Source: Segatella oulorum JCM 14966 (GTDB lineage Bacteria > Bacteroidota > Bacteroidia > Bacteroidales > Bacteroidaceae). From it: a DNA stretch of 64,000 nucleotides. Where the stretch lies: contig NZ_BAJQ01000002.1 of assembly GCF_000613785.1 (NCBI RefSeq), positions 1-64,000 of the forward strand, written 5' to 3'. Each line of letters opens with the position of its first letter. The first letter of the stretch is position 1. Of this stretch, positions 1-64,000 are shown in pieces. The notes beneath the pieces were generated by a model. That model worked only from the letters and a program-made list of their open reading frames with translations. It did not search any database and was not told the origin of the DNA. The position numbers and the translations under genes are program-made.

Positions 1-1
1 T

Positions 2-292
2 CCCTTATTTGAAATATTAATGATAACAGAGCCTGCCTATGTTAGATATGATTATGATCCGAAAGGCGCTAAAGGGCAAAAACACCCGCTATGTCATTTT
101 GATTGTAACTTTATTGATGTTCATCACTACAAAATAGGCTTGCATTATCGTGTTAATTTAGTCCAAGTAGAGGATTTGCTGGATAAAGACACAGACAGCT
201 GGTTTATTGCTAAGTATAAGGAGCCCGCCCTGGAGATAAAGAAAAGGCTTAAAGTAAGGTTTACTAAAACCAGGAAAGGTAAATGTAAGTAA
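2..292 (+). CDS. C-terminal part of an uncharacterised protein, cut by the window edge
   Basis: The reading frame is open from base 2 and runs to a stop at 290-292, so the ATG at base 20 is probably internal and the gene starts outside the window. The visible part (about 96 residues) has a motif-like stretch around VRYDYDP and HPLCHFDCNF and ends in a very basic tail (KKRLKVRFTKTRKGK). The Asp-Tyr-Asp-Pro followed by His-Pro/His-x-Asp pattern loosely recalls DUF2290-type proteins, but this is only an impression. Codon use is AT-rich, like the following 1.5 kb and unlike the GC-richer core, which suggests an accessory gene. No function is assigned. Confidence 0.5.
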   Translation, partial: PLFEILMITEPAYVRYDYDPKGAKGQKHPLCHFDCNFIDVHHYKIGLHYRVNLVQVEDLLDKDTDSWFIAKYKEPALEIKKRLKVRFTKTRKGKCK

Positions 293-372
293 AAATAACT
301 AAAGACGAGCAATGATTAGATTTAATGGAAAGTGTAAAGTAAATTGTGTAAGCTACAATAAAATTAATATAA

Positions 373-537
373 TACTGTCTTTATAAAGGCTCCCCTGATA
401 CCTACCATTTAAAGCGTATTTCCAAATACGACGTACAACTTTGTATTATGTATCAAATACACAACTTTGGCAAGTACGTGAGCAGCAAGTACAAGAAAAA
501 TTTCCTGAAGGAACTGAAATTCGTTTATGACCAATAA
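373..537 (+). pseudogene. possible gene remnant, 54 codons without a start
   Basis: A stop-to-stop frame of 54 codons ends in a protein-like string (KYVSSKYKKNFLKELKFVYD) with balanced charged and hydrophobic residues. It has only one internal ATG, and a stop lies immediately upstream. It could be the tail of a decayed gene related to the accessory DNA at the left edge. The opposite-strand frame over the same bases is rich in F, V and L and looks like a shadow. Weak evidence; no family recognised. Confidence 0.2.
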
Positions 538-1119
538 AACAGAATCAGAGAAGACAATAACAAAAGTCCCACAATAATACATGAGTCTAAAAAAAACAAA
601 ACTCAATTGAATATAGGCTATTAACTTCCCCTCTCAGCCGTTCATACATCCATCTGTAAAAATATATAGGAATCCATCTATTCACAAGCAGTAGAAAATA
701 TATCAGTATATGTTGTCGAAGAAATAATTTCCAGGACGGGTGGGCCTATCAAGCCATAGATGTACGACGATAATTATGTCGAGATGGTATGTCACAAACT
801 CAGAAACTAAACCAAGAAAAAGAAGAAAAGAAGGAGGATTTATGACCATTCTCCTCATTTTTCATTTTTTTCAAGCAATAGATGGTGAAAAAGAATGAAA
901 ATCTTACCAAAAACACTTGTTATTCAAAGCAGATGATTATCTTTGCAAAAAGAATAACAAGCGTTCTTTGTTGATGTAGAAACCTGCAGTTAAGAGCATT
1001 TCGCTCGTTTCTAAATCGTTACCTTTTTAGTTTATACAATATGGTAACTCCTTTATTTTTAGTTAGATACATTTTAGAAAATATCTTCAAGTGTGAAAGA
1101 TTTCACATAAAAGTACTTA
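538..1119. other. AT-rich intergenic DNA without a convincing gene
   Basis: No open frame with protein-like composition is visible on either strand. A GGAG...CTCC inverted repeat followed by a T-rich run (about 832-880) could be a weak terminator. TATCTTTG at 938-945 matches the Bacteroidetes -7 element TAnnTTTG, with TTGT at 917-920 as a poor -33 element. If used, transcription would run rightward toward manC through a leader of almost 900 nt. Confidence 0.4.
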
Positions 1120-1207
1120 TTCGAATAAGATACGAGTAAAAGTCAAGTAAAATTCGAGTAAAACCCGAATAAGATTCGGGTAAGATCCGAATGAAATCCG
1201 AATAAAA
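1120..1207. repeat. 11-bp degenerate tandem repeat, 8 units
   Basis: Eight consecutive 11-mers with a consensus close to tTCGAGTAAAA (variants include TACGAGTAAAA, CCCGAATAAGA and TCCGAATAAAA) lie head to tail with no length change. A twelve-base relative follows at 1208-1219. Eleven bases is about one helical turn, so the conserved CGA/TAA positions face the same side of the DNA. There is no coding frame across it. Confidence 0.7.
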
Positions 1208-1520
1208 TTGCAAGTAAGATGATTGAAATTCATTAAAATTGCAGCTTTTTCTTGCACATATCAATTAAAATACTTATATTCGTTGGCAGCGTAACGTCTA
1301 TGTCTGAAAGGGCAAATGCCCACCACTACGACTGCAAAAGGTGGTGGAAGGCTGGAGAACAAAAGCGCCTCATGCCCCTATGCTCCATTCATGGCGCAGT
1401 AAAGGGAGGCGGAAGTGCAAAGACAGCAGGCACCATCAGGCCTGGAATTAGGTTCTTCTCAGCACAAGAGGGGTCGGAAAGCAAGACTTCGAGCAAGTAA
1501 TTACCCCCCTTTGGAGCGGG
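1208..1520. other. spacer between 11-bp repeats and manC leader repeats
   Basis: GC content rises here. An 82-codon plus-strand frame (1252-1500) has unusual composition (many W, H, K, G) and no recognisable motif, so I do not call it a gene. A short inverted repeat, CCACCACT...AGGTGGTGG, lies at about 1319-1347. Nothing else was identified. Confidence 0.35.
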
Positions 1521-1860
1521 ATTGCCACACACTAAAATCGTTAAAACAAATGACAACATCATTTAATAAAGCAATGACACCACCCGTAATTGCGACACAC
1601 TAAAATCGTTAAAACAAATGACGACAGCATTCAAATCAATGACACTACCAATAATTGTCACACACTAAAATTGTTAAAACAAATGACAACAGCATTCAAA
1701 TCAATGACACCACCAATAATTGTCACACACTAAGGTTGTTAAAACAAATGGCGACAGCATTTAATAAATCAATGACACTACCCGTAATTGCCACACACTA
1801 AAATTGTTAAAACAAATGACAACAGCATTTAAATCAATGACACCACCCGTAAATCGCGAA
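1521..1860 (+). repeat. 65/68-bp tandem repeats carrying copies of the manC 5' end and four mini-ORFs
   Basis: Each unit contains an ATG, 15-16 sense codons, a TAA, and a 14-nt gap of the type AATCGTTAAAACAA before the next ATG. ATGs lie at 1550, 1618, 1683, 1748 and 1816 (spacings 68, 65, 65, 68). The first four open MTTSFNKAMTPPVIATH, MTTAFKSMTLPIIVTH, MTTAFKSMTPPIIVTH and MATAFNKSMTLPVIATH, each then a stop. The fifth (MTTAFKSMTPPV) runs into manC. A partial unit precedes the first ATG (1521-1549). The 3-bp length variants keep each mini-ORF frame, but the 65-bp period shifts frame between units. The array therefore looks like duplication of the manC start region, with an in-register stop in every copy except the last. 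Confidence 0.85.
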
Positions 1861-2937
1861 CATTACTTCTGCGTTATCCTCGCAGGAGGGAAAGGAAGAA
1901 GGCTGTGGCCTTGCAGCCGTGAGCACCATCCTAAGCAGTTTGTTGATTTCTTTGGCACAGGAAAGACACAGCTTCAACAAGCCTATGACCGCATGAAGCG
2001 GATGCTTCCACAGGCCAATATCTACATCAACACAAACGAAAGCTATCGCCATTTGGTAGAAGAGCAACTGCCCGAAGTGGCTCCAGATCACATCATGGCC
2101 GAGCCCATCTATCGCAACACGGCACCCAGTGTGGCATGGGCAACCCATCGCATCGCACGTGTTTGCCCACAAGCCTGCCTGCTGATGGTGCCCGCCGACC
2201 AAACCGTTGTGCACGAAGACATCTTCGAAAAAGACGTGATGGAGGCCTTCGCGTTTGTCGAACAGCACGCCAGTCTGCTCACCATGGCCGTCAAACCCAC
2301 GCGCCCCGAGCCCGGATATGGTTATATTCAGATGGGAGAACGCAGCGGTGTCGGTGATATTTACCAAGTAAAAACCTTCACCGAAAAACCCGATCGCGAC
2401 TTTGCCCAGCTCTTTTTAGATAGCGGCGAATGGTTTTGGAACACGGGAATGTTCATCTCTCACTTATCCTTTTTACAAGAGAGTCTATCCAAACTCCTCC
2501 CACCCGTGCTGCGTGAGCTCGACGAAATGCACCCCCATTGGACGCTTGATGACGAAGAAAACTATGTGAAACAATATTTCTCGCGCTACCCCAACCTATC
2601 CATCGACTTTGGAATACTTGAAAAATCCGAACAAGTATATTTCAAGAATTGCACCTTTGGCTGGGCAGATTTAGGCACATGGCATGGCATCTACGAAGCC
2701 ATCAGCGATGAAACGACGGACAACATCTGCCTCGATTCGGCTGTCATTTTCGACGAAGCCCACCACAACATCGTCAAACTTCCCCACCACCGTTTGGCTA
2801 TTATCCACGGATTAGAAGACTATATTGTGGCCGAGGAAGACAATGTGCTACTCATTTGCAAAAAAGAAGATTCATCTTCGCGCATCCGAAAATACATCAC
2901 TGAGGTGGAATTACAGAAAGGGAAAGACTTTGTATAG
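1816..2937 (+). CDS. manC: mannose-1-phosphate guanylyltransferase
   Basis: This enzyme makes GDP-mannose from mannose-1-phosphate and GTP in the cytoplasm, for capsule or O-antigen sugars. The nucleotidyltransferase signature LAGGKGRRLWPCSR follows about 20 residues after the start, then HPKQF. FTEKPDRDFA (lysine of the sugar-phosphate site), WFWNTGMFI and FGWADLGTWHGIY are also present. At 373 residues it is a single-domain form without the phosphomannose isomerase half. The start at 1816 is chosen because the mini-ORFs upstream begin at the equivalent ATG; 1837 is also possible. The first 12 residues come from repeat sequence and are not typical of the family. It faces rnr across a hairpin-rich gap. 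Translation may be affected by the upstream mini-ORFs (inference). Confidence 0.9.
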   Translation: MTTAFKSMTPPVNREHYFCVILAGGKGRRLWPCSREHHPKQFVDFFGTGKTQLQQAYDRMKRMLPQANIYINTNESYRHLVEEQLPEVAPDHIMAEPIYRNTAPSVAWATHRIARVCPQACLLMVPADQTVVHEDIFEKDVMEAFAFVEQHASLLTMAVKPTRPEPGYGYIQMGERSGVGDIYQVKTFTEKPDRDFAQLFLDSGEWFWNTGMFISHLSFLQESLSKLLPPVLRELDEMHPHWTLDDEENYVKQYFSRYPNLSIDFGILEKSEQVYFKNCTFGWADLGTWHGIYEAISDETTDNICLDSAVIFDEAHHNIVKLPHHRLAIIHGLEDYIVAEEDNVLLICKKEDSSSRIRKYITEVELQKGKDFV

Positions 2938-3117
2938 CACATGTGCATTTAAAATCGCGCACAAAATAATTTACAAAAAGAGCAAGAAGAGCACTATACT
3001 CCCATCCGTAACAAACAACATTGGCCGACATGCTTGCAGCCATCTTTTTTACAGGCAAGCCCCCTTGCGCCGCAGCCTCAAGCTAAAGTTCCCATAAACA
3101 CATACATATTACCCACA

Positions 3118-3176
3118 AAAACGCGCCACTTTGCCACATAATTGCAATGCAATCATGCGGTAAAGTGGCGCATTTT
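3118..3176. repeat. 22-bp module array (3 cores) between manC and rnr
   Basis: Three 15-nt cores at 3118, 3140 and 3162 are separated by 7-nt spacers GCCACAT and ATGCGGT. The first and third cores (ending CGCCACTTT and starting AAAGTGGCG) are inverted copies with 14 of 15 positions pairing, so the array can fold into a long hairpin with a 29-nt loop. It sits between the convergent ends of manC and rnr and may act as a two-way terminator. The same module occurs at eight other sites in the window. Confidence 0.75.
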
Positions 3177-3182
3177 GCTGCA

Positions 3183-5377
3183 CTATTCCACAATAGAGAA
3201 ATCCAATTGCCGTTTCTCTAAGTTCGCTCCTGCCACTTGAATCTCTATCGCATCGCCTAATTGATAGCGATGATGATGCCGCCTTCCGCGCAAACAGAAG
3301 TTGCGTTCGTCGAACTCATAATAATCATCGCTCAGGTCACGCATGGGAATCATGCCCTCACAATGGTTCTCATCAATCTCCGCATAGATGCCATAACTCG
3401 TAATTCCGCTGATATGTGCGGCAAACGTCTCGCCCACTTTATCGGCCATAAACTCTACCATCTTATATTTAATAGAGTCGCGTTCGGCATTCTGTGCCAC
3501 CAATTCCATCTCCGAACAATGCTCACAAAGCTCCTCATAATGCTTCTCATTCGCACTCCTTCCACCTTGGGCATAGCGCGTAAGCAGGCGATGAACCATC
3601 GTATCGGGGTATCTTCTAATCGGACTTGTGAAATGCGTGTAATAGTCGAATGCCAAACCAAAGTGGCCAATATTGTGCACACTATATTTCGCTTTCATCA
3701 TGGCTCTGAGCGCAACCGTTTGAATCATCTTCGCTTCGGGTTTGCCTTCGGTTTCATCCATCAGCTTATTCAAACTGCGAGCCATCGCTCCTTTTGTGCC
3801 TTCGGTTTTCACTTTGTAACCAAATTTCACAATAAATTGGCGCAAGGCCTCCATCTTTTGCGGGTCAGGATTATCGTGCACACGATAGGGAAGCGTCTTT
3901 GCTTTCCGCCCCTTCTTGGCCTTTCCGATGCTCTCGGCCACGGTTTTGTTGGCCAACAGCATAAACTCTTCAATCAACTTGTTGGCATCGTGCGACCGTT
4001 TAAAATAGCAACGCGTGGGCTTTCCCGTTTCGTCAACATCAAAATGCAGTTCTTCGCGGTCAAACTTCACTGCGCCATGCTCAAAACGTTTCTTGCGCAA
4101 CGCCTTGGCTAAACGGTCGAGTGTGATGAGCTGTTCCGCATTTTCGCCCTTGTATTTCCCATTCTTAGGCACAGGAGCAGGCTCACCCGTGCCATCAACC
4201 ACACCATTTTCCTCTAACAACTGCTGCACCTCCTCGTAGGCATAACGACGCTTGCTGCGAATGATGGTGTGCACAATGCGGTAGGTTTTCACATTGGCTT
4301 CGTCGTCAAGTGTGAAGATTACGCTATAAGCCAATTTGTCTTCGTCGGGACGCAGGGAGCAAATGAAGTTGCAAAGGCGCTCGGGAAGCATCGGGATGGT
4401 GCGGTCTACCAAATAAATACTCGTTGCACGCTTCACTGCTTCTTTATCAATCACGCTCCCTTCCGTCACGTAATGGCTCACATCGGCAATATGAACCCCC
4501 ACCTGCCACAGCCCTTTGTCGAGCTTTTCGATGGAAAGGGCATCGTCAAAATCTTTCGCATCGTGGGGATCAATGGTGCAAGTGAACGCCGACCTAAAGT
4601 CTTCCCGCTCGGCAACATCCTGTGGTGTAATCTCTCCTGTTATCTTGTTAGCGGCCTCTTCCACCGCTTTTGGGTAGACATAGGGCAGTCCATATTGTGC
4701 CAAAATGGTGTTCATCTCGGTGTCGTTATCGCCTGTCTGGCCAATCACATCCACCACTTCGCCCACCAAATTCTTGTGTTCTGCGTCGGGCCATTGCGTG
4801 ATTTTCACAATCGCTTTGTCGTTGGTTTTTCCACCTTTCAGCTTGCGTTTCGGAATGATAATGTCGCTTGCAAAGATGTTTTCGGTCGTGATGAGATAGG
4901 CAAAGTCCTTGCCTACACGCAGTTTTCCTACGAACTGGTCTTTCTTTCTCTGCAAGATTTCAATCACTTGTGCCTCTTTGATGTGATGTTGTCGGCGCGC
5001 ATGAAACTCACTTTCACGCGATCTCCGTTGGTAGCCCACAACGAATTGCGTTCCGAAACGAAAATAGGAGTGCCGCCATCATCGGGCAAAAAAGCGTTCT
5101 TGCCATTTGCTTTGCGCAAGAACGTCCCCTCTTGCACCTGCCCTTTCGTGTTGAGTTTGTAGGAACTATCGGTCACTTTCACCAGAAAATCATCCCATGC
5201 CATCTCCTCAATCATGTCGATAGCCAACATTTTCAGGGGGTGCGTGTCGAGCTTCAACGCACGGAAAATCTCTTTAAAACTCAATGTTCTATCACCTTGC
5301 GAAGAGAAAAACGCCTGCAATCGTTCCTGCAACTGCTTTCTGCTCATGCGCTTTCCACCTTTTTTCCCTTTTCCCAT
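3183..5377 (-). CDS. rnr: ribonuclease R, interrupted by one frameshift
   Basis: This is a 3'-5' exoribonuclease of the RNB family, acting on structured RNA in the cytoplasm. The N-terminal 130 residues (MGKGKKGGKRMSRKQLQERL onward, winged-helix plus cold-shock region) are in one frame. The rest, from RQHHIKEAQV through the RNB catalytic region (IDPHDAKDFDDALS, with the metal-binding Asp cluster, and HFTSPIRRYPD) to the C-terminal S1 domain, is in another. The switch is at about 4994-4995, where the plus strand reads GTCGGCGCG; one extra G would restore a continuous protein of about 730 residues, the usual size. The start at 5377 begins with the typical Lys/Gly-rich leader. Either a real mutation or a lost base in the assembly. 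Confidence 0.88.
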
Positions 5378-5470
5378 ATTTTGATTTTTTTTGTTTCTTT
5401 TCTTCACACAAAGGAACAAAAAAGAAACGACAAAAACAATTTTTGCATCACCTTTTCCATGCTTTTTCCG

Positions 5471-5478
5471 TATATTTG
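5471..5478 (+). promoter_or_regulatory. -7 promoter element for the 69-residue protein
   Basis: TATATTTG matches TAnnTTTG and lies about 52 bases before the ATG at 5530. The -33 element is poor (TTTT about 17 bases upstream). It lies in the gap between divergently transcribed rnr and the small gene. Confidence 0.45.
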
Positions 5479-5529
5479 TTCCCAAAAAGCCGGAAATTCC
5501 CCGGTTCATCACCTCTATCATCAAACAAT

Positions 5530-5739
5530 ATGACAACAGAATTTTCCCCCGAAGCGATTGCCGAATACAGGAAACAAGTGCGCGAATGTATGTTGCTGGC
5601 ACGAAAACCCAATGGTGAACCTTGGTTAGATGAGAAAGAAGCCGACCAACGTCTGCGCACATTCACTGACGACGAACTGGCTTTCGGCATGCCATTCAAT
5701 ACGCCCGAAGAGATGGCTTCAGTGCTCATTGAAGGCTAA
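5530..5739 (+). CDS. small conserved-looking protein of unknown function (69 aa)
   Basis: The product is a soluble, acidic 69-residue protein beginning MTTEFSPEAIAEYRKQVREC. The central part, LARKPNGEPWLDEKEADQRL, is followed by FTDDELAFGMPFNTPEEMA. Helix-forming residues dominate; there is no signal peptide, membrane segment or cysteine pair. Codon use matches neighbouring core genes and a promoter element lies upstream, so I regard it as a real gene. It is transcribed away from rnr. Bacteroidales genomes often carry such small helical proteins, but I cannot name a family. Confidence 0.65.
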   Translation: MTTEFSPEAIAEYRKQVRECMLLARKPNGEPWLDEKEADQRLRTFTDDELAFGMPFNTPEEMASVLIEG

Positions 5740-5810
5740 GCTTCAATCGGTGGTTCGAACATCTCCCACCTTATTAATATACATTCACCGGCATTGGTGA
5801 AAAAAGACAC
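5740..5810. other. gap with a short perfect hairpin
   Basis: TTCACC-GGCATT-GGTGAA at 5784-5801 can fold but is not followed by a T run on the plus strand. The tRNA-like GGTTCGAA at about 5752 has no matching tRNA body. Confidence 0.3.
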
Positions 5811-6028
5811 AAAAAAAATCGGCAGTAAATCACTCACTCCCGATTCCAACAGGTGAGCCATTCTCTGGCTCAACCTTCACTTTTATTCATCTAAAAACCT
5901 AAACCTTATAACTAAAAACCAAAAACCTAAATGTGTAATCCTTACTAAACAATCTTTTGCTCCTGAGAGCTTACCTATTGAGTCATGTCAAAATGCAGCC
6001 GCATTGCATAGCGGACTTGCGTCTTTCG
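5811..6028 (-). ncRNA. candidate small RNA with its own promoter and terminator
   Basis: Read on the minus strand, TACTTTTG (6042-6035) matches the -7 element. About 210 nt follow without a plausible ORF, then a stem AATCGG...CCGATT (5845-5817) runs into eight T residues (5818-5811), a standard intrinsic terminator. Inside are two further hairpins (GTCGAAAGAC near 6030-6020, and GAGCCagagaatGGCTC near 5875-5857) and a long A/T-rich single-stranded stretch. No known RNA family recognised. It lies back to back with a second promoter-terminator unit on the plus strand. Confidence 0.45.
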
Positions 6029-6245
6029 ACAATGCAAAAGTAGAACAAATCTCTCAACATGCCACAAAAAGGCATAGACTATTTCATCGAAAGCGCCTAT
6101 TTTTTGACATAAATCAAAACCACAGGCCACACCATAAGCATTTTATCCTGCATGGAATGAAAAACATATCGCTTTAGCTTCGCCTTTAAAACAGGATAGA
6201 AAGAGGGACAAAATTTTGAATAAAGCGTTTTTTTCGGTAAAAAGA

Positions 6246-6276
6246 TTTGCACTGTAAGTAATTTTTATTACCTTTG
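6246..6276 (+). promoter_or_regulatory. near-perfect Bacteroidetes promoter
   Basis: TTTG (6246-6249), 19 bases, then TACCTTTG (6269-6276): both elements and the spacing match the consensus. Transcription should begin near 6283. Confidence 0.75.
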
Positions 6277-6282
6277 CAACCG

Positions 6283-6493
6283 TTTGAGAAAACAATATAT
6301 CTACAAGTTAATTTTTTTATCAAGTTAAATTATTAGTCGTGTAATCAACAAAAGAGGTTGTACATTTAGGGTAACATTTTTAGGAATTAAGCACTATACA
6401 CCATATATATGTTAGAAGAAGAGGCCACTGCATGATGGCCGAAACCAAATAAAAATCCCAGCTATCCGCTATGCGAACAACTGGGATTTTTTG
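6283..6493 (+). ncRNA. candidate small RNA or leader with an 8-residue ORF
   Basis: A transcript from the promoter at 6246-6276 to the terminator at 6451-6493 would be about 210 nt with no normal gene. Its only start codon with a nearby stop that I noticed opens a tiny frame, MLEEEATA (6409-6435), followed by a GGCC...GGCC inverted repeat (6423-6440) and the terminator. The next gene faces the other way, so this is not the leader of a neighbour. A regulatory RNA or a tiny peptide is possible. No known family recognised. Confidence 0.5.
6451..6493 (+). terminator. intrinsic terminator of the 6283 transcript
   Basis: AAAAATCCCAG and CTGGGATTTTTT form an 11-bp stem around a 19-nt loop, ending in a T run. 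The A-rich left arm could also make it work for the leftward genes ending at 6607, although those would be read toward it on the minus strand. Confidence 0.8.
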
Positions 6494-6606
6494 TTTCACT
6501 ATCCCTGCATGAACCACCATTCTAAGTGGAAAACAGGCGGCAAGCGGGGGCGCAACAAACTATTTCTGCGCCCACTTGACAGCATAATTACCGCTCTTTC
6601 GCAGCA

Positions 6607-9210
6607 TTATAGCTTTCCAATCACCTTGGTTAGCTGCTCACCCAAGCCTATGGTGTAGCCTTGTGAAAGGAAAACTACACGGTTAAAGGTGTCGGCAATG
6701 ATGAAGATGGGCAACTGATTGCGCTGCGCAAGCTTCATTTGTGTGGCGATTTCTTCGCGTATTGCACCCGTCTTATCGATGCCAAAGATGGTGTTTTGGG
6801 GCAGAAGTCCAAACTCATTCTTCTGTTGTTCAAACTTCTTTGCCGCTGCTTCGTCGGTGAATAGCAGCACTAAGGGGCGTCCCCATTGGTCTAATTTGGC
6901 TTTCATCTTGGCAATATCGTGCAACGCATGATTGGTAGGTTCCTGGCCAACGCCTAAGATTCCCAACACATAATAGCCGCGTCCCGTTTGACTCAAGATA
7001 GAAACTTCCTTGCCTTCGTGGCTGAAAAGGTTCTCGCTATTGAAGCTTCCAAACACCTTTACGCCCTCGTCTTGCTGGCGAACGATGAGCTTCACCTGCG
7101 TAGTGTCGCCCGCTTCGATGCGGAAGAACTGATTATGTGCCAGCACACTTCCATCGGCCATGCGCTGTCCTGATACCAAAAGATAAGTGCCTTCATCAAG
7201 GGTTGTGCCGTTTTTAAACACATTATGCCAAGAAATGCCACCGCCCATATCCACTTGTCCTTCGTCGAAATTCATGAGATAGGTCTGTCCATTGATGATT
7301 TTACTAATCGTGAAATAGCTGTAATACTTCGGATCGTCCAAGAAAGGCACGGGCTTAAAGTCGAGTTTCAGCGTCCCCGTCTTGGCCACTTGCTGCTCTT
7401 CGGCATCGAAATCAACATCCACCCACTGATGATCCTTCTTATATTGCACCTTCCACGACACGTAATCCATGCGCGCTTCGATGTTCAAGCTGCGCGCAAC
7501 ATCCACAAAAAAGATGTCGCGGCTGCGCGAATCGGTGAGCCTACTCTCCCAAACACTGATGGGAGTTTGCGGAATACGCATGGCTCTTGTGTCGGGATTG
7601 AGCTTGATGTGCTGCCTAATCCACGCCACCAACTGCGCGGGATCATGTTGGAAACGCGCCACCTCTTCCGGCGTAAAGGCTTTCGTTTCGAAGAATTGTT
7701 TGAAGGGTTTGAGAATCATTTCATACTCCACCCGAGGCGAAAGTTGGTTGCTTTTGGCCTGCATGTTGTCGTCAAGAATGGCCATTGGCATATCGCGCAG
7801 GTCCTTATCGGTGAGGGTATTGAGCAAATCGAGTGCCCTTTGTGACTGCTGTGCATACTTCTCTACGAAAGCTTTGATGGTTCTCCAGTTGCCGCGAGCC
7901 TTTATAATATAAGGTATAGCATCGGAGATGGGGAAGTTTTTCAGCGTCTCTGCCGTTGGAAACGTAGCCACATAGGCATTGCGCAGCGAGTCTTCGTAGG
8001 CCAAACGCACGGCATTTGCAGCGCGCAACGCCTCGGGAACATCGGGCAAAAGCGCCTGCTCCTTGGGCGGAACAATGTCCAAGTCTTGCGCCTGGGGCAC
8101 GTGTTGCGCATCATAAGCGAGCTTGATGGTGAGCTGTTTATCTTTACCAAACGTCGCTTTCACATAGCCAAAACGCCCGTTTTTCGATGCCCACACCAAC
8201 ATATCTCCCTTGCCTGCCGAGAGAAAAGTCATGCCTTGTGCATTCGTATATTTCGATGCGGCGGTGTAATATTCGGCATAATTATAGATTTTGAAATCCA
8301 CTTTCGCATCGGCTACGGGCACTCCTTGGGGTGTAACCACACGGAAAGCAATCTTTCCCGTGCTGCCATAGTTGTCGATGAGGTTGATTTCGGTGAAGTT
8401 ATTCGTGCGCAACATCACCTCTTCGGGACCATTATAGTCGCCAAAGGCACGGGTGTGCATGAGCATTGCGCGCGAGGCCGGGGCATTAAACCAACCCAAA
8501 TTCAACACGGGTTCGGGCTCACAAGCGCCTAAGAAATACCATTTGCCGTCGGCCCAAGCCTCAACCCACGCATGATTATCGTCGGTATGTGCCCAGCGGG
8601 GCGTATAGACTTGCCGCGCAGGAATGCCCACTGCGCGCAAAGCTGCCACGGTAAAGGTGCTCTCTTCGCCGCAACGTCCGCGCGCAGTCATGATGGATTG
8701 CAGCGGAGAAGAGGTGCGCCCATCGGATGGTTCATAGGTGACTTTCTCGTGACACCAATGGTTTACCTCCAAAACGGCATCGCGCATCGACAGTCCTTTC
8801 ACGCGCGGTTTCAACTCATTCAGGAAGATTGCGCGCGAACTATCTAAGGGTTCGTTGTTCACACGCATGGGCAACACGAAATGACGGAACAGCAGTTCGG
8901 GCACGTTTTTACCCCAAGAAAACTCGTGCTGTGTGCGCAAAGCCGACCGCACATTGCCTAAATGATAGGCCGTGGGATAATCGGTTGCATCGGCCACAGG
9001 CATATAAGCATAGAGAAAGTGCAAGGCTTCTTGCTCTTGTGGCGTGGCATGCAGACCGTCCAAACGATAGAATTTCTCGCCGATGAGTTTCATTTTTGCC
9101 TGAAAGGCCGCATCCACTTTGACACGATAGGCGGCATCGGTGATGAAATCTTGCGCTGTTGCCAGCAAAGAAACAAGGCACAAGGCCAGCGTTAGTAGAC
9201 TTTTTTTCAT
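6607..9210 (-). CDS. secreted transglutaminase-like protein with C-terminal thioredoxin-like domain
   Basis: The 867-residue protein starts with a signal peptide (MKKSLLTLALCLVSLLATAQ). A transglutaminase core follows: RGRCGEESTF holds the nucleophilic Cys, DDNHAWVEAW the His, and an acidic partner follows. It is followed by Ig-like/beta-sandwich sequence and, in the last 120 residues, a thioredoxin-like fold (RPLVLLFTDEAAAKKF, LPIFIIADTFNRVVFLSQGY) without a CxxC pair. Such proteins in Bacteroidetes are periplasmic or surface-exposed and may act as proteases or cross-linkers; the substrate is unknown. The start at 9210 is chosen for the signal peptide; an upstream ATG would put 48 residues before it. 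cutC is 61 bases upstream, probably in the same transcript. Confidence 0.85.
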   Translation of the reverse strand: MKKSLLTLALCLVSLLATAQDFITDAAYRVKVDAAFQAKMKLIGEKFYRLDGLHATPQEQEALHFLYAYMPVADATDYPTAYHLGNVRSALRTQHEFSWGKNVPELLFRHFVLPMRVNNEPLDSSRAIFLNELKPRVKGLSMRDAVLEVNHWCHEKVTYEPSDGRTSSPLQSIMTARGRCGEESTFTVAALRAVGIPARQVYTPRWAHTDDNHAWVEAWADGKWYFLGACEPEPVLNLGWFNAPASRAMLMHTRAFGDYNGPEEVMLRTNNFTEINLIDNYGSTGKIAFRVVTPQGVPVADAKVDFKIYNYAEYYTAASKYTNAQGMTFLSAGKGDMLVWASKNGRFGYVKATFGKDKQLTIKLAYDAQHVPQAQDLDIVPPKEQALLPDVPEALRAANAVRLAYEDSLRNAYVATFPTAETLKNFPISDAIPYIIKARGNWRTIKAFVEKYAQQSQRALDLLNTLTDKDLRDMPMAILDDNMQAKSNQLSPRVEYEMILKPFKQFFETKAFTPEEVARFQHDPAQLVAWIRQHIKLNPDTRAMRIPQTPISVWESRLTDSRSRDIFFVDVARSLNIEARMDYVSWKVQYKKDHQWVDVDFDAEEQQVAKTGTLKLDFKPVPFLDDPKYYSYFTISKIINGQTYLMNFDEGQVDMGGGISWHNVFKNGTTLDEGTYLLVSGQRMADGSVLAHNQFFRIEAGDTTQVKLIVRQQDEGVKVFGSFNSENLFSHEGKEVSILSQTGRGYYVLGILGVGQEPTNHALHDIAKMKAKLDQWGRPLVLLFTDEAAAKKFEQQKNEFGLLPQNTIFGIDKTGAIREEIATQMKLAQRNQLPIFIIADTFNRVVFLSQGYTIGLGEQLTKVIGKL

Positions 9211-9271
9211 TGTTTTATTTTTATTGTTCTTACATTTTCTGTTGGTGAGAAAAGCCCCGTCGGGACAGCTT

Positions 9272-10033
9272 TCATTCGCCATCTGCCAGCAAAGCAGCGA
9301 TGGTGTGGCCCACCCGACGCGCCGTTGTCTGCATGATGCAATCCTCTTGTGCACCGGCTGCGCCCATGCTTACCGCCGCATTCAGCAGTTTTGCGCGCGA
9401 AGGTTGGGGCTCACGTGCCGAGAAATGAAAGGCCATGACCTGCGTTTCGCGCCTTATTTTGGCAATGTTTTGCTCGTTCACCCCACATCCGGCCATGATG
9501 ATGATGCGCCCCTTTGCCCAAGCATGGAGTTGAGAGAGCAACGCAATGCCCTGCTCGGCGGTGGGTTGTTGCCCCGAGGTGAGCACGCGTTGAAAACCTA
9601 AATCGCAAATTTCTTCCAAGGCTTCCCGAGGCAAACGGCAGCGGTCGAAAGCACGGTGGAACGTCACCGAGAGCCCTTTTGCATGCGACAAGAGGAAACG
9701 ATTGGCCTCCTTATCGACGTCGCCTTGTGGCGTCAGACAGCCAAAAACCACACCGTCGACGCCTAATTGCCGGCAGATGTCGATGTCGATGGCCATGCGT
9801 TGCAGCTCATCGGGCGTGTAAACAAAGTCTCCTCCCCTATTCCTGATGATGACATGCAGCCGCGTTGTGGTGAGCTTCTCGCGCGCCATCTTGATTTCCC
9901 CATACGAAGGTGTGGTGCCCCCTTCGGGTATTCCCATGCACAACTCCACGCGATCGGCACCGCCTTCCTGCGCAGCAAGGCAGCTTTCCACGCTGTTGGC
10001 ACAAACTTCTATTTCAACATCATTTCGTTTCAT
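9272..10033 (-). CDS. cutC: CutC family protein
   Basis: A 253-residue TIM-barrel protein of the CutC family. IEVCANSVESCLAAQEGGAD at the N-terminus, ADRVELC, LHVIIRNRGGDF, GVVFGCL, VTFHRAFDR, RVLTSGQ and IIIMAGCGVN are the family's conserved strand ends. CutC was first linked to copper tolerance, but its biochemical role is not settled. Cytoplasmic, with no signal sequence. It lies between the GH5 mannanase gene (60 bases upstream in the same direction, separated by a 22-bp module array) and the transglutaminase gene. Confidence 0.92.
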   Translation of the reverse strand: MKRNDVEIEVCANSVESCLAAQEGGADRVELCMGIPEGGTTPSYGEIKMAREKLTTTRLHVIIRNRGGDFVYTPDELQRMAIDIDICRQLGVDGVVFGCLTPQGDVDKEANRFLLSHAKGLSVTFHRAFDRCRLPREALEEICDLGFQRVLTSGQQPTAEQGIALLSQLHAWAKGRIIIMAGCGVNEQNIAKIRRETQVMAFHFSAREPQPSRAKLLNAAVSMGAAGAQEDCIMQTTARRVGHTIAALLADGE

Positions 10034-10050
10034 CGTTGGTTTCTACGGCT

Positions 10051-10109
10051 AAAATGGTAGCTTTTACGCGGTAAAAGCTTGTGAATTATGCGCTAATTGG
10101 GTAGCTTTT
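10051..10109. repeat. 22-bp module array (3 cores) reaching into the GH5 gene end
   Basis: Cores AAAATGGTAGCTTTT (10051), AAAAGCTTGTGAATT (10073) and AATTGGGTAGCTTTT (10095) are separated by 7-nt spacers ACGCGGT and ATGCGCT. The third core covers the last sense codons of the GH5 gene (stop at 10093-10095), so the array begins inside that reading frame. Confidence 0.7.
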
Positions 10110-11373
10110 TAATGATATTTTGTATGATATTGCAGGTCGACCTGTCGCTTAAGAACACCGAATAAAGGCCTTGAGGCTCTTGCGCTGGGTCGCCCATATA
10201 GGGATCACCCGGCTGCCATTGCTCGTGTTTGGCTACGGCATCGCCACCCCAAGCCCAAAAGTTGCAGCCCGAGAAGCTGCTGCCTTGTTTTGCCTTTTTG
10301 AGGAAATCGTCGAACACAAAGGCATAATAGGCATCGCGGTTGCGCGTGGTTGTCTTGGGCGAGAAGGCATAACCGTCGCGCGGATAGCCAAACTCTTCGA
10401 GCACCATGGGCTTATGCAGCGCCTCGCTAATGGCCAGATGGCGCGCAATGTAATCGATGGTGTAGGTCACAGAGCGCCGCAAATGCACATCTAACGAGTC
10501 GCGATGTGCCCACCCCCAGTTGGCAGGCCAGATGTGAATGTTGGTATAATCGACGTTGGGGTCGCTGCAAATGCGCCGCCAACAGTCTATATCCATCTCG
10601 CAGCCCACCTCACCTTCGGAGCCAATCGAGATTAAATGGTTCTTGTCTAAGCTGCGAATGAGCCACGAAGCCCTGCGCAACCACGCTTCGAAGGCAGGCA
10701 AAGCCTCACGCGAAAAGGCACGTGGCTCGTTGCCAATTTGCCACGACATAATCGATGGTTCATCGCGATAACGCCGGCCGGTGTAGCGATTTTTGCGCGT
10801 GAGGATGAAGCGCACGTAGTTGAAAAACAGCTGCTGTGCACGCTCGTTGGTGGCAAACTGTGCCGAATAGCGCACGTAATTTTGATAGCCTACGACGGCC
10901 GGTTGCACGGCTTTTCCTGCCCCTGCCTGCTCCAAATAGTAGCCATAACCGCCGCTCCACTCCCAAGAATTGTTGAGATAGAGCACGGCCAGCATGCCCC
11001 GACGCTCCATTTCTTGCAACAGATAGTCCAACCCGTCGAGCACACTGTCATTATAAACGCCGGGCGCACGTTGCAAAGTGGGCGTCACTTTGGACTTAAC
11101 GCCCTCCTCACCATCGCTCCCCACGAGCACGCGGAGGTTGTTAATGCCCATGCGTTTGAGCCGATCTAACTCAAGACCTAAGCGTCTTCGGTTGCCACCT
11201 TTGCCCGTAGAGCCCAGGATAGCGCCATACCACAGGTTGGCTCCGACGAAATAATAGGGTTTGTTGTGATACCAAAGGCGCCCATCTTTCACTTGCACAA
11301 AGGGCGATTGCGAGGCAGCCGAACAGCCGAGAGCCAGCAAAAGGGCTGCAAAACAGGTGCGTAATCGTTTCAT
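10093..11373 (-). CDS. GH5 family endo-beta-1,4-mannanase
   Basis: A 426-residue secreted glycoside hydrolase with signal peptide MKRLRTCFAALLLALGCSAA. WQIGNEPRAF (residues 211-220) contains the acid/base Glu216, and MVLEEFGYPRDG carries the nucleophile Glu327; INNLRVLVGSDG and the aromatic YTNIHIWPANWGW match GH5 subfamily 7 mannanases. It should cleave internal beta-mannosidic bonds of mannans in the periplasm or at the surface. It stands apart from a SusC/D pair, so it is not clearly in a polysaccharide locus. Its upstream region carries a 41-bp palindromic array. Its last codons are made of 22-bp module sequence. Confidence 0.9.
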   Translation of the reverse strand: MKRLRTCFAALLLALGCSAASQSPFVQVKDGRLWYHNKPYYFVGANLWYGAILGSTGKGGNRRRLGLELDRLKRMGINNLRVLVGSDGEEGVKSKVTPTLQRAPGVYNDSVLDGLDYLLQEMERRGMLAVLYLNNSWEWSGGYGYYLEQAGAGKAVQPAVVGYQNYVRYSAQFATNERAQQLFFNYVRFILTRKNRYTGRRYRDEPSIMSWQIGNEPRAFSREALPAFEAWLRRASWLIRSLDKNHLISIGSEGEVGCEMDIDCWRRICSDPNVDYTNIHIWPANWGWAHRDSLDVHLRRSVTYTIDYIARHLAISEALHKPMVLEEFGYPRDGYAFSPKTTTRNRDAYYAFVFDDFLKKAKQGSSFSGCNFWAWGGDAVAKHEQWQPGDPYMGDPAQEPQGLYSVFLSDRSTCNIIQNIIKKLPN

Positions 11374-11393
11374 TTTTCTGTCGTTTTATGCCG

Positions 11394-11573
11394 TCCCGAG
11401 GACGGGAACGCTTATTTTTATCATTTTTATGGCTTCCCGGGGTCGGGAACATCCGTTTTCAAAAAAAATCATTGTTCCCGAGGTTGGGAACGCTTGTTTT
11501 CGAGAAAAATCGTCGTTCCCGGGGGCGGGAGCCGTCATTTTTATCCAATTCAGCTGTTCCCAAGGTTGGGAAA
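11394..11573. repeat. 41-bp tandem array with palindromic heads, 5 units (array A)
   Basis: Units begin at 11394, 11435, 11476, 11517 and 11558, an exact 41-bp step. Each has a GC-rich palindromic head such as TTCCCGAGGTTGGGAA and an A/T-rich tail with a T4-5 block then an A-rich block. Heads differ slightly but keep their pairing, and tails vary. The array fills the space between the divergent GH5 and TonB-receptor genes. The 41-bp layout recurs in arrays at 13950, 32367 and 53867. Confidence 0.85.
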
Positions 11574-11721
11574 GCCTATTTTTGGGTTTCGTTGTTGCTT
11601 CATTGTTTGGGTTTTGGAAGCCTTGCAAAGATAAGGCTTTTTCGCAGATTTAAGCTATCGGAGCTCATAAATTCATGCTTTTTACCTAATATTAGGTATT
11701 GCAAGGCTCATTTCCTCGCGT

Positions 11722-11729
11722 TACTTTTG
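11722..11729 (+). promoter_or_regulatory. -7 promoter element of the TonB receptor gene
   Basis: TACTTTTG lies 40 bases before the chosen start at 11769, placing the transcription start near 11736. This supports the later start over ATGs further upstream. No clear TTTG at the -33 position. Confidence 0.5.
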
Positions 11730-11768
11730 CAGCCGATAACAGTATTTATTAAAAAAATTGTATTGAAT

Positions 11769-13901
11769 ATGAAACCCATTTTTTCAAAATCATTAGCATG
11801 TTTTGCACTGCTCATGCCGCTGCAGATGCAGGCGCAACGCCATTTGCAAGACTCCACTTTCCAGCTTCGCGATGTGGTGATTAGCACCACGCGCATGCCC
11901 GAAGCGAAACAAAATGCCGCAGCTTCGGTGACCATCATCGACCATCAACAGCTCGAAGCCGTGAGCAAAGTGGCGCCCGACATGTCGACACTTTTGGGGC
12001 TGCTTGCGCCGGGAATGGCACTCTCGAGCAACACAACCAGCTCGCGTTCGCAAACGTTGCGCGGCCGAAGCGCACTGGTTCTCATCGATGGTATTCCGCA
12101 ATCCACCCCACTGCGCTCCACCGACCGCGACATCCGCACCATCGATGTGGCCGCCATCGACCATATTGAAATCGTAAAAGGGTCGACGGCACTCTATGGA
12201 AACGGCGCCATTGGTGGACTCATCAACATCATCACGAAGAAGAATTCGAGTGCAAAAACACTGGCAGGGCAAACCGCTATCGCCGGTTCAACCTACAACT
12301 TTTTCAGACAAAGTAAGGGGCAAGGCTATCGGCTTAACCAGCAACTTTATGGCAAACTGCGCAACATGGACTATTTGGTGAGCGGAACTTTCGGCCGCAC
12401 CGGCAGCAGCATCGACGGCGATGGACAGTTCATTTCGCCGCGCTATGGCCTTGGAGATACCTACACCAGCAATGCCTTAGTGACGCTCGGCTATCAGCTT
12501 TCGCCTAAGAATCGCATAGAACTGATGTACAATTTCTATCGCAGTTTGCAAGACACGCCGCTCATTCCCAAAGGCGGAAAATACCTCAAAAGCCCTGCCA
12601 TCGGCGTCATTGGCAACCGCGATCCGCAGGCTGTTGACGAGGGAACGCGCTACAATCACAACGGCTATTTGAAATTTACTTCAAAGCAAATTTTCGCACA
12701 TACCGATTTAGAAGCATCCGTTTTTGGGTCGAGTCTCTACACCATCTTCGATTTCCGACGCGCCAATCCCGCCCAACCGCGCTGGGAAGAAACCAGTGGA
12801 CAGTCGGCCATCAAAGACCGCAAGTTGGGGCTTCGTGCGCAGTTCAACACGCATTTGGTGTTCTCCGAGCAGGCATTCACCCACATTCTCTATGGCTACG
12901 ATTACTTGTTTAACAAAACAGCCCAGCCGCTTGTCGACGGACGTTATTGGATGCCTTGGCTCACAAGCAACACACATGCGCCCTTCATTCAAACCAAAAC
13001 AACGCTTTTTCAGTGGCTCAACGTGAAAATAGGTGCACGCTATGACGCCATCAACGTGCATGTGCCCGACTATCAAGTGTTGCGCAATCGCCTCTCCGAC
13101 CCTTTGGTTAGCGTGAAAGGCGGGCATCTCAACTACAACAATCTCTCGTTCAACGCGGGGTTGTCGTTCAACAAATACCGCGCATTTCAACCCTTCGTGG
13201 CCTATTCGCAAGGCTTCTCTATCTTCGATTTAGGCCGCACCCTGCGCGCCGCCAAGGCCGATGTGCTGGGCCATATCGCCACCGAACCGGTTAAAACCAA
13301 CAACTATGAACTGGGCGTTTATTCGGTTCCGTGCAGTTGGTTGCAGCTCAATGCCTCGTTCTTCTACACCTATGCCAAGCTCGGCAGCGACCTGAAAATC
13401 GACCATGGCTTTTGGGTTGTCAACCGAAGTCCGCAAAAAGTGTATGGCATGGAGTTGGATGCCGATGCGCAAATTCTGCCCAATCTCAAAGCCGGAGCCA
13501 ACTTTTCGTGGTTCGAAGGAAAGCTCAAATCCAACGGAACCAGCTGGGATCACTACATGTCCAACGTGTCTATCCCGGCCGCAAAGCTCAGCATGTATGC
13601 GCAATATCAGCCCATCAAGCACACCTATTTGCAATTACAATATCTGCACACCGGCAAACGCCACCGCTTTTCCCCCGATGCTTCGGGCAACTATGCAGAG
13701 GGCGAGGGCATTGTTAATCGCATCAATCTGCTCAATCTCACGGCGGGTGTTGACGTGAAGCAATGGAACTTTGCGTTAGGTGTTTCCAATCTTTTGAACT
13801 ACACCTACTACACACCTTCCTCAATGCTCATGGCACGCAACGCCGAATATGCACATGCCGACGGGCGCAACATTACGCTTACGGCCACCTTTAAATATTA
13901 A
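11769..13901 (+). CDS. TonB-dependent outer-membrane receptor
   Basis: A 710-residue receptor of the siderophore/metal type, not SusC-like (no CarboxypepD-like N-domain). Signal peptide MKPIFSKSLACFALLMPLQM, a short TonB-box region (LRDVVISTTR), and a plug domain with TLRGRSALVLIDGIPQS and IDHIEIVKGSTALYGNGAIG then GLINIITKK. A 22-strand barrel region follows, ending LTATFKY. It should import an iron complex or other small ligand using TonB energy; the ligand cannot be read from sequence. The start at 11769 gives the signal peptide and fits the promoter; the frame is open upstream through array A but that part is repeat sequence. Confidence 0.9.
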   Translation: MKPIFSKSLACFALLMPLQMQAQRHLQDSTFQLRDVVISTTRMPEAKQNAAASVTIIDHQQLEAVSKVAPDMSTLLGLLAPGMALSSNTTSSRSQTLRGRSALVLIDGIPQSTPLRSTDRDIRTIDVAAIDHIEIVKGSTALYGNGAIGGLINIITKKNSSAKTLAGQTAIAGSTYNFFRQSKGQGYRLNQQLYGKLRNMDYLVSGTFGRTGSSIDGDGQFISPRYGLGDTYTSNALVTLGYQLSPKNRIELMYNFYRSLQDTPLIPKGGKYLKSPAIGVIGNRDPQAVDEGTRYNHNGYLKFTSKQIFAHTDLEASVFGSSLYTIFDFRRANPAQPRWEETSGQSAIKDRKLGLRAQFNTHLVFSEQAFTHILYGYDYLFNKTAQPLVDGRYWMPWLTSNTHAPFIQTKTTLFQWLNVKIGARYDAINVHVPDYQVLRNRLSDPLVSVKGGHLNYNNLSFNAGLSFNKYRAFQPFVAYSQGFSIFDLGRTLRAAKADVLGHIATEPVKTNNYELGVYSVPCSWLQLNASFFYTYAKLGSDLKIDHGFWVVNRSPQKVYGMELDADAQILPNLKAGANFSWFEGKLKSNGTSWDHYMSNVSIPAAKLSMYAQYQPIKHTYLQLQYLHTGKRHRFSPDASGNYAEGEGIVNRINLLNLTAGVDVKQWNFALGVSNLLNYTYYTPSSMLMARNAEYAHADGRNITLTATFKY

Positions 13902-13949
13902 GCAGGTGCCTTTGCTCCGCAAACTTCAAAGCAAATAACGCTGGATGCT

Positions 13950-14211
13950 TGCGGAGCTTCCGCAAATAGTAAAACAAATATTTTAGCGCTTGCGGAGCTT
14001 CCGCAAATGGCAAAACAAACTTTTTAATGCTTGCGGAGCTTCCGCAAATAGCAAAACAAACATTTTAGCGCTTGCGGAGCTTCCGCAAATGACAAAACAA
14101 ACATTTTAGTGCTTGCGGAGCTTCCGCAAATGGCAAAACAAACTTTTGGCGCTTGCGGAGCTTCCGCAAATCACAAAACAAACTTTTGGTGCTTGCGGAG
14201 CTTCCGCAAGC
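13950..14211. repeat. 40/41-bp tandem array with palindromic heads, 7 units (array B)
   Basis: TTGCGGA-GCT-TCCGCAA, a perfect 7-bp stem with a 3-nt loop, recurs with the GCGG element at 13951, 13992, 14033, 14074, 14115, 14155 and 14195 (steps 41, 41, 41, 41, 40, 40). Tails are of the type ATGGCAAAACAAACTTTTT. The array fills the gap between the TonB-receptor gene and ribD. Minus-strand frames across it are repeat artefacts. Confidence 0.88.
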
Positions 14212-14299
14212 ACCAAAACTTTGCATGGGAAGGTGGCGCAGTCGAACTTCTCTTGCAAATCAATCGCCAATTCAATAATTCTTTGTAAATTCGCGGTCG

Positions 14300-15283
14300 A
14301 TGGAAGATGAAATTTACATGCGGCGCTGTTTGCAGTTAGCCCAAAACGGAAAACAGTTGGCAAAACCCAACCCTATGGTGGGTGCGGTGATTGTTTCTCA
14401 CGGCAGAATCATCGGCGAAGGCTATCATGTGCGGTGCGGTGAAGGCCATGCCGAGGTCAATGCCTTTGCACATGTGCGGCCCGAGGATGAGCCTTTGCTC
14501 GGCGATGCCACCCTCTATGTGTCGTTAGAGCCCTGTTCACACTATGGCAAAACGCCGCCTTGTGCCGACCTCATCGTGCGCAAAGGTGTGAGGCGATGCG
14601 TCATTGGCTGCGTCGATCCGTTTGCAAAAGTCCACGGACGAGGCATTCAACGGCTGCGCGAGGCGGGCATTGCGGTGACCGTGGGCGTGCTGGAAGCCGA
14701 ATGTCGCGCGCTCAATCGCCGCTTCATCACTTGCAACACCGAGCATCGCCCCTACCTCATTTTGAAATGGGCGCAAACGCAAAATGGCTTCATCGGCGAC
14801 GCTTCGGGGCAGCCTTTGTCGCTCTCCACACCCGTAACGTGGCGGCTGGTGCATCAACTGCGCGCCGAATGTGATGCCATTCTCGTGGGGCACACCACCT
14901 TTTCAACCGACCATCCGCAACTCAACACGCGCTATTGGAGCGGCGCTTCGCCCCAACGCATCGTGCTGTCGCGCACATTAGCGGCGCAAAACGCGACGCT
15001 CCCGGGATGGCATGTGGCCGGTAACATCGACGAGTTGCTGCCCCAACTCCATGCCGAGCACTGCCAATCGCTGCTCGTTGAAGGCGGAACGGCCACACTC
15101 AACAGTTTTCTTGCGCGCGGCTTGTGGGACGAAGTGCGCATCGAAACGGCACCCATCCTGATCAAAGGGGGCACGCCCGCACCCGCAATGCCCACCGATT
15201 TTTGCAGCGAACAGCACCAAATCATCGACAGAAACACCATTACCACGTTATGCAAATCATTCTCACTTCAGCCAAAATCATGA
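14300..15283 (+). CDS. ribD: bifunctional riboflavin deaminase/reductase
   Basis: Performs two steps of riboflavin synthesis: deamination of diaminohydroxyphosphoribosylaminopyrimidine, then NADPH reduction of the ribose. The N-terminal deaminase has the zinc motifs GHAEVNAF and PCSHYGKTPPC with KPNPMVGAVI upstream. The C-terminal reductase has ILKWAQTQNGFI, CDAILVGHTT and LLVEGGTATL. 327 residues, near the family norm (slightly short at the end). The last 34 bases overlap the start of yaaA, so the two are probably co-transcribed and translationally coupled. Start chosen at the ATG giving MEDEIYMRRCLQLAQNG, typical of the family. Confidence 0.95.
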   Translation: MEDEIYMRRCLQLAQNGKQLAKPNPMVGAVIVSHGRIIGEGYHVRCGEGHAEVNAFAHVRPEDEPLLGDATLYVSLEPCSHYGKTPPCADLIVRKGVRRCVIGCVDPFAKVHGRGIQRLREAGIAVTVGVLEAECRALNRRFITCNTEHRPYLILKWAQTQNGFIGDASGQPLSLSTPVTWRLVHQLRAECDAILVGHTTFSTDHPQLNTRYWSGASPQRIVLSRTLAAQNATLPGWHVAGNIDELLPQLHAEHCQSLLVEGGTATLNSFLARGLWDEVRIETAPILIKGGTPAPAMPTDFCSEQHQIIDRNTITTLCKSFSLQPKS

Positions 15284-16016
15284 ACGCTGCGGCCGATGTC
15301 GCCGTGCCCTTTGTCACGCAACCTGCGTTTGAAACCGAGGCCAACGAGCTGGCTTTGTCAATCGCTTCATGGTCGGTGGCCGAGCTGATGCAGGCGTTTC
15401 AATGCAGCGAAAGCCTGGCGCACGACAACCAACAGCGTTTTCAAAGTTTCTTCAACGCAGCCGAAAAGCTGCCCGCCATCTTGGCTTATCATGCGAAGCC
15501 TATAAACATTTGTGCGCCGAAACGTTCACTTCGGCGCAGTTTCAGCAGGCCCAACGCCACCTTTTCATCACCTCTTTTCTCTACGGTTTGCTGCGCCCCT
15601 TAGACCTCATCCATCCTTATCGCATGGAAGGTAACGTGCGTTTGCCCGCCACACAAGGGCAAACACTCTTTGCCTTTTGGCATGAACGGCTCACCGATAT
15701 GCTCATTCATGCCGTGCAAGCCGACGATGGAGTGCTGGTGCATTTGGCCTCAGCCGAATACGAACACCTGTTCGATTGGCGGCGCGTGCAGCGTGAAGTG
15801 CGCGTGGTGCAGCCGCTATTCTATGTTGAAAAGGGTGATAAGATGCGCGTCATGGCCTTGTATGCCAAGCGTTGTCGTGGAGCAATGACGCGCCAAATCC
15901 TGCAAAAGGGTTGGCAACAGCCCGCCGATTTGCTGCAATTCGCCTACGAAGGTTTTGCGTTTGCACCCCATTATGGCGACGAAAAACATCCCCATTTTAT
16001 TTGGAAACAAGGGTAA
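15250..16016 (+). CDS. yaaA: YaaA/DUF328 peroxide-stress protein, interrupted by one frameshift
   Basis: YaaA-family proteins limit free iron during peroxide stress and bind DNA. The first 80 residues (MQIILTSAKIMNAAADVAVP to LPAILAYH) are in one frame. The rest (CEAYKHLCAETF, SFLYGLLRPLDLIHPYRMEG, VLVHLASAEYEHLFDW, RVMALYAKRCRGAMTR, HFIWKQG) is in another. The change is at about 15488-15492 (CTTATCATGCG). Adding one base gives a 255-residue protein of normal size. It overlaps ribD by 34 bases and is followed by bcp, another peroxide-defence gene, which fits its role. Confidence 0.85.
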
Positions 16017-16075
16017 TCTCCCTGCGGGATTACACCTTATATATATGATAACCCATTAAATGAAAGGAACAAAAA

Positions 16076-16522
16076 ATGGAAATTGGACAAAAACTACCCG
16101 AGGTTCTTGGCACCGACCAAGACGGAAAAGAATGGCATCTCAGCGATTTCGCCGGTAAAAAGCTCGTGCTCTACATCTATCCGCGCGACGCAACGCCAGG
16201 CTGTACGAGCGAGGCTTGCAACCTCAGAGACAACTATGAGCGCTTTCTTGCGCAAGGTTATGCCGTCATTGGTTGCAGCACTCAGGATGCGAAGTCGCAC
16301 AAAAAGTTTATCGAAAAGCATCAGCTGCCGTTCCCGTTGATTGCCGATACCGACCTGAAGTTGGTGCAGGCGCTCGGCGTTTATGGCGAGAAGAAGATGG
16401 CGGGCCGCACGTATATGGGCGTTTTCCGCACCACCTTCATCACCGATGAAGCGGGTGTCGTGACGCAAATCTTTGGTCCTAAGCAAATCAAAGTGAAGGC
16501 ACATGCCGAGCAGATTTTATAG
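16076..16522 (+). CDS. bcp: thiol peroxidase of the Bcp/PrxQ type
   Basis: A 148-residue atypical 2-Cys peroxiredoxin that reduces hydrogen and organic peroxides with thioredoxin. YPRDATPGCTSEACNLRD carries the peroxidatic Cys43 and resolving Cys48, spaced as in E. coli Bcp. GCSTQDAKSHKKFIEKHQLP and PLIADTD also match. Cytoplasmic. It follows yaaA by 59 bases and likely shares its transcript. Confidence 0.95.
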   Translation: MEIGQKLPEVLGTDQDGKEWHLSDFAGKKLVLYIYPRDATPGCTSEACNLRDNYERFLAQGYAVIGCSTQDAKSHKKFIEKHQLPFPLIADTDLKLVQALGVYGEKKMAGRTYMGVFRTTFITDEAGVVTQIFGPKQIKVKAHAEQIL

Positions 16523-16552
16523 TCTGCTCGCGCAACCCACGGCGCGCAACGG

Positions 16553-17488
16553 CTATTTCCATGGCACGATGCGCGCAATCTTGGGTTCCTCGTCCTCCTT
16601 AAAGGGGGTGGATTCATAGCGAAGGGCAACGGTGTCGGCTGCATTTTTCGAGAAAGCGCAGGTCATTTTCGTCCATGGGTCTTCATCGTTATCTTCGAAG
16701 TTCTGCGTTTTGCGCACCCGTTCGACATCTTGCAACGGCCGTCCAAACAGCACTTCCTCGTCGCCTCGCGCACCTTTCCTGCGCATTTCATCAATCACTT
16801 CCTTCGTGAAATAGGACGAAAGCAAAGGCTCAAGTTCGGCGAAGGTAGCTTTATAATGGATTTTTTCGTGGAAATAGATGGCAAACATCTCGCTCAACCG
16901 CGTCAGCAGATAACCGATATCGGCACGGTCGTCGCCCTCAACATCATAGAGTTTGGGCTTTCCCTGTGCCGGAACACAATAGACGAAGTTGAAAAAGCCA
17001 CAAGCCTCAGGCACATCGTCCGTGAAGTTAAAATAAACCGCTGAGGGCGAAACATGGAGCAATTCAAATGCTGACAGCACATAGTGGCGCGGTGATCCCG
17101 AGAGCATGCGGCTCGAAATCTCTTTGTTTTTCAGCACCATCCGACCGCGATAACGCAGCGTGAGAAACACCGAATTATTCAATTCATAGTCGTTGGGCAA
17201 GTATTTAATCTTGTAACGATTAGGCTTCTTGATGCCATAGATTTGCCAATCGCCCACCACCGTGTCGATTACTTCGGTCGAACTGATAATCACGCGCGAC
17301 GTATCGTCTTCTTCTACGGTGTCAATCTCTTCTTCTACGGTGTCAATCTCTTCCTCTACGGTGTCAATCTCCACTTTTGTTGCGCCCGTTCGCGCATCAC
17401 AAACACGGTTGTTGCGGTGGGTTTGCCACGAAACAAGCCCGAAAACAACCATCAACATCACCCATCCTAAAATCGTTATCTGCTTCAT
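16553..17488 (-). CDS. membrane-anchored protein of unknown function with a heptad repeat
   Basis: 311 residues. An N-terminal hydrophobic segment (ITILGWVMLMVVFGLVSW) should anchor it in the inner membrane with the rest outside; there is no lipobox. Next comes an acidic linker in which EEIDTVE is repeated about three times (DNA period 21 bp, near 17310-17375). The folded part holds RYKIKYLPNDYELNNSVFLT and a Cys-containing segment, VPEACGFFNFVYCVP. No family recognised. It ends 31 bases from bcp (convergent) and lies 47 bases downstream of a second membrane protein on the same strand. Confidence 0.7.
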   Translation of the reverse strand: MKQITILGWVMLMVVFGLVSWQTHRNNRVCDARTGATKVEIDTVEEEIDTVEEEIDTVEEDDTSRVIISSTEVIDTVVGDWQIYGIKKPNRYKIKYLPNDYELNNSVFLTLRYRGRMVLKNKEISSRMLSGSPRHYVLSAFELLHVSPSAVYFNFTDDVPEACGFFNFVYCVPAQGKPKLYDVEGDDRADIGYLLTRLSEMFAIYFHEKIHYKATFAELEPLLSSYFTKEVIDEMRRKGARGDEEVLFGRPLQDVERVRKTQNFEDNDEDPWTKMTCAFSKNAADTVALRYESTPFKEDEEPKIARIVPWK

Positions 17489-17535
17489 ATCACTGCTGTT
17501 TTGCTTACAAAATTACAGAAAAAACCAAGTCGCAT

Positions 17536-18078
17536 TTAGTGTATTGATGTCGAATCTACGGGATGTACGGCTTGACTTTCGTGTATGGTTTCTATCACAG
17601 CTTTTGTCTTTGTACGCAAACCACTTTCCGTAGTAAAGCCAAAGATAAAAACAATCACCAGGAGAATAGAGAATAAAAAAGAACTTGCTATGTTCAACCC
17701 AATCGTTTTCAAATTGGATATAGCATGTTTTTCCACAACCTTTTCCACATCATCCGTATGCCGTTTCACCACACTGTCAATGGACTTTTGAAAATCAATA
17801 TCGATTCTTAACAGTTCATCTTGAACGGCTGCCGCAACATTTTCAGATAAGATTGCACGGGCACTCTCCCGATATTTCTTTAGTTGGCTGGGGGTAACAG
17901 ACGACATAATGAAATATTCGAAGTTGCTATCCTCAGGACATTTTCCCTTCTTACGCTTAAAATCTTCTACGAATTCTATCTTGTGTTGCTTATAAATGCT
18001 ATAAGCCAACATACCTATCACATCGTCTTTCCCCGTGATAAGTTTGTCGTAAATAGAATAGAAAGGTTGTTCTGCCAT
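17536..18078 (-). CDS. protein with C-terminal membrane segment, partner of the upstream small gene
   Basis: 180 residues. The N-terminal half is soluble and helical (FYSIYDKLITGKDDVIGMLA then YSIYKQHKIEFVEDFKRKKG). The middle is a likely coiled coil (DFQKSIDSVVKRHTDDVEKV), followed by one strong transmembrane helix (IASSFLFSILLVIVFIFGF) and a short tail. Its ATG overlaps the stop of the preceding gene (TAATG at 18078), which implies coupled translation. Similar helical-plus-one-TM proteins occur as uncharacterised accessory genes in many bacteria. A defence or toxin-like role is conceivable but not shown. Confidence 0.65.
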   Translation of the reverse strand: MAEQPFYSIYDKLITGKDDVIGMLAYSIYKQHKIEFVEDFKRKKGKCPEDSNFEYFIMSSVTPSQLKKYRESARAILSENVAAAVQDELLRIDIDFQKSIDSVVKRHTDDVEKVVEKHAISNLKTIGLNIASSFLFSILLVIVFIFGFTTESGLRTKTKAVIETIHESQAVHPVDSTSIH

Positions 18079-18242
18079 TATTTCTTTCCATTAACAATAC
18101 GTGCATACGACTCGTTTGCACGCTGCGCAATGGTAGCATGTGACATCACAACTCGCCGCACACCAATAGGCGAACGGTAGCTGAATGATACAGAATTGCG
18201 GTCTGTAACAATTCCTCTCTGCGTTTTTACATCGTTTGTCAT
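18078..18242 (-). CDS. small basic protein coupled to the downstream membrane protein
   Basis: 54 residues from MTNDVKTQRGIVTDRN to YARIVNGKK, rich in Arg and Ser (SFSYRSPIGVRRVVMSHATI). An in-frame ATG at 18278 would add 12 residues, but the Met at 18242 gives a more usual start. The stop codon shares an A with the next ATG (TAATG). The conserved-looking tail (SHATIAQRANESYARI) suggests a folded helical protein rather than chance. No family recognised. A two-gene unit with 17536-18078 is the best description. Confidence 0.5.
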   Translation of the reverse strand: MTNDVKTQRGIVTDRNSVSFSYRSPIGVRRVVMSHATIAQRANESYARIVNGKK

Positions 18243-18430
18243 AAGCTTTAATCGATTAATGCATTCCACATAGAACACGTTGCAAATATAAACATTTTCA
18301 ATGAATGGACAAGCGGTCTACTCCTGAAATAATACAAAAAAATAGCAATATTCGCCCTCGCCCACATCTTTATAAGATAAGAATTTGCAGGTTTGCAAGT
18401 GTTTCTCGCTGATTTCCCATGCGAAAGCTG

Positions 18431-18438
18431 TATATTTG
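18431..18438 (+). promoter_or_regulatory. -7 promoter element for pncB
   Basis: TATATTTG lies 24 bases before the ATG of pncB, so the 5' leader would be under 20 nt. No good -33 TTTG. Confidence 0.5.
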
Positions 18439-18461
18439 CAGGCAAAAAAACAACGATAACA

Positions 18462-19676
18462 ATGCAGCAAATCATTACTCATTTCACCGACGACGACCTC
18501 TATAAGTTCACCATGTGTTGTGCCGTCATCGACAACTACCCGCGTGCGCAGGTGCGATACCAGTTTGTCGACCGCAGCAACCGGGTTTATCCGGCTGGTT
18601 TTGCCGAGGCCTTGCGCCAGCAAATCAAAGCGTTAGAACAGGTGGTCATCACCGATGAAGAGGTGGATTTCATGAAAAGGCAATGCCCCTACATGCCCCA
18701 TTGGTTCTTTCAATATCTCAAAGGCTTTCGCTTTTCGAGCGACTGGACGAAGGTTTGGCAAACCGATGAAGGCCATTTGCACGTGGAATTTGAAGGCTCT
18801 TGGAGCGACACCATCCTGTTAGAAGTAAAGGTGTTGGCCATCATCTCTGAGCTATACTATTGCATGACGGGGCAAATCAAGCAATTAGACTACGAGGCTT
18901 TATACACCAAGACGCGCCTGAAGGCCGACCGTTTGCTCGCAGCAGGTTGTGTGTTTTCAGACTTTGGCACGCGCCGTCGCGCATCGTTTACCGCCGAAGA
19001 CACGGTGGTTCGCGCCCTTAAAGACAGCGCTTCGAGCCGCGAATGGGCGGGGCGTTTGGCCGGAACGAGCAACATCTACATTGCCATGCAGCACGATTTG
19101 AAGCCCGTGGGCACCATGGCTCATGAGTTTATCTGCGCCATCGGCGGCATGTTTGGTCCGCAAATGGCCAATCACATCGCTATGAATGCGTGGCGCAACA
19201 CTTTTCGTGGAGCCTTAGGCACCTATCTCTACGACTCATTTGGCTGGGACATTTTCGCCCTAAACTTCTCAGAAGACTTTGCCAACCTGTTCAAAGGGTT
19301 GCGCATTGACTCGGGCGATAACCGCGAACAGCTGCAGAAAATCGTTGAGAAATATCGGTCGTTGGGCATCGATTCGCGCACGAAACAGGTGTTGTTCTCC
19401 AACGCTTTAGACACCGATCGCGCCATTGAAATTCAGCAATATGCGCAGGCCGTTTGCCAACCCTCGTTTGGTATCGGCACCCATTTCACCAACGATTTCG
19501 CAGGAATTGAGCCCCTGAACATCGTCATTAAGTTGGTTGCGGCGAAGATTACCGAGAGTTGGCCCTACTATAACGACACGTGTAAGCTGTCGGAAGACCT
19601 CGGAAAACACACGGGGAAGCCCGAAGTGATTGCCCGTTTTATGCAGGCCTTGCACATGAAGGGGCATGAAGCGTGA
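18462..19676 (+). CDS. pncB: nicotinate phosphoribosyltransferase
   Basis: Converts nicotinate and PRPP to nicotinate mononucleotide in NAD salvage (cytoplasm). 404 residues, normal length. Family features: DLYKFTMCCAV at the start, GCVFSDFGTRRRASF (substrate loop), LAGTSNIYIAMQHDLKPVGT with the His, HEFICAIGG, and LRIDSGDNREQL near the PRPP site. The start at 18462 follows a promoter element; upstream in-frame codons include non-coding promoter sequence. It is divergent from the membrane-protein unit and closed by a strong terminator. Confidence 0.95.
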   Translation: MQQIITHFTDDDLYKFTMCCAVIDNYPRAQVRYQFVDRSNRVYPAGFAEALRQQIKALEQVVITDEEVDFMKRQCPYMPHWFFQYLKGFRFSSDWTKVWQTDEGHLHVEFEGSWSDTILLEVKVLAIISELYYCMTGQIKQLDYEALYTKTRLKADRLLAAGCVFSDFGTRRRASFTAEDTVVRALKDSASSREWAGRLAGTSNIYIAMQHDLKPVGTMAHEFICAIGGMFGPQMANHIAMNAWRNTFRGALGTYLYDSFGWDIFALNFSEDFANLFKGLRIDSGDNREQLQKIVEKYRSLGIDSRTKQVLFSNALDTDRAIEIQQYAQAVCQPSFGIGTHFTNDFAGIEPLNIVIKLVAAKITESWPYYNDTCKLSEDLGKHTGKPEVIARFMQALHMKGHEA

Positions 19677-19716
19677 GCCTATCGCAACCGCAAAACAACG
19701 GAAAGCAAGATGGATA

Positions 19717-19763
19717 TTCTGCCGAGAACGCCCTGCAAAGGGGTTTCTCGGCAGAACTTTTTT
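19717..19763 (+). terminator. intrinsic terminator of pncB
   Basis: TTCTGCCGAGAA and TTCTCGGCAGAA form a perfect 12-bp stem around a 16-nt loop, followed by CTTTTTT. Confidence 0.8.
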
Positions 19764-19850
19764 CAACATATAAAAGCTATTCGCATAAGTGATGGGCATT
19801 TCAAAGGGGTTTCTCGGCAGGATTTTTTTCAGAACATAAAAACCACTCGC
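19737..19850. repeat. 66-bp tandem duplication of the right half of the pncB terminator
   Basis: AAAGGGGTTTCTCGGCAG followed by a T-rich run and a CATAAAAnC stretch occurs at 19737 and again at 19803, a 66-bp step (three times 22). The second copy has no left arm of its own and could compete for pairing with the single left arm. Confidence 0.6.
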
Positions 19851-19943
19851 CCGCGGTAAGCGCGCACCCAAAACACCACGTCCCTTGCCCTCGTCCGCGC
19901 AAGTCCTTGCGATCCCCACGCAATCGCTATCCTTCGATGTTGC

Positions 19944-20068
19944 CCCTGCTATCACATTGTGGAGCCATTTGCACCCTTCAATGTAACAAAATAGGCTTCT
20001 TTACCCTGCAATCTCTACCATATTGTGAGGCAATCTCAACCATTTTAGGAGACAATCTGTTGCATTTT
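19944..20068. repeat. 22-bp module array (6 cores), more degenerate
   Basis: Cores start at 19944, 19966, 19988, 20010, 20032 and 20054, exactly 22 apart. They include AATCTCTACCATATT and AATCTCAACCATTTT, with 7-nt spacers GTGGAGC, ATGTAAC, ACCCTGC, GTGAGGC and AGGAGAC. The array ends 55 bases before the SusC promoter element. Confidence 0.65.
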
Positions 20069-20123
20069 TCTTGTTTTAAAGATTATTAACTGCTAAAATT
20101 TACACTTTCTTCCTATTTTTTTC

Positions 20124-20176
20124 TAAATTTGTTGTGACCTTTTGTTACGGAAAAAACTACAACCTTTTACCGTAAC
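20124..20176 (+). promoter_or_regulatory. promoter element and leader hairpin of the SusC/D operon
   Basis: TAAATTTG (20124-20131) matches the -7 element. About 190 nt of leader follow before the ATG at 20316. Early in the leader GTTACGG (20144-20150) pairs with CCGTAAC (20170-20176). A long structured leader is common for SusC operons and can be a target of antisense or small-RNA control (inference). Confidence 0.45.
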
Positions 20177-20315
20177 CTTAGTGCAAGGCAAGCTGCAATG
20201 TGTGTTAAAGGCATAGCTCAAGACCCATAAAATAAGCTCAAACCAGGGTTTCACTATTGCAAAAATCACACCATCGCAGTCCATACGTGCAATCGTTAAC
20301 AAACCAAGCATACCT

Positions 20316-23300
20316 ATGATTAAATTTTATTCGCTTGCAGCCGTGCTGGCTTTGGCTGTAGATTTGCCAGCATCAGCCACAGGATTACCTCCTGCCAAGG
20401 CTAACTTAAACAGTAATTTGCGTCTTGAAACGCAACAGCAACAAACGCTTTCGGGCACAGTTACCGACACCAATGGCGAGCCAATTATCGGTGCCAGCAT
20501 ATTGGTGAAGGGCACTAACAGTGGTACCATCACCGACTTAAACGGCCATTTCCAGCTCAATGTGCGGCCCGGTGCCACCCTCGTCATCTCGTATATTGGC
20601 TATAAAAAGGTCGAAGTGGCGGCCCAAGCCAATATGAAGGTGAGCTTAGCAGAGAACAATCGTGAGCTCAACGAGGTGGTTGTCGTGGGTTATGGCACCC
20701 AAAAAAAGGTGAACCTCACGGGAGCTGTGGCCAATGTTGATGTCGACAAAGCCATCGCCAGTCGCCCGATTACCGACGTGGGCAAGGCACTTCAGGGCAT
20801 CACTCCGGGCTTAACCATCAACAACCGCATTGGTGGTGTGGGCACAGAAAGCACCATTCGTTTGCGCGGAAGTGTGGGTTCGCTCAGTGCAGCGAGTGGA
20901 ACCAAGCCACTGATTTTGGTCGATAACGTGGAAGTACCGAGTCTGAATCTGGTCAATCCCGACGACATCGAGACCATTTCGGTGCTGAAAGATGCTTCTT
21001 CGGCCTCTATTTATGGTACAAGAGCCGCATGGGGTGTGATTCTTATCACCACCAAGCAAGGGGCAAACAACGACCGCGTGCGCGTGTCTTATTCGAACAA
21101 CTTTGCATGGAACACGCCCACAAAGATGCCCAAACTGGCTACGGCTTCGGACAATGTTGACTTCATTTGGCAAATCATGCAACGCCAAGGTCTCACCCAA
21201 AAGAGTAATATCGGCTACATGATCGATCAGTATGCTATTGGGAAAATCAAAGAGTGGGAGCACAAATATGGCGGCATGTCACAGGCCGATTTGGGCGACA
21301 TGCAGGCAGGAAGAGACTTTGAAGTGCGCAACGGAAAGACCTATTTCTACCGCTCTTTCGACCCCATTAAAGAGTTTACACGCAAGTGGACGCCGCAACA
21401 AAATCACAATCTTTCGGTGACAGGCGGCAACCGCACCACCACATATAACATTAGTTTGAGCTATCTTTCGCAAAAAGGCGTGATGAAGTTCAACACCGAT
21501 AAGTATGACCGCTACACGCTTCACTCCAACATTACCACCAACGTTACCAAATGGTGGCGCGTGAGAAGCAACATCTTGTTTACGCGTTCGGTCAACGATC
21601 AGCCCTATCGTTTCACGTCAGGCCAATATGATGCGTGGTTCTATTTGCTGCGTTGGCCACGCTGGTACCCCTATGCTGACTACGAAGGCAAGCCTTTCCG
21701 CTCGGCAGTTACCGACATTAAGGCCGGCAATCGCGAGAGCCTCACGTCGACTTATCTGCGTGCCAACCTCGGAACAGAGCTTAATCCGCTGAAAAATATG
21801 ACCGTCAATTTCGACTATACCTTCGGCTATGTCAACGATGCTACAAAGCGAAACGGCGGCAGAGTGACGGCCTACGACATGTTTGCCACTGCGCCTTTCA
21901 GCAACTATAAGGACTTGTATGGCAGCACACACGACCGCGTTATTCAGCAAAGCAGCTACACCTTGCAAAACATTTTCAAGGCCTATGCCACCTATAAGTT
22001 TGCACTTCAAGAGAAGCACGACTTCAAATTCATGGCCGGTTTCGATGCCGAAACACGCGAAGCATTGGGACATTATTCCGAAAGACGTGGGCTGATTAGC
22101 CTAAACATGCCCGAGATTGCCTTGACAACGGGCGACCAATACTCCTCCAGCACGTGGGGTTCGTTCCACAATGACTTTGCTGCTGCGGGCTTCTTTGGGC
22201 GCATCAACTACGATTTCCTGCAACGCTATCTCTTTGAATTTAACGCCCGTTATGACGGTTCTTCGCGTTTCCCACAAGGCAAGAAATGGGCATTCTTCCC
22301 ATCTTTCTCGGCCGGTTGGCGCACATCCGAAGAGAAATTCATGGACTGGGCACGCCCCTCTTTAAGCAATTTAAAGCTGCGTGCCTCTTGGGGAACTATC
22401 GGAAACCAAGATGTTGCAGCCAACTCTTTCATCTCAACCATGGCAGCTAATCCCTCAGGATGGGTCATTGGCGGCAAGGAAATCACCTCGTTGGGCACAC
22501 CATCGGTTATCTCTCCGGCCCTCACTTGGGAGCGTGTAACGACGTTTGACGTAGGTCTTGATGCGGGATTGCTGAATAACGAGCTCACATTCACTTTCGA
22601 TTGGTATCGCCGTATCACGTCGAATATGCACACAGCTGGTGAGGCTTTGCCCGCAACATTTGGTGCCAAGGTGCCCAAAGTGAACTATGGCGAACTCACA
22701 GGAACAGGCTTTGAGGTCGGCGTAAACTATCAACACCGCTTCAACAACGGTTTAGGTGTGTCGGCCAGTGCATCACTTTCCCATGTAACCGAGAAGATTA
22801 CGAAGTATAATAAGGAAGATCGTAACATCTATGGCAACTATGAAGGTAAGCGATTGGGCGAGATTTGGGGCTACGAAACCGACCGCCTTTTCCAGGCAGA
22901 TGACTTTAAACCCGACGGAACACTGAAAGATGGCATCGCCAGTCAGGCACTCTACGAGAGTGGAACATTCAAGTTTGGCCCTGGAGATGTGAAGTATAAG
23001 GATTTAAATGGCGACGGAAAGATCACCTATGGCAACAACACTGTTGAGAATCATGGCGACTTAAAAGTCATCGGAAACGCCTTGCCTAACTTCGAATACA
23101 GCTTCAACTTGGGCTGCTCTTACAAGGGATTCGATTTCAATACCTTCTTCCAAGGGGTGGGAAAACGCGACCTTTGGGTAGGTGGAGCCGTGGCTATTCC
23201 CAGTGGAGGATCAGGCTTTATGGATGCAGTCTACGCGCATCAAATGGATTATTGGACGCCATCCAACACCAATGCCTTCTATCCTCGTCCCACAGACATG

Positions 23301-23606
23301 TCATGGGTGGACAATGGACGTAACTTTTTAACGCAAACCCGCTATCTCTGTAATATGGCTTATCTGCGCTGTAAGAACCTCACGGTGGGCTATACGCTGC
23401 CCGATGTTGTGATGAAGAAGATTGCTTTGCAAAGCATTCGTGTGTATTTCAGCGCCGAAAACCTGTTTGAATTCGACCACATGAAGGTTCCTATTGACCC
23501 CGAAAGCACGCAATATAAATCCGGATTTGGCGACAGTCGGTGGTCGTTTGGACGCAGTTATCCCTACATGCGCACGCTTTCTTTTGGCGTTCAAGCCGTG
23601 TTCTAA
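20316..23606 (+). CDS. SusC-like TonB-dependent outer-membrane transporter
   Basis: 1096 residues. Signal region, then a CarboxypepD-like domain (SGTVTDTNGEPIIGASILVK to VISYIGYKK) at about residues 48-115. The SusC signature LNEVVVVGYGTQKKVNLTGA follows, then a plug with STIRLRGSVGSL, PLILVDNVEV and ISVLKDASSASIYGTRAAWG. The barrel ends RTLSFGVQAVF. It imports an oligosaccharide or peptide bound by the SusD lid encoded 21 bases downstream. The ATG at 20316 gives a somewhat unusual signal peptide (MIKFYSLAAVLALAVDLPAS). No glycoside hydrolase lies beside it, so the substrate is unknown. Confidence 0.95.
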   Translation: MIKFYSLAAVLALAVDLPASATGLPPAKANLNSNLRLETQQQQTLSGTVTDTNGEPIIGASILVKGTNSGTITDLNGHFQLNVRPGATLVISYIGYKKVEVAAQANMKVSLAENNRELNEVVVVGYGTQKKVNLTGAVANVDVDKAIASRPITDVGKALQGITPGLTINNRIGGVGTESTIRLRGSVGSLSAASGTKPLILVDNVEVPSLNLVNPDDIETISVLKDASSASIYGTRAAWGVILITTKQGANNDRVRVSYSNNFAWNTPTKMPKLATASDNVDFIWQIMQRQGLTQKSNIGYMIDQYAIGKIKEWEHKYGGMSQADLGDMQAGRDFEVRNGKTYFYRSFDPIKEFTRKWTPQQNHNLSVTGGNRTTTYNISLSYLSQKGVMKFNTDKYDRYTLHSNITTNVTKWWRVRSNILFTRSVNDQPYRFTSGQYDAWFYLLRWPRWYPYADYEGKPFRSAVTDIKAGNRESLTSTYLRANLGTELNPLKNMTVNFDYTFGYVNDATKRNGGRVTAYDMFATAPFSNYKDLYGSTHDRVIQQSSYTLQNIFKAYATYKFALQEKHDFKFMAGFDAETREALGHYSERRGLISLNMPEIALTTGDQYSSSTWGSFHNDFAAAGFFGRINYDFLQRYLFEFNARYDGSSRFPQGKKWAFFPSFSAGWRTSEEKFMDWARPSLSNLKLRASWGTIGNQDVAANSFISTMAANPSGWVIGGKEITSLGTPSVISPALTWERVTTFDVGLDAGLLNNELTFTFDWYRRITSNMHTAGEALPATFGAKVPKVNYGELTGTGFEVGVNYQHRFNNGLGVSASASLSHVTEKITKYNKEDRNIYGNYEGKRLGEIWGYETDRLFQADDFKPDGTLKDGIASQALYESGTFKFGPGDVKYKDLNGDGKITYGNNTVENHGDLKVIGNALPNFEYSFNLGCSYKGFDFNTFFQGVGKRDLWVGGAVAIPSGGSGFMDAVYAHQMDYWTPSNTNAFYPRPTDMSWVDNGRNFLTQTRYLCNMAYLRCKNLTVGYTLPDVVMKKIALQSIRVYFSAENLFEFDHMKVPIDPESTQYKSGFGDSRWSFGRSYPYMRTLSFGVQAVF

Positions 23607-23627
23607 CCCTTAAAATGAAACAACGTT

Positions 23628-25397
23628 ATGAAAACAGCATTTTATTTTGCAATCGCCTCCGCCCTGACGCTTACGGCTTGCAATGATTTTCTCACACGCG
23701 ATCCGTTAGATGAGATTGCCGATAACCCCGAGTTTTGGGACGTAGAGTCAAATATTCGCACCGCCGTTTACGACGAATACACCACCTATTTCCCCGGTTA
23801 TCGCAATCACTGGAATCGCGCAGACTGGTTCTCTCAGACCAATATTGCCGACTGGACCGATGACAACGCACAGCAAAAGGCGACATTCTTCACGAAGGTT
23901 GCCCCGGCATCTACCTCGGCATCGAGTTGGGATTTCAGCGATGTGCGCGTCATCAACGTGCTCATCAATCGCATCAACAGTGCCAATCTGAGCAGCGAAA
24001 CCAAGGAACATTGGCTGGGAGTAACGCGGTTCTTGCGCGCCATGGAGTATGCCAAGCTGGTGAGTCGCTTTGGCAATGTGCCCTATTATGAAGAAGCTTT
24101 GGGCAACACCGACTATACAATGCTCTATCGTCCGCGCGAAAATCGTGTAACGGTGATGAACAAAGTGTTGGACGATCTCAACTATGCCATCCAACACATC
24201 CGCACTTCAGACGGCGAAAAGGGCCTCAACATCACGCGTGATGTGGCGTTGGCCTATGCCTCACGCCTCATGCTTTTCGAGGGCACTTGGCAGAAATATC
24301 GCGAGAACAACACCGCTAATGCGAAACATTTCTTGCAGGCAGCCAAAGACTTTGCCACCACTTTGATGAGTGAAAACCATTACTCATTGTGCGCAAACTA
24401 CAAGGATCTCACCACGTCTGAAGACTTAGCCGGCAACCCCGAAGTGATACTTTACCGTTCGTATGTAGAGGGAGTTGTGATGCATAGCCTCATGACTTTC
24501 CAAAATACAGAGGTCGAAATCGACAGTCCTTCGAAGTCATTGGTCGAGAGTTACCTCACCAAGAACGGGCTACCCATTCATCAAGTGGGCAACACCCAGT
24601 ATCAAGGCGACCATACTTTCGCTGCCGAAGTGACCGACCGCGACCCGCGTTTGGCTGCAACCATCCGAACTTCGGGCCTCTCTTTAACCGGTATCGACGA
24701 CGTTTGGGCCATCTCTGGCTACTTCGGCAATCGTTTTGTCAACCCCAACCTCATCGACAAGCCCGGTGGAAGCAGTTACACCTGCATCACCGACGCACCT
24801 GTAATGAAGCTCAACGAAGTGCTGATGAACTACATAGAAGCGGCTGCCGAACTGGCCGATATGGGCGCTTACACCCTCACTCAGGCCGATTTCGACAAGA
24901 CCATCAACGTGATTCGCGACCGACCCAGCACGCAAATGCCTCATCTTATCTTGGCAGGTAGCAACCTACAAGTGAATGGTGTGACCATCAACGACCCCGA
25001 ACGCGATGCCGATGTGACGCCCATCATTTGGGAAATCCGCCGCGAACGCCGCACCGAATTGGTCTACGAGGGCATTCGTTTCAACGACCTTCGCCGCTGG
25101 AGCAAACTCCATTATGCCGACATGGTGCGCAATCCCAAGGCCAATCGCGGTGCTTATCTCGACAAGACAGCCTTTGTCGCACAGTATAATGCCACCCACA
25201 CCACGCCCATTACCGTTGAAACACTGAAAGGTGTGAAGATTGAAGGGGGCGGAACGGCAGGCTATATCCAACCCATTACCAGCACGGCTCTGATGCGAAC
25301 GATGGCCGAAAAGGATTATCTTTATCCGCTACCGGAAGACCAAATCACGCTTTATAAGAGCCGCGGATATGAACTTCCGCAAAATCCCGGATGGTAA
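23628..25397 (+). CDS. SusD-like surface lipoprotein (RagB/SusD family)
   Basis: 589 residues. Lipoprotein signal MKTAFYFAIASALTLTAC with the lipobox Cys at residue 18, followed by NDFLTRDPLDEIADNPEFW, the usual SusD opening. TPR-like helices are seen around FLRAMEYAKLVSRFGNVPYY and NKVLDDLNYAIQHI. IWEIRRERRTELVYEGIRFN then DLRRW is the conserved C-terminal motif, and it ends in LYPLPEDQI. It binds substrate at the surface and caps the SusC barrel. Co-transcribed with the upstream SusC. Confidence 0.95.
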   Translation: MKTAFYFAIASALTLTACNDFLTRDPLDEIADNPEFWDVESNIRTAVYDEYTTYFPGYRNHWNRADWFSQTNIADWTDDNAQQKATFFTKVAPASTSASSWDFSDVRVINVLINRINSANLSSETKEHWLGVTRFLRAMEYAKLVSRFGNVPYYEEALGNTDYTMLYRPRENRVTVMNKVLDDLNYAIQHIRTSDGEKGLNITRDVALAYASRLMLFEGTWQKYRENNTANAKHFLQAAKDFATTLMSENHYSLCANYKDLTTSEDLAGNPEVILYRSYVEGVVMHSLMTFQNTEVEIDSPSKSLVESYLTKNGLPIHQVGNTQYQGDHTFAAEVTDRDPRLAATIRTSGLSLTGIDDVWAISGYFGNRFVNPNLIDKPGGSSYTCITDAPVMKLNEVLMNYIEAAAELADMGAYTLTQADFDKTINVIRDRPSTQMPHLILAGSNLQVNGVTINDPERDADVTPIIWEIRRERRTELVYEGIRFNDLRRWSKLHYADMVRNPKANRGAYLDKTAFVAQYNATHTTPITVETLKGVKIEGGGTAGYIQPITSTALMRTMAEKDYLYPLPEDQITLYKSRGYELPQNPGW

Positions 25398-25481
25398 AAG
25401 AGACTTGTTGTGGCACGGCGCAGTGGGCTAACGCTGCGCAACCACACTTGTTTACCCAACAAAAAGTTTTCATTCTTATCC

Positions 25482-25523
25482 CCTCCAAAGCGACGTTTCC
25501 TGTTGCTTTGGAGGTTTTCGTTT
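25482..25523 (+). terminator. intrinsic terminator of the SusC/D operon
   Basis: CCTCCAAAGC (25482-25491) pairs with GCTTTGGAGG (25505-25514), followed by TTTTCGTTT. A second inverted repeat, GCGCAG...CTGCGC, lies just upstream (about 25420-25441). Confidence 0.75.
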
Positions 25524-25582
25524 GCCCTTTCCCTCCCATGCCTGTTGCCGACAATCCGGCCATTGCACCGCCAACCCATACA

Positions 25583-25685
25583 AAAACACATGCTTTTATT
25601 GCGCAATCTACATGCAATTACCCTCCAATCTGCATGCTTTTACCGCACGATTTGCATGCTTTTACTGCGCGATTTGCCTGTTTTG
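25583..25685. repeat. 22-bp module array (5 cores)
   Basis: Cores at 25583, 25605, 25627, 25649 and 25671, for example AATCTGCATGCTTTT and GATTTGCATGCTTTT, with spacers ATTGCGC, ACCCTCC, ACCGCAC and ACTGCGC. Four complete 22-bp steps without length change. It sits between the operon terminator and the next promoter. Confidence 0.85.
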
Positions 25686-25732
25686 GGCGAATAATCGCAG
25701 GGGGAGCGGTGGGAGTGTTGCAGAAATATTGT

Positions 25733-25740
25733 AACTTTGT
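25733..25740 (+). promoter_or_regulatory. -7 promoter element for the DUF6377 regulator
   Basis: TAACTTTG lies 31 bases before the ATG at 25771. No convincing -33 TTTG. Confidence 0.5.
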
Positions 25741-25770
25741 GCGAAGAGAATAACAAACAAAGTCCCCACA

Positions 25771-27399
25771 ATGGGCATGAACACCAACATTTATCGCATG
25801 AAAAATGGCACGCTCTTGGGTGTCCTATTGTGCCTCGTGGCACTATGGCCGAGCCGTGTTTGCGCAGAAAACAGCGCCACTAATCCGGCACAGATGCTGC
25901 AAAAATTGGATGAAAGTCTGACACAAAAGGCGCAATACGAACAGCAAAAGCTGCAACGCATTGCGCAACTGAAAGCACAACTTCCACGCACCTTTGACCG
26001 CAAACGCTACGCACTTTTGCGACAACTCTACAAGGAATATGCCTCCTACCAGTACGACTCGGCCTACACCTACGCACAGCAAATGAACCAAATGGCACTG
26101 CAACTGTGCAATCAAGACTTCCACATCGAAGCCCAATGTGCGCAGGTGTTCTGCCTGCTTTCGGCCGGGTTGTTTCACGAAGGTGCCGCCACGCTGCAAC
26201 CAATCGACATTGCCCACGCCACAGCTCCCTATCGAAAGCTCTATTTTACCACAGCTGCCCGCCTCTATTATGATTTGGCCGATTACACCCATGCTGCTCC
26301 TTACGTTGGCGAATACATTGCAAAGGGCTCTGTTTTCACCGATTCACTGCTCCACTATCTGCCGCGAAACAGCGACGAATGGCTCTATGCTTCAGGTCTA
26401 CAAGCTATGAAATGGCGCCACTTCACGACGAGCAATCGTTATTTCAAACAGCTGCTTTCGCGCAACCATGTCGATGCCCATACGCGCGCCATCATCACCT
26501 CTTGCATGGGATGGACCAAGCTTTTTCAGCACGAAAAGGCCGCAGCCATCTGCCTGTTGGCGCAAGCTGCCATCTATGATAACGTCTCGGCAACCCGCGA
26601 AACCACCGCCCTTTGCACGTTGGCCCGTCTGCTTTATGAGCAAGGCGACATTCAAAGGGCCACCGAATATGTGCGCCAATCGCTGCAAAATGCTAATTTC
26701 TATGGTGCACGCCAGCGCGTTATCGAGGTGAGTGGCATCTTGCCCATCATCGAACAAGACCGCTATCGCATGGTCGAAAACCAGCGCAACGCCTTGGCTT
26801 CCACGGCTATCATCGCCGTTTTGTTTGTCATTGCCCTGCTCGTCTTCACCTATTTCATTCGCCGACAAATGCGCAAAACCAAGCAGGCGCAGGCCGTTAT
26901 TGCACAACGCAAAGCCGAATTGGAGCGCATCAACGCCCAGTTGCGCGAGGCAAACACCATCAAAGACGAGTACATCGGGCAGTCGTTTTATGCCAATGCC
27001 GAATATATCAATAAGGTGGAAAAGCTATATCGCACCATCGATGCGAAGATTGCAATGCGACAATTTGCCGATTTGCGCGCCTCGTTGAAAGAACATCAGC
27101 TCATGGACGAGCGCCAATCGATGTTCGAAGACTTCGACAAAACTTTTTTAAACCTCTTTCCTCATTTCATCATGCGCTACAATCAGCTCTTCGATGACGC
27201 GCCGACCCACGAGAAAACCAACACGCTGACCACCGAAATGCGCATCTTTGCACTCATTCGGTTGGGCATCAACGACTCCGAACGCATTGCCAAATTCCTG
27301 CACTATAGCATCCACACTATCAACACTTATAAGACACGTGTGAAGAATAAATCGAAGGTAGACAACGACCAATTCGAAGCAAAAATTATGGAAATCTAA
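25771..27399 (+). CDS. membrane-spanning TPR regulator with DUF6377-type DNA-binding tail
   Basis: 542 residues. A signal segment (NGTLLGVLLCLVALWPSRVC) leads to a periplasmic helical-repeat domain (about 45-330), including FDRKRYALLRQLYKEYASYQ. One transmembrane helix (about 343-365), a coiled coil (AELERINAQLREANTIKDEY) and a cytoplasmic C-terminal domain follow; the last ends in a LuxR-like helix-turn-helix (LRIDSERIAKFL-like pattern: LGINDSERIAKFLHYSIHTI then NTYKTRVKNK). Such proteins act as one-component sensors for nearby SusC/D loci in Bacteroidales. The likely target is the SusC/D pair upstream (inference). ATGs at 25777 and 25798 are alternatives; the last gives a shorter signal peptide. 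Confidence 0.85.
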   Translation: MGMNTNIYRMKNGTLLGVLLCLVALWPSRVCAENSATNPAQMLQKLDESLTQKAQYEQQKLQRIAQLKAQLPRTFDRKRYALLRQLYKEYASYQYDSAYTYAQQMNQMALQLCNQDFHIEAQCAQVFCLLSAGLFHEGAATLQPIDIAHATAPYRKLYFTTAARLYYDLADYTHAAPYVGEYIAKGSVFTDSLLHYLPRNSDEWLYASGLQAMKWRHFTTSNRYFKQLLSRNHVDAHTRAIITSCMGWTKLFQHEKAAAICLLAQAAIYDNVSATRETTALCTLARLLYEQGDIQRATEYVRQSLQNANFYGARQRVIEVSGILPIIEQDRYRMVENQRNALASTAIIAVLFVIALLVFTYFIRRQMRKTKQAQAVIAQRKAELERINAQLREANTIKDEYIGQSFYANAEYINKVEKLYRTIDAKIAMRQFADLRASLKEHQLMDERQSMFEDFDKTFLNLFPHFIMRYNQLFDDAPTHEKTNTLTTEMRIFALIRLGINDSERIAKFLHYSIHTINTYKTRVKNKSKVDNDQFEAKIMEI

Positions 27400-27611
27400 G
27401 GCCTCTTGGCACCGTTTGGCACGGCATGGCCCACGAAACCGTGCACTTCTGCCCCCTGCACGAGGTGTAAACCCCGTAACTATAGGGGGTAACTGTGCCA
27501 CTTTCCACCCAAACCTTGCAACAAATCAGGCAGAGCTTGCAGGGCTATCCCTCGTCGCTTCACCGAAAACATGAGCGAAAAGAGAGGTCTTTGTAGCCAC
27601 AATCGACGTGG
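27400..27611. other. convergent gap with inverted repeats
   Basis: CCCCGTAACTATAGGGGG (about 27473-27490) is a short palindrome; a GTGCACTTC/GGTGTAAACC region precedes it. No T run follows. Nothing else seen. Confidence 0.3.
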
Positions 27612-28610
27612 CTATCGCGTGCCATTACGCTTTTTCCAATCGTCCTTGGTGTAGCTATCTGGATAGGTTGTCTCGTAAAGAATGCGGCCGCCGCGCTCCC
27701 GAATATACGTGTCGAAGCTGCGTTTCCCCTCATAAAGCACCACCACACGTGCGCCATTGCGTAGATGATTGTACTCGGTGTTGCCGCCCGAGAAGCGTCC
27801 ATGGGCCAGCAATACGCGGTAATACATCAGCGAATAGTCGTTATCGTGGTCGTGACCGCAGAAGATTCCCATCACATCGCCACACTCCTTCACGGCCGAA
27901 AACATGCCGCTATTGAGGTTGGGTGCATAAGCTTTCTCCATACGTGTGCCGATTAAAGTCACTTGTGTATTGGCCACGGCGTCGTTATATTCGGGCAACG
28001 GATAGTGCATAAACATCAAACTGTTGACGGGTTTGCCGCCGTTTCGCTGGGTAAACGTGCCCGACCATCGGCGATAGCGGGCAATCTGATCGGCCGTCAG
28101 CCACTGATAACCGCCCACACCCGCCATCTTATTGTAGGCATGTGTGTCCATACAATAGAGCACAGCGGTCACTTTCCAGCCCGAAGTCGACAGAATAGGC
28201 AAGGCATAATCGAGCACATTGCCCACGCGTTTGGGCTGCACGCAGTAGGCATTTTGCTGCGCTAAGTCGTAAAGTTGCGTGACCGGCGTGCCTTGTTCGG
28301 GGTCATGATTGCCCAAAAGATAACAAAAAGGTGTCTTCAAGTTGGTCAACACCTTGAGCACTTCCTGCAAACAAGCACTGCCAGGTGACGAATAAATGAT
28401 GTCACCTGTGAGCACAATGAGGTCGGGTTTCTCGGCCGTTACCACCTCAACGATGTTATCGGTGGCCTCTTTCGATGCGGGATTACCCTGTTTATAATGC
28501 AGATCGGTGAGCTGAACAATCTTAAATTGCCCGTTTTTAAAACGCAAATCCTGTGCTTGCATGCTGCTCAAACACCCCAGAAACAAGGCAGCAGTCAACC
28601 ATTTTTTCAT
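27612..28610 (-). CDS. secreted calcineurin-like metallophosphoesterase
   Basis: 332 residues with signal peptide MKKWLTAALFLGCLSSMQAQ. The five metallophosphoesterase blocks are present: QLTDLHYKQG (Asp-x-His), LTGDIIYSS (Gly-Asp), LLGNHDPEQG (Gly-Asn-His-Asp/Glu), MFMHYPLPEY, and IFCGHDHDND (Gly-His-x-His-type). It hydrolyses phosphate esters in the periplasm or outside; the substrate is unknown, and relatives include purple acid phosphatase-like enzymes. The start at 28610 or 28616 (MGMKKW) is chosen for the signal peptide. It is divergent from the Crp-family gene. Confidence 0.9.
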   Translation of the reverse strand: MKKWLTAALFLGCLSSMQAQDLRFKNGQFKIVQLTDLHYKQGNPASKEATDNIVEVVTAEKPDLIVLTGDIIYSSPGSACLQEVLKVLTNLKTPFCYLLGNHDPEQGTPVTQLYDLAQQNAYCVQPKRVGNVLDYALPILSTSGWKVTAVLYCMDTHAYNKMAGVGGYQWLTADQIARYRRWSGTFTQRNGGKPVNSLMFMHYPLPEYNDAVANTQVTLIGTRMEKAYAPNLNSGMFSAVKECGDVMGIFCGHDHDNDYSLMYYRVLLAHGRFSGGNTEYNHLRNGARVVVLYEGKRSFDTYIRERGGRILYETTYPDSYTKDDWKKRNGTR

Positions 28611-28685
28611 TCCCATTTTTCTGAATTTTCGTTCAAAGTTACAGCTTTTCTGCGAGCTAAGCCTGCCCAAATCGGTTTTTATTAT

Positions 28686-28693
28686 TATTTTTG
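28686..28693 (+). promoter_or_regulatory. -7 promoter element for the Crp-family regulator
   Basis: TATTTTTG lies 74 bases before the ATG at 28767. Weak -33. Confidence 0.4.
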
Positions 28694-28766
28694 CATGGCG
28701 CGATGTGGACGCAATCCATGCACCACGACGCACATTTTGATTATTTTAATTCAAGATTTTTCCCCT

Positions 28767-29438
28767 ATGATGAATGATTTTATCATGCATGCCCTGCGCC
28801 AATGTCCGCTTTTCATGGGCATGAGCGAAGTGAGTATAGAATTGGCTTTGGGCAGCATCAACTATCAAATCGTGAGCCTTGAGAAGCGCGATGTCTACGC
28901 CTTGGCCGGCATGCCCTGCCGTTTTGCCGACATTGTGGTCAAAGGTTCGTTGGTTTGTCGCATGGCTTCGCTCAGCGGAAAGCAAGTGGAAGTGAGCCGA
29001 TTGCAGGCCGGCGACATTATAGCTCCGGCGTTTATCTTCGCCAAAGACAACACCATACCCGTGAGTGTTGAGACCGATAGCGAGGTGAAGTTGCTGCGCA
29101 TGACTCCGCAAACCTTGCGTCTGCTCATGGATAACGACCCCGATATTCGCATGAATTTCATTCAAACGCTCTCCAACATCGACGTGTTTCTCACGCATAA
29201 AATGAAGGTGTTGAGCCTTTTCACCGTGAGAGAGAAGGTGGCTTACTTGCTGTTGGAGACGGCAGGCGAACAAAATTCGAACACCATTAAGCTGCAACGC
29301 AGCCGCCAAGAGATAGCCAATTCGTTCGGCATTCAAAAGTTTTCGCTGCTGAGGGTGCTCAATGAGTTTGAGAAAGAGGGTGCCATCCGCATCGATGGCA
29401 AGACCATTGAGATTCTGCAACGCGAGAAATTAAAATAA
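28767..29438 (+). CDS. Crp/Fnr family transcriptional regulator
   Basis: 223 residues. N-terminal cyclic-nucleotide-binding-like beta barrel (CRFADIVVKGSLVCRMASLS, ...VSRLQAGDIIAPAFIF), a long dimerisation helix, and a C-terminal winged helix (LQRSRQEIANSFGIQKFSLL then RVLNEFEKEGAIRIDGKTIE). No Fnr-type cysteine cluster. The cAMP-contact Arg is not evident, so the ligand is unknown. The start is chosen at MMNDFIMHALRQCPLFMGMS, a usual opening; upstream in-frame codons overlap the divergent promoter region. Confidence 0.92.
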   Translation: MMNDFIMHALRQCPLFMGMSEVSIELALGSINYQIVSLEKRDVYALAGMPCRFADIVVKGSLVCRMASLSGKQVEVSRLQAGDIIAPAFIFAKDNTIPVSVETDSEVKLLRMTPQTLRLLMDNDPDIRMNFIQTLSNIDVFLTHKMKVLSLFTVREKVAYLLLETAGEQNSNTIKLQRSRQEIANSFGIQKFSLLRVLNEFEKEGAIRIDGKTIEILQREKLK

Positions 29439-29703
29439 AAGGTGCTTCATCTGCTGCCCGTCTCAACAACCCATTTGTCCGCCATGTTCCATCATCCGTC
29501 CCGCAATTTGCCCGCGGCCGTGTGCCCAACCATCGCAAAAGCCGTGAAGAAAACCCGCCAAAGGAAGTGCATGCGCTGAAAAGTTTAACAACCTTTTGCA
29601 AAAAACGAGGCAAGGTTTCTCGGGAATATGCTTTTTATAAGCAAAATCATTACAACGGAAATGACCATTTTAAAAGTTTAAATCCCGATAAAAAACAAAA
29701 ACG
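29439..29703. other. gap before the NigD-like gene
   Basis: No ORF of interest. An A/T-rich stretch at 29590-29700 should contain the next promoter. TAnnTTTG was not clearly found. Confidence 0.3.
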
Positions 29704-30386
29704 ATGAAAATGAAACAGGTACTCAAAACAATGGTGTTGGCAGCGTTCTGCCTCAGTGGAATGGCCTTCATCGCATGCAACAACGACGATGATTACGACA
29801 ACAGTGTGTACTATCCCAACGCATTGGTGACGATTAAAACCAACACAGCCACGGGACAAGTCTACCTTCAACTGGACGATGCAACCACCGTTTTGCCAAC
29901 CAACATGAAGACTTCGCGCTACGGAAACCGCGAGTTGCGCGCTTGGCCAACCTCACTATGCAGGAAGGACAGCCCGGACATTACTCCAAAACGGCATTCG
30001 TCAACTGGATGGACACCATTCTTACGAAGAAGATGTCGCCCGACTTGGGAGCGAAAAACGACCAAACCTATGGCACCGATCCGCTGGAAATCGTCAAGCA
30101 TTGGACCACAGTTGTGGAAGATGGCTACCTCACCCTGCGCTTTAGAACCTATTTCGGCAACCGAACCAAGCATGTAGTGACGCTGGTAAAGGGTGCCAAT
30201 CCCTACGAAGTGGTGCTCCATCACGATGCAAAAGGCGATGTTCGCGGCGTTGTGAAAGACGGTTTGGTGGCTTTCCGACTCAGCGATTTGCCCGACACTC
30301 ACGGCAAAGCGGTGGACTTAACGCTGAAATGGAAATCGTTTTCGGGTGTCAAAAGCGTAACCTTCAAATACACTTCCCGCCCCTAA
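29704..30386 (+). CDS. NigD-like lipoprotein, interrupted by one frameshift
   Basis: Lipoprotein signal MKMKQVLKTMVLAAFCLSG with lipobox Cys at about residue 25 (AFIACNNDDDY). The N-terminal OB-like part (ALVTIKTNTATGQVYLQLDD, TVLPTNMK) is in the first frame. From LANLTMQEGQPGHYSKTAFV onward (NWMDTILTKKM..., HVVTLVKGANPYEVVLHHDA) the protein continues in another. The junction is at 29943-29944 (CGCGCTTGGCC); an extra T restores 227 codons. The layout matches the NigD-like family of Bacteroidales, whose role is unclear. It is followed by an ECF sigma gene. Confidence 0.75.
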
Positions 30387-30416
30387 CGCAACCTGCTCAG
30401 CCCCCTTTTGCCTTGA

Positions 30417-30983
30417 ATGAATCTTTTCGGATATAACAAAGAACAGCATCTCTTGCGTCTTTTTGAGCAAGGCAACGCATTCGCCATGGACCAACTCTAT
30501 GGCGAATATGCCGATTATTTAGCGGCTGTTTGCGCACGCTATATCCCCAACGTCGAAGATATGCACGATGTGTTGCAAGAGGCTTTCATCCGCATCTTCA
30601 CAAAAATTCATACGTTTGAATATCAAGGCAAGGGCTCTTTGAAGGCTTGGCTCACGCGGGTAGTGGTGAATGAGGCGCTGTATTTTCTGCGCAAAGACCA
30701 TTCGAAGCTGTTCGTCAACCAAGCAATAGAGCTCCCAGATGCAGAGATTGATGCACCCGATGTCGACAGTTTGTCGGTTACACAGATTACAAATGCCATT
30801 CAACAACTGCCGTTAGGCTATCGAACCGTGTTCAATCTGTTTGCGATTGAGGGCAAAACTCACAAAGAGATTGCCGCGCTTCTCCACATCAAGCCCGACA
30901 CTTCTGCCTCGCAATTTCATAAGGCAAGAAACCTGCTTGCCAACATACTTAACGAACAAAAACAAAAGGAGACCGAACAATGA
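30417..30983 (+). CDS. ECF-type RNA polymerase sigma factor
   Basis: 188 residues. Region 2 (DQLYGEYADYLAAVCARYIP, DMHDVLQEAFIRIF, KGSLKAWLTRVVVNEAL) and region 4 (ITNAIQQLPLGYRTVFNLFA, EGKTHKEIAALLHIK with the helix-turn-helix) are complete. Directs RNA polymerase to a small set of promoters. The stop overlaps the ATG of the next gene (ATGA), a typical arrangement for a sigma factor and the protein that controls it. Confidence 0.95.
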   Translation: MNLFGYNKEQHLLRLFEQGNAFAMDQLYGEYADYLAAVCARYIPNVEDMHDVLQEAFIRIFTKIHTFEYQGKGSLKAWLTRVVVNEALYFLRKDHSKLFVNQAIELPDAEIDAPDVDSLSVTQITNAIQQLPLGYRTVFNLFAIEGKTHKEIAALLHIKPDTSASQFHKARNLLANILNEQKQKETEQ

Positions 30984-32218
30984 AAACGGATTGGCTGAAC
31001 AAAGTGCAGACACGCTTGCGCAATGAGCAGCATGCACAAGCACCGCAAGGGTTGCTCGACGACATCAAAAACGAGATGCGTCGCCGGGGAATGGCCCCCA
31101 CATGCCGACCGCCGCGCCGCCGAAAGGTCGTGGCGTTGTGGGGTGTTCGCGCGGCTTCGATAGCGGCTTTCCTCGCCGTGGGCTTGTATATCGTCCACCG
31201 AACGACGTTGCCTTCTGCCGACAAACCACTGGTCTCCACCATTGCTCCGTCGCCCCTTGCCCCGTCAAACATCGTGTCACGACAGCCGATGCCCCACGCT
31301 GTGCCGCACGCAGAACGCCCCATTGCATCGCGTTCCGGCCGCCACTTGGCGCACAAGGCGCACAACTTGCTCATGGCTCGCAACGAATTGCCGGCACAGA
31401 CCGATGCACAACCGACGGAAACAACCCCTTCACAACCCCGCTTCGACACGCAGACTGCGCAGCCATCGCGTCGGGTTTTGCCCGCAATGCCACCGCAATC
31501 AGGTCGCGAAACCCCGCCACAACGCAAGCCTTCTACCGACGCTTCGCGATGGAGTTTCGCCACGTCTTATAATGGATTGAGCGGCTCGTCGCACACTTCT
31601 CAAGGCGTTTTGCTCGCAGCAGCCAACCCCTATGGCGAATATGTAGACGCCTTCTCGGGTCACGAAAGGCAAAACTATGCGAACGGTTCGGGCAGCGTAC
31701 AAATGAAAACAAGGCACCATCGGCCGGTTAAATTCGGCCTGTCGGTGGGCTATAACATCCATCGGCGTTGGCGCATCCAAACCGGATTGACCTACAGTCG
31801 CTTGGTCTCCGACTTCACTTGCGACATGGATCATGCCGAAAGTGCCGTGCAACAAGAGCTGCACTACATCGGTCTTCCGGTGAGCATGGGTTACAGTTTT
31901 TACAAAACGCGGCGCATCAACCTCTATACAATGGCCGGAGGCGAGGTCGAAAAGTTGGTGAAAGGCCGTGCAAAACAAAAGGCTACACCGGACGTTGTGC
32001 CGCCCACCAGCGCCGAAACCATCACCGAGCATGCGCCAATCTTCTCAATTCATGCGGCCGTTGGCGGCGAAATTCGCTTCAATCCTACGCTCAGTGCCTA
32101 CGTCGAACCGGGCATAAGCCATCATTTTAACAATGGTAGCAACGTGAAAAGTGTTTATAAAGACAAGTCCACCAGCCTCAGTCTGAACGTCGGCATCCGC
32201 GTCTATTTAAACAAATAG
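30980..32218 (+). CDS. inner-membrane-anchored protein with C-terminal outer-membrane-type beta-barrel
   Basis: 412 residues in three parts. A cytoplasmic N-terminus of about 50 residues (MKTDWLNKVQTRLRNEQHAQ, GLLDDIKNEMRRRG) resembles the start of anti-sigma factors. One transmembrane helix (WGVRAASIAAFLAVGLYIV) and a Pro/Ser/Thr/Arg-rich periplasmic linker (about 80-190) follow. The C-terminal domain has alternating barrel-like strands (VKFGLSVGYNIHRRWRIQTG, TYSRLVSDFTC, LHYIGLPVSMGYSFYKTRRI, SLSLNVGIRVYLNK) like PorT-type barrels. Overlap with the sigma gene suggests it is the sigma regulator, possibly linking envelope state to transcription (inference). Linker codons are GC-rich. Confidence 0.75.
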   Translation: MKTDWLNKVQTRLRNEQHAQAPQGLLDDIKNEMRRRGMAPTCRPPRRRKVVALWGVRAASIAAFLAVGLYIVHRTTLPSADKPLVSTIAPSPLAPSNIVSRQPMPHAVPHAERPIASRSGRHLAHKAHNLLMARNELPAQTDAQPTETTPSQPRFDTQTAQPSRRVLPAMPPQSGRETPPQRKPSTDASRWSFATSYNGLSGSSHTSQGVLLAAANPYGEYVDAFSGHERQNYANGSGSVQMKTRHHRPVKFGLSVGYNIHRRWRIQTGLTYSRLVSDFTCDMDHAESAVQQELHYIGLPVSMGYSFYKTRRINLYTMAGGEVEKLVKGRAKQKATPDVVPPTSAETITEHAPIFSIHAAVGGEIRFNPTLSAYVEPGISHHFNNGSNVKSVYKDKSTSLSLNVGIRVYLNK

Positions 32219-32366
32219 CCCACGCTTTTTGCTGGCCTTGGCCATCCCCTTTCCTTCTTTTGCCGCCATAGCCGGCCTGCAAACCGGCCGTTTCACGGGT
32301 TTGTTGTGCCAAGAAGCGATGCCGAAAGCAAAAGAAACGAGTCGACTTGTTTTGCAGAAAAAGCAT
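32219..32366. other. gap after the sigma/barrel pair
   Basis: AGCCGGCCTGCAAACCGGC (about 32273-32291) can form a short GC-rich hairpin without a T run. No ORF. Confidence 0.3.
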
Positions 32367-32545
32367 GAGAAACGGGGGTATCTCGCTCGTTTTTGAAAAA
32401 AACAGATGAGAAACGGGTGTGTTTCGCTCGTTTTGATGAAAAATGATTGAGATACGGGTGTATCTCGTTTGTTTTTGAAAAAAATAGTTGAGAAACGGCC
32501 GTATCTCGCTCATTTTTGAGAAAAACGATGGAGAAACGGGTGTAT
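32367..32545. repeat. 41-bp tandem array, 5 units (array C)
   Basis: Units at 32367, 32408, 32449, 32490 and 32531: an exact 41-bp step. Each head starts GAGA or close to it and ends TCTC or TTTC around ACGGGtGT. Tails are of the type GCTCGTTTTTGAAAAAAAC. The array at 53867 is a member of the same sequence family in the opposite orientation. Confidence 0.88.
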
Positions 32546-32587
32546 CTCGCTTGTTCTCGTCCACAAAGGGATGGAACGGCTGTCGGA

Positions 32588-32668
32588 AAAAGCATGCAGA
32601 TTGTGTCGCAAAAGCATTGCTTTTACTGCGCAATAAAGCGCGAATTACATGGTAAAAGCAATGGTTTT
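32588..32668. repeat. 22-bp module array (4 cores) upstream of metG
   Basis: Cores AAAAGCATGCAGATT (32588), AAAAGCATTGCTTTT (32610), AATAAAGCGCGAATT (32632) and AAAAGCAATGGTTTT (32654), with spacers GTGTCGC, ACTGCGC and ACATGGT. The last core ends 15 bases before the metG -7 element, so the array overlaps the expected -33 region. Confidence 0.85.
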
Positions 32669-32683
32669 CCGCTCTTTTTTGTG

Positions 32684-32691
32684 TAATTTTG
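32684..32691 (+). promoter_or_regulatory. -7 promoter element of metG
   Basis: TAATTTTG lies 31 bases before the ATG. The -33 region falls in the end of the 22-bp module array. Confidence 0.55.
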
Positions 32692-32721
32692 CAAACAAAG
32701 AAATCAAAATCAACAAGATAA

Positions 32722-34761
32722 ATGAAGGAAACGCAGTTTAAACGCACCACCGTTACGGCGGCTTTGCCCTATGCTAACGGAGGCGTTCACATTGGCCATT
32801 TGGCAGGAGTCTATGTGCCTGCCGATATTTACGTGCGCTATTTGCGCCTCAAAAAACAAGAGGTGATGTTCGTTTGCGGCAGCGATGAGCATGGTGTGCC
32901 CATCACTATCCGTGCGAAGAAAGAAGGTATCACGCCGCAAGACGTGTGCGACCGCTACCACGAGCTCATCAAAAAATCGTTCGAGGCCTTTGGCATCAGC
33001 TTCGATATTTATAGCCGAACGACCAGCCCCACGCACCATCAGTTTGCCAGCGACTTCTTTAAAAAGCTCTATGACGAGGGGAAATTGGTGGAGAAAGAGA
33101 CCGAACAATACTACGATGAGCAGGCCCATCAGTTCTTGGCCGACCGCTATATCATGGGCGAATGCCCCTATTGTCACAACGAAAACGCATACGGCGACCA
33201 GTGTGAGCGCTGCGGTCACGACCTCAGTCCGATGGAATTGATCAATCCCCACTCCACCATTTCGGGGTCGAAGCCCGTCATTCGTCCCACGAAGAACTGG
33301 TATCTGCCCCTCAATCAATACCAGCCTTGGCTGAAAAAATGGATTCTCGACGACCATTCTGAATGGCGTTCCAACGTATATGGTCAGTGTAAGAGCTGGC
33401 TTGACATGGACTTACAGCCGCGAGCCATGACACGTGACTTGGAATGGGGCATTCCTGTTCCCATTAAAGGCGCTGAGGGAAAAGTGCTTTATGTGTGGTT
33501 TGATGCCCCCATCGGCTACATTTCCAACACCATTGAGCTGTGCAAGGCGCACCCCGAACGCTTTGGTTCGTGGGAGAAATGGTGGAAACAGCCCGACACA
33601 CGCCTGGTGCATTTCATCGGAAAAGATAACATTGTGTTCCATTGCATCATCTTCCCCACCATGCTAAAAGCCTATGGTGACTTCATTTTACCCGACAATG
33701 TGCCGGCCAATGAGTTCTTGAATCTGGAAGATGACAAGATTTCTACCAGCCGAAACTGGGCCGTTTGGCTGCACGAATATTTGCAAGACTTGCCCGGAAA
33801 GCAGGATGTTTTGCGCTATGTGCTCACGGCCAATGCGCCCGAAACGAAGGATAACAACTTCACTTGGCGCGATTTTCAGGAGCGAAACAACTCGGAGCTC
33901 GTGGCCATCTATGGCAACTTTGTCAATCGTGCCTTGCAACTGACGAAGAAATATTGGGCAGGTGTGGTGCCGGCTTGCGGCGAATTACAAGATGTTGACC
34001 GCCAGACGCTGGCCGAATTTGCTGACGTAAAAGCGAAGTTAGAGGGCTATTTAGACCAGTTTAAATTTCGCGAAGCGCAGAAAGAAGCCATGAACTTGGC
34101 ACGCATCGGCAACAAATATATCACCGAATGTGAGCCATGGAAGGTGTGGAAGACTGATGCTAAGCGCGTCGAAACCATTCTCTATATCTCCCTTCAGCTT
34201 GTGGCTAACCTCGCCATTGCGTTCGAACCGTTCTTGCCTTTCTCATCCGAAAAGCTGCGCCACCTTATTAATATGGAGGCTTTCGATTGGGCCGAATTAG
34301 GCAAAACCGACCTGCTCAAGGCCGGACATCAATTAGCTGAGCCCGAATTACTCTTCGAAAAGCTCGAAGATGACGTCATACAAAAGCAGTTAGACAAGCT
34401 CGAAGCCACCCGAAAAGCCAATGAAACGGCGGCCTATCATGCTGCACCCGTGAAAGAAACGGCATCGTTTGACGACTTCGAAAAGTTGGATATTCGCGTC
34501 GGACACATCAAACATTGCGAGAAAGTGAAGAAGAGCAAGAAACTGTTACAATTCACTATTGACGATGGAACGGGCGTGGATCGCACCATTTTGAGTGGCA
34601 TCGCCGCCTATTATGAGCCCGAACAGCTCGTGGGTAAGGATGTGCTTTTCGTGGCAAACTTTGCTCCTCGCACGATGATGGGCATCGAAAGCCAAGGCAT
34701 GATCCTGAGTGCTGTGAACGCAGATGGGCACTTTCGGTCACAACAACCATCGATAAAGTGA
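32722..34761 (+). CDS. metG: methionyl-tRNA synthetase
   Basis: 679 residues; charges tRNA-Met in the cytoplasm. [14 protein letters not shown] has the HIGH motif, and the zinc knuckle is [30 protein letters not shown] is the KMSKS-type loop (KISTS variant usual in this subgroup). The anticodon-binding helical domain follows, and the C-terminal 110 residues form a tRNA-binding OB domain ([30 protein letters not shown]). Full length and intact. Confidence 0.97.
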
Positions 34762-34849
34762 ATCCCGGCAGCCAAGTGGGGTGATCAAGGCACACCAAAA
34801 CGACAGAAGAAAACAAGTTTAACGCACCACAAAAATAGCAGATGAGTTT

Positions 34850-36194
34850 ATGGTTACACTTTTAATTCTCATTCAACTTCTATTGGTTTTCACACTTATC
34901 TTTATCGGTGCGCGCATAGGTGGCATCGGAATGGGCATCTATGGCATGGTAGGTGTGTTCCTTTTGGTGTTTGTTTTCGGTTTAAAACCCGGCAACATCC
35001 CCATCGATGTGATGCTCATCATCGTGTCAGTTATCACGCTGCGGCCTCTCTTCAAGCGGCAGGTGGGTTGGATTATCTCGTGCATTTGGCGGCCAAATTC
35101 CTGCGAAAACATCCCGAACACATCACCTATTATGGGCCATTGGTTACGTGGTTTTTCTGTTTAGTCGCAGGAACTGCACACACAAGCTATTCGCTTTTGC
35201 CGATTATTGCAGAGATTGCGAAAGACACAAAGATACGTCCCGAGCGCCCATTGAGTGTGGCTACCATCGCAGCTTCATTGGGAATTACGGGCAGTCCGGT
35301 ATCGGCGGCCACGGCAGCCATGATTTCTTCCGACCTGTTAGGTGCCAAAGGCATCGAGCTAAAGGATATTATGCTCGTTTGTATTCCCGCATCTTTCATC
35401 GCCATCCTGGTGGCTTCGTTTGTGCAAAACCACGTAGGTAGGGAGCTTGTTGACGATCCTGAATACCAAAAACGTGTGAAAGCAAGGCTCATTCAGCCCG
35501 TTGGCGAGTGTGAAAAGACGATGGAAAACGAAGCAAACCTCCATCCACGCGCCAAATATTCGGTATTGGCTTTCTTAGCAGCCGTGCTCTTAGTGGTGCT
35601 CTTTGGTTCTGTTCCATCGCTGCGTCCATCGTTCAATGTCGATGGAAACATCATGAAATTGAGCATGCCCGAGACCATAGAAATCATCATGATGGCCATG
35701 TCTGCCGTCATTTTGCTCGTCGGAAAAGCCAAAGTTGGCGATGCAGTGAAAGGCAATGTCTTTGGTGCTGGCATGAATGCCATGGTGAGTATCTTTGGAA
35801 TTGCATGGATGGGTGACACATTCTTCAACGGCAACTTAGCCTTCTTCAAAGAGCATATTGCCGGCATTGTGACCCAATTTCCCTTCCTCTTTGCCGTGGC
35901 TTTATTCATCATGTCCATCATGTTGTTCTCGCAAGCAGCCACCGTTCGCACACTTTATCCCTTAGGCATTGGCTTAGGCCTGTCGCCTTTTGCCTCATAG
36001 CCATGTTCCCGGCGGTCAATGGCTATTTCTTTATCCCCAACTATCCCACCGAAGTGGCCGCCATCAACTTTGATACGACGGGCACAACACGCATCGGACG
36101 CTACGTGCTCAACCACAGTTTTCAGCTCGCCGGCTTCATTACTACCTTTGTAAGCATTGGCGTTGGCTACCTCATCATTACGTTCCTTTATTAA
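34850..36194 (+). CDS. dcuB: anaerobic C4-dicarboxylate transporter (DcuA/DcuB family), two frameshifts
   Basis: Exchanges fumarate, aspartate or malate for succinate across the inner membrane. Three frames together give the full protein: MVTLLILIQLLLVFTLIFIG to VSVIT; then AAASLQAAGGLDYLVHLAAK, TWFFCLVAGTAHTSYSLLPI, GSPVSAATAAM; then IAMFPAVNGYFFIPNYPTEV to the end. Breaks are at about 35036 (ATCACGCTGCGG, one base short) and 35991-35996 (TTTTGCCTCATAGCC, one C short). With both bases restored the reading is continuous at 448 residues. About a dozen hydrophobic helices are visible. It heads the dcuB-ansB-porin-aspA group. Confidence 0.9.
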
Positions 36195-36229
36195 AATAAC
36201 CCATTATAAACCCATAAATTAAATAGATT

Positions 36230-37279
36230 ATGAGAACAATCAAGATTTCAATGCTAATGGTGTTCACTTTGATTTTCACCTTAGCCCTTAGTGCAAAACC
36301 CAAAATTCGTATCATTGCTACCGGCGGAACCATCGCCGGTGTGAGTGCCAGTGCCACCTCTTCGGCATACGGAGCAGGCCAAGTGGGCATTCAAACCCTC
36401 ATCGATGCGGTGCCACAAATCAAAGATTTAGCCGACGTAAGTGGCGAACAATTAGTGAACATTGGTAGTCAGGACATGAACGATGAAGTGTGGTTGAAAC
36501 TCGCGAAACGCATCAATCAGCTGCTCAATAACGAAGGCTATGATGGCGTATTAGTAACGCATGGCACCGACACCATGGAGGAAACGGCCTACTTCTTGAC
36601 GCTCACTGTGCACAGCGATAAGCCCGTTGTGTTGGTCGGAAGCATGCGTCCTTCGACGGCTATCAGTGCCGATGGTCCTGCAAACCTTTACAATGGCGTG
36701 GCCACTTTGGTTGATCCCGCATCAAAAGGCCACGGCGTTATGGCTTGCATGAACAATCAACTCATCGATGCCAAGAGCCTCATCAAGACCCATACCACCG
36801 ACGTTGCAACGTTCAAAGGCGCCTATGGTCCCATCGGTTACGTGTATAATGGCAAACCTTATTACGTGCACGAACCCAACTATAAGCACACCACTGCCAG
36901 CGTGTTCAACGTGGACAACCTCGCCAAATTGCCGCAAGTGGGCATCGTTTATGGCTATGCCAACTGCTCTCCCCTGCCCATTCTCTCGTTTTTCAACGCC
37001 AAATTCGACGGCATTGTGTTGGCCGGTGTGGGCGATGGCAACTTCTATAAGGATGTGTTTGATGTGGCATTGAAGGCACAGAACAACGGTATTCAAATCG
37101 TACGTTCCAGCCGTTTGCCCACAGGTCCCACGTGTTTGAACGGCGAAGTGGACGACGAAAAATATCATTTCGTAGCCGCTTTAAACCTCAATCCGCAAAA
37201 GGCGCGTGTGCTGTTGATGCTCGCTTTGACCAAAACACACGATTGGCAACAGATTCAAAAGTATTTCCAAGAATATTAA
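36230..37279 (+). CDS. ansB: periplasmic L-asparaginase, type II
   Basis: 349 residues with signal peptide MRTIKISMLMVFTLIFTLAL then SAKP. IRIIATGGTIAG contains the catalytic Thr, VLVTHGTDTMEETAYFLTL the second Thr-Asp pair, and MRPSTAISADGP is conserved. Hydrolyses asparagine to aspartate and ammonia in the periplasm. It sits 35 bases after dcuB and 4 bases before the porin gene, so an operon that takes up, converts and exchanges C4 acids is likely. Confidence 0.95.
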   Translation: MRTIKISMLMVFTLIFTLALSAKPKIRIIATGGTIAGVSASATSSAYGAGQVGIQTLIDAVPQIKDLADVSGEQLVNIGSQDMNDEVWLKLAKRINQLLNNEGYDGVLVTHGTDTMEETAYFLTLTVHSDKPVVLVGSMRPSTAISADGPANLYNGVATLVDPASKGHGVMACMNNQLIDAKSLIKTHTTDVATFKGAYGPIGYVYNGKPYYVHEPNYKHTTASVFNVDNLAKLPQVGIVYGYANCSPLPILSFFNAKFDGIVLAGVGDGNFYKDVFDVALKAQNNGIQIVRSSRLPTGPTCLNGEVDDEKYHFVAALNLNPQKARVLLMLALTKTHDWQQIQKYFQEY

Positions 37280-37283
37280 AGCT

Positions 37284-38495
37284 ATGAAAACAACCTTCAT
37301 CGTATGCGCATTTTTGGCCGCAACTGCTGTGGCCAACGCACAAAATGGCGCCAATATCGGCATGGGAGGTAGCGAAGGAAACTACGCCTCATTGGCCGAA
37401 AAGGTGGCCAACTTAGAAAAGAAAAACGATGCATTCAACGTCTATTTCAACTATGCTGCCAGCTTCCGCACCGAAAGAGACAGCCGTTTGAACAACTGGA
37501 ATGCAGGCTTTGCCAACAAACAGTTGCGCTTAGAAATCAAAGGAAACATAGGCGATCACCTGTCTTATCGCTTCCGTCATCGCCTCAACAAAACCAACAC
37601 GGCACAAGGCGAAGACAACTTTGCCAAAGCAACCGACATCATGATGGTGGGCTGGAAGTTCAATAACAAAGTCAGTTTGCAAGGCGGTAAGATGTGTCAG
37701 ATATGGGGTGGCTTCGAATTTGATGAGAACCCCATGGTCATCTACCAATATAGCGACATGGTTGACAACATGGATAACTTCATGGCCGGCGTGGTAGCAT
37801 CGTTCAAACCCGTGCCCACTCAGGAGTTGGCCGTTGAGGTTTCCAATGCCTATAACAACAAATTCAACGAGTTTTATGCCGCACGCAGCATTTCACGCGA
37901 GGCACTTGGCTATCGCAACCTTGAGGCTTCGAAGGCACCACTCACCTATATTGCCAACTGGAATGGCAGTTTTCTCGACGGAAAACTCAACACCCGTTGG
38001 TCGTGGGGCCTGCAAACTCAGGCACGTCACAAATATAGTCGCATGCTCGTTTTGGGGCAACAACTCAACCTCAACAAGCTGCAATGGTATGTAGACTATA
38101 TGGGAGCCTGGGACGGTTTAGACCGTTTGGGCATCGCATCCAACGACCTTGCCGCGCATCTTGCTCTGTCCCCGTCTGCCAAAGCCTGGGCCAGCGATGT
38201 GCATTACAACAGTTTCATCACCAAGGTGAACTGGCAATTTGCACCCGGTTGGAACTTCATGGCCAAGGGAATGTATGAAACTGCCAGCGTCAGCAAGCTC
38301 GAAGTGGGCAAGAACTACCGCAAGAGCTATGGCTACATCGGCAGCATTGAGTACTATCCCATGCGTGATCAAGACCTGCGTGTGTTCTTAGCTTATGTCG
38401 GAAGAAAATACGATTTCAAGGCCGCTACAGGCTTAAAGAACTACAACACCAACCGCATTGAGCTTGGTTTTATGTATCGCATCAAGGCTTTTTAG
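37284..38495 (+). CDS. outer-membrane porin-like protein
   Basis: 403 residues with signal peptide MKTTFIVCAFLAATAVANAQ. A short coiled coil (SLAEKVANLEKKNDAF) follows, then antiparallel barrel strands (FNVYFNYAASFRTERDSRLN, LRLEIKGNIGDHLSYRFRHR) ending RIELGFMYRIKAF. Resembles OprP/porin O-P type or trimeric porins of Bacteroidetes. Only 4 bases from ansB and on the way to aspA, so it may be the outer-membrane entry for asparagine/aspartate (inference). Confidence 0.85.
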   Translation: MKTTFIVCAFLAATAVANAQNGANIGMGGSEGNYASLAEKVANLEKKNDAFNVYFNYAASFRTERDSRLNNWNAGFANKQLRLEIKGNIGDHLSYRFRHRLNKTNTAQGEDNFAKATDIMMVGWKFNNKVSLQGGKMCQIWGGFEFDENPMVIYQYSDMVDNMDNFMAGVVASFKPVPTQELAVEVSNAYNNKFNEFYAARSISREALGYRNLEASKAPLTYIANWNGSFLDGKLNTRWSWGLQTQARHKYSRMLVLGQQLNLNKLQWYVDYMGAWDGLDRLGIASNDLAAHLALSPSAKAWASDVHYNSFITKVNWQFAPGWNFMAKGMYETASVSKLEVGKNYRKSYGYIGSIEYYPMRDQDLRVFLAYVGRKYDFKAATGLKNYNTNRIELGFMYRIKAF

Positions 38496-38516
38496 TTCAG
38501 CAAATCTCACAAAGCA

Positions 38517-38550
38517 ACCGACAGCAGGCAACCCTTTGTCAGCTGTCGGT
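38517..38550 (+). terminator. hairpin downstream of the porin gene
   Basis: ACCGACAGC (38517-38525) pairs with GCTGTCGGT (38542-38550), a 9-bp stem. No T run follows, so it may be a partial terminator or an mRNA-stabilising stem between porin and aspA. Confidence 0.45.
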
Positions 38551-38598
38551 GCGCCAAATAAAAATAAAAAGAAAATATCAACCCTTTAAACCAGCCAC

Positions 38599-38745
38599 GA
38601 AGTGGTGCATTTTGCCCTGCAAAAGCATGCACATTACCGCATAAAATGATAGCAATCGTCGTGCAAAAGCATAGCTTTTACAACGCCCTATGACCAACAT
38701 CATGCGGCAAAGGCTTGCCACAAACAGCGCAAAGCACCACCAGAC
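38599..38745. repeat. 22-bp module array (7 cores) upstream of aspA
   Basis: Cores at 38599, 38621, 38643, 38665, 38687, 38709 and 38731, exactly 22 apart (for example AAAAGCATGCACATT, AAAAGCATAGCTTTT). Spacers are GCCCTGC, ACCGCAT, GTCGTGC, ACAACGC, ATGCGGC and ACAGCGC. It ends 13 bases before the aspA start codon, so it must lie inside the aspA leader or its promoter region. Confidence 0.8.
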
Positions 38746-38758
38746 GGTGCATTAAATT

Positions 38759-40171
38759 ATGTCAAACGAACAATTCAGAGTAGAGAGCGACCTCTTAGGT
38801 GAGCTCAAAGTGCCTGCCGATGCCTACTATGGCGTGCAGACACAACGCGGCATTAACAACTATCACATCTCGCGAAAAAAGATGCGCGATTATCCCGATT
38901 ACGTCATCGCCATTGCTTATGTGAAGCTCGCTGCCGTGCAAACCAACCACACCCTCGGCATGATTAACGACGAAATCGCAGGCGCCATCAGTCAGGCCTG
39001 CCAAGAGATTATCGACGGAAAGCTGCACGAAAACTTCCCCATCGACATGATGCAGGGCGGCGCAGGCACATCGGTCAACATGAATGCCAATGAGGTTATT
39101 GCCAATCGTGCGCTCGAAATCATGGGCCACAAGCGCGGCGAATACCAATATTGCTACCCCAACGACCACGTCAACTGCGGACAATCCACCAACGATGTCT
39201 ACCCCACCTCCATCCGCCTGGCCTTGATTCGCATGAACAAGAGCCTCGTTTCGAGCCTCACCGGCCTCATCAGCGCCCTGCGTTTCAAGGCAACCGAGTT
39301 TAAAGACAACCTCAAAATGGGGCGCACCCAGTTGCAGGATGCCGTGCCCATGACCATGGGACAGGAGTTCAATGCCTATGCCAACAACTTGGAAGAGGAG
39401 ATTCTCAACCTCGAACGCAACATCAAACTGTTGCACGAAATCAACATGGGTGGCACGGCCATCGGCACGGGTTTGAATGCCGTTCCGGGCTTTTCAAAGC
39501 TCTGTGCAACCAACTTAAGCAAGCTCACCGGCGAGCCTTTCATCTCGGCTACCGACTTGGTTGAAGCCACTCCCGACACAGGTGCCTACGTAAGTTACAG
39601 CGGAGCATTGAAGCGTTTGGCCGTGAAACTCTCCAAAATCTGCAACGACTTCCGCCTCATGGCCTCTGGTCCGCGTTGCGGTCTCAACGAAATCAACCTG
39701 CCCCCCAAGGCACCCGGCTCGTCAATCATGCCCGGAAAGGTCAACCCCGTCATCCCCGAAGTCACCAATCAGGTGTGCTTTAAGGTCATTGGCAACGACA
39801 CAACAGTTTCGTTTGCAGCCGAAGCCGGCCAGTTAGAGCTCAACGTCATGGAGCCCGTCATCACCGAATGCCTCTTCGAAAGCCTCTGGTGGCTGCGCAA
39901 TGCCATCGACACCTTGACCGAAGAATGCGTGGTGGGCATCACCATGAACAAGGAGCGTTGCTACGAAATGGTGAAGAACTCCATCGGCATTGTGACGGCC
40001 TTGAACCCCTATATCGGCTATAAAAACAGCACGAAGGTGGCCAAAGAAGCCTTGGAAACCAACCGCTCGGTCTACGACATCGTGCTCGAAAAAGAGCTGA
40101 TGACCAAAGAAAAGCTCGACGAAGCGCTCGACCCCAAGAACATGTTGGTGTCGCATCAGCTCATCAAATAA
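38759..40171 (+). CDS. aspA: aspartate ammonia-lyase
   Basis: 470 residues. Deaminates aspartate to fumarate plus ammonia. Conserved blocks: GGAGTSVNMNANEVIANRAL, QSTNDVYPTS, and GSSIMPGKVNPVIPEVTNQV with the mobile-loop catalytic Ser. Length and motifs fit AspA better than class II fumarase, and the ansB/dcuB context agrees. Supplies fumarate for anaerobic respiration to succinate. Confidence 0.95.
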   Translation: MSNEQFRVESDLLGELKVPADAYYGVQTQRGINNYHISRKKMRDYPDYVIAIAYVKLAAVQTNHTLGMINDEIAGAISQACQEIIDGKLHENFPIDMMQGGAGTSVNMNANEVIANRALEIMGHKRGEYQYCYPNDHVNCGQSTNDVYPTSIRLALIRMNKSLVSSLTGLISALRFKATEFKDNLKMGRTQLQDAVPMTMGQEFNAYANNLEEEILNLERNIKLLHEINMGGTAIGTGLNAVPGFSKLCATNLSKLTGEPFISATDLVEATPDTGAYVSYSGALKRLAVKLSKICNDFRLMASGPRCGLNEINLPPKAPGSSIMPGKVNPVIPEVTNQVCFKVIGNDTTVSFAAEAGQLELNVMEPVITECLFESLWWLRNAIDTLTEECVVGITMNKERCYEMVKNSIGIVTALNPYIGYKNSTKVAKEALETNRSVYDIVLEKELMTKEKLDEALDPKNMLVSHQLIK

Positions 40172-40214
40172 TTTATGTTTGTAACCATGATGTAGTCTAT
40201 GTTTAAATTCACTC

Positions 40215-40249
40215 AAGGCCGCAGTGCGTGAGCATTGCGGCCTTTTTTT
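40215..40249 (+). terminator. intrinsic terminator of aspA
   Basis: AAGGCCGCA pairs with TGCGGCCTT around a short loop, followed by a T run. Confidence 0.85.
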
Positions 40250-40260
40250 GTCCCATCAGT

Positions 40261-40470
40261 GAGCCTTCAATATCCCTTCGATAGCCCTTCTATACACCTT
40301 CCATGAGCCTTCTGCGCCTCTTCGATGGGCCTCCAATATCCCTTCAATGAGCTCTCTATACACCTTCCATGAGCCTTCTACGCCTCTTCGAGGGCCTTCA
40401 ATATCCCTTCAATGAGCTCTCTATACACCTTCAATGAGCCTTCTACGCCTCTTCGATGGGCCTCCAATGA
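40261..40470. repeat. 22-bp tandem array with 66-bp higher-order period
   Basis: Nine units of 22 bp (one of 21) have a consensus near GAGCCTTCTATACCCCTTCG plus two bases. Every third unit is most alike (the AATATCCCTTC type at 40261, 40327 and 40393), giving a 66/65-bp super-repeat. Sequence is unrelated to the AA/TT 22-bp modules elsewhere, but the period is the same. No ORF. Confidence 0.85.
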
Positions 40471-40489
40471 ATAAATAGCTCACAAAATT

Positions 40490-40971
40490 AACCCACTTTT
40501 AATTAGGTTATCAGATACAACACGCATTATTAACCCACTTTTAATTGGGTTATCAGATACAATACACATTATTAACCCACTTTTAATTGGGTTATCAGAT
40601 ACAACGCGCATTATTAACCCACTTTTAATTGGGTTATCATATACAACACGCATTATTAACCCACTTTTAATTGGGTTATCAAATACAATACGCATTATTA
40701 ACCCACTTTTAATTGGGTTATCAGATACCACGCGCATTATTAACCCACTTTTAATTGGGTTATCAGATACAACACGCATTATTAACCCACTTTTAATTGG
40801 GTTATCAAATACAACACGCATTATTAACCCACTTTTAATTGGGTTATTAAATACAATACGCATTATTAACCCACTTTTAATTGGGTTATCAGATACTACA
40901 CGCATTATTAACCCACTTTTAATTAGGTTATCAGATACAACACGCATTATTAACCCACTTTTAATTGGGTT
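40490..40971. repeat. 42-bp tandem array with AACCCA/TGGGTT hairpins, 12 units (array E)
   Basis: AACCCACTTTTAATTGGGTT, a 6-bp stem around an 8-nt loop, recurs at exact 42-bp steps from 40490 to 40952, with 22-nt links of the type ATCAGATACAACACGCATTA. The period is a multiple of three, so the minus strand stays open through all units (14-residue repeat such as NPIKSGLIMRVVSD). It lies between aspA and ychF. Confidence 0.92.
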
Positions 40972-41171
40972 AATATTGCACCTGAAGGGGGCGCGCTTTA
41001 AACGGTTTTGCGCAAAGAAGCGGCGAGAAAAGCCAGCAAACCATGGGGCTTGTTGCTGCTTTTTTAGCCGCTTTCGTAGCAGCTTTTGCGCATTTTTATG
41101 TACTTTTGCAGACAAATAGAAACGAAAACGGGCGGGCATTGCGTGCCGGCTCCTATCAATAAAACGAAATT

Positions 41172-42273
41172 ATGGCTTTGAAATGTGGTATTGTGGGCTT
41201 GCCCAACGTTGGTAAATCAACCTCTTCAACTGCTTGTCGAGCGCCAAAGCGCAGTCGGCAAACTTTCCTTTTTGCACCATTGAGCCCAACTTGGGCGTCA
41301 TCACTGTGCCGATGAGCGCCTAAACCAGCTGGCAGCGTTGGTGCATCCCGGCCGCATCGTGCCCGCAACCTGCGAGATTGTCGATATTGCGGGCTTGGTA
41401 AAAGGTGCGTCGAAAGGCGAAGGTTTGGGCAATAAGTTCTTGGGAAACATCCGCGAGTGTGATGCTATCATCCACGTTATCCGCTGCTTCGACGACGACA
41501 ATATCGTGCGTGAAGGCGGCATGGCGGTCAATCCGTTGGAGGATAAAAGCATCATCGACACCGAGTTGCAGCTGAAAGACCTCGAAACCATCGACAGTCA
41601 GCTGGCCAAACAGCAAAAGGCGGCTGCGGCAGGCAACAAAGATGCCAAGCTCATGTGCACCGTCCTCGAGGCCTACAAAGCCGTGTTGGAACAGGGAAAA
41701 AATGCCCGCGAGGTGACCTTTGACAGCAAAGACGAGCAGCAAGTGGCCCACGATTTGTTCCTGTTGACCACCAAACCCGTGCTCTATGTGTGCAATGTCG
41801 ACGAAGCCAGCGCCAAAACAGGTAACGACTATTCGCGCCAAATTGAGGCGATGGCGGCCGAAGAGGGAGCCGAAGCCATGGTGATTGCGGCCAAAACCGA
41901 AGAGGACATCGCCTCGTTGGAGACCTATGAGGACAAGAAAATGTTCTTAGAAGAGTTGGGATTGAGCGAAAGTGGCGTCAACCGACTCATCAGAAAGGCC
42001 TATGCTTTGCTCAACCTGCAGACGTTTATCACGGCAGGCGAGATGGAAGTGAAAGCGTGGACGTTTCACAAAGGATGGAAGGCGCCGCAATGTGCCGGTG
42101 TCATTCACACCGACTTTGAAAAGGGATTTATCCGCGCCGAAGTGATTAAATTCGACGATTATCTGCAATATGGCTCCGAAGCAGCGGTGCGCGAGGCCGG
42201 CAAACTGGGCATCGAAGGCAAGGATTATGTGGTGCAGGATGGCGACATCATGCACTTCCGCTTCAACGTTTAA
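41172..42273 (+). CDS. ychF: ribosome-binding ATPase YchF (Obg-like), two frameshifts
   Basis: OLA1/YchF P-loop ATPase associated with ribosomes. Read across three frames: [17 protein letters not shown] (P-loop), [20 protein letters not shown] then [10 protein letters not shown], and [20 protein letters not shown] onward to the C-terminal TGS domain ([36 protein letters not shown]). Breaks are at 41221-41222 (AACCTCTTC) and 41309-41310 (GTGCCGATG); one C restored at each gives 367 residues, the usual size. Such a conserved gene is unlikely to carry two real deletions. Confidence 0.92.
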
Positions 42274-42296
42274 ACATCGTTTAAAGATCAACGCAA

Positions 42297-43165
42297 ATGA
42301 CAACACTCCTGAACTATATCGTTTGGAACCCCGATGTCTATCTCATTCAAGTGGGCCATTGGGGGCTTCGCTGGTATTCTGCCTGCTGGCTTTTAGGCCT
42401 CTTGGGCGCCTATTTCATGGTGAAGTGGCTGTTCTACCACCAACATATTGCCGAGAAAACGGTCTTCGTTGGCGGCAAAAGCAAGTCGTCAACGTGTTCG
42501 ATCCGCTGTTTATCTATTGCTTTCTCGGCATTCTGATTGGTGCCCGCTTAGGCCATTGCCTGTTCTATCAGCCCGATTACTTCCTCTCTTCGGGCACACA
42601 CTTCATCGAAATGCTCATCCCCTATCACAAAATGCCCGACGGATCGTGGCAGTTTGTGGGCTACGAAGGGCTTGCCAGTCATGGCGGAACGCTGGGATTG
42701 ATGATAGCCTTGTGGCTCTATTGCCGCAAGACGGGCGTGAAACTGTGGCAGGTGTTGGACGACATTGCCCTCGCAACGCCCATCACCGCTTGCTTCATTC
42801 GCTTGGGAAACCTGATGAACAGCGAGATCATCGGCAAGGTGACCGACGTGCCTTGGGCATTTATCTTTGAGCGTGTCGACCAGCATCCGCGCCATCCCGG
42901 CCAGCTTTATGAGGCCTTTGCCTATGCATTGTTCTTCTTTGTGGGCTGGTATTTCTACCGCGTGCGCAAACAAGCTGTGGGCAAAGGGTTCTACTTTGGG
43001 CTGTGCATCACGCTGATTTTCGTGTTCCGGTTCTTCATCGAATACACCAAAGACGTGCAGGTTGACTTTGAAAGTGGCATGCTGCTCAATATGGGTCAGC
43101 TCTTGAGTGTGCCCTTTGTGGTGCTCGGCATCTACTGCATGTGGCGCGCAAAACAACAGAAATAG
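42297..43165 (+). CDS. lgt: prolipoprotein diacylglyceryl transferase, one frameshift
   Basis: Transfers diacylglycerol to the lipobox Cys of prelipoproteins in the inner membrane. [40 protein letters not shown] and [10 protein letters not shown] are in the first frame. [60 protein letters not shown] (Lgt signature) and [20 protein letters not shown] are in the second. The break is in AAAA at 42477-42480; a fifth A gives 289 residues. Lgt is essential in most Gram-negative bacteria and the window encodes many lipoproteins, so the gene is probably intact in the living cell. Confidence 0.9.
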
Positions 43166-43387
43166 CTTTTATTTCCATAAGTTCGGGCAATCGGACGGCT
43201 GATTTTTCAGCGTCTGGTTGCCTTTTTTCGTGCCACAACGTCTGCGCCAATGCGCCGCCACAAGCTGCATCTTGGCAGACCACGCACGAAAAACAGCACA
43301 AATGTTACCCGCAACCTGCGTGGCACAAGGCTTGCTATGAAAAAGGCGTACAATTCACTTTCAGTAAACATTTAAAAGAAATAAGCA

Positions 43388-43711
43388 ATGGAGAAATTTG
43401 AAAAAGGCAAGGTTTTCGCCGCCAACAACGTGATTGACTATGCAGAAGGCGGCGTAGTGAGCAAAGAGTTTGTGCACAATGCAGCGGGCAGTGTGACGGT
43501 GTTCAGCTTCGACAAAGGACAAGGTTTGTCGGAACACACCGCTCCCTTCGATGCGCTCATCCAAGTGATTGACGGCACCATGCAACTCAATGTCGAGGGC
43601 ACCGACCACCAAATCCACACGGGCGAGAGCTTTGTCATCCCCGCCGGTGCGCGCCATTCGGTGCAAGCCAACGAGCGTTTTAAAATGCTCATCACGATGA
43701 TTCGCGGATAA
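43388..43711 (+). CDS. small cupin-domain protein
   Basis: 107 residues, one cupin barrel: FDKGQGLSEHTAPFDALIQV carries motif 1 (His, Glu/Asp positions), and GESFVIPAGARHSVQANERF carries motif 2 with the His. A metal-binding role is likely, with no enzyme activity assignable. Cytoplasmic and free-standing, 220 bases after lgt. Confidence 0.85.
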   Translation: MEKFEKGKVFAANNVIDYAEGGVVSKEFVHNAAGSVTVFSFDKGQGLSEHTAPFDALIQVIDGTMQLNVEGTDHQIHTGESFVIPAGARHSVQANERFKMLITMIRG

Positions 43712-43742
43712 GCGTAAGCCTCTCCTCGCAACATCCTGAAAC

Positions 43743-43845
43743 AATATGGGCGACATTCATCGGTAATGTCGCCCATATTCTGTCCTAAAGTGGTGCATAT
43801 TGCATTCAAAAGTGGCGCATATTACTGAGCAATATGCGCCACTTT
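43743..43845. repeat. 22-bp module array (5 cores) with two perfect 15-bp hairpins
   Basis: Cores at 43743, 43765, 43787, 43809 and 43831. The first and second (AATATGGGCGACATT, AATGTCGCCCATATT) are exact reverse complements, as are the fourth and fifth (AAAGTGGCGCATATT, AATATGCGCCACTTT). Each pair is separated by one 7-nt spacer (CATCGGT, ACTGAGC), giving two stem-loops 66 bp apart. Confidence 0.88.
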
Positions 43846-43896
43846 AGCAATGGTCACCGCCCACACTGCACAGGCAAAGCCTTCACATCAGGGCAT

Positions 43897-43952
43897 AAAA
43901 AAAAGGACTCCGCCGAGCCCCTCTATTAACCTTAAATCTAATACTATGAAAA
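43897..43952 (-). ncRNA. possible very short RNA
   Basis: On the minus strand, TACCTTTG (43966-43959) matches the -7 element, and about 30 nt further a GGGGCTC-GGCG-GAGTCC hairpin runs into nine T residues. The plus strand of the same stretch opens MKNTAKVILF (43946-43978), so this could instead be a tiny plus-strand ORF beside an unrelated hairpin. Undecided. Confidence 0.3.
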
Positions 43953-44098
43953 ACACCGCAAAGGTAATACTTTTTTAGCGATCCACGACGCATCTACCAA
44001 AGAAAATGCAAAAAAGCTTTTTTCTTTGATATAAATCAACTTTCTGAACATTCCGCTTGTCCAACAATCCCATTTACAACGCTAAAGAACTTTAAAAA

Positions 44099-44130
44099 CT
44101 TGCGCATATCAGAAATATACCCTACCTTTG
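44099..44130 (+). promoter_or_regulatory. promoter of greA
   Basis: CTTG (44099-44102), 20 bases, TACCTTTG (44123-44130). The transcript should begin near 44137 with a leader of about 117 nt. Confidence 0.6.
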
Positions 44131-44167
44131 CAACAGTAAAAACATAGCGAATAGAAAGAAGAAGTTT

Positions 44168-44210
44168 GGAATTCTGACCAACAAGACGTGTCGGAATTCT
44201 TTCTTTTTTT
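44168..44210 (+). terminator. attenuator-like terminator inside the greA leader
   Basis: GAATTCTGAC (44169-44178) pairs with GTCGGAATTC (44190-44199) at 9 of 10 positions and is followed by a T-rich run (TTTCTTTTTTT). It lies between the promoter and the start codon, so many transcripts may stop before greA. Confidence 0.6.
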
Positions 44211-44253
44211 GCTACTTCAACTTGGAATTTATTAACAAAAAAGATAGTAATAT

Positions 44254-44724
44254 ATGGCTTACATGTCACAAGAAGGCTACGATAAGCTCGTAGCAGAGCT
44301 ACAAAGGCTCGAAGCGATTGAGCGTCCTAAGGCATCAGCTGCTATTGCTGAAGCACGAGACAAGGGCGACTTGAGTGAAAATTCCGAATATGATGCGGCC
44401 AAAGAGGTGCAAGCACATTTAGAAAGTAAAATCAACAAGTTGAAGCTTGACATCGCAGAAGCGAAGATTGTTGACGTTTCGCGCCTCTCAACCGATGCGG
44501 TTCAAATCATGAGTAAGGTGGAGATGACCAACCTTTCGACAAAGGCTAAGATGGTTTATACCATCGTAAGCGAGAACGAAGCCAACCTGAAATTAGGCAA
44601 AATCAGCATCAAGACGCCCATCGCACAAGGCATTCTGAACCACAAAGTGGGCGACACGGTGGAGGTTTCTATCCCGCGTGGCACCATCAAATTGCGCATC
44701 GATAAAATCAGTATCGAGGCATAA
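44254..44724 (+). CDS. greA: transcription elongation factor GreA
   Basis: 156 residues. The N-terminal coiled coil with acidic tip (SQEGYDKLVAELQRLEAIER, KGDLSENSEYDAAKE) enters the RNA polymerase channel and promotes cleavage of backtracked RNA. The C-terminal FKBP-like domain is complete (ISIKTPIAQGILNHKVGDTV). Followed 27 bases later by a HIT gene. The leader contains a terminator-like hairpin, so GreA might regulate its own synthesis at that point (inference). Confidence 0.95.
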   Translation: MAYMSQEGYDKLVAELQRLEAIERPKASAAIAEARDKGDLSENSEYDAAKEVQAHLESKINKLKLDIAEAKIVDVSRLSTDAVQIMSKVEMTNLSTKAKMVYTIVSENEANLKLGKISIKTPIAQGILNHKVGDTVEVSIPRGTIKLRIDKISIEA

Positions 44725-44751
44725 GTTCAACATTTGCATATATAATAAGGT

Positions 44752-45150
44752 ATGAGCACACTGTTTTCAAAGATTGCTGCGGGCGAAATTCCCAGCTATA
44801 AATGTGCTGAGAACGACAAGTTTTTTGCGTTTTTAGACATCAATCCCGTTGCGCCAGGCCACACATTGGTCATTCCGCGCCAGGAGATTGATTATATTTT
44901 CGACATGAGCGACGAAGACATCGCTGCGTTTCAAGTGTTTGCCAAGAAGGTAGCACGTGCGCTAAAACAAGCCTTTCCCTGCCGAAAAGTGGGACAGGCC
45001 GTGATTGGTCTCGAGGTGAACCATGCCCACATCCACCTCATCCCCATGCAAAGCGAGGCCGACATCGACTTCAAACATCACGTAAAGATGAGCGAAGACG
45101 AACTGAAAGCCGCATCAGAAAAAATTCAAAAGGCATTTCAACAGCTATAA
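44752..45150 (+). CDS. HIT family hydrolase
   Basis: 132 residues. Histidine triad NHAHIHLIPM with the catalytic His, and FFAFLDINPVAPGHTLVIPR in the N-terminal half. Nucleoside phosphoramidase or dinucleotide hydrolase activity is usual for the family (cytoplasmic). Likely co-transcribed with greA. Confidence 0.92.
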   Translation: MSTLFSKIAAGEIPSYKCAENDKFFAFLDINPVAPGHTLVIPRQEIDYIFDMSDEDIAAFQVFAKKVARALKQAFPCRKVGQAVIGLEVNHAHIHLIPMQSEADIDFKHHVKMSEDELKAASEKIQKAFQQL

Positions 45151-45182
45151 ATGAGCGGCCTAACAAGCCGCACACCAACAGA

Positions 45183-45230
45183 AAACATATAGGCAATCGT
45201 GCTATTTTTGCGCAGCCTATATGTTTTTTT
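45183..45230 (+). terminator. intrinsic terminator of greA-HIT
   Basis: AAACATATAGGC (45183-45194) pairs with GCCTATATGTTT (45215-45226), followed by a T run. Confidence 0.8.
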
Positions 45231-45363
45231 GTTTGTTTCTTTCACCAAAAGACGACCTCTTTCAGCACAAACGACGCTGCACCATAAGCCCTTTCTGCTC
45301 CCTTTCAGCACGTGTTTTTCCATCGAAGGCTCCATCAAAACCGATTTTCTCACATAGTTTGTG

Positions 45364-45371
45364 TATCTTTG
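45364..45371 (+). promoter_or_regulatory. -7 promoter element of the aldo/keto reductase gene
   Basis: TATCTTTG lies 23 bases before the ATG at 45394, favouring that start. Confidence 0.55.
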
Positions 45372-45393
45372 TAGCAAGAACCAAAATATAACA

Positions 45394-46242
45394 ATGATGG
45401 AAAAGATTCAATTAGCTAATGGGGTTGCGATGCCTTTATTGGGGTATGGCGTGTTTTTAGTGCCTTCAGATGAGTGCGAACGCTGCGTAAGCGATGCGTT
45501 GAAAGTGGGCTATCGCCTGATAGATACGGCGCAGGCCTATGGCAATGAGGAGGGTGTTGGTCGTGCATGGCGCAAGAGTGGCATCGCACGTCAGGAGCTT
45601 TTCTTGGTTACTAAGGTGTGGGTTAGCCATGCAGGTGAGGCAAAAGCGGCCGCCAGCATTGAAGAAAGTCTGCGCAAATTGGATACCGATTACATCGATT
45701 TGCTGCTCATTCATCAGCCTTATGGCGACGTTTTCGGCACTTGGCGCGCTATGGAAAAGGCCTATAAAGATGGAAAAGTGCGCGCCATTGGCGTTTCAAA
45801 CTTCCAAGCCGGACGCTTCTTTGACTTTGCACATTTCGTGGATGTGAAACCGATGGTCAACCAATTGCAATGCAATGTGCTGGCACAACAGAACAACATA
45901 CAGCCCATTTTAGCCGAAACCAATACCAAAACGATGGCTTGGGGACCGCTTGGTGGCCAAGGAGTTGATGGCATTATTGAGAGCGATTTGCTTGCGAATA
46001 TCGGGCAAAAGCATGGTAAGTCGGCCGCACAAGTGGCGCTTCGCTGGCTCACGCAACGCGGTATTGTGGCCATTCCAAAGAGCAGTCACATCGAAAGGAT
46101 GCAGCAAAACTTCGACATTTTCGATTTCTCGCTCACCCAAGATGAGATGAATCAGGTGGCAACCATGAACCAATCGGATGCCGGTTTCAGAGACTTCACG
46201 TCGCCAGACTTTGCAAAATATATCATCAACTATACTGTATAG
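45394..46242 (+). CDS. aldo/keto reductase
   Basis: 282 residues, TIM-barrel NADPH-dependent oxidoreductase. RLIDTAQAYGNEEGVGRAWR contains the catalytic Asp and Tyr, FLVTKVWVSH the Lys, and DLLLIHQPYGD the His. GVSNFQAGRF and IPKSSHIERMQQNFDIFDF match the AKR cofactor-binding end. 2,5-diketo-gluconate reductase-like by sequence style; the real substrate is unknown. ATGs at 45394 and 45397 are both possible. Confidence 0.93.
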   Translation: MMEKIQLANGVAMPLLGYGVFLVPSDECERCVSDALKVGYRLIDTAQAYGNEEGVGRAWRKSGIARQELFLVTKVWVSHAGEAKAAASIEESLRKLDTDYIDLLLIHQPYGDVFGTWRAMEKAYKDGKVRAIGVSNFQAGRFFDFAHFVDVKPMVNQLQCNVLAQQNNIQPILAETNTKTMAWGPLGGQGVDGIIESDLLANIGQKHGKSAAQVALRWLTQRGIVAIPKSSHIERMQQNFDIFDFSLTQDEMNQVATMNQSDAGFRDFTSPDFAKYIINYTV

Positions 46243-46600
46243 CCATCTGTTTTTGGCGAGATTTCCCACGCTGTGATGCCCATTTCTCTTGCACTTCATG
46301 GCTTATCATGATGTGAAAATCGTTACAAAACGCGACAAGAGAGCACAGCATAACAAGCGAAACCACCGACAATAGCCCTTCATTGCACGTACAGCAATGA
46401 AGGCTAAAGGTGCTATGGAGGAGTCAAAACGTGCGCTCAACGCACCATTCGACACCCCTTCAGCGCGACAAGGCATCGGAAAAGCCGCTCACATGGGGGT
46501 GTTTAGGAGTTCGATAGACACTTTTCTTCACACTGATGATTTCCTTTTCGGAGACAAGAATGTTACAAAATGCCTCTAAAATATTTTTTTCTTATTTTTA
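46243..46600. other. intergenic stretch with one strong hairpin
   Basis: AGCCCTTCATTGC...GCAATGAAGGCT (46374-46405) is a nearly perfect stem. A 60-codon frame from 46397 has no protein-like features and I do not call it. The rest is unremarkable. Confidence 0.4.
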
Positions 46601-46632
46601 TTTGGCGCGTATTTCGAAAAACTATATCTTTG
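46601..46632 (+). promoter_or_regulatory. promoter of the outer-membrane barrel gene
   Basis: TTTG (46601-46604), 20 bases, TATCTTTG (46625-46632). Leader of about 78 nt. Confidence 0.7.
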
Positions 46633-46716
46633 CTTTCGTATTCAAAAAGAATATTGGTCGGGTCGCATGCTTGCATCAACCCGACAACGAAACGATTAAT
46701 TTAACAAATAGAACGT

Positions 46717-47271
46717 ATGAAAAAGTTAGTTTTAGCAGCTGTGATGATGCTTTCAACAGTGGCAACATTCGCACAGCATGAAGAAGGTTCTTTAACCATT
46801 CAACCGCGCGTTGGTGTCAACATTGCCAACTTAACGAAGAACGATGGCGGCAAAGTTCGCTTAGGATTAGCTGCTGGTGCAGAGTTAGAATATCAAGTAA
46901 TGGACATCTTATCGGTGTCAGCCGGCGCCATGTATTCTATGCAAGGAGCTAAGAAGTCGGGTGAAACAGGCAAATTAGATTACATCAATGTGCCGGTGAT
47001 GGCCAACGTTTACGTGGTTAAGGGCTTGGCTGTTAAACTCGGTTTGCAACCCGGTTTCAAGGTAAATGCCAAACAGACAGGTCCCAGTGGATCAGAAAAA
47101 ATCTCTGATGCAAAGGCAGTTGACTTGTCGATTCCCGTAGGTTTGAGCTACGAATTTAAAAACTTTGTGCTCGATGGCCGTTATAACTTTGGCCTGACCA
47201 AAGTCATTAAGGACTTCGATTACAAGAACAGTGTGTTCCAAATCACTGCTGGTTACAAGTTCGACATCTAA
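46717..47271 (+). CDS. small outer-membrane beta-barrel protein
   Basis: 184 residues with signal peptide MKKLVLAAVMMLSTVATFAQ. Strands typical of an 8-stranded OmpA/PorT-like barrel follow (LTIQPRVGVNIANL, YINVPVMANVYVVKGLAVKL, DLSIPVGLSYEFKNFVLDGR), ending FQITAGYKFDI with the aromatic terminus required for barrel assembly. Structural or receptor role; no specific function. It has its own promoter and terminator. Confidence 0.88.
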   Translation: MKKLVLAAVMMLSTVATFAQHEEGSLTIQPRVGVNIANLTKNDGGKVRLGLAAGAELEYQVMDILSVSAGAMYSMQGAKKSGETGKLDYINVPVMANVYVVKGLAVKLGLQPGFKVNAKQTGPSGSEKISDAKAVDLSIPVGLSYEFKNFVLDGRYNFGLTKVIKDFDYKNSVFQITAGYKFDI

Positions 47272-47333
47272 AAAAGTAAGAGACATATTTTTAGTTGACT
47301 ATAATTCAAGATTAGAATTATTACATCGTTTAT

Positions 47334-47368
47334 AGCAGGATGTGTTGCGAAATACATCCTGCTTTTTT
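47334..47368 (+). terminator. intrinsic terminator of the barrel gene
   Basis: AGCAGGATGT and ACATCCTGCT form a perfect 10-bp stem followed by a T run. Confidence 0.85.
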
Positions 47369-47406
47369 ATGCTTTCACACATCTCCGTGCAAAATGAGGG
47401 TGTCTT

Positions 47407-47438
47407 TTTGGCCGTAGCTCTATTTTTTTGTAGCTTTG
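47407..47438 (+). promoter_or_regulatory. promoter of the YqiA-like fusion gene
   Basis: TTTG (47407-47410), 20 bases, TAGCTTTG (47431-47438); start codon 28 bases further. Confidence 0.7.
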
Positions 47439-47466
47439 TAGCATCAATACAATAAGGCAATCAACA

Positions 47467-48456
47467 ATGGATAATCCGTATATCAAGCAGTTCCCGCAGC
47501 TCATGGCGGGCAAAACAGTGATGTATGTGCATGGCTTTCTGTCGTCAGCACAAAGCGGAACGGTGAAGATGTTGCGTGAACTCATGCCCCAAGCCACCAT
47601 CATCGCCGAGGATTTGCCCGTCGATCCCGAGGCGGCTATGCAGCTGTTGCGCGAATTGGTGGCACAACATCAGCCCCAACTCATCATCGGAACGTCGATG
47701 GGAGGCATGTACACTGAGATGTTAAGAGGCGTGGATCGCATTGTGGTGAACCCCGCTTTCGAGATGGGTGACACGATGAGTAGCATGATGGGACGGCAGG
47801 AATTTCAAAACCCTCGACAAGACAAAGTGCAGGAGTTGATGGTCACCAAAGGCCTCATCAAGGCCTATAAAGACTGCACCACCCACTGTTTTGAAGGCTT
47901 AGACGAGGCCGATCGCCAACGTGTTTACGGCCTCTTTGGCGACGAAGACCCCGTGGTGCACACCTATGATGTGTTTCATGCCCACTATCCCAACGCCATT
48001 TATTTTCACGGTGCACACCGACTCACCGACAAGATTGCACTACATGCCCTCATTCCTGTCATCAGATGGATTGACGATCAACAAAACAATACCGAGCGAC
48101 CTATCGTGTATCTGCATTACGATGCCTTGCATGATGCCTATGGGAAAGCCACCAGCAGCATGCACAAAGCCTATGAGCTGCTGTTGGAGAACTATCAGGT
48201 TTATGTCGTAGCGCCTGCGCCTACCGACAACCATCCCTATCTCAACGCGGTGCAAACCTGGGTAGAAGACTTCCTCTCCACGCCCGCTTTCAACCGCCTT
48301 ATCTTCTGCAATCAGCCGCAACTGCTCTATGGTGACTATTTCATCACGCCCTATGCCATCCCCAATTTCATGGGAACGGTGGTGCAATGGGGTAGCGACG
48401 AGTTCAAGACGTGGGAAGAAATCATCACCTTTTTCGAACGTTTGGGCGGACAATGA
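47467..48456 (+). CDS. YqiA/YcfP-type hydrolase fused to a degenerate 5'-nucleotidase-like domain
   Basis: 329 residues. Residues 1-195 are an alpha/beta hydrolase of the YqiA/YcfP esterase type: VMYVHGFLSSAQSGTVKML, then IIGTSMGGMYTEML with the nucleophile Ser, GDEDPVVHTY (Asp) and FHGAHRLTD (His). Residues 205-329 resemble the deoxyribonucleotidase (NT5C) branch of the HAD fold: YELLLENYQVYVVAPAPTDN, VEDFLSTPAFNRLIF, and a tail VQWGSDEFKTWEEIITFFE. The expected DxD nucleophile position reads HYDALHDAY, and the second acidic pair reads FITPYA, so the phosphatase site is probably dead. A regulatory or binding role for the second domain is an inference. Confidence 0.75.
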   Translation: MDNPYIKQFPQLMAGKTVMYVHGFLSSAQSGTVKMLRELMPQATIIAEDLPVDPEAAMQLLRELVAQHQPQLIIGTSMGGMYTEMLRGVDRIVVNPAFEMGDTMSSMMGRQEFQNPRQDKVQELMVTKGLIKAYKDCTTHCFEGLDEADRQRVYGLFGDEDPVVHTYDVFHAHYPNAIYFHGAHRLTDKIALHALIPVIRWIDDQQNNTERPIVYLHYDALHDAYGKATSSMHKAYELLLENYQVYVVAPAPTDNHPYLNAVQTWVEDFLSTPAFNRLIFCNQPQLLYGDYFITPYAIPNFMGTVVQWGSDEFKTWEEIITFFERLGGQ

Positions 48457-48539
48457 GCACCCACTGCCATTACACTTAGTAACGCGATGGCCGACACTCC
48501 CGCCCCCTTTTGTGTGCAAGCGGCATTCCTTGCGGCAGC

Positions 48540-48642
48540 AATCTGCATGAGATTTGCCCATAATCTGCACCACTTTACCGGGCAAAATGCGCTACTTTGC
48601 AGCGTAAAATGCACCACATTTCATCACCATCTCATCCACATT
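48540..48642. repeat. 22-bp module array (4-5 cores) upstream of ogt
   Basis: Cores at 48540, 48562, 48584 and 48606 (for example AATCTGCACCACTTT, AAAATGCGCTACTTT, AAAATGCACCACATT), with spacers TGCCCAT, ACCGGGC and GCAGCGT. A fifth, weaker core in register (48628) ends 8 bases before the ogt start codon. It contains an inverted pair of the GTGG/CCAC type seen at 3118 and 43743. Confidence 0.8.
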
Positions 48643-48650
48643 TCTCGACA

Positions 48651-49145
48651 ATGAACAACGAAATCGTTTATGGCTTCACCGAAACGCCCTTCGGAACCAT
48701 CATCGTTGCCCGCACCATCGTTGGCATTTGCGATGTCGCTTTCCTTAGTTGGAACCGCGCAGCAGTCATCAAAGAGTTGGCAACCCATTGGGGAACCTAC
48801 ACGCCAACCACGCAAAACAACGTGATGGCCGACACGGTAAGGCGTGTCATTTTTGAGGGTTACGACCACCCTTTGACGCTCGATTTGCAAGGAACGCCCT
48901 TTCAACGCAAGGTGTGGCAAACACTTATGCAAACCCAACGCGGCGAGACGCTGTCCTATGAAGCGCTGGCTTTGCGCGCCGGTGAGCCCAAAGCCATTCG
49001 CGCTGTGGCCTCGGCTGTGGCGCAAAATCGCGTGGCAATGCTCGTTCCTTGCCACAGAGTAATCCACAAAGACGGCACGTTGGGCGAATATCATTGGGGA
49101 AAAACGCTCAAACAACAGCTCCTCGACTGGGAGAAAAACGCATAG
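48651..49145 (+). CDS. ogt: methylated-DNA--protein-cysteine methyltransferase
   Basis: 164 residues. Transfers methyl from O6-methylguanine to its own Cys in VPCHRVI (about residue 134). TPFQRKVWQTLMQTQRGETL is the helix-turn-helix that binds DNA, and AIRAVASAVAQNR the Asn hinge. Repair of alkylated DNA. The start at 48651 is chosen because upstream in-frame codons are 22-bp module sequence. Three bases separate it from the helicase gene. Confidence 0.95.
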   Translation: MNNEIVYGFTETPFGTIIVARTIVGICDVAFLSWNRAAVIKELATHWGTYTPTTQNNVMADTVRRVIFEGYDHPLTLDLQGTPFQRKVWQTLMQTQRGETLSYEALALRAGEPKAIRAVASAVAQNRVAMLVPCHRVIHKDGTLGEYHWGKTLKQQLLDWEKNA

Positions 49146-49148
49146 TTC

Positions 49149-52100
49149 ATGGCGCATTTCACCACGAGCGACGAACTCTTTCAGCGCATTGTCGACATGG
49201 TTCACACACCTGAGACCACGCCGATACAACAACCTTTGCACGACACCTTGGTGCTCGTTTGCCAAACAGCCTTGGCCGATAGTCCGCTCATCTTTGGCAA
49301 TCTCTTTGCACAAGTCGACTATATTTGCAAAAAAGCCCATTGCACTGCGGCCGACACCCACGCCATTCAGCACATGAGAAGGGTGAGCAATCGCAGCGAA
49401 AAGCTAACGCGTGAAGAACGTTTGCAGGCCCTTCGCGCCTTGGCTTTGCTGGTTTCGGCAGCCTTTAAAACGCCCATTCCGGCCACGTTAGTGGGGCTAT
49501 TGCCCGAGCGAGAGGCCATCCCTATCACGGCAACCCACATTGATTATCGCTACATGCGCGGCATTGTGCAACGCGTTTCGGACGACAGCATCACCTTGTT
49601 GATAGACCAAACGGTGCGCGAAAACCCGTTCACGGTGAAGCTACAACCCCATCAGCACTACCTTCTTGACATCATTCAGGTTGGCCATCAGCTCAACCTC
49701 ATCGATGTAAACACCGCTCATGAAGCCGCCATCATCGTGTTCGAACCCGACTTTCTCGTCGACATCAGCAGCATTGCCCATTGCTTTACCGACTATGGCC
49801 ACCATCCTTTTGCCCATTTGTTGCATGCTTTCGAACCCTCATTCATCAATCAACCCATCCTCTTAGGCTATTTTGCGGGGGCGGCACTTGACGACATTAT
49901 CAACCAAAAAGGCGACTACCATTGGCAGGAAACCTTGAAGAAAAGTTTCAAAGAGCAGGCCTTAGCCTATTGCGCCTGCAAGGATTTCAATCAGAAAGAA
50001 GACTTCAAAACGGCCGCTATTCGGCAGACACAACACATCGAAAGCATTGTAAAAGCGCTCTTCGATGCACCACTTCCTCACCCAACAGCACCTACTAGCG
50101 AGGCCGTTTACAACCGCAATAAAGCCGTTTTAGAACCCTCTTTTGTGTGCGAAGCCTTGGGATTGCAAGGCCGTGTCGACCTGATGACCACCGATTTCAA
50201 ACTGTTGGTGGAGCAGAAATCGGGTAACAATTTCAACCTTCAGCGCCAACAACCCAACTCATTTGGCAGCTACCAGTTGGAGAATCACTACGTGCAGCTG
50301 TTGCTTTATTACGGCGTTTTGCGGCAGAATTTCAACGTGTCGACGCAGCATATCGCCATGCGTTTGCTCTATTCCAAATATCCCTTGCCGGGCGGTTTGG
50401 TGGCCGTCAACTTCTATCAAAAGCTGTTTCGCGAGGCCATTGCACTGAGAAACCGCATCGTAGCCCATGAATATCGCTTTGGCAAACAGGGATTTCAAGG
50501 CGTCATCGAAGCGCTTTCGGTTGACATGCTCAACGAGAAAAAGCTCGAAACGCCCTTCTTTCAGCGTTGGATTCAACCTCAACTCAACAGCATTATTGCG
50601 CCACTTCATGCCCTAAACCCATTGGAAAAAGCCTATTTTGAGCGCATGGTTTCGTTCGTTTTCAGCGAGCAATTAGCGGCGAAAGTGGGTGCGAAAGAGG
50701 GCATCACCCACAGTGTTTCCGACCTGTGGAATATGCCTTTAGCTGCCAAAAAAGAGGCCGGCGAGATTTATACCGACCTCACTTTGGCCGAGAAACGCAA
50801 GAGCAAACCGATGCATGGCTACGACATCCTCACGTTTAACGTGCCGCAACAGGGCGAGAACTTTCTGCCCAATTTCCGCTTAGGCGACTTGGTTTATCTC
50901 TATTCCTACGTCGAAAACGAGGCGCCCGACGTGAGAAAGGCATTGCTTTTCAGAGGGAACCTCACCGAAATCAACAGCCGGCAACTGACCATTCAGACGG
51001 CAAACCCCGTGGCCTTGGATGGAAAATGCTGGTGTGTGGAGCACAGTAGCAGCGACATCACCACCACTTCGGCACTCAAATCGCTCTACACCTTCATCAC
51101 AACAGCACCCCATCTGCGCCAATTATTGTTAGGACAGGCGACCCCTCGAGCCGACAAAACCATCCGGTTAAGTCGCTCTTACCACCCCATGTACGACGCA
51201 TTGATTGAGAAAGTGTTTCAAGCGCAAGACTATTTTCTGCTCGTAGGCCCCCCGGGGACGGGCAAAACGAGCATGGCTTTGCAGTTTATGGTGCGCGAAG
51301 CCATGGCCAAACAGCAGACGGTGTTGCTGATGAGCTACACCAATCGCGCCGTGGATGAGATTTGCGAGATGCTGCAAAGCAATGCCATCGACTATCTGCG
51401 CATCGGCAATGCCTACACCTGCGACAAGCGTTTTCGCAGCCATCTGTTGAGCGAATGTATCGAAGCGCAGCCCCAACTGTCGGCCATTCGCGAGCGATTG
51501 CGCCGGCAAGCCGTCGTGGTGGGCACCACCAGCACGCTGCAAAGCAAGGCGTTTCTCTTTGATGTGAAAGCGTTTGACTGGGCGATTATCGATGAAGCGA
51601 GTCAGATTTTAGAGCCGCAACTCGTGGGATTGCTGAGCCATTTGCCCAAATTTGTGCTCATTGGCGACCACAAACAGTTGCCCGCCGTGGTGCAACAAGA
51701 TGCCGAAGTGTCGGCCGTTGCCGAGCCTTTGCTCCATGATATTGGCCTCACAAACTGCCGAAATGCGCTGTTCGAACGGCTCATCACCCTCGAACGGCAG
51801 CACCAACGCACCGATTTTGTGGGCACATTGCGCTATCAAGGGCGCATGCATCCCGCTGTTGCGGCCTTCCCAAACGCCATGTTTTACGCCGAAGAACAGC
51901 TGCAACCCGTGCCGCTTCCCCATCAAACAGCCGAACGATTGGCCTACGATCTGCCCTCCGAAGACGCCTTAGATGAGGCGCTGAAGCAGCATTGTGTGCT
52001 GTTTATTCCATCGAAAAAAAGCCACGAAGTGCAGGCTTCTGACAAAGTAAATTGGCATGAAGCGCAACTCGTGGCGCAGGTGTTGCGTCGCATTCATCGC

Positions 52101-52520
52101 TTTTATGGCGCGCGATTCGACGCTGACAAAACGGTTGGCGTGATTGTTCCCTATCGCAATCAGATTGCCATGATCAGGCAAGCGATAGAGCCTTTGGACG
52201 TGCCGGCGCTCGAAAACATCAGCATTGACACGGTGGAACGCTATCAAGGAAGCCAGCGCGACGTGATGATTTATAGTTTCACCGTGCAACATCGCTACCA
52301 ACTCGACTTCTTAACGGCAAATAGTTTTGAGGAAAGGGGGCGCATCATCGACCGCAAACTCAATGTGGCGCTCACACGAGCTCGCCTGCAAATGATTTGC
52401 ATCGGGTGCGAAGAGGTGTTGAAGGAGGATGCGTTATTCAAAAAACTCATCGCCCATTCTGCAAGCATCACGCCTGAAGAAAGGGAAGATGAGTTTCTAC
52501 TTATAAACACTAAAATTTAA
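49149..52520 (+). CDS. Dna2-like superfamily 1 helicase with N-terminal PD-(D/E)XK nuclease domain
   Basis: 1123 residues. At about 339-355, LGLQGRVDLMTTDFKLLVEQ then KSG has the D...ExK layout of a RecB/Cas4-type nuclease. The helicase has Walker A LLVGPPGTGKTSMAL (about 700), Walker B IDEASQILEPQ (about 815), GDHKQLPAVVQ, IVPYRNQIAMIR, ERYQGSQRDVMIYSF (about 1028) and LNVALTRAR. Family: DNA2/NAM7. Probable role in processing DNA ends, flaps or replication intermediates; in some genomes similar proteins belong to defence clusters, but here the neighbour is a repair gene. Cytoplasmic and complete. Co-transcription with ogt is likely. Confidence 0.88.
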   Translation: MAHFTTSDELFQRIVDMVHTPETTPIQQPLHDTLVLVCQTALADSPLIFGNLFAQVDYICKKAHCTAADTHAIQHMRRVSNRSEKLTREERLQALRALALLVSAAFKTPIPATLVGLLPEREAIPITATHIDYRYMRGIVQRVSDDSITLLIDQTVRENPFTVKLQPHQHYLLDIIQVGHQLNLIDVNTAHEAAIIVFEPDFLVDISSIAHCFTDYGHHPFAHLLHAFEPSFINQPILLGYFAGAALDDIINQKGDYHWQETLKKSFKEQALAYCACKDFNQKEDFKTAAIRQTQHIESIVKALFDAPLPHPTAPTSEAVYNRNKAVLEPSFVCEALGLQGRVDLMTTDFKLLVEQKSGNNFNLQRQQPNSFGSYQLENHYVQLLLYYGVLRQNFNVSTQHIAMRLLYSKYPLPGGLVAVNFYQKLFREAIALRNRIVAHEYRFGKQGFQGVIEALSVDMLNEKKLETPFFQRWIQPQLNSIIAPLHALNPLEKAYFERMVSFVFSEQLAAKVGAKEGITHSVSDLWNMPLAAKKEAGEIYTDLTLAEKRKSKPMHGYDILTFNVPQQGENFLPNFRLGDLVYLYSYVENEAPDVRKALLFRGNLTEINSRQLTIQTANPVALDGKCWCVEHSSSDITTTSALKSLYTFITTAPHLRQLLLGQATPRADKTIRLSRSYHPMYDALIEKVFQAQDYFLLVGPPGTGKTSMALQFMVREAMAKQQTVLLMSYTNRAVDEICEMLQSNAIDYLRIGNAYTCDKRFRSHLLSECIEAQPQLSAIRERLRRQAVVVGTTSTLQSKAFLFDVKAFDWAIIDEASQILEPQLVGLLSHLPKFVLIGDHKQLPAVVQQDAEVSAVAEPLLHDIGLTNCRNALFERLITLERQHQRTDFVGTLRYQGRMHPAVAAFPNAMFYAEEQLQPVPLPHQTAERLAYDLPSEDALDEALKQHCVLFIPSKKSHEVQASDKVNWHEAQLVAQVLRRIHRFYGARFDADKTVGVIVPYRNQIAMIRQAIEPLDVPALENISIDTVERYQGSQRDVMIYSFTVQHRYQLDFLTANSFEERGRIIDRKLNVALTRARLQMICIGCEEVLKEDALFKKLIAHSASITPEEREDEFLLINTKI

Positions 52521-52541
52521 ATCTTCAGTTAAAAAGAGGGG

Positions 52542-53639
52542 TCATTCCACCACTTTCAGCGGTGCTTCCCAGCCCATGATGTGGGCTATTTGGGGGATGA
52601 GCGACATGGCTACCTTGCGTTGTCCGCGGTAGTTGGGATGCCAAGAGGCACCATAATCGGTGGCATCGTCGATGATGTTGTTCATCGAATGGCTCACAAA
52701 CACGTGGCCATCCGCGGCTGTCTCGCGTTCCAAGAGGTCTAAAGCCAACTGCAAATAGCGCGAAGCCGACTGCGGACGAATGCAGAAAACGGGCACGTTG
52801 CCATAATGAGTGCGCAGGCTTTGGAGCAGCTTTTTATACTGCGAGACATAGGCTTCGGGCGACGGAATGGCCAAGGGCGAGAAGTCGTTGGTGCCCAAAT
52901 TGACCACCACTAATTGGGGTTTGTAGGCCGAAAAGTCGTAGCGTGGCGCCTCATCGGCATCGAAAAGACGATCGTGTTTGTCGAACATGTTGCCCTCGGA
53001 TTGCGCTTTCGGCGCGCCATAGTTGCGCAGAATGCCGCGCCCACTGTGGGCAACAAGGGCATAATCGGCATCGAAATAGTGTGCGATGATGCAGGCGTAA
53101 GCCTGGTTACAATTCTCGGTTTCCAACGTAAACGGCTCGTCATGGCTTGTGCCTTCGGTGCCATAACCGCAGGTATAGGAGTCACCATAGAACTCGATGA
53201 AGCGCTGTTTGCGTGGCGATTTGCGCAACTGTTCGCCATTGTTGAGCAAGAAACCGTGGATGGTTGTGCGCCCATGTTCGCCCTCAGTGCATTGCTGCAG
53301 GCGCAGGGTGTGCCAGCCTTTGCCGAGCCCTTCGGCCAAAACAATGCGGTGGGGCTGCGTGCCTTGCAGCAAAATCTTGCGCACCAACCGGCCGTCAATC
53401 ATCACATTATGATAGGTTTTGCCTTGTGCCGAGGCCTGCATAGCGATGCTACTGCCCGAGAATTGCGTTTCTAAATAGGTGCCTACCCAATTATAACTGA
53501 CGCTGCCATCGGCCAAAGTCTGGGTGCGTCCGACATAAGTCACGTTGGATTGCAACAGCCGTTGCTTGCTAAATGATGTGGCAAAGGCACTGAAAACAGG
53601 CAGCAAGAGTGCCAAAAGTAGTCCATATTTCTGTTTCAT
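52542..53639 (-). CDS. secreted SGNH esterase, CE2-like acetyl esterase
   Basis: 365 residues with signal peptide MKQKYGLLLALLLPVFSAFA. N-terminal jelly-roll (SNVTYVGRTQTLADGSVSYN, WVGTYLETQFSGSS) of about 110 residues. The SGNH hydrolase follows: EFYGDSYTCGYG (Ser), SGRGILRNYG (Gly), VVNLGTNDFSP (Asn), and DYGASWHPNYRGQ (His). This two-domain layout is typical of carbohydrate esterase family 2, which removes acetyl groups from plant polysaccharides. It might act with the mannanase at 10-11 kb (acetylated mannan), but they are not adjacent. Start at 53639 for the signal peptide. Confidence 0.88.
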   Translation of the reverse strand: MKQKYGLLLALLLPVFSAFATSFSKQRLLQSNVTYVGRTQTLADGSVSYNWVGTYLETQFSGSSIAMQASAQGKTYHNVMIDGRLVRKILLQGTQPHRIVLAEGLGKGWHTLRLQQCTEGEHGRTTIHGFLLNNGEQLRKSPRKQRFIEFYGDSYTCGYGTEGTSHDEPFTLETENCNQAYACIIAHYFDADYALVAHSGRGILRNYGAPKAQSEGNMFDKHDRLFDADEAPRYDFSAYKPQLVVVNLGTNDFSPLAIPSPEAYVSQYKKLLQSLRTHYGNVPVFCIRPQSASRYLQLALDLLERETAADGHVFVSHSMNNIIDDATDYGASWHPNYRGQRKVAMSLIPQIAHIMGWEAPLKVVE

Positions 53640-53866
53640 GTTGTTGGATATAGCGCGGAATGAATGTGCCTTTGGGGGCCTCACCGGCGGCTATATTTCG
53701 TTTTAAACGTTAGGAATTTAAGTAATGCACGGCAAAATTAAGCAATTATTTATGATTTCGTGCGCCTTCGTTCCATTATTTTTTAACGCCCACGCATTTT
53801 ACTTTCCTTTTCGATGTTAAGCGCATGTCCACGGGCTTCATCGTTCCTTCGTGGACAAAAACAGTC
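53640..53866. other. promoter-side gap of the esterase gene
   Basis: No ORF. CGTTCCTTCGTGGAC-type sequence leads into array D. No convincing promoter seen. Confidence 0.25.
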
Positions 53867-54090
53867 GAAACTCCCCTGGGTTTTCGACTGTTTTTATCAA
53901 AAATGAGCGAAACACCCCCGGTTCTCAGCTATTTTTTTCAAAAACAAACGAGACGCCCCCGGTTCTCAATCGTTTTTCATAAAAACGAGTGAAACCACCC
54001 TGTGGTTTCGCATATTTTTATCAAAAACGGGCGAGAACACCCTGTGGTTTCATCCATTTTCAGTAAAAACAGGTCAGAACGCCCTGTGGT
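53867..54090. repeat. 41/42-bp tandem array, 6 units (array D)
   Basis: Units at 53867, 53909, 53950, 53991, 54033 and 54075 (steps 42, 41, 41, 42, 42). Read on the minus strand the units run GAGAACCGGGGGTGTTTC followed by GCTCATTTTTGATAAAAAC, the same family as array C (32367) in the opposite orientation. The first three units read CCCCgG in the head and the last three CCCTGtG, so two local subfamilies exist. Confidence 0.85.
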
Positions 54091-54186
54091 TTCGGATGTT
54101 TTCTGCCCACGGGCACGGGCTGCCTGCTGCGGTTTCGTGACCGAAAAGAAGCGCATCCACGCGCTGCCTCGTGCGCTATCGGCACG

Positions 54187-54225
54187 AAAAAAGGTCTATC
54201 CACCTTGCCGATGGATAGACCTTTT
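54187..54225 (-). terminator. intrinsic terminator of pckA
   Basis: On the minus strand AAAGGTCTATCCA pairs with TGGATAGACCTTT, followed by a T run (54192-54187). Confidence 0.85.
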
Positions 54226-54245
54226 GAAGTTTTATTGCTTGAAGT

Positions 54246-55859
54246 TTAGAGCTGTGGGCCGGCAGCAACGAGTGCTTTACCAGCTTCATTGGTCTCGTAC
54301 TTCTTGAAGTTCTTGATGAAACGAGCAGCCAAGTCCTTTGCTTTCTCTTCCCATTGTGCTGCGTTAGCATAGGTGTCGCGAGGATCAAGGATGTCGGTTG
54401 CAACACCTTCTAACTTCGTAGGAACAGTGAAGTTGAAGTAAGGAATCTGCTTGGTTGGTGCATTATCGATAGAATGATTGAGGATAGCATCGATAATTCC
54501 ACGTGTATCGCGGATAGAGATGCGCTTGCCAGTACCATTCCAACCGGTGTTCACTAAGTAAGCTTTTGCACCGCTCTTCTGCATCTTCTTCACCAATTCT
54601 TCAGCATATTTGGTTGGGTGAAGCTCCAAGAAAGCTTGACCGAAGCAAGCAGAGAAGGTTGGTGTAGGCTCGGTGATGCCGCGCTCTGTACCGGCTAATT
54701 TAGCGGTAAAGCCCGAGAGGAAGTAGTATTTTGTTTGCTCTGCATTCAAAATAGATACCGGAGGCAATACACCAAATGCGTCAGCCGACAAGAAGATGAC
54801 TTGCTTTGCAGCCGGACCTTGTGACAAGGGGCGCTGGATGTTCTTGATGTGATAGATAGGATAAGAAACGCGGGTGTTCTCGGTTACGCTCTTATCTGCG
54901 AAATCAATCTTGCCCTTTGCGTCAACAGTGACGTTCTCGAGCAATGCATCGCGGGTGATAGCACCATAGATATCGGGCTCAGATTCCTTGTCAAGGTTGA
55001 TTACTTTCGCATAGCAACCGCCCTCATAGTTGAATACTCCCTTGTCATCCCAGCCGTGTTCGTCGTCGCCAATGAGCTTACGTTTCGGATCGGTTGACAG
55101 CGTTGTCTTACCAGTTCCAGAGAGACCGAAGAAGATAGCGGTGTTTTCGCCGTTCATATCGGTGTTGGCCGAGCAGTGCATCGAAGCCATACCCTTCAAT
55201 GGCAAGAAGTAGTTCATCATCGAGAACATGCCCTTCTTCATCTCACCACCGTACCAAGTGTTGATGATTACCTGCTCTTTTGAGGTTACGTTGAACATCA
55301 CACAGGTCTCAGAGTGCAAGCCAAGCTCTTTCCAATTCTCAACCTTTGCCTTCGAAGCATTGTAAACAATGAAGTCGGGTTCTTGGTCAAAGTCAGCTTC
55401 ATCCTTTGGACGAATGAACATGTTTGTAACGAAATGTGCCTGCCAAGCCACCTCAACGATGAAGCGAATCTTCATACGTGTGTCCTTGTGTGTGCCGCAG
55501 AAACCATCAACAACAAACAAACGCTTGTTTGAAAGCTCTTTCTTGGCAATCTCTTTCACAGCTGCCCAAGCCTCTTTTGTGGCGCGATGGTTGTCGTTAT
55601 GATATTCTTCTGAGTCCCACCAAATGGTGTTATGAGAGGTCTCATCATCTACAATAAACTTGTCTTTAGGCGAACGTCCGGTGTAAATACCCGTCTTCAC
55701 GTTGATTGCACCAAGCTCGGTTTCTTGGCCTACTTCATAACCTTGGAGACCTTCTTTGGTCTCTTCGTTGAACAATACTTCATAAGAAGGATTGTAAAGC
55801 ACTTCAGTTGTTCCGGTAATACCGTACTTTTCGAGTACTGATTTGTCAAACTTTGCCAT
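54246..55859 (-). CDS. pckA: phosphoenolpyruvate carboxykinase (ATP)
   Basis: 537 residues. Interconverts oxaloacetate plus ATP with PEP, CO2 and ADP; in succinate-producing Bacteroidales it usually runs toward oxaloacetate. [20 protein letters not shown] is the kinase P-loop (about residue 245), [20 protein letters not shown] the metal site, and [13 protein letters not shown] the substrate Arg. Codon use is highly optimised, unlike most neighbours, which suggests high expression. It connects with the DcuB/AspA fumarate route through C4-acid metabolism. Confidence 0.97.
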
Positions 55860-55924
55860 TTTGTAATAATGTATTTAAGTTGTGAAAATAATTTTGTTAT
55901 CGCAATGTTTTGTTATTCTGACCG

Positions 55925-55956
55925 CAAAGTTAGAAAAAAAAATATATAATCATAAA
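55925..55956 (-). promoter_or_regulatory. promoter of pckA
   Basis: On the minus strand TTTA (55956-55953), 20 bases, TAACTTTG (55932-55925). Leader of about 60 nt. Confidence 0.6.
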
Positions 55957-56047
55957 GCACAAAGGCATGAAAAATGGGGGTAGCTTTTTCCTTTTAGGTT
56001 AAAGATTTTAAAAAACAAGAGGGGCTCAAGACATTTGCAAAACAGAC

Positions 56048-56079
56048 TTTGCAAAAGCATAGAGAAATAGCTAACTTTG
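56048..56079 (+). promoter_or_regulatory. promoter of upp
   Basis: TTTG (56048-56051), 20 bases, TAACTTTG (56072-56079), giving a leader of only about 16 nt. Confidence 0.7.
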
Positions 56080-56101
56080 CAAAAATTATTATCAAGCACC
56101 G

Positions 56102-56761
56102 ATGAAAATAATCAATTTCTCCGAGCAAAACAGCATCATCAACCAGTATATGGCTGAGATTCGCGATGCAGAATATCAGAAAAATCGGCTCCTTTTTCGC
56201 AATAATATCATGCGCATTGGCGAGTTTGAGGCGTTCGAACTCTCCAAAACGCTGGCCTATGCGCCCAAGGAAGTGACCACCCCCTTAGGCGTTTCCACCG
56301 TGAATGTGCCCACCGACAAGATTGTTTTGGCCACCATTTTCCGCGCCGGGCTCCCCTTTCACAACGGGTTTCTCAACGTTTTCGACCACGCTGGCAATGC
56401 TTTTGTCAGCGCTTATCGTGAATATAAGGATGCCGCACATCACGAAGTGGGCATCCATATCGAATATTTAGCTACGCCCAGCATCGACGAAAAAAATCTC
56501 ATTATCGCCGACCCTATGCTGGCTACAGGCGGCAGCATGGAATTGGGCTACAAGGCTTTTCTCACGAAAGGCACGCCGAAGCAAATCCATGTGTGCTGCG
56601 TTATCGCCTCACCCGAAGGCATTGAACACATCAAAAAGACATTTCCCAACGAGAAAACCACCATCTGGTGTGCGGCCATCGACCCCGGCATGAACGAGCA
56701 TAAATACATCGTTCCGGGCTTTGGTGACGCAGGTGATTTGTGCTATGGCGGCAAACTGTGA
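56102..56761 (+). CDS. upp: uracil phosphoribosyltransferase
   Basis: 219 residues. Salvages uracil to UMP with PRPP. IADPMLATGGSMELG is the PRPP-binding loop, and TIFRAGLPFHNGFLNVF and VPGFGDAGDLCYGG are conserved. Divergent from pckA. A 22-bp module array begins at its stop codon. Confidence 0.94.
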   Translation: MKIINFSEQNSIINQYMAEIRDAEYQKNRLLFRNNIMRIGEFEAFELSKTLAYAPKEVTTPLGVSTVNVPTDKIVLATIFRAGLPFHNGFLNVFDHAGNAFVSAYREYKDAAHHEVGIHIEYLATPSIDEKNLIIADPMLATGGSMELGYKAFLTKGTPKQIHVCCVIASPEGIEHIKKTFPNEKTTIWCAAIDPGMNEHKYIVPGFGDAGDLCYGGKL

Positions 56762-56764
56762 CGC

Positions 56765-56852
56765 AATCGCTACTAAATTATCCGGTAATTGCAACTGAAT
56801 TGCACGGTAATTGCATGCAAATTGCCAAGCAAAAGCATGCAGATTGTCGGGC
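56765..56852. repeat. 22-bp module array (4 cores) directly after upp
   Basis: Cores AATCGCTACTAAATT (56765), AATTGCAACTGAATT (56787), AATTGCATGCAAATT (56809) and AAAAGCATGCAGATT (56831), with spacers ATCCGGT, GCACGGT, GCCAAGC and GTCGGGC. The 7 nt before the first core (GTGACGC) fit the spacer pattern and contain the upp stop codon. Confidence 0.85.
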
Positions 56853-57149
56853 CATTTATAGGATAGGGTGTGGCAACCTCCACCCCATGCCTTTATCATC
56901 TTGACCGGGCGGCAAGATGACAGGAGCCGCAAGGGGTGACGGTTTCTACCCCTTTCAACTGCGGTGGGACCTGCTTTGCAACGATTTGTGGTGCATAGGG
57001 CCGATGAAGTTGCACCACCATGAGCCATGATGGCGTAGCCTTTGCCGTCAGTGCATGACACAGGCGTGGCACATCGGTTCTTGATGGGCATCGCAATCGT
57101 TGGGACAGCCTGTTTTTCGGTGCGGCGTTTCATTTCCGTAGCGTTTTAT
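56853..57149. other. intergenic DNA with no gene recognised
   Basis: GC-rich, with small inverted repeats (AGGGGTGAC...CTACCCCTTT near 56930-56955; CATCATGG/CCATGATG region near 57020-57033). A long minus-strand frame here (to 57133) has composition unlike a protein and runs through the 22-bp array. Nothing assigned. Confidence 0.35.
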
Positions 57150-57180
57150 TTTGAAAGTCTTTCCTTTTTCAGTACCTTTG
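57150..57180 (+). promoter_or_regulatory. promoter of cysS
   Basis: TTTG (57150-57153), 19 bases, TACCTTTG (57173-57180). Leader of about 110 nt. Confidence 0.75.
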
Positions 57181-57298
57181 CAACAGCAAATGTTTCCGCA
57201 GAGCAGAGAACTTGAATTGGTGCAGGCCAGCGCCCTGTCAGGACGCGGAAACGTTGATTTTGAGCAACGAAAAAGAATATAGAGACAAGAGAAAAAGC

Positions 57299-58789
57299 AT
57301 GGAACAGAACTTTTTAATTTACAATACACTCACCCGTCGCAAAGAGTTGTTCAAGCCCTTGCATGCTCCCCACGTGGGGATGTATGTGTGTGGGCCAACG
57401 GTTTATGGCGACCCTCACTTGGGACATGCACGCCCTGCCATCACCTTTGATGTGCTTTTCCGCTATCTTAAGCACCAAGGTTATCAGGTACGTTATGTGC
57501 GTAACATCACCGATGTGGGGCATTTGGAACACGATGCCGACGAGGGTGACGACAAGATTGAAAAGAAAGCTCGTTTAGAGCAATTGGAACCGATGGAGAT
57601 TGCGCAGTTCTATACCAACCGTTATCACGATGCGATGGACGCTTTGAATGTGCTTCGCCCCTCGATCGAACCGCATGCCACAGGGCATGTCATCGAACAA
57701 GAGGAGTTGGTGCAGCAGATTTTAGACAATGGCTACGCCTATGAAAGCCATGGGAGCGTTTACTTTGATGTTGTGAAATATGATAAAGATCATCGCTATG
57801 GCGTGCTTTCGGGGCGCAATCTTCACGATATTATCAACCATTCGCGCGAACTTCAGGGCGTGGGTGAGAAGCGCAACCAGGCCGATTTCGCTTTATGGAA
57901 GCGCGCTTCGGCCGAACATATCATGCGATGGCCCAGCCCTTGGAGCATGGGGTTCCCCGGATGGCACTGCGAATGCACGGCCATGGGGCGCAAATATTTG
58001 GGCGACCATTTCGATATTCATGGCGGAGGCATGGACCTTATCTTCCCCCATCATGAGTGCGAGATAGCACAAGCTGTGGCGAGTCAAGGCGAACCGATGG
58101 TGAAATATTGGATGCACAACAACATGATTACCATCAATGGGCAGAAAATGGGTAAGAGTTTGGGCAATTTCATCACGCTCGAACAGTTTTTTACCGGAGC
58201 ACATGAGAGCCTTTCGCAGGCCTATTCACCCATGACCATCCGCTTCTTTATCCTCTCAGCCCACTATCGTGGGACGGTGGATTTCAGCAATGATGCTCTG
58301 CAAGCCGCGCAAAAGGGTTATGAAAAGTTGATGAATGCCTACGACGATTTGGCGCGTGTGCCGGTGGCTTCGGCATGCAATGAGGCGACGAAGACCTTTG
58401 TTTCAGCGTTGAAACAGCGTTGCTATGACGCAATGAACGACGACCTTCAGACGCCGTTGGTCATCAGTTATCTTTTCGAAGCGGCCCATCTTGTGAACAA
58501 TCTATTGGCCCATCAGGTCACCATCTGCGCCGATTGCTTGGCCGAACTCAAAGCCACTTTCGAGCTGTTTGCATTTGACTTGTTGGGCTTGAAGGCAGAA
58601 AAGGGCAACAACAACGATGCACGCGAGCAGGCTTTTGGTGAGGTTGTCGACATGGTTCTTGATCTTCGTGCCAAGGCTAAGGCCGATAAAGACTGGGCAA
58701 CGAGCGACAAAATCCGCGATGCTTTAGCCAATGCGGGCTTCGAAGTGAAAGATACGAAGGACGGGGTGACGTGGAAATTGAATCGATAA
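57299..58789 (+). CDS. cysS: cysteinyl-tRNA synthetase
   Basis: 496 residues. [19 protein letters not shown] has the zinc Cys and the HIGH-type motif (HLGH), [10 protein letters not shown] and HHECEIAQ the other zinc ligands, and [10 protein letters not shown] the KMSKS loop. C-terminal anticodon domain complete. Start at [10 protein letters not shown] (57299); an upstream in-frame ATG at 57212 would add 29 atypical residues. Confidence 0.96.
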
Positions 58790-58800
58790 CCCACACGATA

Positions 58801-58836
58801 AATGGAGCAACTCAGCCGAGCTGCTCCATTTTTTAG
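58801..58836 (+). terminator. intrinsic terminator of cysS
   Basis: AATGGAGCA...TGCTCCATT, with an inner CTC/GAG, forms a strong stem followed by TTTT. Confidence 0.85.
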
Positions 58837-59155
58837 GCACGTGCGTTGAGGTCTTGCTTGTTTTTCTGTGACGAGGGGGCGTTATGTTGGCGCTATCCGT
58901 TGGTTGATGCTTGGCGACAGGCGCCCGATTTACAAACATACCATCCCCTTTTGGGCTTGCATCCCTGTGCATCCTCCCCTCTTGTGACCTTCTTTCGTCG
59001 GCAATCCCAGGCAGATGAAAGTGCAACCGCGGTGGAAGTGGGCACGCTATTGCATTCATTGTAAATTGAAAATAGGGCAGATACACATTCAATTGCCATT
59101 TGTCACAAGTTAAGAATATCAAGAGGGATTACTTCTTATCATCTATATAAAATAC
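58837..59155. other. intergenic DNA, no gene recognised
   Basis: Short frames only; none has protein-like features. Composition shifts from GC-rich to AT-rich at about 59050, where the accessory-looking right-hand region begins. Confidence 0.35.
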
Positions 59156-59195
59156 AAAAAGCGTGCTACATCGTCTTCGTTGAAGACTTCGTAGC
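59156..59195 (-). terminator. terminator of the minus-strand lipoprotein gene
   Basis: On the minus strand GCTACGAAGTCTTC pairs with GAAGACGATGTAGC (two mismatches) around a 3-nt loop, then a T run. Confidence 0.6.
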
Positions 59196-59292
59196 CCCGC
59201 TTCTTACTTTATTTTTAGATGTGGAATGTTATTTCAGAGGTAGCTTTTTTATGGCCTTACCGCTCAAAACATTTTGTAAATCACCCACATTA

Positions 59293-59868
59293 CTATTCTA
59301 TTTTGCTGAGTTCGAAGTCACCATTACTCTTCTCTTGGAAGGTAATGGTAAGTTCTTCTGTAGAACTTTTTACAACTTTTTTAAGTTTGTTGCATTCAAT
59401 ATTCTCAATAAAGATAACCGTGCCTCCACAAAAAATCTCTTTAGATTCCTTTGCCTTGTCAGAGATACCCAGCCTATAGGTGAGTTTTACATCGAAATGT
59501 TGTTTCCCAACTCGCAAAAAGGCTGTAGAAGAACTCGTATATGAAATTACCTTTCCATTATCAATCATTGATGACCTTTGAGGAAGATTGGGGTACAATG
59601 TAAAAAAGGTATTGCCCATACTATCGTGCCCTAAATCAATTGGGAGCGTACTTTTTGAAAGACTCCCAGTTGCAGAAATACCTTTATCTGCCAACAACTG
59701 ACTATAATTGAAAACGCCACCCTCTTTACTATTGATCTTAATTTTAATAGTATTATTCACTGGTGTAACGACTATCGGCTGATAAATAGCATCTCCTTGA
59801 TTGTTACACGAGGGTAAAACCATAGCGCCCAATAGGATAAGTAGCGCTGATAAAAATTTAGTAATCAT
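59293..59868 (-). CDS. lipoprotein of unknown function
   Basis: 191 residues. Signal MITKFLSALLILLGAMVLPS, then the lipobox Cys at residue 21, then CNNQGDAIYQPIVVTPVNNT. The remainder is beta-rich (IKIKINSKEGGVFNYSQLLA, KVISYTSSSTAFLRVGKQHF). No family recognised. AT-rich codons compared with the core genes suggest a newly acquired gene. It has its own promoter and is divergent from the next lipoprotein. Confidence 0.7.
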   Translation of the reverse strand: MITKFLSALLILLGAMVLPSCNNQGDAIYQPIVVTPVNNTIKIKINSKEGGVFNYSQLLADKGISATGSLSKSTLPIDLGHDSMGNTFFTLYPNLPQRSSMIDNGKVISYTSSSTAFLRVGKQHFDVKLTYRLGISDKAKESKEIFCGGTVIFIENIECNKLKKVVKSSTEELTITFQEKSNGDFELSKIE

Positions 59869-59909
59869 TGTGGTAAATGTTTTAAAAATTGGATTTGTTA
59901 TATTAATTG

Positions 59910-59941
59910 CAAACTTATAGAAAAGATAATAGATATGCAAA
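59910..59941 (-). promoter_or_regulatory. promoter of the minus-strand lipoprotein
   Basis: On the minus strand TTTG (59941-59938), 20 bases, TAAGTTTG (59917-59910): a full consensus match. It supports the start at 59868. Confidence 0.75.
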
Positions 59942-60195
59942 TTTAGATTATTAAAAAGTTTATTGTTGTTTTTTTTAACAAAAGGTGTTCCAACTGCAAA
60001 TGTCTTTTTAATTGTATTTGAGTCAAAAGGTGGATGATAGGTGAGGAACTTTCTCTAAAATGGTTAATATACACTTAATACAAAATGGGCTTTTTGGAAA
60101 TAATTCCGTGTTGGTTATCAAATAGTTATGACTTTTCGGTACTTTTTTTTGCTTATACTTTTGTGATGAAAGATACAGCCCTTTGCGTTTTTTGC

Positions 60196-60203
60196 TAATT
60201 TTG
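60196..60203 (+). promoter_or_regulatory. -7 promoter element for the DUF5004-like operon
   Basis: TAATTTTG lies 42 bases before the ATG at 60245. Weak -33. The gap from 59942 to here is AT-rich and holds nothing else recognisable. Confidence 0.5.
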
Positions 60204-60244
60204 TGGTTACCAAACTTAAATGTCTATTTTTGATGTTTTTAGCT

Positions 60245-60748
60245 ATGTATACTAAGAAAGTAAAAGCAGGGTCACTGTTGTTGGGCTTCGTTGCCTTGAT
60301 AGGACTCGGTGGATGTAACACCGTTGAGGACGGAAGTTACACAGAACCTATTCGGCTCTATGAGAAGATAGGTGGAAAATGGGTGTTGAATTCGATGGTA
60401 CAAACGGACGAAAGTAATGCGAAAACCATGACTTTAACCAATCTGTTGGATTTTGATACCTTTGTGATTCATTTCGATTGTGACGCTACTGGCGCCCCGT
60501 CGGCTTTCACTATTGACGGCGATGCCCCCGCGTTGCTGCCCGTGAAAGGCACATGGACGCTCGACAGTCCGTTCTATAAATCGGATGGTGAGGCGGTAAA
60601 TCTCACGCTAAAGGGCAGTGATGCTTCGAAACAACTCACGATTTCGAGTGTGCCCGGTGCGACTAAAACGTTGGCTTTTAAGCTCATTCGTAAGGTGAAC
60701 GATAAACCTTTTGTGTCGTATAGTTATCATTTAACGCAGGCCGAATAA
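60245..60748 (+). CDS. small lipoprotein, DUF5004-like
   Basis: 167 residues. Signal TKKVKAGSLLLGFVALIGLG then GC (lipobox Cys at residue 24), followed by NTVEDGSYTEPIRLYEKIGG. The body is a lipocalin-like beta barrel (KWVLNSMVQTDESNAKTMTL, GTWTLDSPFYKSDGEAVNLT, LKGSDASKQLTI). The arrangement with a roughly 400-residue secreted protein and SusC downstream is typical of DUF5004/DUF4961 loci in Bacteroidetes; the exact family name should be confirmed by a profile search. Confidence 0.7.
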   Translation: MYTKKVKAGSLLLGFVALIGLGGCNTVEDGSYTEPIRLYEKIGGKWVLNSMVQTDESNAKTMTLTNLLDFDTFVIHFDCDATGAPSAFTIDGDAPALLPVKGTWTLDSPFYKSDGEAVNLTLKGSDASKQLTISSVPGATKTLAFKLIRKVNDKPFVSYSYHLTQAE

Positions 60749-60819
60749 GTAAAAAGCATGTGATTTCCACCTTATATATATAGGAGGAGATCGTCTAAAC
60801 AACAATTAAACAACGCAAC

Positions 60820-62049
60820 ATGAAAAAATTAAACTATTATATCGTGACCTTGTTGGGGCTGCTATGTCCCCTCATGACGTGGGCAGAAGAAACCGATTTG
60901 GGCGTTCCTAAGGTGTGGACTGTGCCTGCTGTGTTTACTTGTGATGCGGAAGTGACGTTTTATTACGACATGACCGATGTGCAATTTCCCGAGGGAGTGG
61001 ACCTTTATTTGTGGGCATGGACGCCCACAGAGCCTGATGCCGGCAACGGAGGAAACTCTTCTACGTTTGCCAAACTAACCTATTTGGGCAACAACATCTA
61101 TTGCAAAAAGATGATACCTACGCAGTATTTTCATACCAATAAAGCCGCCTTTGAGTCGGATGATTGGCCGGGTTTCTGGTCGAGGTTGAAGACAAAGGAT
61201 GGCAGTAAGTGGAGTTCTGTGTTCCAAGCCCCTGATAGTCGTTCGGAATTTAAAGCATTCAAAGAGAGCGGAAAAGGATTTATGTTCTACTCAGGTCGTA
61301 AATCTAAAGGCTTTACAGAGAAGTTTATGTTGGACGAACCATTGACCGTTCTCTTCAATCCCGACGTGTATAAGTTGGGCGGACGCACGCTAACTGAGTT
61401 GGCAACAGATGCTGATTTTGTACAGTTTGGTGTGCATTCGGGTCTTAATAACTGGGCCATCATGCAGTCACTTGACGTGTGGCGGCCGGCTTGTTTGCAA
61501 AAGGTTGAAGTGAAAAAGCTGTCGAATGGGCTGTATGTTTGGCAGGTAGGCGTGCCCGTTGACTACTATTCTACCAATCCACAGGACGATGGTTCGCTCA
61601 AGAATACCGACTTGGCCGACCCCGATAAGCGTGCGGCTTTTGAGCTGGACAACATGACTTATCTGGTTGTAAAGGTGGTTAAAGATGGTGCAGGTGTCAA
61701 TCAATGGGGCGTGAACAGTGGCAATCAGCTGCAAAAAGCAGGTCAGGCTGTGCCCTATCCCGACCCCGTTTTCTCGATCTTCCCCACGCGTATCTCGCAA
61801 GAAGACATCCTGACCATCACACGGGAATATAATGAACGCACGGCGGGTGACCTTACTTATACCCTCATTGCAGGCGGAAAAACTATCACAGGTGTGATGG
61901 AAGGTGTGCGCGATAAGCGGCAGGCTACGGTGAATTTGCAAAAGGAATTGAAGGGCATTAGCGCCACACAGTTGCAGCTTGTGGTGAAGAATGCGCATGG
62001 GGTGACCCTTGTTGACACAACCATTCCTTTGCTTACCCCCGACAAATAA
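60820..62049 (+). CDS. secreted protein, DUF4961-like, upstream of SusC
   Basis: 409 residues with signal peptide MKKLNYYIVTLLGLLCPLMT then WAEE. Beta-sandwich sequence follows, with VFTCDAEVTFYYDMTDVQFP, LYLWAWTPTEPDAGNGG and MTYLVVKVVKDGAGVNQWGV; the last 80 residues look like an Ig-fold (YTLIAGGKTITGVMEGVRDK, LVVKNAHGVTLVDT). These features resemble surface proteins that bind carbohydrate next to SusC/D. Enzymatic residues not evident. It is 71 bases after the DUF5004-like gene and 50 bases before SusC, so one operon is likely. Confidence 0.7.
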   Translation: MKKLNYYIVTLLGLLCPLMTWAEETDLGVPKVWTVPAVFTCDAEVTFYYDMTDVQFPEGVDLYLWAWTPTEPDAGNGGNSSTFAKLTYLGNNIYCKKMIPTQYFHTNKAAFESDDWPGFWSRLKTKDGSKWSSVFQAPDSRSEFKAFKESGKGFMFYSGRKSKGFTEKFMLDEPLTVLFNPDVYKLGGRTLTELATDADFVQFGVHSGLNNWAIMQSLDVWRPACLQKVEVKKLSNGLYVWQVGVPVDYYSTNPQDDGSLKNTDLADPDKRAAFELDNMTYLVVKVVKDGAGVNQWGVNSGNQLQKAGQAVPYPDPVFSIFPTRISQEDILTITREYNERTAGDLTYTLIAGGKTITGVMEGVRDKRQATVNLQKELKGISATQLQLVVKNAHGVTLVDTTIPLLTPDK

Positions 62050-62098
62050 TTTATAAACAATGGGATTATCCCATGAAGTAACATCATACTGAAACCCT

Positions 62099-64000
62099 AT
62101 GAAATATATTCAAACAATCAAAATACAGCACATGATGGTTGTCCTGATGCTGCTGTTCGTGAGCCAATGGGCGCAGGCACAGTCGTTTACAGCCACCGGA
62201 ACCGTTTTAGACGCTCAGCAAGAGCCTTGATTGGGGCCAATGTGAAAGTGGTTAATGGCGCCGGAGGCAGCGTAACTGATATGGATGGGCACTTTAAAGT
62301 GGTGTGTCCGGCAGGCACTTTGCTCGACATCTCCTACGTGGGTTATGTCACACAGCGTGTGAAAGCCGGAAAAGACATGCACATTACGTTGGTGGAAGAC
62401 GCCAAGACCTTGGCCGAAACAACCATCGTTGGTGTGGGATATGGCACGATGCGCAAGAGCGATCTCACAGGAGCTATTGCGTCGGTCAACGCAAAAGACA
62501 TGCGAAAAGGTGTCATTACGAGCACCGAACAACTGCTGCAAGGCAAGGTAGCAGGGCTCTCTGTTGTGCAGAGTAGCGGTGCTCCTGAGGCCGGATCGAG
62601 CCTGCGTTTGCGCGGCGGAACATCGCTTTCGGCCAGCAATGGCCCATTGGTTGTGGTGGATGGTATCGCCGGAGTGGACTTCAACTCGGTGCAACCCTCT
62701 GAGATTGTCAGCATGGATATTCTCAAAGATGCTTCGGCTTCGGCCATTTATGGCAGCAGAGGAGCCAACGGAGTCATCATCATTACCACCAATCGGCAGA
62801 GCAATCGCGAGCAAACCAGCGTGCAATACAATGGCTATGTGGGCTTTGCTTCGGTGGCAAAGCATTTAGATTTACTCTCGGCCAATCAGTGGCGCGCCTA
62901 CGTTAGAGAGCGAAATGTGGCTACAGCTCTTGATTATGGCGCCTCAACCGATTGGCAAAAGGAGTTGGAACGCACGGCCATTTCGCATGCACACAACATT
63001 CTTTTCTCGAGTAGCAAGCAGCATAGCGGCTATCGTGCGTCGGTGACTTATGCCAATAACCAGGGCGTTATTCAGCGCAATAACATGAATCGTTTGGCCG
63101 GATCTCTCACAGCTTATCAGACCGCTTGGCAGGGAAGGTTGCGCTTTGACGAAGGAATTAATGCGAACTTCGACCGTTGGCATCCTATAGACACGCGCAT
63201 TTTTGAGCGCATGACCAACCTACAACCCACCTTTCCCGTGTTGAATCCCGACGGTTCTTATGCGCAATTAAACGGCACAAACACCGAAAATCCCGTGGAG
63301 TTGAACACCAATCGCACCGACGATAAGAAGCGTCATCGCTTCTTAGGCTACTTGAAAGCCGAACTAACCCTGCTCGAAGGCTTGAAAGCTACCACCAACA
63401 TGTCCTACGAACAGAATGCCGTTTTGGGCGGATTGTATAAGCCTACGTATGCCAGAATGGAGGGACAAGGCGAGAAAGGATGGGGACAACGCACTTATGG
63501 TGACTACACTAACCGCCAAATAGAGGCCTATCTCACCTACGATCGCTTCTTTGGAAAAGACCATCATCTTAATCTTATGGGTGGCTATTCCTACCTGAAT
63601 AATGTGAATGAAGGCTTTGGTTCCACGCGAAGTGGTTTCGATACGAATGCCTTTGGCTATAACAATTTGGCCTCGGGTACCGATTATCGGCAGACCGATG
63701 TCTATTCTTATAAGACCGAGGCCACGTTGGTTTCGTTCTTCGGTCGCGTCAATTATGGTTTTATGAACCGCTACATGCTCACGGCAACGCTGCGTCGTGA
63801 CGGGTCAAGTCGGTTTGGAGACAACCACAAATGGGGCACATTCCCCTCGGTTTCAGTGGCATGGCGTGTCAGCGATGAGCCGTTTATGCAAGCCACTTCG
63901 GGCTGGTTGGATAACCTGAAGGTGCGCTTTGGCTTTGGCGTTACGGGCAATCAGAATGGTATTGGCGAATATAAGAGCCTGTCGATACTATCGGCTTCGG
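62099..64000 (+). CDS. SusC-like TonB-dependent transporter, cut by the window end and interrupted by one frameshift
   Basis: Signal peptide region MKYIQTIKIQHMMVVLMLLF to QSFTATGTVLDAQQEP is in one frame. The CarboxypepD-like domain continues in another (LIGANVKVVNGAGGSVTDMD, GHFKVVCPAGTLLDISYVGY), then the SusC signature TTIVGVGYGTMRKSDLTGA, plug SLRLRGGTSLSASNGPLVVV and ILKDASASAIYGSRGANGV, and barrel strands to the edge. The break is at 62225-62226 (GAGCCTTGATTGG); a third C restores it. About 640 residues are visible of an expected 1000. A SusD gene should follow outside the window. Confidence 0.9.

What the first reader, a model, noticed from the sequence alone, without database searches (positions are those of the whole stretch)
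1521..1860. Four tandem mini-ORFs copying the manC start codons precede manC
Each 65/68-bp unit repeats the manC start region but closes with a TAA after 16-17 residues (MTTAFKSMTPPIIVTH type). Only the last copy continues into the enzyme. The stop, gap and ATG are conserved in all units, and length changes inside the mini-ORFs are of 3 bp, which keeps them open; this suggests selection on translation. Repeat-number change could tune how many ribosomes reach manC and so GDP-mannose and surface polysaccharide.
Basis: partly seen in the sequence, partly recalled or inferred. Interest (0 to 1): 0.78.

Follow-up and report, generated by a model that had tools for sequence, protein, structure and literature searches.

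The report
Repeated gene-start copies before manC
In a small Prevotella lineage the start of the sugar-nucleotide gene manC has been copied several times in front of the gene, so a ribosome may meet several short dead-end reading frames before the real one; the number of copies differs between two strains, but whether this tunes the gene is unproven.

Summary
Window 1521-1847 holds 4.9 tandem copies of the manC start region. Four mini-ORFs (17, 16, 16, 17 codons) each end in TAA 14 nt before the next ATG. Prevotella sp. HJM029 has the same array with three mini-ORF units, all open, so copy number has changed by one unit. By DNA search, 2 of 276 genus genomes at least 90% complete carry it. A promoter shared with manC orthologues lies upstream (-7 box 1275-1282), so the array is probably in the mRNA leader: 533 nt from -7 box to ATG, against 9-50 nt in 42 orthologues. 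Mini-ORF translation is likely but unmeasured.

Selection on translation is only weakly supported. Duplicating a gene start automatically copies its ATG, stop and gap; seven of seven units staying open has a neutral probability of about 0.2-0.3 from substitutions, and the peptide is not conserved. Three of four arrays anchored in both strains, manC's included, differ in length, so this looks like a VNTR process that caught a gene start. A GC-rich leader of about 235 nt before the array may be a structured RNA (weak, mixed evidence).

The parts
1122..1207 (.). Separate 22-bp (11-bp) tandem array upstream of the promoter
   Evidence: TRF; also in HJM029
1251..1282 (+). Predicted manC promoter P1 (CTTG-N20-TATATTCG, Bacteroidetes -33/-7 type), -7 box 1275-1282
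   Evidence: 43 of 54 distinct relatives' loci have a match to the pattern within 120 nt of the VILAGG motif (in HJM029 it lies further off). Promoter consensus from a passage of PMC7366714. No TSS data.
1289..1520 (+). GC-rich leader between P1 and the array, possibly a structured RNA; contains ORF0 1300-1500, which does not evolve like a coding gene
   Evidence: 14 substitutions against HJM029; 63 RNAalifold pairs, 0 broken, 2 compensatory (randomised 0.02-0.065). Against: window's own minimum-energy fold has 4 broken pairs and HJM029 fits it no better than random (0.51); fold z-score -0.04. ORF0: 10 nonsynonymous, 1 synonymous codon change. Rfam: no match above threshold.
1510..1540 (+). 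Weak second promoter-like match P2 (TTTG-N19-TAAAATCG) at the front edge of the array
   Evidence: Read by eye; 2 mismatches in the -7 box (1 in HJM029); would leave almost no leader before the ATG at 1550
1521..1588 (+). Repeat unit 1 (68 bp)
1550..1603 (+). Mini-ORF 1, 17 codons + TAA
1589..1653 (+). Repeat unit 2 (65 bp)
1618..1668 (+). Mini-ORF 2, 16 codons + TAA
1654..1718 (+). Repeat unit 3 (65 bp)
1683..1733 (+). Mini-ORF 3, 16 codons + TAA
1719..1786 (+). Repeat unit 4 (68 bp), the unit next to manC; no substitution against HJM029, one 1-bp indel
1748..1801 (+). Mini-ORF 4, 17 codons + TAA
1787..1847 (+). Partial fifth repeat copy, containing the start of manC
1816..2937 (+). manC-like mannose-1-phosphate guanylyltransferase gene (ATG 1816; alternative and possibly ancestral ATG 1837)
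   Evidence: PF00483 111.8 bits; TIGR01479 236.8 bits, below its cut-off 372.95, isomerase part missing; start comparison

Best explanation
The array is a tandem duplication of manC's own translation-start region, made by the repeat-expansion process that has produced many arrays in these genomes, and it lies in the manC mRNA leader downstream of the conserved promoter. Because each copy closely reproduces the sequence around the manC AUG, ribosomes probably start on the mini-ORFs, stop at the TAA 14 nt before the next AUG, and partly restart there; manC is then fed by direct entry at its own AUG and by restart from the unit next to it. Copy number changes by whole units. Shown: sequence anatomy, open frames in two strains, copy-number difference, upstream position of the orthologous promoter motif. 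Inferred: one transcript through the array, translation of the mini-ORFs, reinitiation. Not shown: that unit number changes manC output or that selection keeps the mini-ORFs. This statement leaves open whether the mini-ORFs have a function, so it overlaps with the first two rivals.
For: Array and open mini-ORFs. Orthologous array with one unit fewer and 3 of 3 units open in HJM029: (span 67 bp shorter). By eye, H unit 1 resembles the left part of window unit 1 joined to the right part of unit 2, as a one-unit deletion or gain could leave. Promoter P1 is shared with orthologues that have no array; the -7 box to ATG distance is 9-50 nt in 42 of them, against 533 nt here. The array is A-rich and G-poor (A 45%, G 10%) and predicted less paired (mean unpaired 0.62) than the leader (0.46) or early manC (0.40). 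Prevotella ribosomes were proposed to choose starts by unstructured AT-rich upstream regions without Shine-Dalgarno pairing (PMC3155529, abstract and Discussion read). General repeat process: 3 of 4 arrays anchored in both strains, manC's included, differ in length by about whole units (a fifth, 1122-1208, could not be anchored across a rearrangement).
Against: No RNA-seq, TSS or ribosome data. P2 at 1510-1540 could start a transcript at the array edge (still upstream of all mini-ORFs, but almost leaderless). In the window the array's AUGs themselves are predicted only 3-60% unpaired. The adenine at -3 reported to favour initiation in Bacteroidetes (PMC6847099, passages) is absent: -3 is C before the first ATG of each unit and T or G before the second, in the manC copy as well. 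Openness of the units is not significant from substitutions (P about 0.2-0.3). The longest invariant run, 13 nt ending in the ATG, is not unusual (permutation p = 0.19). Only two genomes are known to carry the array.
Confidence: 0.55

Rival explanations
1. Neutral VNTR: repeat slippage duplicated DNA that happened to contain a gene start. The mini-ORFs are an automatic by-product, possibly translated but tolerated, with no regulatory role.
For: Duplicating ...GTA|ATTGCCACACACTAA... makes the same stop at every junction. Neutral openness probability 0.2-0.3. Peptide unconstrained, 8 nonsynonymous to 5 synonymous. Tandem arrays are common (62 in 1.05 Mb of four genomes, orthologous arrays of the two strains counted twice), 52 of 62 have periods near multiples of 21-22 bp, and other arrays vary between the strains too. 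The unit itself shows a 21-bp internal similarity (p = 0.013). Among the arrays of period 20 or more tested in that survey, only manC's, in both strains, copies a gene start.
Against: AUGs near starts are reported to be underrepresented in Bacteroidetes (PMC6847099, passages), yet 8 stand in the window's array and 6 in HJM029's. Unit 4 has no substitution over 118 nt although fourfold sites differ by 7.8% (but 9.6% of all 117-nt windows in that region are also substitution-free). Both indels spare the frames.
Confidence: 0.5
2. Copy-number tuning: mini-ORFs are selected translational decoys or ribosome feeders, and unit number sets manC output.
For: 7 of 7 open units; unit-number change between strains; frame-sparing indels; unchanged unit 4.
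Against: No expression data; statistics weak; peptide not conserved; found in only two genomes.
Confidence: 0.2
3. Leader regulation: the GC-rich 1289-1520 RNA is a folded regulatory element, and the unstructured array is its expression platform or a landing strip for ribosomes and S1; the mini-ORFs are secondary.
For: 0 of 63 consensus pairs broken, 2 compensatory; randomised substitutions reach 2 compensatory pairs in 2% and the alifold energy in 6.5% of 400 trials. ORF0 is not coding-like.
Against: Only two sequences. The consensus structure was chosen on the same alignment; on the window's own minimum-energy fold 4 pairs break and 1 is compensatory (on HJM029's, 2 break and 1 is compensatory), and HJM029's energy on the window fold is no better than for random substitutions (0.51). 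Fold z-score -0.04. Divergence is about neutral (14 of 240 columns, against 7.8% at fourfold sites). No Rfam family. A model search of 119 genus genomes gave only the window's own copy and one weak hit, E 0.002 in G140, judged chance.
Confidence: 0.2
4. DNA-level element: the units are repeated operators (TTGTT-AA-AACAA dyad) or promoters, and the ATGs are incidental.
For: GTTAAAACAAATG is invariant in all nine copies of the two strains; a -7-like octamer recurs in the window's units (TAAAATTG twice, TAAAATCG twice, TAAGGTTG once).
Against: In the internal units no TTTG stands at the -33 position (read). The unit pattern with up to 3 mismatches was found in 1 of 60 genomes searched, the own one, only in the array. 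The dyad is imperfect in window units 1 and 2 (TCGTT).
Confidence: 0.1

Closest known systems
Translational coupling / short upstream ORF that delivers ribosomes (review PMC12548453, passages read)
   Same: Short ORFs end close to the next start on the same strand; a uORF's role can be only to bring ribosomes.
   Different: Here several tandem uORFs are copies of the gene's own start, with variable number; coupling is not demonstrated, and the ORFs do not overlap but lie 14 nt apart.
Variable-number tandem repeats / contingency loci (recalled)
   Same: Tandem array next to a gene for a sugar-nucleotide precursor, copy number differs between strains.
   Different: Unit of 65-68 bp; adding or removing a unit does not shift the manC frame; an effect on expression is unknown; other arrays in the genome vary as well.
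Leader-peptide attenuation (trp/erm type; recalled)
   Same: Short ORFs in a long 5' leader.
   Different: No conserved codon run or stall motif (Pro-Pro is Leu-Pro in 5 of 7 units), and no intrinsic terminator predicted on the + strand in 1090-3200.
AUG avoidance around starts in Bacteroidetes (PMC6847099, passages read)
   Same: Same phylum, no Shine-Dalgarno use.
   Different: This leader departs from the trend: 8 ATGs in the array and 5 in the leader before 1816, whereas 37 of 42 orthologue leaders have none and 5 have one.

Membership tests
Translationally coupled uORF leader | Upstream ORF on the same strand ending within tens of nt of the next start | tested here: met
   14-nt gaps, 13 in one of three HJM029 units
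Translationally coupled uORF leader | uORF and gene on one transcript | tested here: inconclusive
   Orthologous promoter motif upstream; no TSS or RNA data; weak P2 at 1510-1540
Translationally coupled uORF leader | Translation of the uORF alters translation of the gene | not testable with these tools
   Needs ribosome profiling or reporter fusions
Leader-peptide attenuator | Conserved regulatory codons or stall sequence | tested here: not met
   8 nonsynonymous: 5 synonymous site changes; Pro/Leu, Thr/Ile and Ala/Val variants
Leader-peptide attenuator | Intrinsic terminator between leader ORF and gene | tested here: not met
   4 terminator-like sites in 1090-3200, all on the - strand; shuffles give 3.1 on average
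VNTR locus | Tandem array whose unit number differs between strains | tested here: met
   4 against 3 upstream units; span differs by 67 bp
Phase-variable contingency locus | Repeat number switches or grades expression | not testable with these tools
   No expression data
Known structured RNA (Rfam) for 1289-1520 | Match above a family's gathering score | tested here: not met
   Window 1-4000 at E up to 1: only two sub-threshold microRNA-model hits, both within 3111-3184
Mannose-1-phosphate guanylyltransferase (ManC/GMP) | NTP_transferase domain (PF00483) | tested here: met
   111.8 bits, cut-off 21.2
TIGR01479 bifunctional GMP/PMI | Score above the equivalog cut-off | tested here: not met
   236.8 against 372.95 bits, profile 3-349 of 467: looks like a guanylyltransferase without the isomerase part

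The most novel reading that the evidence does not exclude
A translational rheostat written as a tandem repeat: a bacterium without Shine-Dalgarno use has copied a gene's start region into a string of mini-cistrons, so that ribosome supply to manC, and with it GDP-mannose and surface sugars, is set by a repeat number that can change by unequal recombination.
Probability: 0.18. Interest if true: 0.78.

Novelty: new variant of a known kind. Interest (0 to 1): 0.48.

Why it matters
Bacteroidetes do not use Shine-Dalgarno pairing and are reported to avoid spare AUGs near starts, so how a ribosome picks among near-identical starts in a row is a natural test of their start selection. If the units are translated, unit number offers a simple graded series for measuring initiation and reinitiation in this phylum. 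If manC output follows unit number, it would be a translational form of VNTR variation, distinct from frame-switching or promoter-spacing repeats.

Tried and rejected
ORF0 (1300-1500) as a leader protein: rejected, 10 nonsynonymous to 1 synonymous codon change, and no Pfam or NCBIfam match to the longer frame 1252-1497. Homologues of leader or array elsewhere: none in plasmids or phages (blastn), none in viral contigs (two exact patterns). In 398 genus genomes, 9 matched: the own one, HJM029 over 573 query bases, and 7 genomes with matches of 25-43 nt only. In 276 genus genomes at least 90% complete, 3 matched: own, HJM029, and one 28-nt match. Leader RNA model in 119 genus genomes: own copy plus one weak hit without convincing DNA similarity. 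Invariant run before the ATG: p = 0.19, not used as support. Array structure: z = -0.09. Survey for other duplicated gene starts in 1.05 Mb (152 kb own contig, 100 kb HJM029, 400 kb each of two relatives; arrays of period under 20, 6 of 62, not tested): only manC and its HJM029 orthologue; it covers parts of four genomes with my own crude open-frame calls. A noncoding substitution rate of 21% printed was not used (it probably includes misaligned or variable stretches), nor the last substitutions listed there near 1509-1520, an alignment-end effect. In one search, 59 loci gave 54 distinct ones (5 duplicates dropped); 43 had a promoter match; L014 (negative length) was dropped, leaving 42. In one search the TRF printout was cut inside the rows of L032; loci on the minus strand were read in the wrong orientation, and this was redone.

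Papers: the listings (5-10 rows each, of up to 246 papers) showed no report of tandem copies of a gene's own start as mini-ORFs in bacteria. Only open-licence PubMed Central papers were searched, so this is weak evidence that it is unpublished. Seen beyond the listing: PMC3155529 (abstract, Discussion), and passages of PMC6847099, PMC7366714, PMC12548453 and PMC5771137 (the last gave nothing used).

Full report
What is there. Bases 1521-1847 are a tandem array of 65/68-bp units. Four units precede manC and a fifth, partial copy contains the start of manC. Each upstream unit holds an ATG, a 16- or 17-codon frame, TAA, and 14 nt before the next ATG. A second in-frame ATG stands 21 or 24 bp after the first in every unit. 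The unit has a weak 21-bp internal similarity (51% identity at lag 21, shuffle p = 0.013), so the two ATGs may come from an older 21-bp duplication. Compared with relatives, ATG 1837 fits the usual distance to the VILAGG motif better than ATG 1816, so the start of manC is uncertain.

Relatives. The genome-contig scan returned two loci: Prevotella sp. HJM029 (L032, manC 98% identical) and Segatella maculosa (65%). HJM029 is taken to be G328 of the whole-genome searches, because contig length (103,120) and position agree. It has the same leader and array with three upstream units, all open. The flank-anchored span is 67 bp shorter, about one unit. By eye its first unit resembles the left part of window unit 1 joined to the right part of unit 2, as a one-unit deletion or gain could leave. 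One gap there is 13 nt. S. maculosa has no array and a short leader. The DNA was sought in 398 genus genomes (long matches only in the own genome and HJM029) and in 276 genus genomes at least 90% complete (the same two). All 276 have a manC-like match, in a few only a distant paralogue at E about 1e-70. In 57 further loci scanned with TRF (L003-L031, L054-L081; three are the same place twice and L071 repeats L064 in the compared stretch), no array overlaps the gene start.

Where transcription starts. A Bacteroidetes-type promoter motif, CTTG-N20-TATATTCG, lies at 1251-1282. Similar motifs stand just upstream of manC in the relatives: 43 of 54 distinct loci match within 120 nt. Of these, 42 gave a usable distance from -7 box to ATG: 9-50 nt. 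In the window it is 533 nt. The published median 5' UTR of B. thetaiotaomicron is 32 nt (PMC7366714, passage). So the lineage appears to have gained about 235 nt of GC-rich leader plus the array between an old promoter and an old gene. A weaker promoter-like match at 1510-1540 cannot be excluded; it too is upstream of every mini-ORF.

Is translation of the mini-ORFs likely? The sequence around each mini-ORF start repeats that around manC's start; GTTAAAACAAATG is identical in all nine copies of both strains. Bacteroidetes do not use Shine-Dalgarno pairing, and Prevotella was proposed to rely on unstructured AT-rich upstream regions (PMC3155529, abstract and Discussion). The array is predicted less paired than the leader or early manC (0.62, 0.46, 0.40 mean unpaired), although its AUGs are predicted only 3-60% unpaired and the favourable A at -3 (PMC6847099, passages) is missing, at manC as well. 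If manC is translated from this mRNA, the mini-ORFs probably are too. Spare AUGs near starts are reported to be underrepresented in Bacteroidetes (PMC6847099, passages). Here 13 ATGs stand between the promoter and 1816, while 37 of 42 orthologue leaders have none.

Is there selection? Not demonstrated. Duplicating a start region reproduces ATG, stop and gap by itself. About 8-10% of random substitutions would break a unit, so 14-16 substitutions leave all units open with probability about 0.2-0.3. Peptide changes are 8 nonsynonymous to 5 synonymous, close to neutral expectation. Two indels spare the frames: 3 bp inside an ORF, and 1 bp in a gap, where 24% of 1-bp deletions would leave the ORF unchanged. 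Unit 4 and the first 86 bases of manC (from 1816) have no substitution between the strains (first one at 1902) while fourfold sites differ by 7.8%. Under 6-8% divergence 118 free bases are unlikely (below 0.001), but 9.6% of all 117-nt windows in the region are also free, and homogenisation within the array is possible. This hints that, if anything is constrained, it is the unit next to manC.

Where the array comes from. Sixty-two tandem arrays were found in 1.05 Mb of four related genomes, orthologous arrays of the two strains counted twice. The periods of 52 of 62 lie near multiples of 21-22 bp (period divided by the nearest multiple within 1.2 of 21.7); periods drawn evenly from 10-140 would give about 39%. 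The manC unit fits this series. Four arrays could be anchored in both strains: three, manC included, differ in length by about whole units and one does not. Repeat expansion and contraction is therefore general here; what is special at manC is that the unit contains a gene start. Among the arrays of period 20 or more in the 1.05 Mb, no other case was found.

The leader. Bases 1289-1520 contain an open frame that is not coding-like. RNAalifold on the two sequences gives 63 pairs with none broken and two compensatory. Randomised substitutions reach two compensatory pairs in 2% of trials and the alifold energy in 6.5%. Against this, the fold is no more stable than shuffles, the window's own minimum-energy fold has four broken pairs and HJM029's energy on it is average for random substitutions (0.51), and divergence is about neutral. 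A structured leader RNA is a lead, not a finding.

Verdict. Mechanism I hold most likely: the start region was tandemly duplicated inside the manC leader, the mini-ORFs are translated, and some ribosomes restart at the next AUG. Regulation by unit number is possible but untested, and a by-product without function is at least as likely as a regulatory role.

Noticed in passing
window 1122-56825 and loci L082-L131: Tandem arrays in this genus have periods near multiples of 21-22 bp (two DNA helical turns): 52 of 62 arrays in 1.05 Mb, orthologous arrays counted twice. No explanation tested.
   Followed up: partly
window 1092 and 10088: Synteny with HJM029 breaks at 1092 and at about 10088: window 531-1092 matches (77%) in reverse orientation the HJM029 sequence just beyond the partner of 10088, suggesting an inversion or more complex rearrangement of a segment of about 9 kb carrying manC.
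   Followed up: partly
window 13947-14209 and 17307-17371: Two other arrays (41 bp between genes; 21 bp inside an ORF) differ between window and HJM029 by about one and two units (39 and 42 bp).
   Followed up: partly
window 3111-3184: Long near-perfect hairpin between the convergent ends of manC and the gene on the other strand; matches two microRNA models below threshold, perhaps a bidirectional terminator or palindromic repeat.
   Followed up: no
window 1289-1520: GC-rich leader found only in this lineage; two compensatory changes against HJM029 hint at a structured RNA, other tests do not.
   Followed up: partly
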